Origin: Betaproteobacteria bacterium RIFCSPLOWO2_02_FULL_67_26
Lineage (GTDB): Bacteria > Pseudomonadota > Gammaproteobacteria > Burkholderiales > SG8-41
DNA length: 64,000 nt
NCBI GenBank assembly: GCA_001771935.1
Contig: MERD01000121.1
Location: 1 to 64,000, forward strand
Reading direction: 5' to 3'
The translations under genes and the position numbers were made by a program. Position 1 is the stretch's first letter. Each line of letters starts with the position of its first letter. Below, one piece after another: positions 1-64,000 of the stretch. The notes beneath the pieces were generated by a model. It did not search any database. It was not told the origin of the DNA and saw only the letters and a list, made by a program, of their open reading frames with translations.

Positions 1-224
1 GGCTGGTTCTCGCCCCACTGCATGCCCATGTAGCAGTTGATGGCGTACAGCCCCTGGGCGACGGCGCCGCTCCTCTCGATGTTCGCTTTCTCGACGCAGA
101 CGATCTTCAGGTCGCGCCCCCAGTACCGGGACTCGTAGGTCGCCCCGCAACCGGCCATGCCGCCGCCGATGACGAGGATGTCCGCGTCGACGAATACCGT
201 TTTTCTGCCGCCGAACAGTCCCAT
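1..224 (-). CDS. aprA: Adenylylsulfate (APS) reductase alpha subunit, N-terminal part (truncated by window edge)
   Basis: Reverse-strand translation from ATG at 224: MGLFGGRKTVFVDADILVIGGGMAGCGATYESRYWGRDLKIVCVEKANIERSGAVAQGLYAINCYMGMQWGE; FAD-binding GGGMAG motif; directly follows aprB. Confidence 0.9.
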   Translation of the reverse strand, partial: MGLFGGRKTVFVDADILVIGGGMAGCGATYESRYWGRDLKIVCVEKANIERSGAVAQGLYAINCYMGMQWGENQ

Positions 225-688
225 CAGACGACTCCCTGCTTCAATTGATCCGGACGCAACGCGGGTAATCCCCCCTTGATGTTGAGCGCATCCGGTTCGT
301 GTGCGAGTTCCTGCCTGGCGAAATCCTCGGGGCGCGGCGCGTCGTACTCGGCCGGTCCCTTGATCGATCCCCAGGGCGTCGTGCGGATCGGCGACACGAA
401 GTTCTTCTCGCGGCCGTCCCGGAACTTGAGCTTCCACGAAATGGTCGCCTTGGCCTCTTCCCTCAGCACCCGGACGCTGTGGCCCAGCGGGGCGAAGTCG
501 GCATAGCCGCGGCAATCGATGGCGTGTTGCGGACAGGCCTTCACGCAGGAGTAGCACTCCCAGCACATGTTCGGCTCGATGTTGTAGGCGCGCCGATAGG
601 TCTTGTCGATGTGCATGATGTCGGACGGGCAGATGTCGACACAATGCCCGCAACCGTCGCACCGCGTCATGTAAACGAAAGTTGGCAT
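224..688 (-). CDS. aprB: Adenylylsulfate reductase beta subunit (ferredoxin-like, two 4Fe-4S clusters)
   Basis: MPTFVYMTRCDGCGHCVDICPSDIMHIDKTYRRAYNIEPNMCWECYSCVKACPQHAIDCRGYADFAPLG; two Cys clusters; immediately upstream of aprA. Confidence 0.95.
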   Translation of the reverse strand: MPTFVYMTRCDGCGHCVDICPSDIMHIDKTYRRAYNIEPNMCWECYSCVKACPQHAIDCRGYADFAPLGHSVRVLREEAKATISWKLKFRDGREKNFVSPIRTTPWGSIKGPAEYDAPRPEDFARQELAHEPDALNIKGGLPALRPDQLKQGVV

Positions 689-704
689 GGGTTCTCGTCG
701 CCTC

Positions 705-1493
705 TCAGTAGTGCCGGGGTGTTTCGCGAGCGCTGCCGAACACCTCGGGCTTGTCCGCGGGGCCGGGCAGATTGCTCCGGGTGCCGTTCGCGTAGGAAAC
801 CCTTTTTTCGAACGCCGCTGCGGGCTTGAAAAACATGTGAGCGAACTTGGACCACGGTACCGATCCGAACAGCACTGTCGTGGCGATGAGGTACAAACCG
901 AAGAACATGCTGGCCCCCGGACTGCCTTTCGTTTGCAGAAAGGCCCAGATCAAGCCCAGTGTTGCGCTGCCCAGAAGCGATAGGATGAACAGGTCCGCGC
1001 GCATCATGCGCAGCGGCGAATTGCCCTCGGCGACGACATCGGCCCGGATGAAGAACCAGAACCAGTATCCGCCGAGGCAAACCATCAAGCCGCCAATCCA
1101 CCAAAGTAGCGGCAGGATGGCGGGCGTCGGAGTCGCGGGCGTCGGGTAGCCGAAGACCATGATGGCGGTGGTAATGACGTAGATCACGAAGCCGTACATG
1201 GTCAGCAGATGGGCGACCCGGCGACGCGCGTTGCAGAATTCCCCGGATGTCAGGACGTCCACAAGGCCGGTTTGGATGGCGATCGACACCAATTCGCCGC
1301 CACCGACTTGCTTCGCCCCCTTGCTTTGCGATTTCCGCCAATTATCGAAAAAATACTTGGCGCTCCCCTTATGTACGATGTCGAACAGCGTCCCTACCGC
1401 CACCAGGGCAATCATGATGACGACATAGGCCTGCATGACGGCGGGCGGCATGGACGCCGAAATTTCGGCAAAAGGATTGCTCGTGAACATCAT
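705..1493 (-). CDS. aprM: AprM-like membrane protein, putative membrane anchor of APS reductase
   Basis: 262-aa multi-TM protein immediately upstream of aprBA, same strand; resembles AprM of sulfur oxidisers. Confidence 0.75.
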   Translation of the reverse strand: MMFTSNPFAEISASMPPAVMQAYVVIMIALVAVGTLFDIVHKGSAKYFFDNWRKSQSKGAKQVGGGELVSIAIQTGLVDVLTSGEFCNARRRVAHLLTMYGFVIYVITTAIMVFGYPTPATPTPAILPLLWWIGGLMVCLGGYWFWFFIRADVVAEGNSPLRMMRADLFILSLLGSATLGLIWAFLQTKGSPGASMFFGLYLIATTVLFGSVPWSKFAHMFFKPAAAFEKRVSYANGTRSNLPGPADKPEVFGSARETPRHY

Positions 1494-1614
1494 GACCCCC
1501 TTTTTACTGCGCTGATTCTAAACGCTCAGGGTGCGGAGCAAGCCAAAAAAAAGGTTATGCAGCTATAGAAAATACTTAGCAGCGCATCGGATACAATGCC
1601 CGCGGAGGTGAAAT

Positions 1615-2127
1615 CTGAAAATCTGCATCGTCTCCGATAGCCACGACCATCGCGAGCCGCTTGCCGCGGCCGTCGCGGAAGCGAAAGCGCTCGGCGCCCA
1701 GGCGATACTGCACTGCGGCGACCTAGTGGCGCCTTCCACGCTGCACGCGATCATCGGATTGGGGCTGCCGATCCACCTGATTCACGGCAACAACGCAGGC
1801 GACATGTTTAACCTGTCCAGGTTCGCGCAGGAACCCGGGAACCGCATGCATTACTACGGCCAGGACGGATCCCTGGCCCTGGCGCAAAGGCGGATATTCC
1901 TGGTGCACTATCCGCATTACGCCAGGGCAATGGCGCTCACGGGCGACTACGACCTGGTATGCAATGGCCATGAGCACCGCGCCGTAATCGAGCGGGTCCG
2001 GAACATCAAAGGGGAAGAGACGCTGCGAATCGATCCCGGGACGGTCGCGGGCGTGAGCGCGCCGGCGACTTACGTGCTCGGGGACCTGCAGACCCTCGAG
2101 TTCGCGATCCGGCCGGTTCCCCTTTAA
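1615..2127 (+). CDS. Metallophosphoesterase (YfcE/MJ0936-like), apparent CTG start
   Basis: Reading the frame of the 1726 ORF upstream gives (L/M)KICIVSDSHDHREPLAAAVAEAKALGAQAILHCGDLVAPSTLHAII..HGNN..GHEHRA; in-frame TGA at 1609-1611; GGAGG at 1604-1608 six nt before CTG 1615. Confidence 0.8.
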   Translation: MKICIVSDSHDHREPLAAAVAEAKALGAQAILHCGDLVAPSTLHAIIGLGLPIHLIHGNNAGDMFNLSRFAQEPGNRMHYYGQDGSLALAQRRIFLVHYPHYARAMALTGDYDLVCNGHEHRAVIERVRNIKGEETLRIDPGTVAGVSAPATYVLGDLQTLEFAIRPVPL

Positions 2128-2132
2128 TACTC

Positions 2133-3272
2133 ATGAAATTCTTCGCTGCTGCGCACGCCGCAACGTTGGTTAGTACCGCTCTCGCCCTGGGCGCCTCGCC
2201 CGCCAGCGCACAAGCAATCACCAGCGAAGAGCACGCTTTTCGCGTCGTGCGGCTGGTCGAGCGGCTCGAGCATCCCTGGGGCCTCGCGTTCCTGCCCGAT
2301 GGCCGGATGCTGGTCACGGAACGCCCGGGCCGGCTGCGGATCATCGGCAAGGACGGCAAGCTGTATCCTCAACCGGTTCCCGGCCTGCCGCAGATCGCCG
2401 CCGTCGGCCAGGGCGGGCTGCTCGATGTCGCGCTGCATCCCCGTTACGCGGAGAACAACCTCGTTTACCTGTCCTACGTGGGGCGCGGTGAGGGCGGCGT
2501 CGGCACCGAAGTCGCCCGCGGCAAGCTCGCCGGCAGCCGCCTCGAGAATGTCCAGGTCATTTTCCGCCAGCTGCCCAAGAGTGGCGGCGGCCGCCATTTC
2601 GGCTCGCGGCTGGTGTTCGACCGCGAGGGATACCTGTACATCACGCTCGGCGAACGGGGCGACCCGGATCGCGCGCAAAGACCCGACGACCACGCGGGAT
2701 CGGTGATCCGCCTGCACGACGATGGGCGCGTGCCGAAAGACAATCCTTTCGTCGGAAGAGCGGGCTGGAAGCCGGAAAAGTACACGCTCGGAAACCGCAA
2801 CATGCAGGGCGCGGCACTGCATCCCCGGACCGGCCTGTTGTGGACCCATGAGCATGGACCGCAGGGCGGCGACGAGATCAACGTGATCCGCGCCGGGACC
2901 AATTATGGCTGGCCGGTCATCACCTACGGCGTCCAGTACGTCGTCGGCACCAGAATCGGCGAAGGCACGCACAAGCCCGGCATGGCGCAGCCGCTCCACT
3001 ACTGGGTGCCCTCGATCGCGCCCTCCGGCATGGCGTTCTATACCGGGGACAAGTTTCCACTCTGGCGCGGCGACCTCTTCGTCGGCGCGCTCCGCGATCA
3101 GATGCTGGTGCGGCTCAAGCTCGACGGCGAGAAAGTGGTGAAGGAAGAGCGGATGCTCAAGAACACGCTTGGGCGCATTCGCGACGTGCGCAACGGGCCG
3201 GACGGTTTCTTGTACCTGCTCACCGACGAATCCAGCGGCGTGCTGGCGCGCCTGGAACCCGCCACGCCCTGA
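2133..3272 (+). CDS. PQQ-dependent sugar dehydrogenase (aldose sugar dehydrogenase, Asd/YliI-like), secreted
   Basis: Signal peptide then VVRLVERLEHPWGLAFLPDGRMLVTERPGRLRII...GLWTHEHGPQGGDEINVI..GTNYGWPVITYG.. Confidence 0.9.
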   Translation: MKFFAAAHAATLVSTALALGASPASAQAITSEEHAFRVVRLVERLEHPWGLAFLPDGRMLVTERPGRLRIIGKDGKLYPQPVPGLPQIAAVGQGGLLDVALHPRYAENNLVYLSYVGRGEGGVGTEVARGKLAGSRLENVQVIFRQLPKSGGGRHFGSRLVFDREGYLYITLGERGDPDRAQRPDDHAGSVIRLHDDGRVPKDNPFVGRAGWKPEKYTLGNRNMQGAALHPRTGLLWTHEHGPQGGDEINVIRAGTNYGWPVITYGVQYVVGTRIGEGTHKPGMAQPLHYWVPSIAPSGMAFYTGDKFPLWRGDLFVGALRDQMLVRLKLDGEKVVKEERMLKNTLGRIRDVRNGPDGFLYLLTDESSGVLARLEPATP

Positions 3273-3303
3273 CCCCGCCCCGGCGGCGCTATCCCGCGCC
3301 GCG

Positions 3304-3924
3304 TCAGGCGGCCGCTCGTCGCGGCTCCTCGACTATTTTGGGTTCCGGCTCGGTGACGACCGGCGGCTGCGGCTCACCGCTCCGCTCCACCAGTGATCCC
3401 AGATCGTCGAGCGGCGGCAGTTCAGCGAGCGAAGCCACGTTGAGATCATCCAGGAATGCCCTGGTGGTTGCCAGCAGCTCGGGGCGCCCCGGCACTTCCT
3501 TGTGCCCTACCACCTCGACCCACCCGCGCGCCTCCAGCGCCCGGATGATGTTGGGGGAGACCACGACGCCGCGGATGTCCTCGATGTCGCCGCGCGTGAC
3601 CGGCTGCCGGTAGGCGATGATGGCGAGCGTTTCCAGCACCGCGCGCGAATAACGCGGCGGCTTCTGGGGATTCAGGCGGTCGAGGTAGCGCTGGTACTCG
3701 GGCCGCGCCCGGAAACGCCAGCCGGAGGCCACCTGCACCAGCTCGACGCCCCTGCCCTGCCAGTCGCGGCGCAACTCCTCGAGCGCGCGGCGCAGCGTAT
3801 CGGTGGAGGGCTCCTCGTCGAAGAGTCCCTTCAACTCCGCGACCGGGAGCGGCTCCTGGCTCGCCAGCAACACCGTTTCCAGCACGGTCTTCATGGGTCC
3901 AAGGTCGGGCGAAGTCGTCGTCAT
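3304..3924 (-). CDS. scpB: Segregation and condensation protein B
   Basis: [25 protein letters not shown]...[29 protein letters not shown]; adjacent scpA. Confidence 0.93.
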
Positions 3925-3939
3925 GGTGGCTTTCCGTTG

Positions 3940-4740
3940 TCAAACGGCCGCGAGGTGGCCGCTTTTCAGTTTCACGTAAATGGGCGCGTAGGCTTCCTGC
4001 TGGGCAATCTCGATCAGGCTCTCGCGCGCGAGCTCGAGCAGCGCGAGAAACGTCACGACCAGCACGGCGAGGCCCTGCGCCGGGTCGAACAAGTCCAGGA
4101 ATTCGACGAAACGCGCATCGTGCAGGCGGCGCAGGATGCGGGTCATGTGGTCGCGCACCGAGAGCTGCTCGCGCGAAATGCGGTGATGGCGGTTGACCGC
4201 GGCCCGTGCCAGCAGCGCAAGCCAGGCCGCGCGCAGGTCCTCGGGATTCACTTCCGGCATCCGGTCGGCGACGGTCTCCTCGAACAACACCTGGACCAGC
4301 GCAAAATCGCGCCCGGCCTGGGGCAGCTCGTTCAGGCGGGCCGCGGCGAGCTTCATTCTTTCGTATTCCATCAGGCGCCGCACCAGTTCCGCGCGCGGGT
4401 CTTCCTCGAGGTCGCCCGGGGTCGGCCGCGGCAGCAGCATCCGCGACTTGATTTCGATCAGCATTGCCGCCATCAGCAGGTATTCAGCGGCGAGCTCCAG
4501 CGAGCGGGCGCGCATCATCTCGACATAATCGAGGTACTGGGCGGTGAGCTTCGCCATCGGGATGTCGAGGACGTTGATGTTCTCCTTGCGGATCAGGTAC
4601 AGCAGCAGGTCGAGGGGCCCCTCGAACTGATCGAGGAACACTTCCAGGGCATCCGGTGGAATGTACAGGTCGTGCGGGACCTCCAGGACGGGCTGGCCGT
4701 AGACCCTGGCGATCGGGCTCGCCGCGACCGGCTCAATCAT
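3940..4740 (-). CDS. scpA: Segregation and condensation protein A (likely start MIEPVAAS; ORF extends to 4863)
   Basis: VFLDQFEGPLDLLLYLIRKENINVLDIPMAKLTAQYLDYVEMM..AAEYLLMAAMLIEIKSRMLLP. Confidence 0.93.
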   Translation of the reverse strand: MIEPVAASPIARVYGQPVLEVPHDLYIPPDALEVFLDQFEGPLDLLLYLIRKENINVLDIPMAKLTAQYLDYVEMMRARSLELAAEYLLMAAMLIEIKSRMLLPRPTPGDLEEDPRAELVRRLMEYERMKLAAARLNELPQAGRDFALVQVLFEETVADRMPEVNPEDLRAAWLALLARAAVNRHHRISREQLSVRDHMTRILRRLHDARFVEFLDLFDPAQGLAVLVVTFLALLELARESLIEIAQQEAYAPIYVKLKSGHLAAV

Positions 4741-4920
4741 GACGGCCGCACTCCCGCCCGGGCCGTGCGCCTGCCGGGGCTTGCGGAAATTTGGGGGGGA
4801 AGAGTCCTGCCGGCTGGGAGTAACGGCCGGTCGGTGCACGCAGTTCAGCGGCCTTGCGGCCACCGTCCCGCAGTAGCGACGGAGGCATTGGCGTATTTTA
4901 CAGCGATTCGAGCGCCAAAC

Positions 4921-6123
4921 CTAGCTGTAAATCAATCCCATCGCTTCCTTCACTTCGCGCAGCGTTTCCTGCGCCAGCTTGCGCGCCTTCTCGCAGCCGT
5001 CGGCAATAATCGAGCGCACCAGCGTCGGGTCCGCAACGTACCGTTCGGCGCGCTCGCGCATGGGCTTCTGCTCCTCGAGCACCGCGTCGATCACCGGCTG
5101 CTTGCACTCGAGGCAGCCGATGCCGGCGCTGCGGCAGCCCTGCTGCACCCACTCCTTGCGCTTGTCGTCCGAATAGACCAGGTGGAACTGCCAGACCGGG
5201 CACTTGGCGGGGTCGCCCGGATCGGAGCGCTTCACCCGCGCCGGATCAGTGGGCATCGTGCGGATCTTCTTCGCCACGCTGTCGGCATCCTCGCGCAGGC
5301 TGATGGTGTTGTCGTAGGACTTCGACATCTTCTGCCCGTCCAGGCCCGGCATCCGGGAGGCCTCGGTGAGGAGCGCCTGCGGCTCGCTCAGCAGCACCTT
5401 GCCGCCGCCTTCGATGTATCCGAACAGGCGCTCGCGGTCGCCCATGGGCAGATTTTGCGCCTCTTCCACCAGCGCGCGCGCCGCGGCAAGCGCCTCCGCG
5501 TCGCCCTTCTCCATGAATTTGGTGCGCAGCTGCCGGTAGAGCCGGGCGCGTTTCGCCCCGAGCTTCTTGATCGCGGCCTCCGCCTTCTGCTCGAACCCCT
5601 CCTCGCGCCCGAACACGTGATTGAAGCGGCGCGCGATCTCGCGCGTGAACTCGACGTGCGGCACCTGGTCCTCGCCCACCGGCACCATGCTCGCGCGATA
5701 GATCAGGATGTCCGCGCTCTGCAGCAGCGGGTAGCCGAGGAAGCCGTAAGTGGCAAGGTCCTTCTCGGCGAGCTTCTCCTGCTGGTCCTTGTAGGTCGGG
5801 ATGCGCTCGAGCCAGCCGAGCGGCGTCACCATAGACAGCAGCAGGTGCAGCTCCGCGTGCTCCGGAACGCGCGACTGGATGAACAGCGTCGCCTGCGCCG
5901 GGTCGATGCCCGAAGCGAGCCAGTCGATCACCATGTCCCACACATGCCGCTCGATGACGTCCGGCGTGTCGTAATGCGTGGTGAGCGCATGCCAGTCGGC
6001 GACGAAATAAAGGCATTCGTACTCGTGCTGCAGCCGCACCCAGTTCTTGAGCACGCCGTGATAGTGGCCCAGGTGCAGCGCCCCCGTCGGGCGCATGCCG
6101 GATAGCACGCGGTTGGCGAACAT
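4921..6123 (-). CDS. trpS: Tryptophan--tRNA ligase
   Basis: RVLSGMRPTGALHLGHYHGVLKNWV...GLDGQKMSKSYDNTI (HIGH- and KMSKS-type motifs). Confidence 0.96.
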   Translation of the reverse strand: MFANRVLSGMRPTGALHLGHYHGVLKNWVRLQHEYECLYFVADWHALTTHYDTPDVIERHVWDMVIDWLASGIDPAQATLFIQSRVPEHAELHLLLSMVTPLGWLERIPTYKDQQEKLAEKDLATYGFLGYPLLQSADILIYRASMVPVGEDQVPHVEFTREIARRFNHVFGREEGFEQKAEAAIKKLGAKRARLYRQLRTKFMEKGDAEALAAARALVEEAQNLPMGDRERLFGYIEGGGKVLLSEPQALLTEASRMPGLDGQKMSKSYDNTISLREDADSVAKKIRTMPTDPARVKRSDPGDPAKCPVWQFHLVYSDDKRKEWVQQGCRSAGIGCLECKQPVIDAVLEEQKPMRERAERYVADPTLVRSIIADGCEKARKLAQETLREVKEAMGLIYS

Positions 6124-6141
6124 GATCGGGACCCCGCCGGC

Positions 6142-6837
6142 TCAGCTCAGGCCGGCCAGCCGGATCAGGTCCCTCACCGGCAGACCGAGCAGGGCCGCGA
6201 CCAGCGCCATCAGCACCGCGATCGCCGGCCACAGCACGAAGCCGAGCACGCCGGTGAAGAGCAGGACGATGAGGATGAAGAAGCCGTAGGGCTCGATCCG
6301 CGCGACGCGCCATGCCACTCGACTGGGCAGAAGGCTGACGAGGATGCGACCGCCGTCGAGCGGGGGCAGCGGCACCAGGTTCAGCACCATGATGACGATA
6401 TTGAAAAACACGCCGGCCGCGCCCATCAGCGTCAACGGCAGCGAAAAATACGAGCCCGGCAACGACAGCCCGATCTTGACCGCGAGCGCCCACAACAGGG
6501 CCATCACGAGGTTGCTGAAGGGGCCAGCAGCGGCAACCCACAGCATGTCGCGCTTCGGACGGCGCAGGTTGGCAAAATTGACGGGCACCGGCTTCGCCCA
6601 GCCGAAAATGATGCCGCCGCCAAAGAGCTTCCCCAGCACCAGCAGGATGAGCGGCAGCGCGACCGTGCCGAACGGATCGATGTGTCGCAGGGGATTCAGG
6701 CTAACCCGTCCTTCCAGGTAGGCGGTCATGTCGCCGAAATGCTTCGCAACGTAGCCGTGCGCCGCCTCGTGCAGGGTGATCGCCAGGATCACGGGCAACG
6801 CATAGACCGCGACGATCTGGACCAGGTTGAGCTCCAA
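6142..6837 (-). CDS. Site-2 protease family (M50) membrane metalloprotease
   Basis: ILAITLHEAAHGYVAKHFGD (HExxH-like) and NLVPLPPLDGGRIL motif. Confidence 0.9.
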   Translation of the reverse strand: MELNLVQIVAVYALPVILAITLHEAAHGYVAKHFGDMTAYLEGRVSLNPLRHIDPFGTVALPLILLVLGKLFGGGIIFGWAKPVPVNFANLRRPKRDMLWVAAAGPFSNLVMALLWALAVKIGLSLPGSYFSLPLTLMGAAGVFFNIVIMVLNLVPLPPLDGGRILVSLLPSRVAWRVARIEPYGFFILIVLLFTGVLGFVLWPAIAVLMALVAALLGLPVRDLIRLAGLS

Positions 6838-6934
6838 ATGGCAAATTCCGAGATAGGGATTCCGGCTATTTTAACAGGCCGCCCGGAGCCTGCCGGCTTC
6901 GCGCCATTGCGCCATCATGGTTCGCCGTTCCGCG

Positions 6935-7558
6935 TCACGCGCCGAATGGCGCGAGGCTACCTTTGCCCCGCCGCACGATCACCGGCTCCTCGCCGGTAAG
7001 GTCCACGATCGTCGTCGGCGTGATCCCGCACGAGCCGCAATCGAGTATGAGGTCCACCTGGTGCTCGAGGCGGCGCCGCATCTCGTGCGCGTCGTTCAAC
7101 GGCAGCTCGTCCCCGGGCAGCATCAGTGTCGAGCTCAGCAACGGCTCCCCGAGCTCGGCGAGCAGCGCGCGCGCCACGCGATGGTCCGGTACCCGCAGCC
7201 CGATCGTCCGGCGGCCCGGGTGCGCCACCCGTTTCGGTGTCTCGCGCGTTGCCCTGAGCAGGAACGTGTAGCCCCCGGGCGTCGCCCTCTTGAGTAGCCG
7301 GAACTGGTGATTGTCCACCTTGGCGTAGACGGCGATCTCGGCCAGGTCGTGGCAGACGAGCGAAAGATGGTGCCGATCGTCCCGCTTCCGGATGGCGCGG
7401 ATGCGCTCGAGCGCCGCCTTGTCGCCGAGACGGCAGCCGAGCGCGTAGCACGAGTCCGTGGGATAGACCATCACTCCGCCCGCCCGCACGATTTCAACCG
7501 CCCGCCGGATCAGGCGCGGCTGCGGGTTATCGGGATGGATCGAGAAGAACTGGGCCAC
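6935..7558 (-). CDS. L-threonylcarbamoyladenylate synthase (Sua5/YciO/YrdC family)
   Basis: AVEIVRAGGVMVYPTDSCYALGCRLGDKAALERIRAIRKRDDRHHLSLVC. Confidence 0.88.
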   Translation of the reverse strand: MAQFFSIHPDNPQPRLIRRAVEIVRAGGVMVYPTDSCYALGCRLGDKAALERIRAIRKRDDRHHLSLVCHDLAEIAVYAKVDNHQFRLLKRATPGGYTFLLRATRETPKRVAHPGRRTIGLRVPDHRVARALLAELGEPLLSSTLMLPGDELPLNDAHEMRRRLEHQVDLILDCGSCGITPTTIVDLTGEEPVIVRRGKGSLAPFGA

Positions 7559-7714
7559 CTGGAATCCGTGATGAGTGATGGGTGATGGGCACGAATATGA
7601 ATGAAGTTTTATTGTATAAACAGTACCTTATAATGCTATATTAAAGTTAGATATGAGATCACCAATGGATCAATACCATTCCTCATTCGACCCGGGTGGA
7701 GCAGCCAAAGTCCG

Positions 7715-8524
7715 ATGGTGCGCGTATATGGAGTCATGCCAATGGACTGCGCCCGACGCTTTGCCGCCGTCGCCATGACCCTGATGGTGGCCGCAGCGGA
7801 CGCCGCGACCTGCAGCGGGGAAAGCGGGGCGCGGCGCGTGGCACTGCTGGAACTCTACACTTCCGAAGGCTGCGACAGCTGCCCGCCCACCGACCGCTGG
7901 GTGAGCGCGCTTCCCGGCCGCGGGTACACCGCGGAACAAATCGTGACGCTCGCCTTTCACGTCGACTACTGGAATGACCTGGGCTGGAGCGATCCATTCG
8001 CCAAGGCTCAATACAGCGCGCGCCAGCGCGGCGCCAACCAGCGCAACCATTCGCGCGTCGTGTACACGCCCCAGCTGCTGCTCAACGGCAGGGACTACCG
8101 TCGCCGCGCCGTGATCGACGATTTCGGCGGACACGTGAGCGCACTGGCGCGAGAGGCGCCCAAGGCCAGAATCAGCCTGCAGCTCGCGACCGAGCCCGCG
8201 GGCATGCTCGCCGTGCAAGGCGCCGCCGCAATTGTGGACGCGGCTGAATGGCGGGACGCGCGCGCTTACCTCGCGCTCTACGAGAACAATCTTTCGACCC
8301 AGGTGACCGCGGGAGAAAACCGGGGAAAACGCCTGCGCCACGACTTCGTGGTGCGGGAAATAGCCGGCCCCTATACCGTTGACGACCGGGGCTCGGCCGC
8401 GCTGGGCCACCGCTTCAGGATCGAGCCCGGGTGGAAGACCGGCGACCTGCATGTCGCCGCGTTCGCGCAGAATGAACGCAGCGGGGACATCCTTCAGGCG
8501 CTTGCGCTCGCAGTCTGCCGCTGA
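7715..8524 (+). CDS. DUF1223-family secreted thioredoxin-like protein
   Basis: VALLELYTSEGCDSCPPTDRWVSALPGRGYTAEQIVTLAFHVDYWNDLGWSDPFAKAQYSARQR. Confidence 0.87.
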   Translation: MVRVYGVMPMDCARRFAAVAMTLMVAAADAATCSGESGARRVALLELYTSEGCDSCPPTDRWVSALPGRGYTAEQIVTLAFHVDYWNDLGWSDPFAKAQYSARQRGANQRNHSRVVYTPQLLLNGRDYRRRAVIDDFGGHVSALAREAPKARISLQLATEPAGMLAVQGAAAIVDAAEWRDARAYLALYENNLSTQVTAGENRGKRLRHDFVVREIAGPYTVDDRGSAALGHRFRIEPGWKTGDLHVAAFAQNERSGDILQALALAVCR

Positions 8525-8599
8525 GCCTCTCCAGCCTGCGCCCGTGCCCGGAGGCGCTGTTCCGCTATAATCGGCTCCAAAGCCACTGCGGAGAGGGCT

Positions 8600-9163
8600 G
8601 TTAACCGGCACCAAACAATCGCGCTGTCGATCGCGGCGGTCAACCTGCTGGTGATACTGCTGTTCCCGCCGTTCGACCAGTACACGATCGCGGCCTCCAA
8701 GCTGCCGATTTTCGGGGGATTCCATCCGGTTTTCCTCGCGCCGCCCTACGGCGAGATCAATACCAGCGTATTGTGGCTGGAAGCGCTGGTGCTGCTGGTC
8801 AACGCCGGCATCGCCTGGCTGCTGTTGCGGGACAGGCCAGCGGCCGGGAAGAAGAGCTGGATGGGGCTGCAGAACGCGACGCTGATCTTCACCGGCGTCA
8901 ACCTGCTGCTGGTGCTGCTGTTCCCGCCCTTCGAGTCCGTATACGCCATCACCAAGGCCACGCTGCCGACCTTCGAGGGGTTCTACCTCATCTTCAGCCA
9001 GAAGCCGAGCCACATCATCGTCACCTCGCTGCTCTATGTCGAAGTGATATTCATCCTGGTGAACGGCGCCCTGCTGTGGCTGATTTTCAAGCCCAAGTCG
9101 TCGGACGAGCTCGTGGCGGAGCAGTTGCGCGACTTCGCAGCGGCACCCGCGAAGAAAGACTGA
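8600..9163 (+). CDS. Small membrane protein with internally duplicated TM module (start uncertain; ORF track begins at GTG 8651)
   Basis: Open frame extends upstream of 8651 (VNRHQTIALSIAAVNLLVILLFPPFDQ..) with GGAGAGG at 8590-8596; two homologous halves VNLLVILLFPPFDQY and VNLLLVLLFPPFESV. Confidence 0.65.
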   Translation, partial: VNRHQTIALSIAAVNLLVILLFPPFDQYTIAASKLPIFGGFHPVFLAPPYGEINTSVLWLEALVLLVNAGIAWLLLRDRPAAGKKSWMGLQNATLIFTGVNLLLVLLFPPFESVYAITKATLPTFEGFYLIFSQKPSHIIVTSLLYVEVIFILVNGALLWLIFKPKSSDELVAEQLRDFAAAPAKKD

Positions 9164-9168
9164 GCGAG

Positions 9169-9783
9169 TTACGCGAGATTCTGGCGCAGGCGGCTTTGCG
9201 CCGGAACGTGCTGCGCCAGGAATTCCATCTGGTCGGCGAGGATGCGGCGGTTGGTGAGGATCAGGTATTCCGCCCGGTTCGGCACGTACGGCAGGTAGAT
9301 CAGTTCCATCCCCGCCTGTTCCGGCGTGCAGTTGCCCTTGTGCTCGTTGCAGGCGCGGCACGCGGTCACCGAGTTCATCCAGGTATCGCGCCCGCCGCGC
9401 GAGAACGGCGTGACGTGGTCGCGCGTGAGCCGGGAGATCGCGAACGCGCCGCCGCAGTAGGCGCAGACCTGGCGGTCGCGATGGAACAGCTCGCGGTTGT
9501 TGAGCGGCGGCACCTGGCCGAACGCCTTCATCGCCATCGCCTTGCCCTTGATGGCGATGATGCTGGAGGCCGTGATGCTGGAGCGCCTTCCGGTCAGCCG
9601 GTTCATGCCGCCGTAGACGGTGAACGCCTCGGCACCCGTCGCCCACGCGACCTGGTCCTTGGCGTAGTAGTAGCAGGCATGCTGCCAGCTGATCCAGCGA
9701 TGCGGCACGCCGTGGGTATCCAGCGTCAGGATCAGCGGGAGCCCGCCGCGCTGCACCGCCTGAAGTTCGATAGCAATGTTCAT
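9169..9783 (-). CDS. HNH endonuclease
   Basis: Start MNIAIELQAVQRGG at 9783; RQVCAYCGGAFAISRLTRDHVTPFSRGGRDTWMNSVTACRACNEHKGNCTPEQAGM (CxxC..DH..N..CxxCN). Confidence 0.9.
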   Translation of the reverse strand: MNIAIELQAVQRGGLPLILTLDTHGVPHRWISWQHACYYYAKDQVAWATGAEAFTVYGGMNRLTGRRSSITASSIIAIKGKAMAMKAFGQVPPLNNRELFHRDRQVCAYCGGAFAISRLTRDHVTPFSRGGRDTWMNSVTACRACNEHKGNCTPEQAGMELIYLPYVPNRAEYLILTNRRILADQMEFLAQHVPAQSRLRQNLA

Positions 9784-9898
9784 GTCTTGCGGTCGTTTGC
9801 CGGCACCGGCACCCGGTGCAGTGCGAAATTTACCAGATTTAAGCGCGTAGTGCGCGGCACCGCAGCAAGGTATAATTGCGGCCAGTGAATAGTGCATC

Positions 9899-11374
9899 GT
9901 GCAAGCGCCGTTGCCGTCCGCTGTGACCCATACCCAGGACGGCGCGGTCTCCGCCCAACCGGAACCCTCCGGCGCGCCCAAGCCAACCTTCTCCACGCTG
10001 GGCTTGATCCCGGAGCTGCTGCGCGCCGTCGCGGACCAGGGTTATACCGAGCCCACGCCGATCCAGGTCAAGGCGATCCCGCTCATCCTGCAGCACCGCG
10101 ACGTCATGGGCGCTGCCCAGACCGGCACCGGCAAGACTGCCGGGTTCATGCTCCCGCTGTTGCAGTTTCTCGCGCCTCAGGCCAGCACCAGCCCGTCTCC
10201 CGCGCGCCATCCGATACGGGTGCTGGTCCTGACTCCGACGCGTGAGCTCGCGGCGCAGGTCGAGGAGAGCGCGCGCACCTACAGCAAATATATTCCGCTG
10301 CGCACGGCGGTGGTGTATGGCGGCGTGGACATCAGCCCGCAGATGAAGCAGCTGCACGCCGGCGTCGAAATCCTTGTCGCAACCCCCGGCCGGCTGCTTG
10401 ACCACCTGCACCAGAAGAGCGTCAACCTCTCGCGCGTCGAGTTCCTGGTGCTGGACGAAGCCGACCGCATGCTCGACATGGGCTTCATACCCGACATCAA
10501 GCGCATCCTCTCCGTGCTGCCGTCGCAGCGGCAGAACCTGCTGTTCTCCGCGACTTTCCCGGACGAGGTGCGCCGGCTGGCGAAGGAGCTGCTGCGCTCC
10601 CCGGTGACGATAGAGGTGGCGCCGCGCAACGCTCCGGCCGACCTCGTCACGCACCAGGTCCACCTCGTGCCGCTGTTGAAGAAGCGCTCGCTGCTGGTCC
10701 GCCTCATCCGTTCCCGCGACATGCGGCAGGTGCTGATCTTCGTCCGGATGAAGCGCGATGCGAACCGCCTCGCCCGCCAGCTGCAGCAGGACGGCGTCGT
10801 CGCGAAGGAAATACACAGCGACCGCACGCAGGCCGAGCGCATGCAGGCGCTCGAGGACTTCAAGCAAGGCAAGGTGCCGGTGCTGGTGGCGACCGATATC
10901 GCCGCGCGCGGGCTCGATATCGAAGAGCTGCCCTTCGTGATCAATTTCGAGCTGCCCCACACCCCGGAGGACTACGTGCACCGCATCGGGCGCACCGGCC
11001 GCGCCGGCCTGCCCGGCGAGGCGATTTCGCTGGTCAGCCCGGACGAGGTGAAGTTCCTGGAAGACATCGAGCGGATGCTCAAGCGCAAGCTGCCGCAGGC
11101 GCCCGTTCCTGATTCCCTGGCGGATAGCCGTCATCCGCAGCGACCGCGCGAGACGCGCCGCGAACGTGAACCGCGGCGCCCGCCGGCCAGGGCGCCGCAC
11201 CCGCCCAGGACACAGCCTGCCGCCCAGCCTTCACCGTCCGGTTTTGATTTCTCCAAGCCCTACGAACCCTCGTCGCCGAAGCCGGAGCCGGCGGCGGCGC
11301 CTCCAACGCACGGCAGGCACCACCGCCCCACTGCCGCCCTGCTCGGCGGCGGTCCGGTAAAGCGCGAGAAGTAG
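9899..11374 (+). CDS. DEAD/DEAH-box ATP-dependent RNA helicase (RhlE-like)
   Basis: Q motif, [45 protein letters not shown]. Confidence 0.95.
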
Positions 11375-11375
11375 G

Positions 11376-12956
11376 ATGAAAACCGTCTCCGCGAAGAAAT
11401 TGAAAGCGATGCTGCACGACGGCGGCGAGATCGCGCTGCTCGACGTGCGTGAAGCCGGCCAGTTCGGCGAGTCGCACCTGCTCTTCGCCACGCCCCTGCC
11501 CTACAGCCGCCTGGAGCTCGATGTGGGCGCGCTGGTGCCCCGAAAATCGGCGCGCATCGTCCTGTGCGACGACGGCGAGACGGGCGTTGCTGCGCGCGCG
11601 GCGAAGCGGCTGGAGGCCATGGGCTACGCCGATATCGCGGCATTGGATGGCGGCACGAAGGGCTGGGCCGCCGCGGGGTACGTGCTGTTCAAGGGCGTCA
11701 ACGTCCCGAGCAAGCTGTTCGGCGAGCTGGTGGAGCACGAATACGGCACGCCGCACGTCACGGTGCAGGAACTGGCCCGGATGAAGGCGGCGGGCGAGGA
11801 CTTCGTGCTGTTCGACGGCCGGCCGGTCAACGAGCACCACAAGATGACGATTCCCGGCTCCACCTGCGTGCCCAATGCGGAGCTGCCGCTGCGCGTGCCG
11901 GCGCTGGTGAAAAACCCGAAGACCAAGATCATCGTGAACTGCGCCGGGCGCACGCGCTCCATCCTCGGCGCGCAGACGCTCATCAACTTCGGCGTGCCGA
12001 ACCCGGTGTACGCGCTGGAAAACGGCACGCAGGGCTGGTACCTGGCCGAATTCCAGCTCGAGCACGGCAGCACTCGGCGCTATCCGCAGCGGATCGACGC
12101 GGCGGCGCTCCCCGGCCTTCAGGCCTCCGCCAGGAAGTTGATGGAACGCTTTGCGATCAGGACCGCCCCGTCGCGGCAGGTCGCGGCGTGGCTCGCGGAG
12201 ACGGACCGCACCACCTACCTGTGCGACGTCCGCACGCCGGAGGAATTCGAGACGGGCTCGATACCCGGCGCCGTACACGCGCCCGGCGGCCAGCTGATCC
12301 AGGCCACCGACCAGTGGGTGGGCGTGCGCGGCGCGCGCATCGTGCTGATCGACGGCGGCGAGAACGTGCGCGCCCCGGTCGTGGCGAGCTGGCTGAAGCA
12401 ACTGGGGTACGAGACCTGGATACTCGAAGGCGGCGTCAATTCAGGCCTCAAGGGCACGCCGGCGGCGCGGCCCGGGTTGCCGGCGCTGGCGTCCTTCACG
12501 GCCATGGAATTGAAGTACGCGATCGACGCGGGCGGCTGTACGGTGTTCGACCTCGGCGCGAGCATGCGCTTCCGCAAGGCGCACATCCCGGGCAGCCGCT
12601 GGAGCATACGCACGCGTATCGCCGCCGATGCTCGCGGCGCAAAAACACCCGTCGTCCTCGTCGCCGACGACGCCGGCACCACTCAGCTCGCAGCGATCGA
12701 CCTGGCCGACGCGGGTGTCAAGGACGTCAGGCTGCTCGACGGTGGCCCCGCCGCCTGGAAAAAAGCAGGCTACCCGACCGAAGCCTCGCCGGACTCGCCG
12801 CCCGACGCGGAATGCATCGACCACCTGTTCTTCGTCCACGACCGCCACGCCGGCAACCGCGAGGCGATGAAGCAGTACCTCGCGTGGGAAACCGGGCTGA
12901 TGTCCCAGCTCGACGCGCAGGACAAGGCGTCGTTCCGGATCGGCGCGTCGCACTGA
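11376..12956 (+). CDS. Multidomain rhodanese-like sulfurtransferase (four tandem domains)
   Basis: Four rhodanese-type units: LLDVREAGQFGESHL; FVLFDGRPVNEHHKMTIPGS..VNCAGRTRS; YLCDVRTPEEFETGSIPGAVHAPGGQL; TVFDLGASMRFRKAHIPGSRW. Confidence 0.88.
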   Translation: MKTVSAKKLKAMLHDGGEIALLDVREAGQFGESHLLFATPLPYSRLELDVGALVPRKSARIVLCDDGETGVAARAAKRLEAMGYADIAALDGGTKGWAAAGYVLFKGVNVPSKLFGELVEHEYGTPHVTVQELARMKAAGEDFVLFDGRPVNEHHKMTIPGSTCVPNAELPLRVPALVKNPKTKIIVNCAGRTRSILGAQTLINFGVPNPVYALENGTQGWYLAEFQLEHGSTRRYPQRIDAAALPGLQASARKLMERFAIRTAPSRQVAAWLAETDRTTYLCDVRTPEEFETGSIPGAVHAPGGQLIQATDQWVGVRGARIVLIDGGENVRAPVVASWLKQLGYETWILEGGVNSGLKGTPAARPGLPALASFTAMELKYAIDAGGCTVFDLGASMRFRKAHIPGSRWSIRTRIAADARGAKTPVVLVADDAGTTQLAAIDLADAGVKDVRLLDGGPAAWKKAGYPTEASPDSPPDAECIDHLFFVHDRHAGNREAMKQYLAWETGLMSQLDAQDKASFRIGASH

Positions 12957-12993
12957 GCGCCGCGATCCCGGAAAGAAAAACGCCGGCTTAACG

Positions 12994-13962
12994 TTAGTTG
13001 ACCACCAGCTTGAGCTCGCGCACGACCTTGCCCCACTTGTCGCTCTCGAGCTGGACGAACTTGGCAAAGGCCTTCGGATCGGTGGCCACGATGTCCGTCC
13101 CCGCCCGCTGGTACGCCGCCCGCACTTCCTGCGTCTGGAGCAGCTTCGAGACTTCGCGCTGCAGGCGCTGGATGGCAGCCGCCGGGGTCCCCCGCGGCGC
13201 GAGCAAGCCCGTCCACAGCGCCGCGTCGTAGCCGGGCACGGTTTCCCCGATGGAGGGAATGTCCGGCAGCTCCGGCGAGCGCTTCGCGGTCGTCACCGCG
13301 ATGATTCTCAGCTGCCCCGCGCGATAATGGGGCATGATGCTCGAGAGGCCGAGGCAGCCGATCTTGATCTGACCGCCCAGCAGGTCGGCCCGCACCGGCC
13401 CGCTGCCCTTGTACGGGACGTGCACGATGTTGATGTCGGCCTTGTTGACGAACAGCGCCTGGAACAGGTGCATCGCGCCCCCCTGGCCCGAGGACGCGTA
13501 GTTGTGCTTGCCAGGCTCCTTTTTCGCCAGCGCGATCAGATCATTCACCGACTTGACCGCAAGCGAGGGATGCACCACCAGGCCGTAGGGCTGGCTCGCG
13601 ATCTGCATGATCGGCGCGAAGTCCTTCAGCGGATGGAACGGCACCTTCTTGTACAGGTTCGGAACGATGGTGTGCGGTGTTCCGGTGGCCAGCACCGTGT
13701 ACCCGTCGGGATTCGACTTGGCCGCGATGTCCGTTCCGATCAGGCCTCCGGCACCCGTGCGGTTGTCGATCACCACCTGCTGGCCCAGAGCTTCCGGCAG
13801 CCTCGTCGCGACGATGCGTATGAGCACGTCCGTCGCGCCGCCCGCGCCGAACGGAATGATCATGCGCACCGGTTTATTCGGATAGGGCTGCGCCAACGCC
13901 GAGCCGGCGGCAAACAGGCTGAGCGCGAAACAGATCAGCGAAACGCGTATGCTCCTGCTCAT
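12994..13962 (-). CDS. Tripartite tricarboxylate transporter (Bug family) substrate-binding protein
   Basis: Likely start MSRSIRVSLICFALSLFAAGSALA (signal peptide) then QPYPNKPVRMIIPFGAGGATDVLIRIVATRLPEALGQQVVIDNRTGAGG. Confidence 0.92.
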   Translation of the reverse strand: MSRSIRVSLICFALSLFAAGSALAQPYPNKPVRMIIPFGAGGATDVLIRIVATRLPEALGQQVVIDNRTGAGGLIGTDIAAKSNPDGYTVLATGTPHTIVPNLYKKVPFHPLKDFAPIMQIASQPYGLVVHPSLAVKSVNDLIALAKKEPGKHNYASSGQGGAMHLFQALFVNKADINIVHVPYKGSGPVRADLLGGQIKIGCLGLSSIMPHYRAGQLRIIAVTTAKRSPELPDIPSIGETVPGYDAALWTGLLAPRGTPAAAIQRLQREVSKLLQTQEVRAAYQRAGTDIVATDPKAFAKFVQLESDKWGKVVRELKLVVN

Positions 13963-14092
13963 GACTCCTCCTCGGTTGTTCAAGACTTGATCCGGGACCG
14001 TTTCCGGCAAGCGATGGACGCCTGCATTGGCCTCGAAACGATGCACAGTCTAGCCTAGGTCCCGAATTTTCCCAAATCATCTCTGATTGTCC

Positions 14093-14761
14093 ATGCTGAG
14101 CATCCGGGGCCTCCACAAGTCGTACGGCGGCGCGCGGCCCCGGCAGCTGCTGCGCGACGTCTCGCTGGAAGTCCGCCGCGGCGAATACGTTGCCATTGTC
14201 GGCGAGTCGGGGGTGGGAAAATCCACGCTGCTCAATCTCATCGCCGGCCTCGACCTGCCTGACGGCGGCAGCGTCGCGCTGGACGGCACGGAGCTGACGT
14301 CACTGGACGATGACGCCCGCACCCTGGTGCGGCGCGGCCGGATCGGCTTCGTGTTCCAGGCGTTCCACCTGCTGCCCCATCTCACCGTGAGCCAGAACGT
14401 CGCCCTGCCTCTCGCCCTCGACGGGACCGACCCCGCCGCCATGGCGGAGCGGGTCGGCGCGATGCTCGCCGCGGTGGGACTCGCGGCGGCGACGGACGTC
14501 TATCCGCGCGAGCTGTCCGGCGGGGAATTGCAGCGCGTGGCGATCGCCCGCGCGCTGGTCCACCGGCCGCTGCTCGTGCTCGCCGACGAGCCCACCGGCA
14601 ACCTCGACGCCGACACCGCGGTCCAAATCCTCGACCTGTTGCGCGAACAGGTGAAAGCGAACGGCGGCGCGGGGATACTCGTCACCCACTCCGCGGCGGC
14701 CGCGGCGACTGCGGACCGCGTACTCGCGCTCACGTCCGGGGGACTCCGTGCGCGGACGTGA
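14093..14761 (+). CDS. ABC transporter ATP-binding protein (LolD/AttE-like)
   Basis: Walker A GESGVGKST, signature LSGGELQR, Walker B LLVLADEPTGNLD. Confidence 0.93.
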   Translation: MLSIRGLHKSYGGARPRQLLRDVSLEVRRGEYVAIVGESGVGKSTLLNLIAGLDLPDGGSVALDGTELTSLDDDARTLVRRGRIGFVFQAFHLLPHLTVSQNVALPLALDGTDPAAMAERVGAMLAAVGLAAATDVYPRELSGGELQRVAIARALVHRPLLVLADEPTGNLDADTAVQILDLLREQVKANGGAGILVTHSAAAAATADRVLALTSGGLRART

Positions 14762-17309
14762 GTCTCCCGCCTCTCCCCTCCCGCTCATCAGCGGGCGCTT
14801 CCTGCTGTTCCAGGCGCTCACCGCCGGGCCGTGGCGCGAGCATCCGGGGCGCTCGGTGCTCGCGGTCGCGGCGATCGCACTGGGTGTCGCGCTCGGCGTC
14901 GCAGTCCACCTCGTCAATTCCAGCGCGCTCAACGAATTCGAGCTCGCCGCGCGGCATCTCGCCGGCGAGGCCGACCTGGTGGTGCGCGGCCCGCGTGCGG
15001 GCTTCGACGAGTCGCTCTACCCGCGGCTCGCGCGCCTGCCGCAGGTCGAGGCCGCGAACCCCGCCGTGGACCTGGAGGTTCCCCTCGCCGGCCGCCGGGA
15101 CAGTCTCCGCATCGTCGGCTTCGACCCGCTGCGCGCGGGGCTGGTGCAGCCGGCGCTGCTGCCGGAGCGCTCCGGCATGGTCCTCGACCTGTTCGACGCG
15201 GATGCGCTACTGCTCAGCCCCTCCGCCGCGGAGTGGCTGGGACTCAAGGCGGGCGACGAGATCGCCATACAAGTCGGCACGCGCGCGCTGACGCTGAGGG
15301 TGGCGGGCCTGCTGCCCCAGGGCGCGTACCGCCAGCGCCTCGGGGTGATGGACGTCGCGGCGGCGCAATTGCGCCTCGAGCAGCTCGGCCGGCTCAACCG
15401 GATCGACCTGCGCCTGAAGCCCGGCACCGAGGTCGCCGCGTTCCGGCACGAGCTCCAGGCCCTGCTTCCCGCCGGGGTCCACGCGGTCACGCCGGAGACG
15501 GAAGGCGGGCGCGGCGCGAACCTGACGCGCGCCTACCGCATGAACCTGGACATGCTGGCGCTGGTCGCGCTCTTCACCGGCGCGTTCCTGGTGTTTTCCT
15601 CGCAAGTGCTGGCGCTGCTGCGCCGGCGGACCCAATTCGCGCTGCTGCGCGCGATGGGCGTCACGCGCTCGACGCTCGCCGCCCGGCTCATCGCCGAGGG
15701 CGCCGTCGTCGGGATTCTCGGCGCCGTGTCCGGCGTGGTCCTGGGCTACGCCGCCGCGCGCTACGCGCTGTCGGCGATCGGATCGGACCTCGGCGCGGGC
15801 TACTTTCGCAGCATCACGACCAGCATCAACGCCGAGCCGCAGGTGCTCGCGTTCTTCGTCGCGCTCGGCGTGCTGTTCGCGGTGCTCGGCTCCGCCGCCC
15901 CGGCCTGGGAGGCGGCCCGCCGCCCGCCGGCGCGGGCCTTGCGCGCCGGCGACGAGGAAGAAGGCCTGAAGCAGCTGCCCGCGCTGGGCTGGGGCGCAGC
16001 CGTGCTCGCGAGCGGGCTCCTGCTGGCAGCCGCCCCGGCCGTCAACGGCCTGCCCATCGCCGGTTACGCCGCCATCGCGCTGATCCTGGTCGGCGTGGTG
16101 CTCGCGATGCCGCAGCTGGCCGGAGCGTGCCTCGCCGCCATCCCTGCTTTCACCCGCGCGCCCGCGGCCATCGCGATCGCGCAGCTCAAAGCCACCCCCC
16201 GCCAGGCCGCGATCAGCGTCGCGGCGATCGTCGCGAGCTTCAGCCTGATGGTCTCGATGCTGATCATGGTGAGTTCCTTCCGCGGCTCGCTCGAATCGTG
16301 GCTCGAGCGGATGCTGCCCGCCGATCTCTACCTGCGCGCGGCGCGTTTTGGCGAGACGGCTTTTCTTACGCCCGGCGAACAGGCGCGGATCGCCGCGATA
16401 CCGGGACTCGAGCGCGTCGAGTTCATCCGCAGCCAGACCCTGCTGCTCGCCCCGGAGCGCCCCCCCGTGACGCTGCTCGCGGGCCCGGTGGACGCCGCCG
16501 ATCCGGAGAAAACCCTGCCGCTGACCGGCGCGCCGCACGTCCTGCGCCCGGGCGACCCGCCGCCGGTGTGGGTATCCGAGGTCGCGTCCGATTTCTACGG
16601 CCTGCGCACCGGCGACCGGGTGCGGCTGCCCATCGGTAGTACAACGGGCGGCGCCCCGCGCGAGTACACCATCGCCGGCGTGTGGCGCGATTACGGGCGC
16701 CAGAACGGCGCCATCGCGATGAACCGCGGGCTCTACGCTGGAATCACCGGCGACCGGCTGGTCAACGACGCGGCGCTGTGGCTCGCGAAAGGCACGCCCA
16801 TCCTCGACGTTCAGCGCGCCCTGCGCGAGCAGCTGCCCGGCGGCATCGAGATCGCCACCACGCGCGAATTGCGCGCCCTCTCGCTCGGCGCGTTCGACCG
16901 CACGTTCGCGATCACCTACGCGCTCGAGATCGCCGCGGTCCTGATCGGGCTCGCCGGCGTCAGCGTGTCCTTCGGCGCGCAGGCGCTCGCGCGCCGCCGC
17001 GAGTTCGGGGTGCTGCGCCACATCGGCATGATGCGGCGGGAGATCGGCGTCATGCTGGGCTGCGAGGGTGCGGTGGTGGCCACGCTGGGAACCGCTTTCG
17101 GCCTGGCGACCGGCTGGATCGTGGGACTGATCCTGATCCACGTCGTCAACCGCCAGTCCTTCCACTGGGGCATGGAATTGCACGTGCCGTGGCTGCCGCT
17201 CGCGGGACTGGCCGCGCTCGTCATCGCCGCCGCGGTCGCCACCGCGGTGTGGAGCGGCCGCGCGGCAATGGGCGAAGACGTGGTCCGCGCGGTGCGCGAG
17301 GATTGGTAG
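14748..17309 (+). CDS. FtsX-like ABC transporter permease (large, duplicated MacB/FtsX domains)
   Basis: 853 aa with two FtsX-type TM blocks; overlaps upstream ATPase gene. Confidence 0.9.
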   Translation: MRGRESPASPLPLISGRFLLFQALTAGPWREHPGRSVLAVAAIALGVALGVAVHLVNSSALNEFELAARHLAGEADLVVRGPRAGFDESLYPRLARLPQVEAANPAVDLEVPLAGRRDSLRIVGFDPLRAGLVQPALLPERSGMVLDLFDADALLLSPSAAEWLGLKAGDEIAIQVGTRALTLRVAGLLPQGAYRQRLGVMDVAAAQLRLEQLGRLNRIDLRLKPGTEVAAFRHELQALLPAGVHAVTPETEGGRGANLTRAYRMNLDMLALVALFTGAFLVFSSQVLALLRRRTQFALLRAMGVTRSTLAARLIAEGAVVGILGAVSGVVLGYAAARYALSAIGSDLGAGYFRSITTSINAEPQVLAFFVALGVLFAVLGSAAPAWEAARRPPARALRAGDEEEGLKQLPALGWGAAVLASGLLLAAAPAVNGLPIAGYAAIALILVGVVLAMPQLAGACLAAIPAFTRAPAAIAIAQLKATPRQAAISVAAIVASFSLMVSMLIMVSSFRGSLESWLERMLPADLYLRAARFGETAFLTPGEQARIAAIPGLERVEFIRSQTLLLAPERPPVTLLAGPVDAADPEKTLPLTGAPHVLRPGDPPPVWVSEVASDFYGLRTGDRVRLPIGSTTGGAPREYTIAGVWRDYGRQNGAIAMNRGLYAGITGDRLVNDAALWLAKGTPILDVQRALREQLPGGIEIATTRELRALSLGAFDRTFAITYALEIAAVLIGLAGVSVSFGAQALARRREFGVLRHIGMMRREIGVMLGCEGAVVATLGTAFGLATGWIVGLILIHVVNRQSFHWGMELHVPWLPLAGLAALVIAAAVATAVWSGRAAMGEDVVRAVREDW

Positions 17310-17355
17310 CATCAAGACCGGGCCGCGCGGGGATATACTAGTCCAGCCGGGTGAG

Positions 17356-20300
17356 TTGAACCGCGACCAGAAGACGGCCCGGGGATCGGAGGAGTCCTTG
17401 CCGTCTCCACAGGAGAGACTCGCAAAGCAGCTGGCCCGGGTGCCGGTCGCATGGCTCGTGCTCGTGATTGGCGTGGCCGCTTCCACGGCCGCCTGGCTCT
17501 TTACCGTATCGCGGGTCGAGATCGCGGCACGCTCGAAATTCGACGCCACCGTCGCCGACGCGCAGAGCGCCATACGGAAGCGCCTGCAAAGCTACGACGA
17601 CGTGCTGCGCGGCCTGCAGGGACTGTTCCTGGTCACGCCGCGCGTCACCCGGGATGGCTTCGGTCGCTACATCGACAATCTCAGCCTGGAGCATCGCGAA
17701 GCGATACGCTCGATCAGCTACAGCCAGCGCGTGCCGGCGGAGACCATGACCGCGTTTGTCGATCAGGTCCGCCGTGACACCAGCCGCGATCCGCGGGGAT
17801 TTCCGGATTTCGTCGTCAAGCCCCCCGGCGGCCGTCCGGAGTACCTCGTCCTGGTCTTCATCGAGCCGCTGAAAGGCAACGAGGCCGGTTTCGGGCTCGA
17901 TCTGACCGCGGAGCCGGTGCGTCGCGCTTCGATCGAGCGGGCGCGCGACTCGGGTTCCGTGACCGCTTCCGGGCGTGTCAGCCTGCTGTCCGTTCCGGTG
18001 GAAGGGGATTGGGGCGTCAGCCTGCGCCTGGCGCTGTACCGCCGGGACCTGCCCATTGACACGGTGGAGCAGCGCCGCCGCGCCTTCACCGGAGTCATCA
18101 GCGCCACGTTTCTCGTGCGAGAGTTCGTGAGCGACATCATCTGGAAGGACGCGGTTAAGCCGCTGCACCTGCGCGTATTCGACGTCGGGGAGCGGAATGC
18201 TCCGGTAAGCGCAAACGCCCCGGAAGCGCTGCTGTACGACAGCGCGCCGCGGCGCAAGCCGGCCGCGTCATTCATGAAGCCGGTTCAGATCGATGCCGGC
18301 GGGCGGCTGTGGCGGGCGGAGTTCGCCGCGCCCGCGCATTATTTCCTCGCCACCGCCGACCGCCTTTCGCCATGGCTGGTGCTCGCGGCCGGCATCCTCA
18401 TCAGCATACTGCTCGCCGGCCTGGTCCGCGCGCTCGCGACCTCGGGCCAGCACGCCGAGGCGCAGCGCCTGGCGCAGGAACTGGTCGAGGCATTGCCCAA
18501 CCCGGTCTATTTCAAAGGCACCGATGGTCGCTACATCGGCGTCAACAAGGCGTGGGAGCAGTTTTTCGGGATACCCCGGGCGGCATTCATCGGCAAGACC
18601 GTGCACGATCTCTATCCCCACGACAAGGACACCGCCGACCGGCTGCACGCCAACGACCGGTTGCTGTGGGAACGTCCCGGGACGCAGGTCTACGAAACCA
18701 CGATCGCCACGACCGACGGCACTCGGCACGATGCCGTCTACTACAAGGCCACCTACAGGCGCGCCGATGGCGGGGTCGCCGGGCTGATCGGCACCATCAT
18801 AGACATCACGGAGCGCAAGCAGGCCGAGCAGCGCCAGGCGATGGAACACGCGGTCACCCGCGTCCTGGCCGGCGCGCCCACCTTGATCGACGCCATCCCC
18901 ACGATCATCCGGACCATCTGCGATACGCTGAATTGGCACTGTGGCTCGCGTTGGGCGCTGGACAAGGAAGCCGGTTTGCTGCGGTGCTTCGAGTGCTGGG
19001 GCGTCGACAGCCCCGAAATCCAGGAATTCGTTGACGAAAACTCCAAACACACCATGACACCGGAGCTGGGAAGCGATCAGGGCCTGGTGCGCGGCGCCTA
19101 TAACACCGGCAAACCGGTGTGGATCGCCGATTTGACGCGGGCCACGGGTTTCAAGCGCGCTGCGCTGGTGACCAAGGCCGATCTGCACGGTGCTTTCTGC
19201 TTCCCGCTGCTCGACGGCAACGAAGTGCTCGGGGTCATGGAGTTCTTCCATCGCGGCGTGCGCGAGCCCGATGACATGCTGATTCATATCACCCAGTCCA
19301 TCGGCAGGCAGATCGGCCAGTACCTGGTGCGCAAGCAGGCCGAGGAGACCCTGCAGTTCGTGGCCACGCACGACTCGCTCACCAAGCTGCCCAACCGCGC
19401 GATGTTTCAGGACCGCCTCGAAAATGCCGCCGCGCGGGCGAAGCGCAACCGCACCCGGCTTGCGGTCCTGTTCATCGATCTGGACCGCTTCAAATTCATC
19501 AACGACACCCTCGGACACGATGCGGGGGACGCCCTGCTGCGCGAGGTGGCAAGACGGCTGACGGCCGAGCTGCGGGCGAGCGACACCGTGGCGCGCCTCG
19601 GCGGCGACGAGTTCGTGGTCTTGATCGAGGAAATCGCCGAACCCGTTCATGCCGGCACCGTGGCGCACAAACTGGTCGGCACCCTGGGCGAGAGCTTCCT
19701 GCTCTCCGGACAGGATTACCGCGTCACCGGCAGCGTCGGCGTCAGCATATACCCGGACGACACCGACGACGTCAGGACATTGCTCAAGAACGCCGACACC
19801 GCGATGTATCGGGCCAAGGAACAGGGCAAGAACGCGTTCCAGTTCTATTCGCCCCAGATGAACGTCAACACAACCGAACGGCTGACGCTCGAATCGAGCC
19901 TGCACCGGGCGCTCGACCGCAACGAGCTGGTGCTGCACTACCAGCCGCTGGTCGATATCCGCAGCGGCCGCATAACCGGCGCAGAGGCCCTCGTGCGCTG
20001 GCAGCACCCGGAGCTGGGATTGATGCCGCCGGCGAAGTTCATCCCGCTCGCGGAGGAAACCGGCCTCATCATCCCGATTGGCGAGTGGGTCCTGGGCGCC
20101 GCATGCGAGCGCAACCGGGCCTGGGAGCGGGCGGGACTGCCTCACCTGCGGATAGCCGTGAACCTCTCTCCGCTCCAGTTTATGCGCGGCGACCTGGTGA
20201 AAACGGTCGAGCGCGTCCTCGCCCGGACCGGCTGCAAACCGACCGCCCTTGAGCTGGAAATCACCGAGGGCATGGTCATGCGCGATCCTGAAAACGCCGC

Positions 20301-20667
20301 CGCGTTGATCCAGAAACTGAAAGAGATGGGGATCCACGTCGCGATCGACGATTTCGGCACCGGTTATTCCTCGCTTGCCCATCTCAAGCGCTTCCCGGTG
20401 GACAGCCTGAAGGTGGACCGCTCCTTCGTCATGGACATTCCCGGCGACGCGAACGACATGGCGATCACCGCGGCCATCATTTCGATGGCCCACAATCTCG
20501 GGATGAAAGTCATCGCCGAAGGCGTCGAGACCCGGGAGCAGCTCGATTTTCTGCGCGGGCAAGGTTGCGACGGATTGCAGGGTTTCTATTTCAGCAAGCC
20601 GCTGCCCGAGGAGCAGGTCATAACCTTGCTTCAGCAGGCAAGGGAAGGCGGCTTCCCGAACAAGTGA
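17356..20667 (+). CDS. Membrane CHASE-PAS-GAF-GGDEF-EAL protein (c-di-GMP turnover)
   Basis: N-terminal TM flanking CHASE-like region; PAS (ALPNPVYFKGTDGRYIGVNKAW); RASDTVARLGGDEF (I-site RxxD + GGDEF); AEALVRWQHP..DDFGTGYSSL. Confidence 0.93.
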   Translation: MNRDQKTARGSEESLPSPQERLAKQLARVPVAWLVLVIGVAASTAAWLFTVSRVEIAARSKFDATVADAQSAIRKRLQSYDDVLRGLQGLFLVTPRVTRDGFGRYIDNLSLEHREAIRSISYSQRVPAETMTAFVDQVRRDTSRDPRGFPDFVVKPPGGRPEYLVLVFIEPLKGNEAGFGLDLTAEPVRRASIERARDSGSVTASGRVSLLSVPVEGDWGVSLRLALYRRDLPIDTVEQRRRAFTGVISATFLVREFVSDIIWKDAVKPLHLRVFDVGERNAPVSANAPEALLYDSAPRRKPAASFMKPVQIDAGGRLWRAEFAAPAHYFLATADRLSPWLVLAAGILISILLAGLVRALATSGQHAEAQRLAQELVEALPNPVYFKGTDGRYIGVNKAWEQFFGIPRAAFIGKTVHDLYPHDKDTADRLHANDRLLWERPGTQVYETTIATTDGTRHDAVYYKATYRRADGGVAGLIGTIIDITERKQAEQRQAMEHAVTRVLAGAPTLIDAIPTIIRTICDTLNWHCGSRWALDKEAGLLRCFECWGVDSPEIQEFVDENSKHTMTPELGSDQGLVRGAYNTGKPVWIADLTRATGFKRAALVTKADLHGAFCFPLLDGNEVLGVMEFFHRGVREPDDMLIHITQSIGRQIGQYLVRKQAEETLQFVATHDSLTKLPNRAMFQDRLENAAARAKRNRTRLAVLFIDLDRFKFINDTLGHDAGDALLREVARRLTAELRASDTVARLGGDEFVVLIEEIAEPVHAGTVAHKLVGTLGESFLLSGQDYRVTGSVGVSIYPDDTDDVRTLLKNADTAMYRAKEQGKNAFQFYSPQMNVNTTERLTLESSLHRALDRNELVLHYQPLVDIRSGRITGAEALVRWQHPELGLMPPAKFIPLAEETGLIIPIGEWVLGAACERNRAWERAGLPHLRIAVNLSPLQFMRGDLVKTVERVLARTGCKPTALELEITEGMVMRDPENAAALIQKLKEMGIHVAIDDFGTGYSSLAHLKRFPVDSLKVDRSFVMDIPGDANDMAITAAIISMAHNLGMKVIAEGVETREQLDFLRGQGCDGLQGFYFSKPLPEEQVITLLQQAREGGFPNK

Positions 20668-20719
20668 GGAAACGCGCTGCCTCCCGTGCCGCACGCGACC
20701 ACCGGGTAGAGCGCGGCCG

Positions 20720-21838
20720 ATGACCGGCAACAACCCAAAAATCCCTTCCCGGCGTCGCGCGCTGGCCTGGCTTGCGGGCTGGATGGCGGCGCCTGTCTTT
20801 GGCCAACCCGTCGACCGTCAGTCGTCAGTCGTCACGCCTTTCGCTCCCGTCGTCCCGGGCTACCAGATGCAATTCCCCCGGGACGAAGGGAGCCACCCGG
20901 ACTTCCGGGTGGAGTGGTGGTACCTCACCGGCTGGCTGAACGAGCCCGCCCGGCCGCTCGGCTTCCAGGTGACGTTTTTCAGAGTGCGGCCAGCCTTGAA
21001 ACACGACAACCCCAGCGGCTTCACGCCGCGCCAGATTCTGATCGCGCACGCCGCGATCTCCGATCCGGAGCACGGCAGGCTCATCCACGCGCAGCGCGCG
21101 GCGCGGGCGGGCTTCGGCCTGGCCGGCGCCGACGAGGGGCGCACCCGCGCCTGGATCGACGAGTGGGCGCTGGAGCAGCAGGGCAAGACCTACCGCTCGC
21201 GCATTCCGGCGGTCGAGTTCGACCTCGACCTGACGTTCGAATCCGCGCAACCGCCGCTGCGCCAGGGCCAGGATGGCTTCAGTCGCAAGGGGCCCGCCCC
21301 GGAGTCGGCAAGCTATTACTACAGCCTGCCCCACCTCAAAGTCAGAGGGACGATCGCCCGCAGCGGCAAGGCGCAGAGCGTGAGCGGCAGCGCCTGGCTC
21401 GATCACGAATGGTCGTCGCAGTACCTGGAGAAGGACGCCGTCGGCTGGGACTGGATCGGCATCAATCTCGAGGGCGGGGCCGCGCTGATGGCGTTTCGCA
21501 TGCGCGACAAGGGCGGCGCCAGCTTCTGGGCCGGCGGTGCGCTGCGCGCCGCGGACGGATCGGTGCGGGTTTTCCCCCCTTCGGACATTCGCTTCACGCC
21601 GCGCCGCGAGTGGCGCTCGCCGCGCACCGGGACGCGCTACCCGGTATCGTGGACCGTGAGGGCGGGAGATCGCGAGTTCGAAATCGAGCCGCTGTTCGAC
21701 GACCAGGAACACGACACCCGCGCCTCGACCGGGACGATCTACTGGGAAGGCGCGGTGCGCGCCCTGCACGAGGGCAGGCCGGCGGGGCTGGGCTACCTGG
21801 AGCTCACCGGCTACTGGCGGCCGGTCAACCTCGCGTAA
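20720..21838 (+). CDS. AttH/CrtC-like lipocalin-family (carotenoid 1,2-hydratase-like) secreted protein
   Basis: YQMQFPRDEGSHPDFRVEWWYLTGWLNEPARPLGFQVTFFRVRP...WLDHEWSSQYL. Confidence 0.87.
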   Translation: MTGNNPKIPSRRRALAWLAGWMAAPVFGQPVDRQSSVVTPFAPVVPGYQMQFPRDEGSHPDFRVEWWYLTGWLNEPARPLGFQVTFFRVRPALKHDNPSGFTPRQILIAHAAISDPEHGRLIHAQRAARAGFGLAGADEGRTRAWIDEWALEQQGKTYRSRIPAVEFDLDLTFESAQPPLRQGQDGFSRKGPAPESASYYYSLPHLKVRGTIARSGKAQSVSGSAWLDHEWSSQYLEKDAVGWDWIGINLEGGAALMAFRMRDKGGASFWAGGALRAADGSVRVFPPSDIRFTPRREWRSPRTGTRYPVSWTVRAGDREFEIEPLFDDQEHDTRASTGTIYWEGAVRALHEGRPAGLGYLELTGYWRPVNLA

Positions 21839-21853
21839 TCGCGGCCGGTGCTC

Positions 21854-22606
21854 TCACCGGGCGCTGGCATAGTACTCGACCCGGCGCTCGAGCGCGGCAA
21901 TCGCCTCCGACACCGCAAACGCGAACAGGAACACGACGATCACGAGCGCCCAGAACTCCTCCATCAGGAAGTGCTGGGAATAGAGCTCGAACAGCTCCCC
22001 CACGCCGATGATCGCGACCAGCAACTGGCCGATCACGACGCCTTTCACGCCGCGTATCGCGCCCAGGCGCACGCCCGCGAGTATCTCCGGCAGCGCGCTC
22101 AGGATCAGCACGTGAACGTAGATCTGGCGGCGCCGCGCGCCGAAGGACCGCGCCATTTCCACCAGCGAGCGGTCCGCGTGCTTCACGCCGACCTGGGTGT
22201 CGAGCACGATCACGAAAACCGCGAACAGGTACACCGTGACGACCACCGTGGTTTCCCCGATGCCGATCACCGCCATGAGGATGGGCACCAGCGCCGAAAT
22301 CGGCGCGCTGACGAAGATGTTCACCCACATGCCGAGCAGCCGGCCCACCCCCGGCAGGCGAGCCATCGCGAACCCGAGCGGAATCCCGGTGACGAGCGCA
22401 AGCGCCATGCCGATGGCGAATGAACGCAGCGAGATCAGGGCGGCCGCGGAGAACTTGTCGGTCCCGAGCACCGTGATCCCCGCCTCGAGCACGCTCGAGA
22501 CCGGCGGAACGATGGTCGACCAGCCCGCGCGCCCGATCAGTTCCCACGCAAAGAACCAGATCGCGAGCGAGAAAACGACCGGAATCTTTCTGCCAAACAG
22601 CGTCAT
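21854..22606 (-). CDS. ABC transporter permease (SsuC/TauC-like)
   Basis: Start MTLFGRKIPVVFSLAIWFFAWELIGR; permease EAA-like loop LGARRRQIYVHVLILSALPEILAGVRLG. Confidence 0.88.
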   Translation of the reverse strand: MTLFGRKIPVVFSLAIWFFAWELIGRAGWSTIVPPVSSVLEAGITVLGTDKFSAAALISLRSFAIGMALALVTGIPLGFAMARLPGVGRLLGMWVNIFVSAPISALVPILMAVIGIGETTVVVTVYLFAVFVIVLDTQVGVKHADRSLVEMARSFGARRRQIYVHVLILSALPEILAGVRLGAIRGVKGVVIGQLLVAIIGVGELFELYSQHFLMEEFWALVIVVFLFAFAVSEAIAALERRVEYYASAR

Positions 22607-22623
22607 CGCGGTGGCCGTCCCCG

Positions 22624-23388
22624 TCAGGTCACGTATTGCTTCAGGATCTGCCAGATCTCGTCGACCGCGTCGAGATAGCGCCGGTCGCGCCGGATCTCGT
22701 CCGGATCCTTGTCGTGCCCGATATCCGGCGTGAGGACCCGCGATACCGTGCCCGGCCGCGGAGACAGCAGGACGATCCGGTCCGAGAGGTAGGCGGCTTC
22801 CTCGATGCTGTGCGTGACGAAGATCACCGTCTTCTGCCGGTGGCGCAGCAGCACCAGCAGGTCCTCCTGGAACTTGCGCCGGGTCTGCTCGTCCACCGAG
22901 GAAAACGGCTCGTCCATCAGGATGATGTCGGCATCGACCGCGAGCGCGCGCGCGAGCCCCACGCGCTGCTTCATACCGCCGGAGAGCTGATTCGGGTAGC
23001 TCGATTCGAATCCGGAGAGGCCGACCTCGGCCAGCCGGCGGCGCGCGGTCTCGTCGCGCACTTCCCGGGGCACGCCCCGCAACTCCAGTCCGAAGGCGAC
23101 GTTTCTCAGCACGGTGGCCCACGGCAGGAGCGCGAAGTCCTGGAACACGAAAGCCCGTTCCGGCCCCGGCCCGTCGATTTTCCTGCCCTTGACCCGCACC
23201 TCGCCCGCGTTCGGCGGGATCAGGCCCGCGATGATCTTGAGCAGCGTCGTCTTGCCGCAGCCGCTGGGCCCGAGCAGGGTGCTCAACTGCCCGCGGGGAA
23301 AGTCGATGCTCACGTCGCGGAGCGCCTCCACGCCGCCGTCGTAGGTCTTGCCGACCCCCCTCGTCTCGACGATCGCGTCGCCGGCCAT
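22624..23388 (-). CDS. ABC transporter ATP-binding protein (SsuB/TauB-like)
   Basis: Start MAGDAIVETRGVGKTYDGG; LLGPSGCGKTTLLKIIAGL, LSGGMKQRVGLARAL, DIILMDEPFSSVD. Confidence 0.92.
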   Translation of the reverse strand: MAGDAIVETRGVGKTYDGGVEALRDVSIDFPRGQLSTLLGPSGCGKTTLLKIIAGLIPPNAGEVRVKGRKIDGPGPERAFVFQDFALLPWATVLRNVAFGLELRGVPREVRDETARRRLAEVGLSGFESSYPNQLSGGMKQRVGLARALAVDADIILMDEPFSSVDEQTRRKFQEDLLVLLRHRQKTVIFVTHSIEEAAYLSDRIVLLSPRPGTVSRVLTPDIGHDKDPDEIRRDRRYLDAVDEIWQILKQYVT

Positions 23389-23390
23389 CG

Positions 23391-24215
23391 TCAGGCCCCC
23401 CGGATCTCGGCAGGAAACAGCACGTGCTCCAGCCGCTCCAGCCCGTACAGCGTGAGCGCGGCGACCGTGACGATCGAGGCGATGGCCGCGAACATCTTGG
23501 AGTACTCCGCCACCGAGCTGTGATAGGTGATCAGATCGCCGATGCCGGTCGGCGTGATCAGGAGCTCGGCGATCACGACGCCGATGAAGCCCATCGCCAG
23601 CCCGAGCCTCAGCCCGGTGAAAATCAGCGCGGCCGCGTACGGCAGGACGACCTTGGCGACCACCTGGCGCCGGGTGCCGAGAAACGCGCGGCACATCTCG
23701 ACCAGCGAGGGACTGGTATTGCGGATGCCCTTGTACGAGTTCATCACGACGACCGGCGCCGCCATGAACACGACCGCCAGGACCTTGGCGGTCAATCCGA
23801 TTCCATACATATAGGTAATGAGCGGAATGATCGCCGCCATCGGCGCCGCCTGCAGGATGATGACGACCGGCAGCGTGAACCACTCCACTGCGCGAGAGAG
23901 CCCCATCCCGATCCCGAAGCCGACGCCCGCGATGCCGCAAATCACGATGCCGATCACGAGCGGCTGCAGCGTGGAGGCGTAGGCTTGCGCCAGGCTGCCG
24001 TCCGCAGCCATCTCGGCAAGCGCAACGACGGTCTGGCTGAAGGGGGGAAACGCCGCGCTGACCGGCCAGCGCCCCGCCGCCTCCCACATGCCGAAAAAAA
24101 GCACGAACGAGGACAGCTGCCAGGCGAGCGTGCGGTCGGGCCCGTACGACGCGAGGCGCCGCGCTGGGCGGCGCCCCGGTGTCTTCGAGTTCAGGCGATT
24201 ACTTGACCTTGGCAA
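23391..24215 (-). CDS. ABC transporter permease (SsuC/TauC-like), second permease of the cluster
   Basis: Multi-TM; FLGTRRQVVAKVVLPYAAALIFTGLRLGLAMGFIGVVIAEL. Confidence 0.9.
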   Translation of the reverse strand: MPRSSNRLNSKTPGRRPARRLASYGPDRTLAWQLSSFVLFFGMWEAAGRWPVSAAFPPFSQTVVALAEMAADGSLAQAYASTLQPLVIGIVICGIAGVGFGIGMGLSRAVEWFTLPVVIILQAAPMAAIIPLITYMYGIGLTAKVLAVVFMAAPVVVMNSYKGIRNTSPSLVEMCRAFLGTRRQVVAKVVLPYAAALIFTGLRLGLAMGFIGVVIAELLITPTGIGDLITYHSSVAEYSKMFAAIASIVTVAALTLYGLERLEHVLFPAEIRGA

Positions 24216-25191
24216 GCGCGGCCTTGAGCGGCGCGAACGTCCAGAAATCCCCGGCCTTCAGGTTCTCGCCCTTGAGCGCGCCCGCAAGCTTGTAGAACTC
24301 CAGGTCGTTTTTCGCCGCGCTCTCGCCGCCGCCGTCGTTGGGCAGGATGCCGCCTTTCGCCGCCTCCTCGAAGTACGGCAGGATTTCAGCCTCCAGCTTG
24401 GCCGGCAGGTCCTTGAGCAGCCCGAGCGCCTTGCGCGCGGCCACGACCGATTTCGGGTCCTTGTTGATCTCGCGGTTGACCTTGATCAGCTCCTCCAGGA
24501 GGATCGCGACGGCGGCCTGATTCTTCTGCAGGAACGCCTGCGTGGCGAACAGCGCCTCGTCGCTCGCCTGCACCTTGCCCAGCGGCAGGATGGCGAACTT
24601 GCCCGGCGCCTCCTTCATCACGTAGTTCTTGTTGGCCGCGTCCAGGATCGAAGCCTTGATCGTGCCTTTCAGCAGGCCCAGCGCGCGGACGTTGGAACCG
24701 GGAACGAAACTCACGTTCTTGTAGTTGATCTTGTGCTCCTTCGCCATCAACCGCATGATCGCCTCGGTCCCCGAGCCGCGGGTGTGGACCGCGATTTCCT
24801 GGCCGTCGAGATCCTTCCAGCTCTTGTAGAACTGGGTGTTCACGATCGGGAAGAACTGGAGCGCGCTCATCTGGTAGAAGAACCGGACCGGGACGTTCAC
24901 CTTCTGGATGGCGGCGTAGGGCGTGCCCTGCCCGATGTCGGCCTGGCCGTTGATCACGGCCTGCGTCGCCACATCCTCGCTCTTGAACGACGTCACCTCG
25001 ACGGCGACGCCGCGTTTCTTCGCGCGCTCGACCGCGATGAGCAGCGGCAGCTCGTCCACGGAAACGACGTCGCCCAGCGCGTACCTGATCTTGGCTCCGG
25101 ATTGCGCCCAGGCGCCGTCGGCATAGGCACCTGCCAGTATCATGACGGCCAACAGGGGCATTGCTGGAAACATCTTGAATGATCTGTGCAT
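24199..25191 (-). CDS. ABC transporter substrate-binding protein (NMT1/SsuA-like)
   Basis: Signal peptide; KIRYALGDVVSVDELPLLIAVERAKKRGVAVEVTSFKSEDVATQAVINGQADIGQG. Confidence 0.88.
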   Translation of the reverse strand: MHRSFKMFPAMPLLAVMILAGAYADGAWAQSGAKIRYALGDVVSVDELPLLIAVERAKKRGVAVEVTSFKSEDVATQAVINGQADIGQGTPYAAIQKVNVPVRFFYQMSALQFFPIVNTQFYKSWKDLDGQEIAVHTRGSGTEAIMRLMAKEHKINYKNVSFVPGSNVRALGLLKGTIKASILDAANKNYVMKEAPGKFAILPLGKVQASDEALFATQAFLQKNQAAVAILLEELIKVNREINKDPKSVVAARKALGLLKDLPAKLEAEILPYFEEAAKGGILPNDGGGESAAKNDLEFYKLAGALKGENLKAGDFWTFAPLKAALAKVK

Positions 25192-25365
25192 GACTTTCTC
25201 CCTTGGATGAGCGGTCCGAATGGCGTGCGATAGTTATGAAGCCCGCGCGCATCTCGAACCATTGATCAAGCTAGCAGGCGGTCCAGCCCCATGTCAATTG
25301 TCATCAGGCTGCCCGGAACGCGCCGCCCGGTGGAGAAACGCCGCTGCGTGCGACGGCGCCCGCAG

Positions 25366-25896
25366 TCAGTTAAGTTTCCGCCGGCCTGATGCGGGCTCAG
25401 CCTCGCCCGGCGGCGCATCGGGGGACAAGGCGAGCTGCAAATCCCAGTCGGACTTTGCCACCACCTGGATGAGCAGCCTGGAGAAGAGGTGCAGGAGCTT
25501 CGCGTCGAGCACCATGTCTATGCCCTGCCCCGGCTGCGGGTGCAGGCGCAGGAGGCAGGTGCCGTCCTCGCGCGGCTTGCCCTCGGCACGCGCCAGCAGC
25601 AGCGGCTCGTCGCCGAGCGGCCTGCGGTAGTCGCGCTCCTCGAACGGCGCTCCGAAATTGCCCTGCTGCGCGAAACCCTCGTGGCGGATGCCGAGCACCG
25701 TGCGTTTGGTGTCCGCGTCGAACTGCTGGCGCACCGGCTGATCCTGCTCGAGCATCTTCACCAGCAATCCCCATAGGCGCTTCGTATAGCGGCGCGTCAG
25801 CCAGAACCGGAATTCGTCCCCTTCCGTCGTGGAGACGCGCATCAGCACCCGGTCCTGCTGTTCCTGGTAGGCGAACTGTATCTGGTGAATAGCCAT
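25366..25896 (-). CDS. Conserved hypothetical protein
   Basis: 176-aa ORF MAIHQIQFAYQEQQDRVLMRVSTTEGDEFRFWLTRRYTKRLW; no overlapping better candidate. Confidence 0.7.
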   Translation of the reverse strand: MAIHQIQFAYQEQQDRVLMRVSTTEGDEFRFWLTRRYTKRLWGLLVKMLEQDQPVRQQFDADTKRTVLGIRHEGFAQQGNFGAPFEERDYRRPLGDEPLLLARAEGKPREDGTCLLRLHPQPGQGIDMVLDAKLLHLFSRLLIQVVAKSDWDLQLALSPDAPPGEAEPASGRRKLN

Positions 25897-25951
25897 CAGC
25901 CGTCAGCTTAAACCGTTTTGCGACCGGTTCAAGCGGCGTACTGACGGCTGA
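25896..25951. repeat. Intergenic inverted repeat TCAGCCGTCAG ... CTGACGGCTGA downstream of clpB
   Basis: 11-bp perfect arms 25896-25906/25941-25951, with an imperfect inner extension GCTTAAACCG/CCGGTTCAAGC. Confidence 0.8.
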
Positions 25952-25954
25952 AGA

Positions 25955-28552
<2,598 letters not shown>

Positions 28553-28582
28553 CTCGCACCCGTAATGGTTTGACTATGAACC

Positions 28583-28610
28583 ATATGGGGCAGCCCATGC
28601 CAGTTTCAAG
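28583..28610 (-). promoter_or_regulatory. Sigma-32 (RpoH) heat-shock promoter of clpB
   Basis: Reverse strand CTTGAAA-N13-CCCCATAT, matching the CTTGAAA/CCCCAT-NT consensus, about 30 bp upstream of clpB start. Confidence 0.88.
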
Positions 28611-28700
28611 CAGGGACTCGCAATTTTATGAGGATACACAAGCGCTTACCGGAAACTCCTGCCCGGGCGTGGTCCGGCATACAATTGGCCCGAAGCCGCC

Positions 28701-30044
28701 ATGGACGCCAGCGAAGCCCTTTTCCTCGCCCGCACCCAGTTCGGGCTGAACATCGCCTTCCATATCCTGTTCCCGAGCATCACGATTGCGCTCGCGTGGT
28801 TTCTCGTATTTTTTAGAGTGCAGTACGCGCTTACGCGCCGGCCCGAGTGGCTCGCGACCTACCGCCTGTGGACCAAGATCTTCGCGCTGTCGTTCGCGAT
28901 GGGCGTGGTCTCCGGCATCACCATGTCCTTCCAGTTCGGCACCAACTGGCCGGGCTTCATGAACAAGGTCGGCAACATCGCCGGGCCGCTGCTCGCCTAC
29001 GAGGTCCTGACCGCCTTCTTCCTCGAGGCGACCTTCCTCGGCGTGATGCTGTTCGGCATGAACCGCGTGCCGAACTGGGTGCACATCACGTCCGCGGTGC
29101 TGGTCGCCGCCGGCACCTCGCTCTCGGCGTTCTGGATCCTCGCGCTCAATTCCTGGATGCAGACGCCGGTCGGTCACATCGTCGCCGATGGCCAGCTCAT
29201 CGCCGGCGACTGGCTGGAGGTCATCTTCAATCCCTCGTTTCCCTACCGCATGATCCACATGATGCTCGCCTCCGGGCTGACCGCGACGTTCCTCGTCGCG
29301 GGGCTGTCGGCGTGGCGGCTACTCAAGGCGCCGGGCGACGCCGGCGCCGCGCGCACGCTGCGCGCCGGCATCCTCGTGGGCGCCGTGCTCGCGCCGCTGC
29401 AGGCGTGGGTGGGCGACCGGCACGGGCTCAACACGCTCGAGCACCAGCCCGCGAAAATCGCCGCCATCGAGGCCATCTGGAAGACGGAAAAGGGCGTGCC
29501 GCTGGTCCTGTTCGCGATACCCAACGAGCAGGCCCGGCGCAATGATTATTCGATCGAGATCCCGAAGGGCGCGAGCCTGATCCTGAAGCACGATCCCGAC
29601 GCCGAGCTGAAGGGGCTCGACGCGTTCGCGCCGGATACGGCGCCGGTCGCGCCGGTCTTCTTCTCCTTCCGGGTGATGGTGGGCATCGGCATGGCGATGA
29701 TCGCGCTCGCGTGGTTCGGCCTGTGGGCGACGCGCGGCGGGCGCGCCCCGCCGCGCTGGCTCCTGTGGACGTTCGCGGGCTTCACCTTCTCCGGCTGGGT
29801 CGCGGTCGAGGCCGGCTGGCTGGTCACCGAGATCGGCCGCCAGCCGTGGCTCGTCACCGGCGTGCTGCGCACGGCGGACGCCGCCGGTGGGGCCTCTGGC
29901 GCGCAGCTGGGCGCGAGCCTCACCGGCTACATCCTCACCTACACGCTGATGCTGATCGCCTACATGGTGGTGCTCACGCACATGGCCGGCACCGGCAGCG
30001 CGCGGGAAGACCCGCGTGCCGCGCTGGTGGCGGAGGCGCGATGA
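28701..30044 (+). CDS. Cytochrome bd-type (cyanide-insensitive type) ubiquinol oxidase subunit I
   Basis: ARTQFGLNIAFHILFPSITIALAW...FGMNRVPNWVHITSAVLVAAGTSLSAFWILALNSWMQTPVG. Confidence 0.93.
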   Translation: MDASEALFLARTQFGLNIAFHILFPSITIALAWFLVFFRVQYALTRRPEWLATYRLWTKIFALSFAMGVVSGITMSFQFGTNWPGFMNKVGNIAGPLLAYEVLTAFFLEATFLGVMLFGMNRVPNWVHITSAVLVAAGTSLSAFWILALNSWMQTPVGHIVADGQLIAGDWLEVIFNPSFPYRMIHMMLASGLTATFLVAGLSAWRLLKAPGDAGAARTLRAGILVGAVLAPLQAWVGDRHGLNTLEHQPAKIAAIEAIWKTEKGVPLVLFAIPNEQARRNDYSIEIPKGASLILKHDPDAELKGLDAFAPDTAPVAPVFFSFRVMVGIGMAMIALAWFGLWATRGGRAPPRWLLWTFAGFTFSGWVAVEAGWLVTEIGRQPWLVTGVLRTADAAGGASGAQLGASLTGYILTYTLMLIAYMVVLTHMAGTGSAREDPRAALVAEAR

Positions 30045-31033
30045 CGATCGACCTCCCCGTCGTCTTCGCCGTCCTCATGGGCGTGGCGGTCCTCGCCTAC
30101 GTGGTGCTGGACGGCTACGATCTCGGCGTGGGCATGCTGCTGCCGGCCGCGTCCCCGCGCGAGCAGAACGTGATGGTCTCGTCGATCGGCCCGTTCTGGG
30201 ACGCCAACGAGACCTGGCTCGTGCTGGGGGTCGGCTTGCTGCTCGTCGCGTTTCCGTCCGCGCACGGCATCGTGCTGGGCGCGCTCTACCTGCCGGTGGT
30301 GGTGATGCTGATCGGCCTCATGCTGCGCGGCGTCGCGTTCGAGTTCCGCGTCAAGGCCGAGGGCTGGCACCGCGAGCTGTGGAACGGGCTGTTCTGGTTC
30401 GGCTCGTTCCTGGCATCGCTGGCGCAGGGATTGATGCTCGGCTACTACATCACCGGTTTCGCGCCCGGCTTCGGCACGTTCCTGTTCGCGCTGGTGGTGG
30501 CCGGCGGCCTCTGCGGCGGCTACGTCCTGCTCGGCGCGACCTGGCTCATCATCCGCACCGAGGGCGACCTGCAGCGCAAGGCGGTGGGCTGGACGCGCTG
30601 GGGCCTCCTGTGGATCGCGCTCGGCGTCGCGCTCGTCAGCATCGGCACGCCGCTCGCGAGCGAAACCGTGCGCATGAAATGGTTCGATTTCCCGCGCACG
30701 CTGGGGCTGATGCTGCTCCCGGCCGCGAGCGCCGCGGCCTGGCTCTGGGTCTGGACGCTCACCGGCCGCATGAAGCGCGGCGAGACCACTTCCGAATGGA
30801 AGCCATTCGCCGGCGCGGTGGCGATCTACGCGCTCGCTTTCCTCGGCCTCGCCTACAGCGTGTTCCCGTACGTCGTGCTCGACCGCATGACGATCTGGGA
30901 GGCCGCGGCGCACCCCTCCGCGCTGAAGGTGATGCTGATCGGGGCGCTCATCGTGCTGCCGTTCATCATCGGCTACACGGTGTTCGCCTACCGCGTGTTC
31001 AGCGGCAAGGCGTCGGAGAAGCTCTACGATTAG
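30041..31033 (+). CDS. Cytochrome bd-type ubiquinol oxidase subunit II
   Basis: VLAYVVLDGYDLGVGMLLPAASPREQNVMVSSIGPFWDANETWLVLGVGLLLVAFPSAHG. Confidence 0.93.
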   Translation: MTIDLPVVFAVLMGVAVLAYVVLDGYDLGVGMLLPAASPREQNVMVSSIGPFWDANETWLVLGVGLLLVAFPSAHGIVLGALYLPVVVMLIGLMLRGVAFEFRVKAEGWHRELWNGLFWFGSFLASLAQGLMLGYYITGFAPGFGTFLFALVVAGGLCGGYVLLGATWLIIRTEGDLQRKAVGWTRWGLLWIALGVALVSIGTPLASETVRMKWFDFPRTLGLMLLPAASAAAWLWVWTLTGRMKRGETTSEWKPFAGAVAIYALAFLGLAYSVFPYVVLDRMTIWEAAAHPSALKVMLIGALIVLPFIIGYTVFAYRVFSGKASEKLYD

Positions 31034-31240
31034 CCGCCGGTGATCGCATATCAGAAAAATATCTAAGCTCATCGAATTTACTTATGCCGCGAACATACTT
31101 GACATCCAGCGGTGTCCGTCGAACACTGGCCGTGCTTCGGTTTGGTGCAGGCTCCGCACCGGATTGGTGATGCGCTGCGGTCGTCTGCGGGGGAATGAAA
31201 TCGGTTTAGGTGAAGCAGACAACAAAGGAGAGGGCAGACC

Positions 31241-32776
31241 ATGGCGACACAGAAATGGCGCACCGAGGACTGGGTTGCGGTTTACATCGGATTCCTGATC
31301 ATCATCCTCACCCTGGCCGCATTCAGCGGAAAGTTCGTTGACCTGAGGGCCGCGAGCTCGGCGTTCCGCTGGACCACCGACACCCAGCTCGCGTCGCGCG
31401 CGCCCGGCTGGAGCGCGCAGCTCGACGGGGTCATCAAGGACGCCGCGGCCAAGGGCGAAAAAGGCAAGGCGCTGGCCGACTCGGCGACCGAGCTGAAGAC
31501 CGCCCTGGAGAAGGGAGATCGCAAGGCGATCGAGAAGGCGGCGGGCGCCGTCGCCAAGGCCGGAGGCCGCAATACCGTCGCCGGGACCCTCGGCGGCGCC
31601 GTCCGCGGACACGCGGCATCCGATGCGGGCGCGAAGGTCTTCACCTGGGCGAACCTGTCCAAGGTCGTGTCCATCGGGGTCGTGTGGCTCGTGCTCGCCA
31701 CGCTCGGGATGTGGTTGATCTCGGGCCGGGTCGCGCCGGCCTTCCTCATCGGCTTCCCGGTCGTGTTCGGGCTCGCCTGGCTCGCGCGCTTCCTCGCGGG
31801 GAACGGGCTGTTCGTCGAGTACGGCATCGAGTACGTGATTTTCGCGCTGTTCCTGGGACTGCTCATCAGCAACACCATCGGCGTGCCGGATTGGCTCAAG
31901 CCCGCGGTGCAGACCGAGTACTACATCAAGACCGGCCTGGTGGTCCTCGGCACGGCGCTGCTTCTGCTCGAGATCCTGCAGTACGGCGCGCTCGGGATCC
32001 TGCAGGCGATCCTGGTCGTGTTCGTGGTCTGGTACTTCTGCTTCTGGCTCGCGAGGAAGCTCAAGGTGGACGACGATTTCGCGGCGATGCTCTCGTCCTC
32101 GGTCGCCATCTGCGGGGTATCGGCGGCGATCGCCACCTGCGGCGCGATCGCGGGCGACAAGAAGAAGCTCTCGTACGTCACCTCGCTCGTGCTCATCGTC
32201 GCGGTGCCGATGATGGTGATCATGCCCTGGATAGTGAAGGCCTTCAACATGCCCGAGGTCGTCGGCGGGGCCTGGCTCGGCGGCACGCTCGACACCAGCG
32301 CGACGGTGGTGGCCGCGGGCGCGCTCGTCAGCGACACCGCCATGAAGGTCGGCGTGATCGTCAAGTTCGCGCAGAACGCGCTGATCGGCGTCGCCGCCTT
32401 CATCCTGGTGGTGTGGTGGACGTTCAAGGCGGGCGCGGCGCCCGGCGGCCAGAAGCCGAGCCCGGGGATCATCTGGGAGCGCTTCCCCAAGTTCGTGCTC
32501 GGCTTTCTCGTCGCCTCGGCGCTGTTTTCGTTCGTCATCCCCGCCGACCTGGTGAGCGGCACCAAGGGCGCGTTCGGCGAGATCCGCACCTGGTGGTTCG
32601 CGATGGCGTTCGTGTGCATCGGCCTGGAGGCCCGGTTCGTCGAGCTTGCGGGCATGGGCGGCGGGCGCCCGGCGCTTGCGTTCATCATCGCCCAGATCTT
32701 CAACGTGTTCTTCACGCTGGTGCTCGCTTACCTGATCTTCGGGGGGGTGATCTTCCCCGTCCCGGAATTCAAGTAG
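31241..32776 (+). CDS. YeiH-like putative sulfate exporter family transporter
   Basis: About 12 TM; LSSSVAICGVSAAIATCGAI..GGAWLGGTLDTSATVVAAGAL typical of the YeiH (UPF0324) family. Confidence 0.85.
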   Translation: MATQKWRTEDWVAVYIGFLIIILTLAAFSGKFVDLRAASSAFRWTTDTQLASRAPGWSAQLDGVIKDAAAKGEKGKALADSATELKTALEKGDRKAIEKAAGAVAKAGGRNTVAGTLGGAVRGHAASDAGAKVFTWANLSKVVSIGVVWLVLATLGMWLISGRVAPAFLIGFPVVFGLAWLARFLAGNGLFVEYGIEYVIFALFLGLLISNTIGVPDWLKPAVQTEYYIKTGLVVLGTALLLLEILQYGALGILQAILVVFVVWYFCFWLARKLKVDDDFAAMLSSSVAICGVSAAIATCGAIAGDKKKLSYVTSLVLIVAVPMMVIMPWIVKAFNMPEVVGGAWLGGTLDTSATVVAAGALVSDTAMKVGVIVKFAQNALIGVAAFILVVWWTFKAGAAPGGQKPSPGIIWERFPKFVLGFLVASALFSFVIPADLVSGTKGAFGEIRTWWFAMAFVCIGLEARFVELAGMGGGRPALAFIIAQIFNVFFTLVLAYLIFGGVIFPVPEFK

Positions 32777-32857
32777 CCGCGGCGCAGTGAACCCGGGCCC
32801 CGCGCAGGCGGTCATACCGCCTCCGCGGGGCTTGTCACTTGGAGGGCGGAACTGGAG

Positions 32858-33958
32858 ATGGGCGCGACCGTCGAGCGCATCGGGAACTGGCTCAGGAACC
32901 GGGCCGCGCTGCGGCCCTTCGAGGCGTTCCAGATCGAAGTGACGTCGCGCTGCAACATCCAGTGCGTGATGTGCCCGGTCACGGTGCTGTCCGATCGCTG
33001 GCACGCGCGGGACATGTCGTGGGAGACGTTCGAGCGGTTGGCCGAGGCGTTCGGCCGCGCGAACTGGGTTCACCTGCAGGGCTGGGGCGAGCCGCTCCTG
33101 CACCGGCGCCTGTTCGACATGATCGCCCGCGCGAAGGGCGCGGGCTGCCGGGTCGGCTTCACGACCAACGGCACGCGCCTCACTCCGGGCACGGGGGCGC
33201 GGCTGCTCGACTCGGGGCTCGATCTCGTCGCGGTGTCGATCGCCGGGGCCACGGCCGCCACTCACGAGGCGATCCGGGCGGGGTCGAATTTCGCCAGGCT
33301 CGCGGAAAACCTGCGGCGCTTCCTGCTGCTGCGGCGGGAGCGCGGGAACGCGCGCCCCAAGGTCGAGATCCTCTTCCTCATGACGAGCACCAACCTCGCC
33401 GAGCTGCCGCGCGCCGTCGAGCTCGCCGCGGAGCTCGGCGCCGACGAGCTGGTCGCGACCAACCTCGATTACGTGATGACCGCCGGGCTCGATTCCCTGC
33501 GGACCTATTCGGACGCGCCGCCCGCGGCGGAGTTCCGCGACGCCCTCGAGCAGGCGCGCGCCGTGGCGCTGCGGACCGGCATCACCTTCCGCCCCTACCG
33601 CCTCCAGTTCAGGGAGATGGCGGTATGCGATCTCGATCCATTGAGGATCCTGTACGTCTCGGCGGACGGCGCGGTGGCGCCGTGCGTCTATACCTCGCTC
33701 GCGGGGCAATCCGGTTTGCCGCGCGTGTTCGCGGGCGCCCCGGTGGAGGTCCCGGCGGTGAGTTTCGGCAACGTGAACGACCGGCCGCTCATGGAAATCT
33801 GGCAAGACCCTGCCTACCGCGAGTTCCGGGCCCGGTTCACCCGGCGCGTGGAGGGCGCTACCGCCATGATGCTCGGCGCCGCCGGCGGAGCGGCGGCACG
33901 CGAGGAGCACCCGGCGCCGGAAGCGTGCCGCACCTGCCCCAAGCTCTTCGGCATCTGA
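32858..33958 (+). CDS. Radical SAM/SPASM-domain protein
   Basis: TSRCNIQCVMCP (CX3CX2C), LQGWGEPLLH, C-terminal Cys cluster CDLDPLRILYVSADGAVAPCVY..CRTCPKLFG. Confidence 0.88.
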   Translation: MGATVERIGNWLRNRAALRPFEAFQIEVTSRCNIQCVMCPVTVLSDRWHARDMSWETFERLAEAFGRANWVHLQGWGEPLLHRRLFDMIARAKGAGCRVGFTTNGTRLTPGTGARLLDSGLDLVAVSIAGATAATHEAIRAGSNFARLAENLRRFLLLRRERGNARPKVEILFLMTSTNLAELPRAVELAAELGADELVATNLDYVMTAGLDSLRTYSDAPPAAEFRDALEQARAVALRTGITFRPYRLQFREMAVCDLDPLRILYVSADGAVAPCVYTSLAGQSGLPRVFAGAPVEVPAVSFGNVNDRPLMEIWQDPAYREFRARFTRRVEGATAMMLGAAGGAAAREEHPAPEACRTCPKLFGI

Positions 33959-33963
33959 ATTTC

Positions 33964-35481
33964 CTACGCCGCCGCGCTCGCCGTGGCGGCCTTCGATGCC
34001 GTGCGCGAGCCGATCGCGGGATAGGGATAGAGCATGTTGAGCGCGATGCTCTGGTTGGCGGTCTGGACGATCCGAACGTGCTCGCGCTTCAGCTCCCGCG
34101 CGTGCCGGCAGCCGCAGGAGTGCGCGATCATGTCGATCTCCTTGTCCATGTTGCGCGCGTAGTTCGCCACGCGCAGGTACTTCTCCTCCACCACCAGGCC
34201 GCGGTGGAGCCGCGGATTGTGCGTGGTGACGCCCGCCGGGCAGGTGTTGGTGTGGCAGCGCAGCGCCTGGATGCACCCCAGCGCGAACATGAAGCCGCGC
34301 GCCGTGACCACGAAATCGGCGCCCACGCACAACGCCCACGCCGCGCGCGCGGAGGTGACGAGCTTGCCGGCCGCCACGACGCGGATGCGGTCCTTCAGGT
34401 CGGACTGCAGCAGCGAGTCCACCACGCGCGGCAGCGCCTCCGCGATCGGCAGCGCCATGTGGTCCATCAGCGTTTGCGGGGCCGCGCCGCTGCCGCCTTC
34501 ACCGCCGTCGATATGCAGGAAATCGGGCGCGTATTCCTTGCCGCGCCGCAGCACCGTGTCGCACAGGTCGTTGATGAACTCCCAGCCGCCGATCGCGGTC
34601 TTGATGCCCACCGGCCGGCCCGTGAGCTCGCGCAGGTAGGCGACCTTTTCGAGCAGCTGGTCCATGTTGGCGATGTCGTAGTGGCGGTTCGGGCTGATCG
34701 AGTCCTTGCCCTGGGGAATGCCGCGGATGCGCGCGATCTCCTCGGTCACCTTGCCGCCCGGCAGCACGCCGCCCTTGCCCGGCTTCGCACCCTGCGAGAG
34801 CTTGACCTCGAACGCCTTCACGTGCTGCGCGATCTCCTTCACCTTCTCCGGCGAGAAGCTGCCGTCGACGTTGCGCATGCCGTACTTGGCGGTGCCCATC
34901 TGCATGATGACGTCGCAGCCGCCTTCCAGGTGATGCGGCGCGAGCCCGCCTTCGCCGGTGCCCATCCAGCAGCCGGCTGCCTTCGCGCCGCGCGAGAGCG
35001 AGCGCACCGCGGGCGCGGAGATCGCGCCGAAGCTCATGCCGCTGATGTTGACGATGGATTTCGCCTCGAACGGCAGCTTGCAGTAGCCGTCGCCGATCAC
35101 GAGGGACGGCGTTTGCAGGCGGTCCTCCTCGAGCACCGGGAACGGATGGTTGACGAAGATGATGGAGCCCGGCTCGCGCAGGTCGTTGGTCGAGCCGAAT
35201 CCGATAATGCTGCCCTCGCCCTTGGCCAGGCGGTAGATGAAGCTCCGCATCGCCCGGTTGAACGGCATCTCGGAGCGGTCGCCCGCGAAGAAGTACTGCC
35301 GGAAATACTCGCCGAGGTTCTCGAAGAAGAAGCGGAACCGCCCGATCACCGGGTAATTGCGCAATACGGTGTGCTTTTTCTGGGTGACGTCGTGGATGAT
35401 CAGCACGACCAGCGCGCCGATCAGCACGAACCCGATGATCGTGCCGATGCCGTAAGAGAGTACGCTCAAGATGCCGTTCAT
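33964..35481 (-). CDS. FMN-binding glutamate synthase family protein
   Basis: True start likely MNGILSVLSYGIGTIIGFVL (35481); SPNRHYDIANMDQLLEKVAYLRELTGRPVGIK..FLHIDGGEGGSGAAPQTLMDHMALP..HTNTCPAGVTTHNP. Confidence 0.9.
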   Translation of the reverse strand: MNGILSVLSYGIGTIIGFVLIGALVVLIIHDVTQKKHTVLRNYPVIGRFRFFFENLGEYFRQYFFAGDRSEMPFNRAMRSFIYRLAKGEGSIIGFGSTNDLREPGSIIFVNHPFPVLEEDRLQTPSLVIGDGYCKLPFEAKSIVNISGMSFGAISAPAVRSLSRGAKAAGCWMGTGEGGLAPHHLEGGCDVIMQMGTAKYGMRNVDGSFSPEKVKEIAQHVKAFEVKLSQGAKPGKGGVLPGGKVTEEIARIRGIPQGKDSISPNRHYDIANMDQLLEKVAYLRELTGRPVGIKTAIGGWEFINDLCDTVLRRGKEYAPDFLHIDGGEGGSGAAPQTLMDHMALPIAEALPRVVDSLLQSDLKDRIRVVAAGKLVTSARAAWALCVGADFVVTARGFMFALGCIQALRCHTNTCPAGVTTHNPRLHRGLVVEEKYLRVANYARNMDKEIDMIAHSCGCRHARELKREHVRIVQTANQSIALNMLYPYPAIGSRTASKAATASAAA

Positions 35482-35535
35482 CCCGCCCCCTGGCAACGAT
35501 GCTATAGAATTATCTTTCAAATATAGAACAAATCC

Positions 35536-36366
35536 GTGGACTTGGCATCTGTCATCGAGCGTGACGTCACCGCCGCCCTCGCGGAGGACGTGGGCAGCGG
35601 CGACCCCAGCGCACTGTTGTTGCCGGAGCAAAAGACCGCCCGCGCGGTCGTGGTGTGCCGGCAGGACGCCGTGATCTGCGGCCAGGCGTGGTTCGAGGCG
35701 TGCATCCGCAGGCTCGACGCGCAGGGCGCCGTGACGTGGCTCGTGGCGGAAGGGGCGCGCGTCACTCGCGGGGCCCGCGTCTGCGAAATCCAGGGGAAGG
35801 CGCGCGCGCTGCTGACCGCCGAGCGCACGGCGCTCAACTTCCTGCAAACCCTGTCCGCGGTCGCGACCGCCGCGCGGCGCCACGTGGACGCCGCCGCGGG
35901 AACCCGCGCGAAGATCGTGGACACCCGCAAGACGCTGCCGGGCCTGCGCTACGCCCAGAAGTACGCCGTGCGCACCGGCGGCGCCGCCAACCACCGCATG
36001 GGGCTCTACGACGCGATGCTGATCAAGGAAAACCACATCGCCGCGGCGGGCGGCATCCGCCAGGCCATCGAGCAGGCGCGCAAGCTCGCGCGTCCGGAAA
36101 TCTGGATGCAGGTCGAGGTGGAAAACCTGAGCCAGCTGCGCCAGGCACTCGATGCCGGCGCGACGATGATCCTGCTCGACAACATGAGCCCGGAGCAGAT
36201 GCGCGAAGCGGTGAAGATTGCCGGCGACCGCGCCGAGCTGGAGGCTTCCGGCGGCATCACCCTCGACAACATCCGCGCCGTCGCGGAGACCGGTGTCCAC
36301 CGCATCTCGATCGGGAGCCTGACGAAGGATGTGAAGGCGGTGGATTTTTCGCTGCGCTTCGAGTGA
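35536..36366 (+). CDS. nadC: Nicotinate-nucleotide diphosphorylase (carboxylating)
   Basis: ARALLTAERTALNFLQTLSAVAT..KIVDTRKTLPGLRYAQKYAVRTGGAANHRMGLYDAMLIKENHI. Confidence 0.96.
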   Translation: MDLASVIERDVTAALAEDVGSGDPSALLLPEQKTARAVVVCRQDAVICGQAWFEACIRRLDAQGAVTWLVAEGARVTRGARVCEIQGKARALLTAERTALNFLQTLSAVATAARRHVDAAAGTRAKIVDTRKTLPGLRYAQKYAVRTGGAANHRMGLYDAMLIKENHIAAAGGIRQAIEQARKLARPEIWMQVEVENLSQLRQALDAGATMILLDNMSPEQMREAVKIAGDRAELEASGGITLDNIRAVAETGVHRISIGSLTKDVKAVDFSLRFE

Positions 36367-36377
36367 GAGGATTCGTG

Positions 36378-37118
36378 ATGAAAGCAGGCCACGACATGAT
36401 GAAGCACCGCCGCGGATTTCTTCAAGCCGCCGCGGCGGCGTTCGCCTTGAGCAGTCTGCCGTTCGCCGCGCGCGCCGCGGGCGCCGCGGCGGGGAAGATG
36501 AAGATCGGAATCGTCGGTTCGGGCCGGATCGGCGGGACGCTCGGCCGCATCTGGGCCAACGCCGGGCATACGGTGATGTTCTCCTCGCTCGATCTCGAGC
36601 ACGACAAGGCGCTTGCCGCCAGCGTCGGGGCCAACGCCCGGGCGGGAACGCCGCGCGAAGCGGCCGTTTTCGGCGATGTGCTGCTGGTCGCGGTGCCGTA
36701 CCACGCGCTGCCGCAGGTGGCAAAAGATCTCGGGGCCTTGCTCAAGGGCAAGGTGGTGATCGACACCTGCAACCCTTTTCCCGGACGCGACGGCGAGGTC
36801 GGGATCTGGGCCCAGAAGAAGGGCGCCGGCCTCGCCTCGGCGGAGCTGCTGCCCGGGGCGCGCATCGTCCGCGCCTTCAATGCGATCGGATACTCCAGGC
36901 TGCCGGAGGCGGCGCAGAGCCCGGGACGTACCGGCATGCCGATGGCGGGCGACGACGCGAAGGCCAACGCGATCGCCTCGATACTGGTGCGCGACGTCGG
37001 CTACGAGCCGGTGGTGATCGGGCCGCTCGCCATGGGCAAGCACCTGGTCCCGGGAACAACGCTCTCCGGCGAGCGCTCGCCGGTGGAAATCCGGAAGATC
37101 GCGGCGACGCTCAAGTGA
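36378..37118 (+). CDS. NADPH-dependent F420 reductase-like NAD(P)-binding protein with predicted Tat signal
   Basis: MKAGHDMMKHRRGFLQAAAAAFALSSLPFAARA then KMKIGIVGSGRIGGTLGRIWANAGHTVMFSSLD (Rossmann GxGxxG). Confidence 0.85.
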   Translation: MKAGHDMMKHRRGFLQAAAAAFALSSLPFAARAAGAAAGKMKIGIVGSGRIGGTLGRIWANAGHTVMFSSLDLEHDKALAASVGANARAGTPREAAVFGDVLLVAVPYHALPQVAKDLGALLKGKVVIDTCNPFPGRDGEVGIWAQKKGAGLASAELLPGARIVRAFNAIGYSRLPEAAQSPGRTGMPMAGDDAKANAIASILVRDVGYEPVVIGPLAMGKHLVPGTTLSGERSPVEIRKIAATLK

Positions 37119-37163
37119 GCATGCCAAAATTCCGCTCTCACGTGTTTTCAAGTGGAGTGAATC

Positions 37164-37790
37164 ATGGCTCGATTGCCCTTCATTCAAGATGACGCTCCTT
37201 CGGAAGTCGTGCGCGCCGCGTTCGACGCGGCGAACCGGTTCAACGGGCGGGTCGCCAATTCGATGCGGGTATTCGCCCACTCTGAAGGCATCCTGAGGTT
37301 CCTGCTGCCGCTCCAGGCCGTGCTGCAGAAGGACGGCCTCGGCTGCAAGCTCGACGCGAAGACCCGCGCGCTGGCGATGATCAAGGTCTCCGCCCTCAAC
37401 GAGTGCCGGTACTGAATCAAGCACAATCGCCTGGTCGGGCGATCGGCAGGCTGGACCGAGGAGCAGCTCGATACCCTCAGCGGCGACGGCTACATGGAAA
37501 GCCCGCTCTTCGGCAGCCGCGAGAAGGCGGTCATCCGCTGGGCCGAGCTCGTCAACTGGAACAAGGCGCGCTACGACGACGACGCCTTCGCGCAGCTTGC
37601 GAAGCACTTCGACCCCACCGAAATTGTCGAGCTGACGACCGTCGCCGCGTTCCGCGGCCTGATGAACCGCTTCATGGACTCGCTGCACATCGAGCTCGAA
37701 GGCCCCGAACTCCAGGCCCGGGGCGGCCGCGCCGCCGCGAGCCGGGAAGACCTGCATGCTTACGTCGAGAAGCTGGCGAAGCTGGTGTAG
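37164..37790 (+). CDS. Carboxymuconolactone decarboxylase/AhpD-like protein, candidate selenoprotein with in-frame TGA (Sec) at 37413-37415
   Basis: Frames of 37164..37415 and 37494..37790 are identical and open between them apart from one TGA: ...ALAMIKVSALNECRY[U]IKHNRLVGRSAGWTEEQLDTLSGDGYMESPLFGSREKAVIRWAELVN...; TGA replaces the second Cys of the AhpD-type CxxC(xxH). Confidence 0.85.
37413..37443 (+). promoter_or_regulatory. Putative bacterial SECIS element (UGA plus downstream stem-loop)
   Basis: TGA 37413-37415; 16 nt; perfect stem AUCGCC (37426-37431)/GGCGAU (37438-37443), loop UGGUCG (37432-37437) with GGUC, comparable to the E. coli fdhF SECIS loop AGGUCU. Confidence 0.8.
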
Positions 37791-37837
37791 CGCACCGGCA
37801 TAGTTACGCCGAGTGGCCCGATCCTTGGGAGGGGAAC

Positions 37838-38836
37838 ATGAGCGCAATCGTTGCACGCAGCCTTAAGCCCGTCGACGCGCTGGAAGTGAGCGTCCTGATC
37901 GACAACGTCGTCGACCCGCTGTCCACCTTGCCGAAGGGCGTCACCAGCGAGCAGGCGGTGCTCCAGGCCAGGGGAATCATGGTCTCGTCGGGTCACGTGC
38001 GCTGCTGCGCGAATCACGGCCTGTCGCTCGTCATTACCGCGCGCATCGGCAGCGACATCCGGGTCCTGCTATTCGACGCCGGGCCGGAGGCCTATACGCT
38101 TGCACGCAACGGTGACCGGCTGCGGACGCCTTTTGGCGAGGTCGGTGCAATTTTCCTCTCGCATGGGCACTGGGATCACGGCGGCGGCTTGCCGGAGGCG
38201 CTGCGTCTTGTCACTTCCGCGAACGGCGGCAAGCCCGTGCCCTTTCACGTCAACGAGGGCATGTTCGTCACCCGCGGGATGCGACGGCCGAACGGCGTCG
38301 TCGTGCCGGCCGAAGTCGTGATGAACCCCGTTGATCTCGAGAGGCGGGGCGCCGCGATCGTCAATTCCCCGGACGCGCGGGCCATCATGGACCAGCTGTT
38401 CTACGTAAGCGGCCAGATTCCGAGGGTCACGCCCTACGAGCGTGGATTGCCGCCGCACGTGAAGCTCGCGCAGGACGGCGTCACCTGGGAGCCCGACCCG
38501 TTGATCCTGGACGAGCGCTATGTCGCGGTGCACGTCAAGGGCAAGGGCGCCGTCGTATTCACGGCATGCTCGCACGCGGGCGTGATCAACGTGCTCACGG
38601 ACGCGCGCAACGTCCTCGGCGACGTGCCGCTCTACGCCGTGATGGGCGGCTTCCATCTCTCGGGGGCCGAAGTCGAGGCGATCATCCCCCAGACGATTCG
38701 GGACTTCGGCGATTTCAAACTGAAGCGGATCGTCCCCTGCCACTGCACCGGCTGGCGCGCGGTGCACGCGCTGGCGCAGGTCTACAACGAGGACGTCCTG
38801 GTGCCGGCGGCGGTTGGAAGGCAGTTCGTTTTTTGA
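37838..38836 (+). CDS. MBL-fold metallo-hydrolase
   Basis: Start MSAIVARSLKPVDALEVSVLIDNVVD; IFLSHGHWDHGGGLPEAL; FTACSHAGVINVLTDAR; VPCHCTGWRAVHAL. Confidence 0.88.
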   Translation: MSAIVARSLKPVDALEVSVLIDNVVDPLSTLPKGVTSEQAVLQARGIMVSSGHVRCCANHGLSLVITARIGSDIRVLLFDAGPEAYTLARNGDRLRTPFGEVGAIFLSHGHWDHGGGLPEALRLVTSANGGKPVPFHVNEGMFVTRGMRRPNGVVVPAEVVMNPVDLERRGAAIVNSPDARAIMDQLFYVSGQIPRVTPYERGLPPHVKLAQDGVTWEPDPLILDERYVAVHVKGKGAVVFTACSHAGVINVLTDARNVLGDVPLYAVMGGFHLSGAEVEAIIPQTIRDFGDFKLKRIVPCHCTGWRAVHALAQVYNEDVLVPAAVGRQFVF

Positions 38837-38926
38837 AGCGACTCAAGTGCTCGTCTGGAAAAGGGATGCCCCTAGGGCGCTTTCTCCGTTGTTAGCTTTG
38901 AGTTGGCGCTTGTTGTTCAGAGAAGA

Positions 38927-38968
38927 GTCAGGTCTTGATTCTTGAATTTTCAAGATTCAAGACTTGAC
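38927..38968. repeat. Long imperfect inverted repeat (REP-like hairpin) at the truncated toxin 3' end
   Basis: GTCAGGTCTTGATTCTTGAA / TTCAAGATTCAAGACTTGAC, 18/20 pairs with 2-nt loop. Confidence 0.75.
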
Positions 38969-39126
38969 CCCCGGATCAGGCGCGGGTTCTGGAGTATGCG
39001 TTCGTAGAGCGTGTCCAACTCCAGCACGAACTCCGCTCCGAGTCCGCCACGCTTGTCTTCGTACCTGAGCGCCGCCTCCCGAACATCCGCCTCTGCTATG
39101 GGGCGGACGAGTAATTCGACCGTCAC
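38950..39126 (-). pseudogene. ParE/RelE-like toxin, C-terminally truncated
   Basis: GTG start overlapping antitoxin stop: (V)TVELLVRPIAEADVREAALRYEDKRGGLGAEFVLELDTLYERILQNPRLIRGSSLES*; only 58 aa, last residues encoded by the hairpin repeat. Confidence 0.65.
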
Positions 39127-39380
39127 GAGCGGGAAGTGCGCCTGCGGCCGGCGAGTTCACTGAGCAACTGGTCCCGGACCTCTTGCCATGGCCGCCCGGC
39201 TTTCGGGTCGCTGCGATACTCCGCCAGCCGTTCGCTCAGCACTTGCCGGTGCCAATCGGGCACGCCGACCTTCTCCGGCACCGCAGCGATGCGGTCCCAA
39301 AGCGCCTCGACGTAATTGACCTTCTCCTCGAACGGTAATTCGTCGAAGCCAGGTGGCGGAAGCGGTAATGTGTCAGCCAT
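39123..39380 (-). CDS. Addiction module antitoxin (putative addiction module component family)
   Basis: FDELPFEEKVNYVEALWDRIAAVPEKVGVPDWHRQVLSERLAEYRSDPKAGRPWQEVRDQL typical of the family. Confidence 0.8.
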   Translation of the reverse strand: MADTLPLPPPGFDELPFEEKVNYVEALWDRIAAVPEKVGVPDWHRQVLSERLAEYRSDPKAGRPWQEVRDQLLSELAGRRRTSRS

Positions 39381-39527
39381 GTACGGAAGCGTACTGCAAA
39401 TGAGGGCAGTGCGCCATCCTCGAATCTGTTCGAGACCGAAGCGCAGGGTCAGTGGGTAAAAATGGTGTCAGAATAAATGCGGTCAGCAACTTTTCAGTCA
39501 ATGCCACTTCCGGCCAGCGCTCGCCCG

Positions 39528-40154
39528 CTACCTGGCCTTCCGCTCGAAGTACTGGAGGTCGACGAACAAGGCCGCGGCAAGGACGAGCAATCGCTCCTCG
39601 GCGCTCAACCCCGGGTCCTGATACTCCACGCGGAAGCGGTCCTTGTCGGTGAAACCCTCGGCGAGCAGCCCGGCCCACTTCTTGGCCACGACCGCCACGG
39701 GCTTGCTGCCCTTCATGAATGGGAAGGTCCAGATCTTCCACAACGGCGAGGAGACGGTCATGCGTGCCGTCCCGGTCGCGTCCTCGACATCGAAGCGCTT
39801 CGACAGCACCGCGAAACGCTGCTGGAGCGCTCCAATGGAACGCCCCTCGGCCGTGGAGACCTCGAGGCGCTGGAAGTACCAGCGGAACGGGTGGTGCGCG
39901 ACGAGGATCGGCTTCCGGCCCAGGTCGAAGAAGTGCAAATCGAAGGTGCGCCAATGACCGAGGAACTGGCGCATCAGGAAACCAGACCATCCCTTCTGCT
40001 GCTCCGCCGCGTAGGCCACCGCGACACCGTCCTCGCTGCTCACCACGTACCGGTTGCGCGTCTCGAAGCCGAAGACTTCCGCGAGCTCATGCTTCTGCTC
40101 GACGAGCAACGCTTGCCGCTTGACGATTTCTTCAGGAAATGAGGTCGGAGTCAT
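39528..40154 (-). CDS. Phospholipid scramblase-related protein
   Basis: ALLVEQKHELAEVFGFETRNRYVVSSEDGVAVAYAAEQQKGWSGFLMRQFLGHWRTFDLHFFDLGRKPILVAHHPFRWYFQRLEV. Confidence 0.8.
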   Translation of the reverse strand: MTPTSFPEEIVKRQALLVEQKHELAEVFGFETRNRYVVSSEDGVAVAYAAEQQKGWSGFLMRQFLGHWRTFDLHFFDLGRKPILVAHHPFRWYFQRLEVSTAEGRSIGALQQRFAVLSKRFDVEDATGTARMTVSSPLWKIWTFPFMKGSKPVAVVAKKWAGLLAEGFTDKDRFRVEYQDPGLSAEERLLVLAAALFVDLQYFERKAR

Positions 40155-40195
40155 TTTTGATTACCGAAACTCGGATTACGGAAATGACTCCGACC
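40143..40195. repeat. Inverted repeat GGTCGGAGTCATTT...AAATGACTCCGACC
   Basis: 14-bp perfect arms at 40143-40156 and 40182-40195. Confidence 0.85.
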
Positions 40196-40228
40196 CCATT
40201 TTTCCGCTGCTCTCGGCGTCGCGGCGGC

Positions 40229-41353
40229 TCAGGTCTTCGGCAGGTGTCGGCGTATCACCCGCTCGATCGCCGGCAGCTCGGCGTCCACCGTCACCGGCTG
40301 CGCGCTCTGCGCGATCGCCACGTCGGGGTCCTTCAGCCCGTGGCCGGTCAGCGTGCAGACGATGATGCTGCCCTCGCCGATCTTCCCGAGCTCGAGGTCC
40401 TTCAGCACCCCGGCGAGCGCGATCGCCGAGGCCGGCTCGCAGAAGATGCCCTCGGTCTGCGCGAGCAGCTTCTGCACGTGCAGGATCTCCTCGTCCGTGC
40501 ACTCCGCGAACCAGCCGCCCGACTCGTGGCTCGCCGCCACCGCCTGCTGCCAGGACACGGGGTTGCCGATGCGGATCGCGGTCGCCACCGTCTCGGGATT
40601 TTCCACCGGGCGCCCGCGCACGATCGGCGCCGCGCCCGAGGCCTGGTAGCCCAGCATGATCGGCCGGCGCTTCGCGATTTTCTTCCTCTTGTACTGGCGC
40701 ATTCCGGCGTCGGCCTTGAGCGCTTCCGTCTTCTCGCCGACCGATTCCGAGTAGCCGATCCAGTGCGCGGTGATGTTGCCGGCGTTGCCCACCGGCAGCG
40801 CGTGGTAGTCCGGCACGTCGCCGAGCGCCTCGATCACCTCGAACGCGACGGTCTTCTGGCCCTGGATGCGGTACGGGTTGATCGAGTTGACGATATTGAC
40901 CGGGGTCGTCCGCGCGACTTCCTGCACCAGCCGCATGCCGTCGTCGAAGTTGCCGCGGATCTGGATCACGACCGAGCCGTGCATCATCGCCTGCGACAGC
41001 TTGCCGAGCGCGATCTTGCCCTCCGGGATCAGCACGAAGCAGGCGATGCCGGCGCGCGCGGCGTAGGCGGCGGCCGCGGCCGAGGTGTTCCCGGTGGACG
41101 CGCAGATGATCGCGCGCGCGCCCTCCTCCACCGCCCGCGTGACCGCCATCGTCATGCCGCGGTCCTTGAACGAGCCGGTCGGGTTGAGCCCCTCGAACTT
41201 GGCGTAGAGGCGGACCTTCTTTCGCACCAGCACCGGCAGGTTTACGAGCTCGATCAGCGGGGTCGCGCCCTCGTTGAGCGAAACGGCGCGCGTGCCCGGT
41301 GCGACCGGCAGGCGGTCGCGGTACTTGTCGATCAGGCCTGAATAGTGAGCCAT
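40229..41353 (-). CDS. thrC: Threonine synthase
   Basis: [52 protein letters not shown]. Confidence 0.95.
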
Positions 41354-41384
41354 GGAAAACAGCGGCGGCTGACGGCAGCCCGTC

Positions 41385-42695
41385 CTAGTTCAGCTCTTCG
41401 AGGCGGATGCGGGTGACCTTGCCGACGACCACCGGCAGCTTCTCGATCCGGGCGATCGCGGCGTCCACGTTCTTCTCGACGGTGAGATGGGTGAGCATGA
41501 TGATGTCCACCTGCTCCTCGCCCGGGTGCGGCTCTTTCTGCACCATGGCCTCGATCGAGATCGAGAGGTCCGCCAGGATGCGCGAGATGTCGGCCAGCAC
41601 GCCGGGCTTGTCCTGCACGCACATCCGCAGGTAGTAACGGGTCTCGACCTCGCCCATCGGCAGGATCGGGGTGTTCGAAAGCCGGTCGGGCTGGAACGCG
41701 AGATGGGGCACCCGGTGCTCGGGGTCCGCGGTCAGCATGCGCGCGACATCCACCAGGTCGGCCACGATCGCGGAGGCCGTCGGCTCCGCCCCCGCGCCCG
41801 CGCCGTAGAACATGGCCTGGCCCACGGCGTCGCCCTTCACCAATATCGCATTCATCACGCCCTCGACGTTGGCGATCAGCCGCCGCTCGGGAATCAGCGT
41901 CGGGTGCACCCGCAGCTCGATGCCCTTCTCCTTGCGCTTGGCGATGCCGAGCAGCTTGACGCGGTAGCCGAGCTCCCCCGCGTAGCGGATGTCCTGCTGC
42001 GCGAGCCGGGAGATGCCCTCGACGTGCACGCTCTTAAACTGCATCGGGATACCGAAACCGATCGCCGCCATGATGGTGAGCTTGTGCGCGGCGTCCACGC
42101 CCTCGATGTCGAAGGTGGGATCGGCCTCGGCGTAGCCGCGCGCCTGCGCTTCCTTCAGCACGTCGGCGAAGCTCGCCCCCTTCTCCCGCATCTCGGACAG
42201 GATGAAGTTGCAGGTGCCGTTGATGATGCCGGCGATCCACTCGATGCGGTTGGCGGTGAGCCCCTCGCGCAACGACTTGATGATGGGAATGCCGCCGCCC
42301 ACCGCCGCCTCGAACGCCACCATCACGTCCTTTTTCTGCGCGGCCGCGAAGATCTCGTTGCCGTGCTGGGCGAGCAGCGCCTTGTTGGCGGTGACGACGT
42401 GCTTGCCGTTGGCGATCGCCTTCAGGATCAGCTCCTTCGCCACGCCGGTGCCGCCGATCAGCTCGACCACGATGTCGATGTCGGGATGGCCGACCACCTC
42501 GTTGGCGTCCGCCGTCACGGTCGCGCTCTTGCCGACCAGCCTGCGCGCCTTGTCGAGATCCTTGTCGGCGACCATCTTCATGGCGATCTCGCAGCCGGCG
42601 CGGCGCGCGATCTCCTCGCGGTTGCGCGCGAGCACGCGGAACGTGCCGCCGCCCACGGTCCCGATGCCCAGCAATCCAACGTTGATCGGCTTCAT
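41385..42695 (-). CDS. hom: Homoserine dehydrogenase
   Basis: Start [63 protein letters not shown]-terminal ACT domain. Confidence 0.96.
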
Positions 42696-43879
42696 TTCAG
42701 TATTCCGTCTTTCCTGAACATCTCCTTGATCCCGCGCAGCGCCTGCCGGGTCCGCGCTTCGTTCTCGATGAGCGCGAAGCGCACGTAGCCGTCGCCGTAG
42801 TGGCCGAAGCCGATGCCGGGCGCGACCGCGATCTTCGCGTCCAGCAGCAGCTTCTTCGAGAACTCCAGCGAGCCGAGCTTCGCGTAACGCTCGGGAATCG
42901 GCGCCCAGATGTAGAGGGTCGCCTTCGGCACCTCCACGTTCCAGCCGAGCGCTTTCATGCCCTGGCACAGGACGTCGCGGCGCCCCTGGTACACCTTGCG
43001 CACCGTCTCGACGCAATCCTGCGGCCCCTCCAGCGCGATGATGGACGCCACCTGGATCGGCGTGAACGTGCCGTAGTCGTGGTAGCTCTTCATCCGCGCG
43101 AGCGCCGTCACCAGCTCGCGGTTGCCGACCATGTAGCCCACGCGCCACCCCGCCATGTTGTAGCTCTTCGACATGGTGAAGAATTCGACCGCGATCTCGC
43201 GCGCGCCCGGCACCTGCATGATCGAGGGCGCCCGGTAGCCGTCGAACACGATGTCGGCGTAGGCGAGATCGTGCACCACGTAGATGTGGTGCTCGCGCGC
43301 GATCGCCACCAGGCGCTCGAAGAACGACAGGTCCACGCACTGGGTCGTCGGGTTGCTGGGAAAGTTGACGATCAGCATCTTGGGCTTGGGATAGGTGTCG
43401 CGGATCGAGCGCTCGAACATCTCGAAAAAATCCGCGCCCGGCGCCATCGGCACGTGGCGGATGTCCGCGCCCGCGATCACCGGCCCGTAGATGTGGATCG
43501 GGTAGCTGGGATTGGGCACCAGCACGATGTCGCCCGTGTCGAGCGTCGCCAGCGCCAGGTGCGCGATGCCCTCCTTCGACCCGATCGTCACGATCGCCTC
43601 GGAATCGGGGTCGAGCTCGACGTTGTAACGCGCCCGGTACCAATTGCAGATCGCGCGCCGCAGCCGCACGATGCCCTTCGACACCGAGTAGCCGTGGGTG
43701 TCGGGGCGCTGGACGGTCTCGATCAGCTTGTCCACGATATGCCGCGGCGTGGGCTGGTCGGGATTGCCCATGCTGAAGTCGATCACGTCCTCCCCGCGCC
43801 GGCGCGCGGCGAGCTTCAACTCGCCGGTTACGTTGAACACGTACGGCGGGAGACGTTTTATGCGTGCGAATTCTTCCAT
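42692..43879 (-). CDS. alaC: AlaC-like pyridoxal-phosphate aminotransferase (alanine transaminase)
   Basis: [45 protein letters not shown]...[19 protein letters not shown]. Confidence 0.88.
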
Positions 43880-43950
43880 GGCGAGAGCGGCGGCAGTGCA
43901 AAAGCGTATAATTCTAACGGAGCGAGTAAACTTAAGCAAATCAGAAGGTT

Positions 43951-44352
43951 ATGAAGCTGCACCTGACCGCTGGAGAAGGCCTGCAGTTGTTCTCCGGCTA
44001 CGGCGCGGGATACGTGACCGTGAACCGCGTGCGCTACGAGACGTGCGTGGTGGTGAGCCCGCAGGCCGTCTCGGAATGGGGCGTGTGCGGTTTCGATGCG
44101 CTCACCGCGGCCGATTTCGCGTTCATCACCGAGCTGAAGCCCGAGATCGTGATCCTCGGCACGGGCGCGACACAGCGCTTCCCCAAGGGCGATCTCGCGC
44201 GCGCGCTCGCGGCGTCCGGCGCGGGCGTGGAAATCATGGACAGCAAGGCCGCCTGCCGCACCTACAACATCCTCGCGGCCGAAAGCCGCAAGGTCGTCGC
44301 GGCGATCCTGATAGAGGTCACCCCCGCCGCGGCAGGCGGCGCTTCTGCGTGA
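43951..44352 (+). CDS. Mth938-like (DUF498) domain protein
   Basis: ELKPEIVILGTGATQRFPKGDLARALAASGAGVEIMDSKAACRTYNILAAESRKVVAAIL. Confidence 0.88.
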   Translation: MKLHLTAGEGLQLFSGYGAGYVTVNRVRYETCVVVSPQAVSEWGVCGFDALTAADFAFITELKPEIVILGTGATQRFPKGDLARALAASGAGVEIMDSKAACRTYNILAAESRKVVAAILIEVTPAAAGGASA

Positions 44353-47300
44353 TCCAGTCGCCGCATTCGCCGACTTCCAGCGGATACGAGAAGTAATAGC
44401 CCTGGATCTCGTCGCAGCCGTATTCGGCTAGAAACGCGAACTGTTCCTCGGTTTCCACGCCTTCGGCGATGACCTTCAGGCCCAGGCTGTGGGCCATGGA
44501 GATCACCGCCCGCGTGATGGTGGCATCGTCGCTGTCGGTGGTGATGTCGCGTATGAACGAGCGGTCGATTTTCAGCGCGTCGAGCGGAAAGCGCTTGAGA
44601 TACGACAGGCTGGAATAGCCCGTGCCGAAATCGTCGATCGAGAGGCCGACCCCGAGCGCGCTCAGGTACTCGAGCGTGCGCACGGCGTCCTCGGTATTGG
44701 TCATGAGGGAGCTCTCCGTGATCTCCAGCTCGATCAGCCCGGGATCCACTCCCTGCTCTCGCAGCACCGCCCCGATCGCCGGGCCGAATTCCTTCGCGTT
44801 GAACTGGCGCGCCGAGAGGTTGACGGCGACCGGCAGCGGCGCGTGGCCCGCGCGCTCCCACGCCTTGATCTGCTCGCACACGCGGCGCAGCACCCAATCG
44901 CCGACCTGCACGATCAGCCCGGTCTCCTCGAGCACGAACATGAACTCGGCCGGCGACACCAGCCCGCGCTCCGGGTGCCGCCACCGCAGCAGCGCCTCGA
45001 CGCCGACGATGCGCCCGTCGGCGATGCTGGCCTTGGGCTGGTAGTAGAGCAGGAACTCGCCGCGATCGAGCGCTCCGCGCAGGCTGGTCTCCATGCTCAG
45101 GACCTCGAGCGCCCGCGAATTCATCTCGGGCGTGTAGAACTGGTAGCTGTTGCGCCCGGCCTCCTTCGCGCGGTACATCGCGGAGTCGGCGTTCCGGATG
45201 AGCGCGTCCTGGTCCGTGCTGTCTTCCGGGTAGAGCGTGAGGCCGATGCTGGCCGTCACGTAGACCTCCGAGCCGCCGAGCCGGAACGGTTCCTTGAAGC
45301 TCGCCAGGAGCTTCTGCGCGACCAGGTTCGCGTCCTGCGCGTTGGACAGACTTGAGAGCACGATCGCGAACTCGTCGCCGCCGAGGCGCCCCACCGTATC
45401 GCCCGACCGCACCGACCGCGTCAGCCGCCCGGAAACCTGCTGCAGCAGGTCGTCGCCGACCGCGTGGCCGAGCGTGTCGTTTACGTTCTTGAAGCGGTCG
45501 AGGTCCACGAACATGACGCCCACGATCCACTGGTTGCGCTTTGCCTGCGCCAGCACCTGCCGCAGCCGGTCGTAGAACAGCACGCGGTTGGGCAGGTTGG
45601 TGAGCACGTCGTAGTGCGCCAGCTGCATAAGGCGCTCCTCCGCGAACTTGCGGTCGGTGACGTCCTCCGCGATCCCCGCGATGCGGTACACCGCGCCGCT
45701 CTCGTCGTTGACCGGGAACGCGCGGTCGTGCACCCAGCGCGTGGTGCCGTCCGGCCGCACGACGCGGTAGGTCTGGTCGTAGCCGCCGCCGGCCGCGGCC
45801 CTGCGCGCTTCGTAGACGGACCGCCGGTCTTCCTCGTGCACGCAGCGGATCAGGGCCCGCCGGTCCTCGTGCAGCTCCCACAGCGGCCGGCCGGTCATCG
45901 ATTCCGCGGCGGGGCTGATGTAGATCGTTTCGCGGTGGCCGACGTCCGTGATCCAGAACACCTGCGGGATGTTGTTGGCGAGCTGCTTGAACTGCTCCTC
46001 GCTCTCGTGCAGCGCGGCTTCCGCTCCCTTGCGCTGGATGAACTGACCGATCTGGCTGCCGATCGCGTGCATGATCTGCAGCAGCGCCTCGTCCGGCTCC
46101 CGGATTTCGTGGCTGAAGAATTCCATGACCCCGCCGGGCCGGCCTTCGGTCAGGATCGGGAACGCAAACGCGCCGTGCAGCCCGGCCTGGACGGCGGAGG
46201 GCCCGCGCCGGAAGTCCGGCGCCCGCGCCACGTCCGGCACCCACACCGGAGCGCCGGAATTCCATACCTGCCGCACCACGCCGCCGCCGGTCGGATGGAG
46301 CGGCACCGCGGGCGCCTCGTTCACCATCTCGCGGGACGCCCGGACGAAACTCTCGATCGGGCCCGCGCCGACGCACCAGTATTCCCGGCACAGCAGCAGC
46401 TCCGACGGCCGGTCCCACGCCCAGTGGAAACCGCACGCCCAGTCGAGCCCCTCGCAGATCGTGCGGATGATCCCGGGAACCGCCTCGCCCACCGTTGCCG
46501 CCTCGGCCAGTATGCGCGTCACCGCGTGCTCCATCGCCCGCAGCCGCGCCGACAGCGTGCGCTCGGTGATGTCCTCGATGATGCGGATGAAGTACTGCGG
46601 CCGCCCGGCCGCATCCCGCACCAGGGAAACGGTGCGATAGACCCAGATCGCCGAGCCGTCCTTGCGCTGGAGCTTGCGTTCCGATGAATACGTGCCGAGC
46701 GCGCCGCTCAGCATCTGATCGCGGTACTTGCCCCGGTCCTTGCCGCGGAAATCCGGCGGGATGATGTCGTCGGTGACCCTTTCGAGCAGCTCGTCCCGCG
46801 TGTATCCCAGCATCTCGCACAGCTTGGGATTGGCGTGCAGGATGCGGTCGCCGCCGATATCGGTGTGCAGGATGCCGATCGGCGCGTTGTCGAAGGTCGC
46901 GCGGTAGCGCTCTTCCGCCTGCTTGCGCTCGGAAATGTCGCGAAACACCAGCGACACCCCGAGGACCCGGCCCGCCGCATCCTTCATCGGCGACTGGGAA
47001 ACCGAGACGTCCATGCGGCGGCCGTCCCTGGCCACCCGCACCGTGTCGTAGGGCGGAGCCGGCTGCGCCGGATCCAGCCGCTTGCGCCGCGCCGCGGCCT
47101 CCGCTTCGCGGTCGGCGGGGATGAGGAAGGACGCGATCCGGCCCAGGACTTCCGCGGCGGTGTAGCCGAACATCCGCTCGGCAGCGGCGTTCCAGCTCAG
47201 TATCTTGCGCTCGAGGGTGGTGCTGATGATCGCGTCCTCGGAGCCTTCCACGATCGCCGCGAGCTGCGCGCGCTCGGCCTCGGCCCGCTTGCGCTCCGTG

Positions 47301-49054
47301 ATGTCCTCGAGGACCGCGATGTAATGGAGCGGCGCTCCCGAGGCGTCGCGGGCCAGCGAAAAGGTTCGATGGACCCAGATGACACGGCCGTCCTTGCACA
47401 CCAGGCGCTTCTCGCTGCTCGCGCTGTCGATTTTCCGCTCGAGCAGCTGCTGCCGCATCCCCGCCGTTTCGGCGCGATCCTCCGGGTGGGTGAGATCGTC
47501 GATCCGCATGCGGTACAGCTCGTCCCGGGTGTAGCCCAGCATGTCGGCGTATTTCTGGTTCACCTGCAGCAGGCGGCCGTCGAGGCCGGTCTGGGTCATG
47601 CCCACGGCCGCCTGGTTGAAGGTCAGCTCGAACTGGCGCTCCAGCTCCTTGCGCTCGGTGATGTCCTCGACCACGCTGATCACGTAGAGCGGCTTGCCGG
47701 ACGCGTCGCAAGCGGTGGACATGGTCCGCCGCGCCCACAGCGCCGTGCCGTTTCGCCGCACGAAGCGCTTCTCGCCCGCCGCCGCCTTCATCACGCGATG
47801 CGTGAGCTCCGCCCGGTATTGCGCGCCCTTGCCGTAGTCGTCGGGGTGGGTGATGTCCCGGATGTGCTTCCCGAGCAGCTGGTCCTTGCCGTAGCCCAGC
47901 ATGTCGCAGAATTTCTGGTTGGCGTCCACCAGCACGCCGTTGAGATCCACGCGCGTGATGCCGACGGCGGCCTGCTCGAAGGTCTCGCGGAACCGCTGCT
48001 CGCTCTCCCGCAGCGCCGCCTCGGCGTTCCTGAGGGCGCCGCGCTCGCGCAGGCTGGCGATGCCGAAAGCGATGTCGTCGGAGAGCGCCCTGAGCAGCGT
48101 GAGTTCCTCATCGTCGAAGGCATCGGGCTCGGCGGCGTACATGGCGATCGCGCCGAGAATGCGCCCATCGCCCTTCAGCGGCAGGGCGATCGAGGACTGG
48201 AAGCCGCGCTGCTGCGCGCGCACCAGGCGTCTCGCGTGCGCCGGATCCTGCAGGATGTTGCGCGCGATATGGGGCTCGCCGCTTTCCATCACCTCGCTCA
48301 TGAACCCGCGGTAACGGCCATCCGGGCTCCAGGCCGCATCGCCGCTCATGGGCGAGTCCTCCCCGAAGCCGGCGTGGGCCGCCGGGTGGATGGGCCGCGC
48401 CGGGTCGCCGGTGGCGAGGCCCACCCAGGCCATCTTGTAGCCGCCGGACTCGACGACCACGCGGCACATGCTCTCGAGCATTCCGGCCTCGTCGGCGGCG
48501 TGCACCAGGATGTGGTTGCATTCGGCCATCACGCGCCGCGCGCGCGTCAGGCGCCCGAACCGGGCATCGGTCCGCTTGCGCTCCGAAATATCCTCGATGA
48601 CCTGGATCAGGTACATCTCGCCGGTCGTCGGGCGCCGCGCGAGCGTGACCGTGCGGTTGATCCAGATCCCGGAGCCGTCCTTGCGCAGGAACCGCTTCTC
48701 CGCCGAGAAAGACGATCTCCGCCCGGAGAGCACGTCCAGGCGCAGCCGGTCCTGCTTGTCGCGGTCGTCGGGATGGGTCAGCTCGCGCGTACTCATCCCG
48801 AGCAGCTCGGTGTCGGTGTAGCCCAGGATTTCGCACAGCTTGACGTTGACCTGAAGGACCCTGCCTTCGGTCGTGGTATGCGCGATGCCGACCGCCGCCT
48901 GCTCGAACGTCGCGCGAAAGCGCTCCTCGCTGTCGCGCAGCGCCGGACTCGTGCTATCGCGACCGGCGTTGCCCTGCGCCCTGCCCGACCTGCCGTTCTG
49001 CCGTTCGTGCTCCTTGCGCGCCGATTTCCGGATTTTTATCGGATCTGCGGCCAT
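44318..49054 (-). CDS. Multi-PAS/GAF GGDEF-EAL sensor protein (1578 aa)
   Basis: About six PAS repeats (GYTDTELLG, GYGKDQLLG, GYTRDELYR, GYTAAEVLG, GYTRDELLE...), two GAF-like regions, RSGDTVGRLGGDEF, GVEALLRWRHP. Confidence 0.93.
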   Translation of the reverse strand: MAADPIKIRKSARKEHERQNGRSGRAQGNAGRDSTSPALRDSEERFRATFEQAAVGIAHTTTEGRVLQVNVKLCEILGYTDTELLGMSTRELTHPDDRDKQDRLRLDVLSGRRSSFSAEKRFLRKDGSGIWINRTVTLARRPTTGEMYLIQVIEDISERKRTDARFGRLTRARRVMAECNHILVHAADEAGMLESMCRVVVESGGYKMAWVGLATGDPARPIHPAAHAGFGEDSPMSGDAAWSPDGRYRGFMSEVMESGEPHIARNILQDPAHARRLVRAQQRGFQSSIALPLKGDGRILGAIAMYAAEPDAFDDEELTLLRALSDDIAFGIASLRERGALRNAEAALRESEQRFRETFEQAAVGITRVDLNGVLVDANQKFCDMLGYGKDQLLGKHIRDITHPDDYGKGAQYRAELTHRVMKAAAGEKRFVRRNGTALWARRTMSTACDASGKPLYVISVVEDITERKELERQFELTFNQAAVGMTQTGLDGRLLQVNQKYADMLGYTRDELYRMRIDDLTHPEDRAETAGMRQQLLERKIDSASSEKRLVCKDGRVIWVHRTFSLARDASGAPLHYIAVLEDITERKRAEAERAQLAAIVEGSEDAIISTTLERKILSWNAAAERMFGYTAAEVLGRIASFLIPADREAEAAARRKRLDPAQPAPPYDTVRVARDGRRMDVSVSQSPMKDAAGRVLGVSLVFRDISERKQAEERYRATFDNAPIGILHTDIGGDRILHANPKLCEMLGYTRDELLERVTDDIIPPDFRGKDRGKYRDQMLSGALGTYSSERKLQRKDGSAIWVYRTVSLVRDAAGRPQYFIRIIEDITERTLSARLRAMEHAVTRILAEAATVGEAVPGIIRTICEGLDWACGFHWAWDRPSELLLCREYWCVGAGPIESFVRASREMVNEAPAVPLHPTGGGVVRQVWNSGAPVWVPDVARAPDFRRGPSAVQAGLHGAFAFPILTEGRPGGVMEFFSHEIREPDEALLQIMHAIGSQIGQFIQRKGAEAALHESEEQFKQLANNIPQVFWITDVGHRETIYISPAAESMTGRPLWELHEDRRALIRCVHEEDRRSVYEARRAAAGGGYDQTYRVVRPDGTTRWVHDRAFPVNDESGAVYRIAGIAEDVTDRKFAEERLMQLAHYDVLTNLPNRVLFYDRLRQVLAQAKRNQWIVGVMFVDLDRFKNVNDTLGHAVGDDLLQQVSGRLTRSVRSGDTVGRLGGDEFAIVLSSLSNAQDANLVAQKLLASFKEPFRLGGSEVYVTASIGLTLYPEDSTDQDALIRNADSAMYRAKEAGRNSYQFYTPEMNSRALEVLSMETSLRGALDRGEFLLYYQPKASIADGRIVGVEALLRWRHPERGLVSPAEFMFVLEETGLIVQVGDWVLRRVCEQIKAWERAGHAPLPVAVNLSARQFNAKEFGPAIGAVLREQGVDPGLIELEITESSLMTNTEDAVRTLEYLSALGVGLSIDDFGTGYSSLSYLKRFPLDALKIDRSFIRDITTDSDDATITRAVISMAHSLGLKVIAEGVETEEQFAFLAEYGCDEIQGYYFSYPLEVGECGDWITQKRRLPRRG

Positions 49055-49122
49055 TCCCGCGCCCCTCCCGCTGCTTGCGGATGTTTACGCTACTCCCCCG
49101 GTGGGAAAAGCGCAAAGGACGG

Positions 49123-50046
49123 TCAGAACCCGCCCAGCTGCCGGATATGGGCCGCCACGCTGCGGCCCAGCGCGTGCAGCTCGTAGCCGCCCTCCAGCGC
49201 CGAGACGATGCGCCCGCCCGCGTGGCGATCGGCGACGGCCTTGATCGATCCCGTCACCCAGGCGTAGTCGGCCTCGGTCAGATTGAGCATCGCCATGTCG
49301 TCGTCGCGATGCGCATCGAACCCGGCGGAAACAAAGATCATCTCCGGCGCGAAGGATTCGAGGGCCGGAAGCCAGTGGCGCGCCACCGCCTCCCGGAACT
49401 CCCGTCCCCCGCTGTAGGCGGCGAGCGGCACGTTGACCATGCGCTCCGAGCGCCCCTCCACGCCGCTGTAGGGGTAGAACGGGTGCTGGAACGTGGAAAC
49501 CATCAGGACGCGCGGATCGTCGCGGAAGATCTCCTCCGTGCCGTTGCCGTGGTGCACGTCGAAATCCACGACGGCGACGCGCTTCAGCCCGTGCGCGCCC
49601 AGTGCGTGCGCGGCGCCAACCGCGACGTTGTTGAACAGGCAGAAGCCCATGGCGCGGGCGCGCTCGGCGTGATGCCCCGGCGGGCGCACGCCGCAGAACG
49701 CCGCGGCCGCTTCACCGCTCGCGACCAGGTCGGTGGCCCGCACCGCCGCTCCGGCCGCGCGCAGCGCCGCGGTCAGCGTGTGCGGATTCATGGCGGTGTC
49801 GGGGTCGAGGTGCACGATCCCCTGCCGCGGCGCCGCCTGCTCGAGCCCGCTGATGTAGTCCGGCGCGTGCACGCGCTCGAGCTGGGCGCGGGCCGCGAGC
49901 GGCGCCTCGACGTGATGCAGTAAGTTGCTCAGCCCGGAGGCGATCAGCTGGTCGTCGATGGCTCGCAGCCGCGCCGGGCACTCGGGATGGTGCGCGCCCA
50001 TGTCGTGCAGCAGGCAGTCGGGATGGGTGATGTATGCAATCGGCAT
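49123..50046 (-). CDS. Histone deacetylase-family protein (acetylpolyamine amidohydrolase-like)
   Basis: [61 protein letters not shown]. Confidence 0.93.
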
Positions 50047-50097
50047 GAATCATTATAGTGTTGCCGCGCGCATCCAACGCACGGCGCGGCGCGTAAA

Positions 50098-50637
50098 ATG
50101 CAGTCCGGCATGCAACCCTACCCCGCCCATCTTGTCCAACTGCTGACGCTCGGGGACGGCACCCCCGTCACCATCCGCCCGATACGGCCGGATGATGCGG
50201 AAATCGAGCAGGAATTCGTGCGCAACCTTTCCGACGAGGCGCGCTATTACCGGTTCATGGACACCGTGCGCGAGCTGTCGCCGCAGATGCTGTCGCATTT
50301 CACGCGGGTTGACTACGACCGCCACCTGGGGCTGATTGCCGTGATCGAGCGCGCCGGTGCCGAGACCCAGGTCGGCGTCGCGCGCTACGTCACCGGCGAG
50401 GACCGCCGGCAATGCGAATTCGCGATCGTCGTCGCCGACGACTGGCAGCATAAGGGACTGGGTACCCGGCTGATGCGGGCGCTGATGTCCGCCGCCCGCG
50501 CGGCCGGCGTCAGCGTCATGGAAGGAGAAGTGCTGGCGAGCAATCACAAGATGCTGCAGTTCACCGCCGCGCTCGGCTTCACGGCGCGCTTCGACGAACA
50601 GGATGCGCGCTTGATGCGCGTTGTCGCAAACTTGTAA
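50098..50637 (+). CDS. GNAT-family N-acetyltransferase
   Basis: VTIRPIRPDDAEIEQEFVRNLSDEARYYRFM..FAIVVADDWQHKGLGTRLMRALMSAARAAG. Confidence 0.9.
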   Translation: MQSGMQPYPAHLVQLLTLGDGTPVTIRPIRPDDAEIEQEFVRNLSDEARYYRFMDTVRELSPQMLSHFTRVDYDRHLGLIAVIERAGAETQVGVARYVTGEDRRQCEFAIVVADDWQHKGLGTRLMRALMSAARAAGVSVMEGEVLASNHKMLQFTAALGFTARFDEQDARLMRVVANL

Positions 50638-51635
50638 TGGAGAAACCGTTGGCGCCGGATACAGGACTAAACCCGCCGGATATGGCAAACTCGATGCCGA
50701 AGGCGGCTCCACGCATCATGACGGAGAGAATCGAACAGGTCGTCGCCCAGGTCGGCGGCATCATCCTCGGAAAGGAGCGGCAGATCCGGCTCGCGATCGC
50801 CTGCCTGCTGGCCCGCGGCCATCTTCTGATCGAGGACATTCCGGGCGTGGGCAAGACCACGCTGGCGCACGCCCTCGCCACGTCGCTCGGCCTGAATTTC
50901 CAGCGCATCCAGTTCACCAGCGATCTCCTTCCCGCCGACATCATCGGCGTTTCCATCTACAACCGGGACACCAGCGGCTTCCAGTTTCACGCCGGGCCGA
51001 TCTTCAGCCAGGTGGTGCTCGCGGACGAGGTCAACCGGGCGACCCCGAAGGCGCAGAGCGCGTTGCTCGAAGCCATGGAAGAGCACCAGGTGACGACCGA
51101 GGGCGAAACGCGGCACCTGCCGGAGCCGTTCTTCGTGATCGCGACGCAGAACCCGTCGTACCAGGTGGGCACGTTTCCGCTGCCGGAATCGCAGCTCGAC
51201 CGGTTCCTGATGCGCATCCATCTGGGCTACCCGGACGGCGAGGCGGAACGGGCGCTGCTGCAGGGCCAGGACCGCCGCGACCTGCTCGCGGCCCTGGGGC
51301 CGGCCATGAGCCCGGGCGAGCTGGCGCAGTTGCAGCAACACGCGCAACAGGTCCACGTGTCGGGAGCCCTCCTCGATTACGTCCAGGCGCTGGCCGGCCA
51401 TACCCGCCGCGCGCCGGATTACGTCAATGGCCTGTCGCCGCGGGCGGCGCTCGCACTGCTGCACGCGGCACGCGCCTGGGCGTTGATGGCGGAACGCGGC
51501 CACGTGGTGCCCGAGGACGTGCAAGCCGTGCTGCCCGCCGTGGTCGGCCACCGGCTGGTACCCGCCGGCGACATCACCCGGGTCAACGGCGCCGACGTGG
51601 CGGATCACCTGCTAAAGCAGGTCGCCATTCCCTGA
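50637..51635 (+). CDS. MoxR-family AAA+ ATPase (start may be internal, e.g. MTERIEQ)
   Basis: LIEDIPGVGKTTLAHALATSLGLNFQRIQFTSDLLPADIIG..VVLADEVNRATPKAQSALLEAMEEHQVT. Confidence 0.93.
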   Translation: MEKPLAPDTGLNPPDMANSMPKAAPRIMTERIEQVVAQVGGIILGKERQIRLAIACLLARGHLLIEDIPGVGKTTLAHALATSLGLNFQRIQFTSDLLPADIIGVSIYNRDTSGFQFHAGPIFSQVVLADEVNRATPKAQSALLEAMEEHQVTTEGETRHLPEPFFVIATQNPSYQVGTFPLPESQLDRFLMRIHLGYPDGEAERALLQGQDRRDLLAALGPAMSPGELAQLQQHAQQVHVSGALLDYVQALAGHTRRAPDYVNGLSPRAALALLHAARAWALMAERGHVVPEDVQAVLPAVVGHRLVPAGDITRVNGADVADHLLKQVAIP

Positions 51636-51640
51636 GGCGC

Positions 51641-51726
51641 GTGGCTGGTGGCTCGTGACTCGTAGTGCCATAGGTTAGAACACTTCCTCGAATCACGACC
51701 CACGAACCACGATCCACGAACCACGG
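51641..51726. repeat. Intergenic hairpin of short-period repeats (GTGGCTGGTGGCTCGTGACTCGT.../...CACGACCCACGAACCACGATCCACGAACCACG)
   Basis: Direct reading of 51641-51667 and 51689-51726. Confidence 0.6.
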
Positions 51727-52677
51727 ATGTACGCCGTCCTCAAGAACCAACTCTTCAGCTGGCTGTTCCAGCTGCGCGGGCCGGAAACCGGCGCGATCGT
51801 GCTGGTGCAGCGGCGGGTGTTCATCCTGCCCACGCGCCAGGGATTGATATTCGCCGCGGCGCTGCTGGTCATGCTCACCGGATCGATCAATTACACGCTG
51901 GGGCTCGGATTCGTGCTCACCTTCCTGCTGGGCGCACTGGGCGTGAACGCCATGATCCATACGTTCCGCAACCTGGCGAACCTGCGGGTTACCGGCGGCC
52001 GCGCGCGGCCGGTGTTCGCGGGAGAGTCCGCGCACTTCACGGTGCACCTCGAGAACGGCGGGAACACCGACCGCTATGCCATTGGCCTCACGCCCGACCG
52101 CAAGACGGAGTCGTTCGTCGACGTGCCGGCGCGCACCGTCACGCCGGCGACCGTAGGCATCAAGGCCGCCCGGCGCGGCATCCTGCGCCCGGGCCGGATG
52201 ACGCTGTTCACCCGTTTCCCGCTCGGCCTGTACTACGCCTGGGCTTACCTCGAGCTCGACATGCACTGCCTGGTCTATCCCCACCCGGCGAACCCGGGGT
52301 TGCCGCTGCCACCGGCCGCGGCCACGACCGGCGCCGGCGCCGAGCACGGCCGTGGACAGGAGGATTTTTCCGGCTTGCGCCAGTACCACGTGGGCGACTC
52401 GCCGCGGCACATCGCGTGGAAGGCCGCCGCGCGGGACCAGGGCCTGCTGACCAAGCAATTCACCGGCCGGGCCGAGTCCGAGCTGTGGCTCGACTGGACG
52501 CTATTGCCGCAGGCGATGGGCGTGGAGGAACGGTTGTCGCACCTCGCGCGCTGGGTGCTCGACGCCCATGTCGCGGGGCTTTCCTACGGACTGCGCCTGC
52601 CCGGGGTAACGGTCGACATGGCCATGGGCGAAGCGCAGCGCGACCGCTGCCTCGAGGCGCTGGCGCTCTATGACTGA
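51727..52677 (+). CDS. DUF58-domain protein
   Basis: RRVFILPTRQGLIFAAALLVMLTGSINYTLGLGFVLTFLLG..EDFSGLRQYHVGDSPRHIAWKAAARDQGLLTKQF. Confidence 0.9.
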   Translation: MYAVLKNQLFSWLFQLRGPETGAIVLVQRRVFILPTRQGLIFAAALLVMLTGSINYTLGLGFVLTFLLGALGVNAMIHTFRNLANLRVTGGRARPVFAGESAHFTVHLENGGNTDRYAIGLTPDRKTESFVDVPARTVTPATVGIKAARRGILRPGRMTLFTRFPLGLYYAWAYLELDMHCLVYPHPANPGLPLPPAAATTGAGAEHGRGQEDFSGLRQYHVGDSPRHIAWKAAARDQGLLTKQFTGRAESELWLDWTLLPQAMGVEERLSHLARWVLDAHVAGLSYGLRLPGVTVDMAMGEAQRDRCLEALALYD

Positions 52678-54625
52678 CCCAAAACAGCACATCGCCTGGC
52701 ACCACCTGCTGTACCTGCTGCTGTCGATCACGATGGTGGCGGCGCCCCACGCCGAGCGCCTGCCGTGGTGGATCATCGGGCTGGTGACCGCGCTCTTTGC
52801 GTGGCGCGCCTACCTCGGCTACGCCCGCCTCGAGCTGCCGAACCGCTGGCTGCTGTTCCTGATCGCCATGGGCGCCAGCATCGGCGTCTTCCTCAGCTAC
52901 CGGTCGATTTTCGGGCGTGACGCGGGCGTGGCATTGCTGGTGATCATGCTGGGCCTGAAGCTGCTCGAGACGCGCACGCTGCGCGACGCGATGCTGCTCA
53001 TCTTCCTCGGCTACTTCCTGGTGATCACCAATTTTCTCCATTCCCAGACCATCCCCACCGCGCTCTTCATGGTGGCGTGCACCGTGGTGATCACCGCGAC
53101 CATGGTCCGCCTCAATTACGCGCGCGCCGAGCCCCCGTTCCGCGTGCAGCTGCGCGCCGCGGGCGTGATGCTGGCCCAGGCGGTGCCGCTCATGGTGGCG
53201 TTGTTCCTGCTGTTTCCGCGCGTCCCCGGACCGCTGTGGGGGCTGCCCCAGGACGCGTTTTCCGGCGTGAGCGGCCTGTCCGACACCATGAGCCCGGGCA
53301 GCCTGTCGCGGCTCACGCTCTCGGATGCCGTCGCCTTCCGGGTCACGTTCGAAGGCGAGATCCCGCGCCGCCGGTACCTCTACTGGCGCGGCCCGATCAT
53401 GTGGGATTTCGACGGCCGCACCTGGTCCGTGCCGCGTTTTTTCTACAACACGCCGAAGGTCGAGGCCAGCGGCGAGGCCGTGTCGTACGAGATCACCCTC
53501 GAGCCCCACAACAAGCGCTGGCTGTTCGCCCTCGACGTTCCCGCCATGGTGCCGCCGCACGCATTCATCAGCGGCGACTTCCAGATTCTGTCCAGCGACC
53601 CGGTCAACCAGCGCAGGCGCTACGAGATGCGGTCCTACGTCAACGCCACCTACGGCGTCTCGGAAAACCGCTTCGCGCTGCGCCGGGCGCTGAACCTGCC
53701 GGCCGGCCTGAACCCGCGGACCCTGGAGCTCGCGCAATCGCTGCGGGAAAAGCACGGCGACGACCGCGCGCTCATCGAGGCCGTTCTACAAATATTCCGC
53801 AGCCAGAACTTCGCCTACACGCTCGAGCCCCCGCTGCTCGGGGAGAACCCCGTGGACGAATTCCTGTTCAAGACGCGCACCGGCTTCTGCGAGCATTTTG
53901 CGTCCGCCTTCGCGGTGCTGATGCGCGGCGCGGGAATCCCGGCGCGGATCGTGACCGGCTACCAGGGCGGCGACCTGAACCAGTTCGGCGGCTACCTCAT
54001 CATCCGCCAGGCGGAGGCCCACGCCTGGGTCGAGGTCTGGATGCGGGGCCGGGGCTGGATCCGGATCGACCCCACCTCGATGGTGTCGCCCCTGCGCGTC
54101 GAGTCCGGTATTTCCGCAGCGGTGTCGCGCAGCGAACCCCTGCCGATGATGATGCGCGACGACTTCGAGATGCTGCGTAAACTGCGGCTGTCGTGGGACT
54201 ACATGGCCAACACCTGGAACCAGTGGGTGCTGGGCTACACGCCGGAGCGCCAGCGCTGGCTGTTGTCGAATGTCGGCATCGACAACGCCACCTGGCAGAA
54301 GCTGGCCGCCATACTTTTCGGGCTGGCGGGCGTGATCGTGGCGGTGTTCACCGTCCTCGTGCTGCGCCAGTTGAAGAGCCAGGTGCGCGACCCGGCGAAG
54401 GCCGCCTATCTCAGATTCTGCGACAAGCTGCGCCGCAAAGGGCTGCCGCGCGCGCCGGCCGAAGGACCGGTCGACTATGCGCGCCGGGTGGAGGGATCGC
54501 GCCCGGATCTCTCGCCGGCCGTCGCCGCGATTACCCGGCTCTACGTTGCGCTGCGCTACGGCACTGAAAACAGCGTCGCGGCGCTGCGCGATCTCCAGGC
54601 GCGGGTCAAGCAGTTCTCCGCCTGA
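52670..54625 (+). CDS. Membrane transglutaminase-like protein (TgpA/DUF3488 family)
   Basis: N-terminal multi-TM, then FLFKTRTGFCEHFASAFAVLMRGAGIPARIVTGYQGGDLN..IIRQAEAHAWVEVWMRGRGWIRIDPTS (Cys-His-Asp). Confidence 0.93.
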   Translation: MTDPKQHIAWHHLLYLLLSITMVAAPHAERLPWWIIGLVTALFAWRAYLGYARLELPNRWLLFLIAMGASIGVFLSYRSIFGRDAGVALLVIMLGLKLLETRTLRDAMLLIFLGYFLVITNFLHSQTIPTALFMVACTVVITATMVRLNYARAEPPFRVQLRAAGVMLAQAVPLMVALFLLFPRVPGPLWGLPQDAFSGVSGLSDTMSPGSLSRLTLSDAVAFRVTFEGEIPRRRYLYWRGPIMWDFDGRTWSVPRFFYNTPKVEASGEAVSYEITLEPHNKRWLFALDVPAMVPPHAFISGDFQILSSDPVNQRRRYEMRSYVNATYGVSENRFALRRALNLPAGLNPRTLELAQSLREKHGDDRALIEAVLQIFRSQNFAYTLEPPLLGENPVDEFLFKTRTGFCEHFASAFAVLMRGAGIPARIVTGYQGGDLNQFGGYLIIRQAEAHAWVEVWMRGRGWIRIDPTSMVSPLRVESGISAAVSRSEPLPMMMRDDFEMLRKLRLSWDYMANTWNQWVLGYTPERQRWLLSNVGIDNATWQKLAAILFGLAGVIVAVFTVLVLRQLKSQVRDPAKAAYLRFCDKLRRKGLPRAPAEGPVDYARRVEGSRPDLSPAVAAITRLYVALRYGTENSVAALRDLQARVKQFSA

Positions 54626-54639
54626 CGTCCGCCTTCCGG

Positions 54640-55536
54640 CTACGCCGGCGGCAGAAACTTGATGGGATCCACCGGCTTGCCGAAGCGGCGGATCTCGAAG
54701 TGGAGCTTCACCTGCTCCGCGTCGGTCGAGCCCATCTCCGCGATCCGCTGGCCTTTCCTCACGTTCTGCCCTTCCTTCACCAGCAACTCGTTGTTGTGCG
54801 CGTAGACGCTGAGGAAAGCGCTGTTGTGCTTGATCACGATCAGTTTGCCGAATCCGCGGATACCGGTGCCGCTGAAGATCACCCGTCCCGGAGCGCTGGC
54901 CAGCACCGGCTGCCCCAGCTTGCCGGCAATGCCGATGCCCTTCAGGTTGGAGCTGTCGTTGAAGGTGCTCACCACCTTGCCGGTCGCCGGCCAGGTCCAG
55001 TCGACCCCGTCCTCGCCCTCCTCGCGTCCTGCCGGCGGCTTGGGCGCGGGCTCCGGCTTCGCGCCGGCCAGCTGCGCATAAGCCTGTTCCGAGTACGGCG
55101 CCCGCACCGCCTTGGGCTGGGTCTTGATGTTGTCGGGCCCGGCCAGCGTGTCGCCGAGCGGCCGCGCCTGCACGCCGGGAGCGGCCTTGAACGGCGCCGC
55201 CGCCGCCGCTGACACCGGCGGCTTCAGTCGCAAAGGCTGGCCCACGCGGATGACCCTCGGGTCCGTAATGCCGTTCCACTGCGCGAGGTCGCGGTAGTCG
55301 AGCCCGTGGTCGAGCGCGATGCTGTAGAGCGTGTCGCCCTTCCTGACGATATAGGTCTCGGCGCGCGGCTCCGCCGGCCCGGGCGCGGACCGTCCCGCCA
55401 CGGCGGGTTTGGCCGGCGCGGGCTGCGCCTGGGGCGCGCGCTCGACGACGGGCGCGCCGCGCCGCACGGTGCAGCCTGCCGCGAGCAATGCGGCCAGCAC
55501 GCACGCCACACCGGTTCTCAGGGACGGCCGGACCAT
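54640..55536 (-). CDS. nlpD: LysM + M23 peptidase-like lipoprotein NlpD
   Basis: Lipobox LAAGC; LysM ETYIVRKGDTLYSIALDHGLDYRDLAQWNGI; C-terminal M23 GIAGKLGQPVLASAPGRVIFSGTGIRGFGKLIVIKHN; pcm/surE neighbours. Confidence 0.92.
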   Translation of the reverse strand: MVRPSLRTGVACVLAALLAAGCTVRRGAPVVERAPQAQPAPAKPAVAGRSAPGPAEPRAETYIVRKGDTLYSIALDHGLDYRDLAQWNGITDPRVIRVGQPLRLKPPVSAAAAAPFKAAPGVQARPLGDTLAGPDNIKTQPKAVRAPYSEQAYAQLAGAKPEPAPKPPAGREEGEDGVDWTWPATGKVVSTFNDSSNLKGIGIAGKLGQPVLASAPGRVIFSGTGIRGFGKLIVIKHNSAFLSVYAHNNELLVKEGQNVRKGQRIAEMGSTDAEQVKLHFEIRRFGKPVDPIKFLPPA

Positions 55537-55557
55537 TTCGGTTTCGCGCTCAAGGTC

Positions 55558-56220
55558 TTAGCCGACGCCCGGCAGCAGGGGCACGAACACCACCGGATCC
55601 ATGCGTCGTTCGACCAAACCCTTTGCGGTGAGTTCGATCACGTGGAGATGCTGGCCATTTCCGCCCGCCACCGGCAAAACCATTCTACCACCCGCTCCGA
55701 GCTGCCCGAGCAGCGCTTCCGGCGCCCGCGGCGCCGCGGCCGTCATCACGATCGCGTCGAACGGCGCGACCTCCGGCATGCCGGCGTGGCCGTCGCCGTG
55801 ACGCAGGTGAACGTTGGCGACGCCGGCCTCGCGCAGGTTCCTGCGGACTTTCCTGACGAGCGCGGCGATCCGCTCCATCGAGTACACCTGCCGCGCAAGG
55901 CGCGCAAGGACCGCCGTCTGATAGCCGCAGCCGGTGCCGATCTCCAGCACCTTGTCGAGGGCGCGGCCGTTGCGCGCGAGCTCGGTCATGCGCGCGACGG
56001 TGTGCGGACTGGAGATGGTCTGCCCGAATCCCAGCGGCAGCGAAATGTCCTCGTAGGCGCGGCTTGCAAGCGCTTCGTCCACGAAGACATGGCGCGGCAC
56101 CTCCGCCATCGCGGCCAGCACCGCGGCATCGCGGATGCCCAGCCCGCGCAGCCGCTCGATCATGCGCAGACGCGTGCGCTGCGACGTCATTCCGATGCCG
56201 GGATCTCTTGCTCTCATCAC
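55558..56220 (-). CDS. pcm: Protein-L-isoaspartate O-methyltransferase
   Basis: [48 protein letters not shown]. Confidence 0.95.
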
Positions 56221-56969
56221 CCATCACCGCTCGCAAGCCAGTCGCCGACCGCCGCGAGCTGGGCGGTGCGCGTGAGGTCCACCTGCAACGGCGTGACCGA
56301 GACGCGGCTGGCGGCGACGGCGAAAAAATCCGTCCCCTCGCCCGCATCCTGGGCGCTCCCCGCCGCGCCGATCCAGTAGACCGTCTCGCCGCGCGGCGAG
56401 GCGGACTTCACCACCGGTTCCGCCTTGTGCCGCTTGCCGAGGCGGGTGACCTCGGTGCCGAGCAGTCGCCCGTACTCCACGTCCGGAACGTTGACGTTGA
56501 GCAGGAACGCCTGCTCGAATGGCCGGCGCTGGAAACGGGTGACGAGGTCCGCCGCGACCCGGCCCGCGGTACGGAAATGCTCGCCACCCTCCGCCACCAG
56601 TGAAATCGCGATCGAGGGGATGCCGAGCAGGAATCCCTCCGTCGCGGCCGCGACGGTGCCGGAATAGATCGTGTCGTCGCCCATGTTGGCGCCGTGATTG
56701 ATGCCGGAGATGACGATGTCGGGCAGTTCCTTCAGCAACCCGGTCACCGCCAGGTGCACGCAGTCCGTTGGCGTGCCGTTGACGTAGTACAGCCGGCCGT
56801 GCGCGCGGCGCACGGACAGGGGCCGGTCGAGGGTCAGCGAGTTGCTCGAACCGCTGCGGTCGCGCTCGGGCGCCACCACCGTGATCTCCGCCAGCGGCGC
56901 GAGCATCTCGGCGAGCAGCGTGATGCCCGGCGCGAAATAGCCGTCGTCGTTGCTCAGCAGGATGCGCAC
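56217..56969 (-). CDS. surE: 5'/3'-nucleotidase SurE
   Basis: [81 protein letters not shown]. Confidence 0.97.
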
Positions 56970-56999
56970 GGTTCTTTGGCGGATGGTGGAGAAATTATA

Positions 57000-57920
57000 T
57001 TAGGAAACCGGCGCTCCGGGCCGCCAATTTCCCACGACCTCGCTCCAGTGCGGGCACTGCCTCGCGGCGAGCGGCATGTCCCACGGCGAATAGTTCGCGC
57101 GGTCGACGATCTGAACCGGCAGGATGATCTCGCCCGGCACCGCCTCGCCCCGCAGGTGGCGGATCGCGGCCTCGGTGGCGATGCAACCGATCTTCATCGC
57201 ATCGAAGTCCGCGGTTGCCAGCAGCGTCCCGGCCTTTATGGCCTCGATCGCCTCGGGAAGCGCGTTCACGCCGATAAGCGGAATGCTCCGGCCGGCGGCG
57301 GTGAGCGCGTCGATCACGCCCAGCGACATCACGTCGTTCGCCGAAAGCACGCCGTCGATGCGCGGGACCGTGGCCAGCAGCTCCCGCATGACGCGCTGCG
57401 CCGTCTCGCGCTGGTAATCGGCGGCCCGGGTCGCGACAATGCGTATGCCCGGCCATTGCCCCGCCGCGTCCCGGAATCCGCGCACCCGTTCCCGGCTGGT
57501 CACCGCGCCCGGCGTGCCCTCCAGGACGATCACGTCCCCATTCCCGCCCAGGTGACGGAACAGGGCCGCGGCGATACCGGTGCCGATGCGGTAGTCGTCG
57601 GAGCCGACGAAGCTCACGAATCGCCCCCCGGCCATCCGGTTGAGATAGTTCACGACCGGGATACCGGCCGTGTTGAGACGGCCCACGGCGCCATCGAGCC
57701 TGGTGACGTGCACCGGGACGAATACCGCGGCGTCCGGCCGCTGCGCGATCGCCTGCTCGACCAGCGCAATCTGCTGATCCACGTCGTCCGGCTGGTCCGG
57801 AACGAAATGCATCGCGCGCGCGCCGTAGCGCGCCGCCGTGCGATCGGCGCCCAGGCGCGCGGCCTCGTAGGCGGGATTGGTGCGGTTCTTGGTGAAAACC
57901 GCGATCGTCTCGCCGGGCAT
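57000..57920 (-). CDS. Sugar-type periplasmic-binding-domain protein, no evident signal peptide (start MPGETIAVFTKN)
   Basis: TKNRTNPAYEAARLGADRTAARYGARAMHFVPDQPDDVDQQIALVEQAIAQRPDAAVFVPV.. type 1 PBP fold. Confidence 0.82.
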   Translation of the reverse strand: MPGETIAVFTKNRTNPAYEAARLGADRTAARYGARAMHFVPDQPDDVDQQIALVEQAIAQRPDAAVFVPVHVTRLDGAVGRLNTAGIPVVNYLNRMAGGRFVSFVGSDDYRIGTGIAAALFRHLGGNGDVIVLEGTPGAVTSRERVRGFRDAAGQWPGIRIVATRAADYQRETAQRVMRELLATVPRIDGVLSANDVMSLGVIDALTAAGRSIPLIGVNALPEAIEAIKAGTLLATADFDAMKIGCIATEAAIRHLRGEAVPGEIILPVQIVDRANYSPWDMPLAARQCPHWSEVVGNWRPGAPVS

Positions 57921-57925
57921 TGTGA

Positions 57926-58046
57926 GGAACAAGAAATAGACAGGATTTACAAGATTTACAGGATTAGACCAAAGCAAGGGCCAGTGCGGTTCTGGTTCTT
58001 CGATTGAATCTTGTTAATCCTGTTAATCCTGTCTATTGATCCTCAC
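57926..58046. repeat. Large intergenic inverted repeat of ATCCTGT(T/A)AA-type units
   Basis: ATAGACAGGATTTACAAGATTTACAGGATTAGA ... AATCTTGTTAATCCTGTTAATCCTGTCTATTGATCCTCA. Confidence 0.8.
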
Positions 58047-58870
58047 CCAGGCGGGGCGAAGGGGCGGTCGTGGGTGAGCGAAGGCAGCATGCCGCGCACT
58101 TTCTCCACCTGCGCGAGATCGAGGTCGGCGTACACCACCCCGGGCGCCTCGCCGCCGTCGGCAAGCACCTCGCCCCACGGATCGACAACCAGCGAATGGC
58201 CGTAGGTCATGCGTTTGCCGGGATGATCCCCGCACAGGGCGGGCGCAATGACGAAGCTGGCGTTCTCGATCGCGCGCGCGCGCGCGAGCACGTGCCAGTG
58301 GGCCTTGCCGGTCTCGCGCTGGAACGAAGACGGGATCGCCAGCATCACGGCGCCGCCCAGCGCCAGCGCCCGGTAGAGCTGGGGAAATCGCAGGTCGTAG
58401 CACACGGTCATTCCCAGGCGGCCCCACGGCGTTTCCGCGACTACCGCGCGCTCGCCCGGCCGGTAGGCGCTTGATTCGCGGATCACCGTGCCGCTGGGCA
58501 GCGTGGCGTCGAACATGTGGATCTTGTCGTAGGCGGCGGCGACGCGGCCCTCCGCCGAGATCAGGATCGAGCGATTGAAGATGCGGCCGTCGTCGCTCTT
58601 CAACGTGAGCGAGCCGACCAGTTGCCAGACGCCCAGCTCGCGCGAGAGCGCCGCGAGCGCGGACAGCGCCGGCTCCCCGCCGGGCTCCAGCGCGCTCTCG
58701 CGCATGGTGCGGCCGCTGCCATCCATCATCAGGACGTATTCCGCGGAAAAGAGGAACTTCGCCCCGCCGGCGGCCGCTTCCCGCGCCATCGCGGTGAGCG
58801 TCGCGAGATTCGCCGCGAAATCGTTGCCCGAATTGGTCTGCAGGCAGGCAATGCGAACGACGTCGCTCAC
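58043..58870 (-). CDS. Carbon-nitrogen hydrolase (nitrilase/Nit family), GTG start overlapping upstream stop
   Basis: VSDVVRIACLQTNSGNDFAANLATL; GRLGMTVCYDLRFPQLYRAL catalytic Cys; GTGA overlap at 58867-58870. Confidence 0.92.
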   Translation of the reverse strand: MSDVVRIACLQTNSGNDFAANLATLTAMAREAAAGGAKFLFSAEYVLMMDGSGRTMRESALEPGGEPALSALAALSRELGVWQLVGSLTLKSDDGRIFNRSILISAEGRVAAAYDKIHMFDATLPSGTVIRESSAYRPGERAVVAETPWGRLGMTVCYDLRFPQLYRALALGGAVMLAIPSSFQRETGKAHWHVLARARAIENASFVIAPALCGDHPGKRMTYGHSLVVDPWGEVLADGGEAPGVVYADLDLAQVEKVRGMLPSLTHDRPFAPPG

Positions 58871-59862
58871 TTCTGGCGCAATCCGGCATCGCGCACGACC
58901 TTGTCCCAACGCGCATGATCCGACTTGATCAAGGCGTGGAACTTGGCCGGATCGCTCGGCTCGGGGTCGAGCCCGAGGTCTTCCAGCTGGGATTGCACTT
59001 CACGCAGGTTGAGGATCGCCACGATTTCCTTGTGCATGCGGTCCACGACGGGCTGCGGCGTCCTGGCGGGAAACGCGAATCCGAGCCAGCCGGTCGCCTC
59101 GAAGCCGGGATAGCCGGACTCGGCGACGGTCGGCACCTCGGGCAGCGCGGCCGAACGCCGGGCGCCGGTGATGGCGAGCGCGCGCAGCCTACCGGCCCTG
59201 ACGTGCGGGGTCTGCGTCGAGACCAGGCCAAAAATGGACTCGACGTGTCCGGCAATGGCATCCGCCACTGCCGGACCGCCGCCCTTGTACGGTATGTGGT
59301 TGAGCGTGATCCCCGCCGTCTTCCAGAACCGCTCCGCGGCAAGATGCGTGATGCTGCCCGCGCCCGGCGAAGCGTAGTTGATCTTGCCGGGCTGCTTCTT
59401 GGCGAGCGCCACGAACTGTTTCAGCGATTTCGCCGGCATGGACGGATGCACCGACAGGATGCCGGTCACCACCACGGCCTGGGTCACCGGAGCGAAATCG
59501 TTGATCGGGTCGAACGGCACCTTGCCGAGGAGCGCCGGGCTCATCGCGAACGACGCGACGGACGCGAGCAGCAGGGTGTAACCGTCGGGTGCCGAGCGCG
59601 CGGCCAGATCGGTCGCGATATTGCCTCCCGCGCCGGCGCGGTTGTCCACGACGACCTGCTGGCCCAGCCGCGGGCTGAGGCGCGCCGCCACCGCCCGCGC
59701 GACGAGGTCGTTGGCGCCCCCTGGCGGAAAGCCGACCAGCAGGCGGATCGGCCTGACCGGATAAGCCTCGGCGGACCACGCGCCGCCCGATGCCACGAGC
59801 GCCAGGGCCATGCCAGCAAGCAAGGTGACCGCAATGGGGTGTCGCGCCGGATCTGGTTTCAT
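58867..59862 (-). CDS. Tripartite tricarboxylate transporter (Bug family) substrate-binding protein
   Basis: AEAYPVRPIRLLVGFPPGGANDLVARAVAARLSPRLGQQVVVDNRAGAGGNIATD. Confidence 0.93.
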   Translation of the reverse strand: MKPDPARHPIAVTLLAGMALALVASGGAWSAEAYPVRPIRLLVGFPPGGANDLVARAVAARLSPRLGQQVVVDNRAGAGGNIATDLAARSAPDGYTLLLASVASFAMSPALLGKVPFDPINDFAPVTQAVVVTGILSVHPSMPAKSLKQFVALAKKQPGKINYASPGAGSITHLAAERFWKTAGITLNHIPYKGGGPAVADAIAGHVESIFGLVSTQTPHVRAGRLRALAITGARRSAALPEVPTVAESGYPGFEATGWLGFAFPARTPQPVVDRMHKEIVAILNLREVQSQLEDLGLDPEPSDPAKFHALIKSDHARWDKVVRDAGLRQK

Positions 59863-59999
59863 GTGATTCCTCCTCGGTTATTTTTCAACGAGCCCGAAAC
59901 CTCATTCTATAGGAAAGTCGTATCCATTTTGCGGGCCGCGATTTACCATTACGTGGCCATTTCCAGGGATTCCATCCGGAACGTTCACGGGAGGTCGCA

Positions 60000-60467
60000 A
60001 TGCCAGAGGTCACGCTGAAGCAGTCCGAGATCATCATCGACGCGATCCTCGCCCGCGGGCGGGAGCTCGACTGCCGGCCGCTCTCCGTTGCCGTCACCGA
60101 CCCCGGCGCCCGGGTCAAGGCGTTCAAGAAGGACGATGGCTCCGCGATGATGCGGTTCGAGATGGCCATGGGCAAGGCGCACGCCGCGCTCGCGCTCGGC
60201 CGCTCATCGAGCCTGGTGCGGGAGAGGACCGAGGCGCGCCCGCTGTTCATGAACTATCTCATCGATGCGTCGGGCGGCAGGATCTTCCCGGAAGGCGGCG
60301 GCCGGCTGATCCGCGACGAGCGCGGCGAGGTGATCGGCGCCGTCGGCGTCACCGGCGACACCGAGGCGCGCGACGAGGAGCTCGCCGCGCACGGCATCCG
60401 CGCCGCGGGCTTGAAGACCGACGAGGATTGCGCCGCGCTGGGCAAGCACGTGCGCCTGAAAAACTGA
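60000..60467 (+). CDS. GlcG/HbpS-like heme-binding family protein
   Basis: SVAVTDPGARVKAFKKDDGSAMMRFEMAMGKAHAAL..GRLIRDERGEVIGAVGVTGDTEARDEELAAHGI. Confidence 0.85.
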   Translation: MPEVTLKQSEIIIDAILARGRELDCRPLSVAVTDPGARVKAFKKDDGSAMMRFEMAMGKAHAALALGRSSSLVRERTEARPLFMNYLIDASGGRIFPEGGGRLIRDERGEVIGAVGVTGDTEARDEELAAHGIRAAGLKTDEDCAALGKHVRLKN

Positions 60468-60472
60468 TGAGC

Positions 60473-60546
60473 GGTAAGCGGTAAGCAGTGAGCGGACCAG
60501 CCTGAAACGCGGTTTCCGCTTACCGTTTACTGTTTACTGCTCACGG
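60473..60546. repeat. Intergenic hairpin with short-period arms (GAGCGGTAAGCGGTAAGCAGTGAGCGG ... CCGCTTACCGTTTACTGTTTACTGCTCACGG)
   Basis: Direct reading; arms are imperfect reverse complements made of about 7-nt units. Confidence 0.75.
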
Positions 60547-60554
60547 AATCTGAC

Positions 60555-60601
60555 TGGTCGGGGCGGTGAGATTTGAACTCACGACCACCGGCACCCCATG
60601 C
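60555..60601. repeat. Distal att-like direct repeat (tRNA-Pro 3' fragment)
   Basis: Exact copy of 62924-62970; diverges after the anticodon-loop region. Confidence 0.9.
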
Positions 60602-60617
60602 AATACGACCCTGTGCG

Positions 60618-61340
60618 TTAACGCGCTGATTCACCGAGGGTATGAAGCTTGCAGTGCGGCGCCCACTTCTTGCCGAATTCGCGGAGTCGTCGTTCGATCT
60701 CGCGGGTCGGATGGACGACGAAAAACGTACGGTTGCTGTAACGTCTCCAGTACAGCGCGGTAGCGTCGGGCCCGAGTAACTTTAACCAGTGCTCGATCTC
60801 GCTGCGATGCCCGCCGCGCCGTCGAGTGTTGTGATGATAGATGACCCCGGTTCGGCCCGCCGCCAGCACATGGGCCTCGGACAAGGGAATCCGCTTCCAG
60901 GCTGCCTTATCGCTCGTTGAAAACTGCCGGTCTTCGCACAAGCCGTTGTCGGGGTCCGCGAACACAACATTGCAGTCAGCTAACTTGATCAGGACGTCTC
61001 GAAACCAATCAGCCCTCTGTTTCGCGCGACTTTTCGCGTCTCCCCGAAACGCCAACGGCACGCTCGAAAACAAGGCGTCATGGAACAGCCCTGATTCCTC
61101 GATCTGCTGAACGTCCCGGCGGTCAGATTGCACGATGGCCCGGAGGCGGTCATATAGTTCGGGATCCATATCGCGCCACTTTGCTGGGTCTTCCAGGTAC
61201 TCAACGTGCCCGCCGTCCGAGTTGTGTGGTTCGTCGGGGAACAAGTACCAAGCGATTCCGATTCGAAGGCCAGCTCCCAAGGCTCTCAACAATCCGTATT
61301 TCGCGAAGTCCCCGATATCTCCGGTGTAGCGGTTCTGCAT
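60618..61340 (-). CDS. Conserved hypothetical island protein (DIGDFxKYGLLR-type N-terminus)
   Basis: MQNRYTGDIGDFAKYGLLRALGAGLRIGIAWYLFPDEPHNSDGGHVEYLEDPAKWRDMDPELYDRL; 240 aa continuous. Confidence 0.75.
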   Translation of the reverse strand: MQNRYTGDIGDFAKYGLLRALGAGLRIGIAWYLFPDEPHNSDGGHVEYLEDPAKWRDMDPELYDRLRAIVQSDRRDVQQIEESGLFHDALFSSVPLAFRGDAKSRAKQRADWFRDVLIKLADCNVVFADPDNGLCEDRQFSTSDKAAWKRIPLSEAHVLAAGRTGVIYHHNTRRRGGHRSEIEHWLKLLGPDATALYWRRYSNRTFFVVHPTREIERRLREFGKKWAPHCKLHTLGESAR

Positions 61341-61385
61341 TGTCTGCCTCGAGCGTAACCTACCGGCGGCGCTCAGAATAAGTCT

Positions 61386-61826
61386 TCAGGTTGCACGGCC
61401 ACGTTTCACCCACTTTTCAAGGTACTCGTACGCCCCTGCCAATACCTCACAAGCTCTCAGATACACCGAATCTATTTGTATTTCATCAAATTCAGGGTCC
61501 TGCTGTAGTTTTACAAGTCGATCGCTCACGCTCTTGAGAATAGCCTCGATATGCTCCGGCTCTTTTTTCTTGAATGACCGCATCTCAATGGCGGTGATGA
61601 AGCCATCGAGGTTTCCAAGTTTCGGATGGACGCGCTTGACCTTCGGAATTCCGAAGGTCCGCTTCTCACTATTATTCTTGGCTCGCCGTTCGTTCCTTGC
61701 GTTATGTTCACGCCACCATCGAGCTTGATCACGGAATGAGCCGACGGGTGGTAGTTCGTCATAAGCCGACTTACCGTCCTTGCCTCTGTTGACCTTGTTG
61801 ATCTTTTCGTGATCAATCTTTGACAT
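61386..61826 (-). CDS. Hypothetical protein (island cargo)
   Basis: 146-aa Lys/Arg/Glu-rich ORF MSKIDHEKINKVNRGKDGKSAYDELPPVGSFRDQARWW. Confidence 0.6.
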   Translation of the reverse strand: MSKIDHEKINKVNRGKDGKSAYDELPPVGSFRDQARWWREHNARNERRAKNNSEKRTFGIPKVKRVHPKLGNLDGFITAIEMRSFKKKEPEHIEAILKSVSDRLVKLQQDPEFDEIQIDSVYLRACEVLAGAYEYLEKWVKRGRAT

Positions 61827-61922
61827 TAGAACACGCTGAGGTAACCGATTTTCTGTCCGACGCGTACTAATACTCTACGACATTATGAGCGAATTCGGGG
61901 CGGGCAAAGGGAGGTCAAGGAC

Positions 61923-62201
61923 TTGGATACAGCGCCCCTCTTCCTCAACCGCTATGGGAAGCCGTTTACGGAAACAGCCTTCAACAGCATGTCGCAGCGC
62001 GCAAGAATCGCTGGCGGCTTTGATGAGGCCCACCAGTTCCACTTCCATGACCTCAAAGCGAAGGCCGTGTCTGACAGCCCGAACGAGATCGACGCGATGA
62101 ACCGCGGCGGGCACTTGGACATGCGCACCACCAGGCGGGTCTACCGCAGGAAGCCTACCGAGATCGTGCCGCTACCGAGAGTGAGCAAAAAGGCCAGCTA
62201 G
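61923..62201 (+). pseudogene. Tyrosine recombinase (phage integrase), C-terminal remnant
   Basis: LDTAPLFLNRYGKPFTETAFNSMSQRARI..FHFHDLKAKAVSD..GGHLDMRTTRRVYRRKP: HxLK/GH/Y C-terminal motifs only; N-terminus missing. Confidence 0.75.
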
Positions 62202-62202
62202 G

Positions 62203-62850
62203 TCACACTCCGCAAATGAAGGCCTTCGTGTAAATTGCCCCTATTAGAGCGCAGATAATGTTTGCGCCTGTTCCAACTAGTGCCGTGCCAACACGTTGCG
62301 TGCCTAGCTCCATCTTCGCCTTTAGGTAATCCAGCTCGTCAAAGCCCGGATATTTGTCCGGTAGGTGACTGAAGTTCGTGCCCGTCCAAAAAAAAGCCGT
62401 TTTCATCGTTAGCCAGGCCCCAATCAGGAGCGCGCCGCCGGCAGCCTGCTCTTTGTAGGTGAGCACTGCGTACAGGCCAGCAAAAATAATTGTGACTTCG
62501 ATCAGTCCGATGAGCACGCCAGGTGTGTAGTGCTTTACAAGCGCGTCCCATTGGCACCTCACTAGATCGCTCGGCGAAGTTACCGGGGTCAGCCTGCGGG
62601 CGAGATCTACCAGAAGCCCAGTAACGAGAGTTGAGATAAAGATTGCGAGTGCGAACCCGCCCAGTAAGGCGCAGAGCTTGTCCGTGCATCCTTGTGTAGG
62701 ATTAGGCGCCAACTGGGGAGCGCGGCACAGCCAAAAAAGTATGGCCGCGCTTGCGAGGGCAACCAGTTTGATCAGCCACCCCAGAACCTGCGGGCACGCC
62801 AAGGTTGGACAACAGGAGGAGCGCATCTCCTCGGGGGCGCTAGCCTTCAT
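62203..62850 (-). CDS. Hypothetical membrane protein (island cargo)
   Basis: 215 aa with about 4-5 hydrophobic segments (LGWLIKLVALASAAILFWL; LCALLGGFALAIFISTLVTGLLV; GVLIGLIEVTIIFAGLYAVL). Confidence 0.65.
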   Translation of the reverse strand: MKASAPEEMRSSCCPTLACPQVLGWLIKLVALASAAILFWLCRAPQLAPNPTQGCTDKLCALLGGFALAIFISTLVTGLLVDLARRLTPVTSPSDLVRCQWDALVKHYTPGVLIGLIEVTIIFAGLYAVLTYKEQAAGGALLIGAWLTMKTAFFWTGTNFSHLPDKYPGFDELDYLKAKMELGTQRVGTALVGTGANIICALIGAIYTKAFICGV

Positions 62851-62923
62851 GCGTTGTCACGGCAAAGGGGTGCGTGCTGACACGGAATTTTCAAACTCGC
62901 GCACTGCGCAAGTCGTTGAATTT

Positions 62924-63000
62924 TGGTCGGGGCGGTGAGATTTGAACTCACGACCACCGGCACCCCATGCCGGTACGCTACCAGGCTGCGCTACGCCCCG
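62924..63000 (-). tRNA. tRNA-Pro (anticodon GGG)
   Basis: Reverse strand CGGGGCGTAGCGCAGCCTGGTAGCGTACCGGCATGGGGTGCCGGTGGTCGTGAGTTCAAATCTCACCGCCCCGACCA; acceptor CGGGGCG/CGCCCCG, anticodon stem CCGGC/GCCGG, loop ATGGGGT. Confidence 0.95.
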
Positions 63001-63068
63001 AGGCCGCGAATTATAGCAGGGCTTATACTATCAGCCTGCGAACAAGCTGATTTTATTGCCGGAAATCA

Positions 63069-63505
63069 TGCAGGCCCAAGCGGAATCCGACGAGCTGACC
63101 ATTGCACTGGGTGAAGCGCGTACCCTGAAGGACACCGTGCGCGCGCTGCGCGATGCCCTGGAGCAGGAGCGCGTGGACAAGGAACACGCCGTGCAGGGCG
63201 CGGTCGCCGAGGCGCACAACGAGATCGTGCAACTGAAAGCGACCGCCGCCGCCCTGCGCGACAGCCTGGAGCAGGCGCGCATCGACCGGGACAAAGCCGT
63301 TCAGCTGGCGGTCGTCGCCGGCAGCGACGAGACCAGTCAGCTGAAGGCGACCGCCGCCGCGTTGCGCGACGCTCTGGAGCTGCAGCGCATCAGCAGCGAA
63401 AAGGCCGTGCAGGCAGCCGTGGCCGCCGCGCACGACGAGATTCGCCAGCTCAAGGAAACCGTCTCGGCATTGCGCGCCGCGGTCGAGCGGGCGCGGGTAA
63501 AATAG
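63069..63505 (+). CDS. Coiled-coil protein with 36-aa repeats
   Basis: LKDTVRALRDALEQERVDKEHAVQGAVAEAHNEIVQ / LKATAAALRDSLEQARIDRDKAVQ.. / LKATAAALRDALELQRISSEKAVQ.. / LKETVSALRAAVERARVK at exact 108-nt spacing (63125, 63233, 63341, 63449). Confidence 0.75.
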
Positions 63506-63527
63506 CGCCGCACACGACAGGACACCC

Positions 63528-64000
63528 ATGGCGCCTCCGCCAGAACCCTTGCGCCGTCCCGGCGACGACGCCGCGACGACGAAGCAGCCGACCAAGGTCG
63601 TGCCGATCAAGGCCGGCGCCAGGGGCCGCGCGCGCGCGAATCCGGGCCGGCGGCTGCGCTTCGCCGAGCTGCTGCTGTCGGTGTCGCAGAGGATGGCCTC
63701 GATCGATTCGCTCGACGAGGTGCTCACGACCCTGGTCGAGATGACGACGGCGGAGCTCGGCGCCGAGCGCGGCTCCCTGTTCCTGAACGATCCCTCGACC
63801 AACGAGCTGTTCTCCCGGGTCGCCCAGGGCAACCTCCACCGCGAGATCCGCGTGCTCAACAATTCGGGCGTCGCCGGGCACGTCTACACCAGCGGCGAGC
63901 CCCTGATCATCGACGACGCCTACGCCGACGACCGCTTCAACCGCACCATCGACGAGCAGACCGGCTTCGTCACGCGCAACATCCTGTGCATTCCCATCCG
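63528..64000 (+). CDS. GAF-domain sensor protein (truncated by window end)
   Basis: MAPPPEPLRRPGDD...LLLSVSQRMASIDSLDEVLTTLVEMTTAELGAERGSLFLNDPSTNELFSRVAQG..VAGHVYTSGEPLIIDDAYADDRFNRTIDEQTGFVTRNILCIPI. Confidence 0.85.
   Translation, partial: MAPPPEPLRRPGDDAATTKQPTKVVPIKAGARGRARANPGRRLRFAELLLSVSQRMASIDSLDEVLTTLVEMTTAELGAERGSLFLNDPSTNELFSRVAQGNLHREIRVLNNSGVAGHVYTSGEPLIIDDAYADDRFNRTIDEQTGFVTRNILCIPI

Follow-up and report, generated by a model that had tools for sequence, protein, structure and literature searches.

Positions 37164–37790 of the window, the 64,000-nucleotide stretch of DNA analysed here, very probably form one intact gene encoding a 208-residue selenoenzyme of the AhpD/CMD fold, in which an in-frame UGA would be read as selenocysteine (Sec). 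The reading frame, the position of the UGA, the conservation of this codon and of a hairpin behind it, and the Sec machinery of the genome were all directly observed. A selenoprotein had been proposed in a sequence-only reading of this DNA, and that proposal is strongly supported by the machinery, by the TGA of the orthologues and by a hairpin conserved beyond protein-coding need. Coordinates of the features discussed below are given in Table 1.

Two open reading frames, 37164–37415 (83 aa) and 37494–37790 (98 aa), lie in a common frame whose sole interruption is the TGA at 37413–37415, exactly as the sequence-only reading had described. Translation of this TGA as U produces a 208-aa protein with NECRY-U-IKHN around the codon, giving the motif C81-R-Y-U84-I-K-H87. 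The PF02627 (CMD) match runs across the TGA (residues 60–128, E 2.9e-10, 40.5 bits against a gathering score of 23). This TGA stands where the AhpD/CMD family has the second Cys of its CxxC motif. The ATG at 37494, with which the second open reading frame starts, is not conserved, the orthologues having M, A, L or D at position 111.

Table 1. Features of the candidate selenoprotein gene, its neighbours and its paralogues in the same genome
Feature	Position	Strand	Evidence or remarks
AhpD/CMD-like selenoprotein gene (predicted)	37164..37790	+	208 aa with UGA as Sec (U84); frame, PF02627 across the TGA, orthologues 80–89% over both halves
TGC, Cys81, CxxU partner of Sec84	37404..37406	+	invariant in A3
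In-frame UGA, putative Sec84, second position of C81-x-x-U84	37413..37415	+	all 11 distinct orthologue sequences have TGA here, as do paralogous subfamilies at the same column
Bacterial SECIS-like hairpin AUCGCC-U-GGUC-G-GGCGAU	37426..37443	+	GGUC loop 17 nt past the UGA; synonymous-site conservation, pairing versus slid controls
Stop codon TAG of the selenoprotein gene	37788-37790	+	
F420_oxidored-domain (NADP-dependent) oxidoreductase, upstream	36378..37118	+	PF03807, E 2.3e-17; N-terminal signal-like segment; ordinary TGA stop
MBL-fold-like protein, downstream	37838..38836	+	linkage to the selenoprotein not conserved
CMD paralogue NGCKY-U-TEHN (L020/L025)	G000:C98:17047-17607		hairpin GUGCUU-GGUC-AAGCAC
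CMD paralogues HGCHY-U-MAHN and HGCHY-U-MAHT (L022, L024, L103)	G000:C124:35676-36143 and 37510-37968		hairpins CCGGGG-GGUCG-CUCCGG and CCGGAG-GGUCG-CUCCGG

The orthologue search covered 60 relatives, and named genomes were scanned separately. Orthologues in the 60 relatives were 80–89% identical to the window protein and each contained exactly one TGA, at the codon of the window gene. The scan of named genomes yielded nine sequences of the same type, full or near-full length, together with a further locus (L062, 81%), all with TGA. The source MAGs, SG8_41 and RIFCSP bins among them, are labelled as Betaproteobacteria or Burkholderiales, and some records bear species labels apparently wrong for the gene (Bordetella, Chitinophaga). 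Several orthologues represent one genome under two handles, leaving 11 distinct sequences including that of the window (10 others). Amino-acid identity among the orthologues was 0.855 before the TGA and 0.858 after it. In more distant CxYC homologues the Sec84 column is occupied by TGC or TGT. The residue carried by homologues at this column had been named in advance as a check on the selenoprotein proposal; it is TGA in every orthologue and Cys in distant homologues, with no Trp. A protein search at E 1e-20 across 369 genomes of the class matched the window's own genome only, because close relatives were not sampled in that set; the orthologues were found in the search of relatives.

The hairpin downstream of the UGA consists of AUCGCC (37426–37431), UGGUCG (37432–37437) and GGCGAU (37438–37443), and U37432 can also pair with G37437, leaving GGUC as the loop. 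The three segments are present as first reported, while the distance of 16 nt after the UGA originally assigned to the hairpin fits the loop as then written, the stem itself beginning 10 nt after the UGA. The outermost pair, A37426-U37443, was found in only 2 of the 11 orthologue sequences, leaving UCGCC(U)/(G)GGCGA as the conserved stem. Bacterial SECIS elements are hairpins immediately 3' of the UGA with a G as first or second loop nucleotide and the loop about 16–37 nt away, and the window hairpin agrees with this description, its GGUC loop lying at 17 nt. Loop and spacing are also like those of the E. coli fdhF SECIS, which carries GGUC in an apical loop about 17 nt past the UGA, but the window stem is shorter and uninterrupted and belongs to a gene of another kind.

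The strength of the case for this hairpin is comparative, single-sequence folding energy being uninformative: the 53-nt stretch by itself is unremarkable (z -0.41), and an Rfam search gave no match for the hairpin. To gauge how often this arises by chance, the 1539 TGAs of the window were taken in every frame and on both strands; 11 of them (0.7%) precede a hairpin with a GGTC loop and a stem of 5 bp or more in the same distance range. Synonymous codon identity reaches its gene-wide maximum of 0.85–0.90 at codons +3 to +10 past the UGA, which correspond to the hairpin, compared with 0.52–0.53 over most of the gene. Pairing was 0.87 for the window hairpin versus 0.29–0.43 in slid controls; over the three distance classes, in fixed register, the values were 0.87, 0.97 and 0.98 versus 0.25–0.64. 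Compensatory pairs were observed in the 21-nt class (T-A to A-T and C-G, with both-side changes at pairs 24-29 and 20-33) and in the 19-nt class (C-G to T-A; gccggag..ctccggc versus gctggag..ctccagc). A stem of 5 bp or more closing a loop with G in first or second place was present in 42/42 TGA genes of the main survey, a somewhat generous count since the search takes the best hairpin. The loop of one orthologue, L034/L055, is CGUU, a point against the reading. The more distant homologue L064, with TGC (Cys) at the column of U84, is without such a hairpin, and the GGUC hairpin was absent from the few homologues with Cys at this column, a small sample.

The sel genes on which a selenoprotein reading depends, selA, selB, tRNA-Sec and selD, are all present in the window genome (3.46 Mb, 94% complete). 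The selB gene (398 bits, contig C84) has lost its 5' end at the contig start and selA (535 bits, contig C50) is clipped at a contig end, suggesting a selA-selB pair split by assembly. The tRNA-Sec gene (76 bits, UCA anticodon) lies 1.1 kb beyond selB. Between them is a thioredoxin-reductase-like FAD gene with CADC (L007, G000:C84:1486-4576), possibly an electron donor for selenoenzymes. The selD gene (404 bits; L016, G000:C5:28641-29567, minus strand) is itself interrupted by a single in-frame TGA, which falls in the GGG-U-GC motif as it does in SelD proteins of the Sec type, and probably encodes a Sec-containing SelD (HGGG-U-GCK). Wherever a TGA homologue was matched at E ≤1e-30, the genome also had a selB match, one such selB being partial at a contig end, and shared ancestry limits the weight of this co-occurrence. 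In G373 (88% complete, 390 contigs), whose CxxU gene belongs to a different subfamily, no selB was found, probably reflecting missing data.

These data bear directly on two explanations that dispense with Sec. A pseudogene or sequencing error, in which a Cys codon has recently suffered a nonsense change, would agree with a frame otherwise intact and interrupted by a single TGA, but it is refuted by the same TGA in the other ten distinct orthologues, which come from different genomes; the two halves are moreover equally conserved and the hairpin is frozen at synonymous sites, reducing the probability of this explanation to next to nothing. It is also very improbable that the UGA is a real stop, whether between two separate proteins or as a regulated stop at which read-through would insert Trp or some other residue. 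TGA does serve as an ordinary stop in this genome (37116–37118, for example) and the second half contains an ATG, but this ATG is not conserved, the CMD domain would break inside the active-site helix, homologues have Cys rather than Trp, and both the SECIS-like hairpin and the full Sec machinery are present.

On the selenoprotein reading, SelB loaded with Sec-tRNA(UCA) would bind the hairpin at 37426–37443 through its GGUC loop and Sec would be inserted at UGA 37413–37415, producing the active site C81-x-Y-U84-x-x-H87. An AF2 model with U modelled as C (pLDDT 87.4, pTM 0.83) predicts an all-helical AhpD/CMD fold, for which the best PDB fold matches are the AhpD-like proteins 6k40 (TM 0.75/0.84), 3c1l, 2oyo and 2prr, the debrominase Bmp8 matching less well. 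The catalytic relay consists of Glu118, Cys130, His132, Cys133 and His137 in M. tuberculosis AhpD and of Glu36, Cys48, Tyr50, Cys51 and His55 in PA0269 (PMC3141380). By alignment the window equivalents of the AhpD relay are Ala69, Cys81, Tyr83, Sec84 and Asn88, and position +3 is occupied by His (H87). The five-residue M. tuberculosis relay is therefore incomplete, Glu being replaced by Ala69 and the +4 His by Asn88, and AhpD-type peroxidase chemistry is not simply transferable. Selenols ionise unaided at neutral pH, so an absent relay is consistent with Sec. In the Cys homologues L064 and L091, however, position +4 is likewise Thr or Asn, indicating that relay loss and Sec are not strictly linked.

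The protein is likely to act as a selenol peroxidase or disulfide reductase. In a catalytic cycle that we consider somewhat probable, the U84 selenolate would attack an oxidised substrate (hydroperoxide or disulfide), a Se-S bond would form between U84 and C81, and this bond would then be reduced by a thioredoxin- or lipoamide-type donor. A selenoprotein acting instead as a reductive dehalogenase like Bmp8, whose reductive debromination relies on a pair of Cys residues, is possible, and Bmp8 (6ohi, 6ohj) does appear among the sequence and fold matches; the missing relay Glu and +4 His also speak for such an activity. Non-halogen AhpD-like structures (6k40, 3c1l) nevertheless match better, identity to Bmp8 is only 14–18%, and a halogen-related gene was not consistently adjacent at the compared loci, making dehalogenation an unlikely function.

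The F420-type oxidoreductase adjoins the orthologue in only one relative (under two handles) and no MBL gene stands beside the orthologue among the compared loci; since neighbours are not shared, the pathway is not readable from context. The downstream MBL protein contains a CC motif and was weighed as another selenoprotein candidate; this was rejected, its homologues being without an in-frame TGA. The minus strand of the window also encodes an addiction-module antitoxin-like protein (39123–39380; PF09720) and a Scramblase-domain protein (39528–40154; PF03803, E 3e-37), whose domain is more familiar from eukaryotes.

The window genome contains four CxxU CMD genes in total, the window gene and three with TGA at the same column, the two on contig C124 lying about 1.4 kb apart. 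Relatives contain at least four CxYU subfamilies as well as a GGCTG-U-VMNHG type, and the SG8_41 MAG (G371, LJTT01) has six CxxU CMD genes (loci L035, L094, L117, L124, L141). Several low-identity rows with one TGA were left out of these counts, since in a motif test the TGA did not fall at the CxxU column; the test undercounts, having missed the verified L024, and one extra match (L042) is a chance frame. The window gene belongs to a lineage expansion in which a genome may hold as many as about six genes of this type. It is conceivable, though doubtful, that the expansion of Sec-CMD proteins in this uncultured betaproteobacterial family, with its CxYU subfamilies, serves specialised selenolate chemistry, such as reductive dehalogenation or reduction of environmental oxidants, without the AhpD Glu/His relay.

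Further CMD genes of this general kind were seen. The divergent L084 and L085 (G385, G391) have GGCTG-TGA-VMNHG with the hairpin ACGGAG-CGUUG-CUCCGU 16 nt past the TGA, and score above the TIGR01926 cut-off. In isolate ODZ_NOB7a (L068:4256, JAVEPB010000023.1) a CMD gene has CSH-TGA-YAHN, the motif Tyr being replaced by His, and a GGUC-loop hairpin.

AhpD-like CxxU selenoproteins are an established family, reported since 2005, and the window gene is not a new kind. The statement in the sequence-only reading that AhpD-like and CMD selenoproteins occur in metagenomic surveys proved correct: CxxU proteins of the two types numbered 27 and 4 sequences, respectively, in the Sargasso Sea (PMC1088965), and GOS contained 299 AhpD-like 1 and 70 AhpD-like 2 sequences (PMC2398784). 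Both types also feature in reviews (PMC9312934, PMC13188914). The best curated match is NCBIfam NF053654 (GroundWater_YciW, YciW-related (seleno)protein; residues 1–176), at 66.3 bits against a cut-off of 310, and the three paralogues also fall below this cut-off; for TIGR01926 the score is 47.7 against a curated cut-off of 81.8. On these scores the window gene represents a known kind of selenoprotein, in a subfamily that has yet to be curated. What appears to be new, judged by sequence, is a subfamily that falls below the cut-off of every curated CxxU model tested and lacks two canonical AhpD relay residues.

The window protein shares with AhpD-like selenoproteins (COG2128/YciW, TIGR01926, 'AhpD-like 1' of GOS) the predicted fold, a CxxU motif with Sec second, a SECIS just downstream and a TIGR01926 match, but differs from the AhpD-like 1 family in scoring below the TIGR01926 cut-off, in the replaced relay Glu and +4 His, and in being betaproteobacterial with several paralogues per genome. 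It matches NF053654 over most of its length, yet is not a member of that equivalog. Compared by description rather than alignment, it also resembles the CMD-like selenoprotein ('AhpD-like 2' of GOS; PMC2398784) in CxxU and in a PF02627 match above the gathering score. The closest solved relatives by sequence and fold are the Cys AhpD-like proteins PA0269 (2ijc/2o4d), 6k40 of D. radiodurans and Mlr4105 (3c1l); unlike the window protein, PA0269 has CxxC and keeps relay residues Glu36 and His55 (PMC3141380).

Because gene callers split or discard such a gene, which also scores below the cut-offs of the curated CxxU models tested, genome annotation probably overlooks the subfamily. Several AhpD-like selenoproteins can, on this evidence, coexist in one betaproteobacterium, and the coexisting paralogues would be useful for model building and for choosing an enzyme in which to study the contribution of Sec to the AhpD fold.
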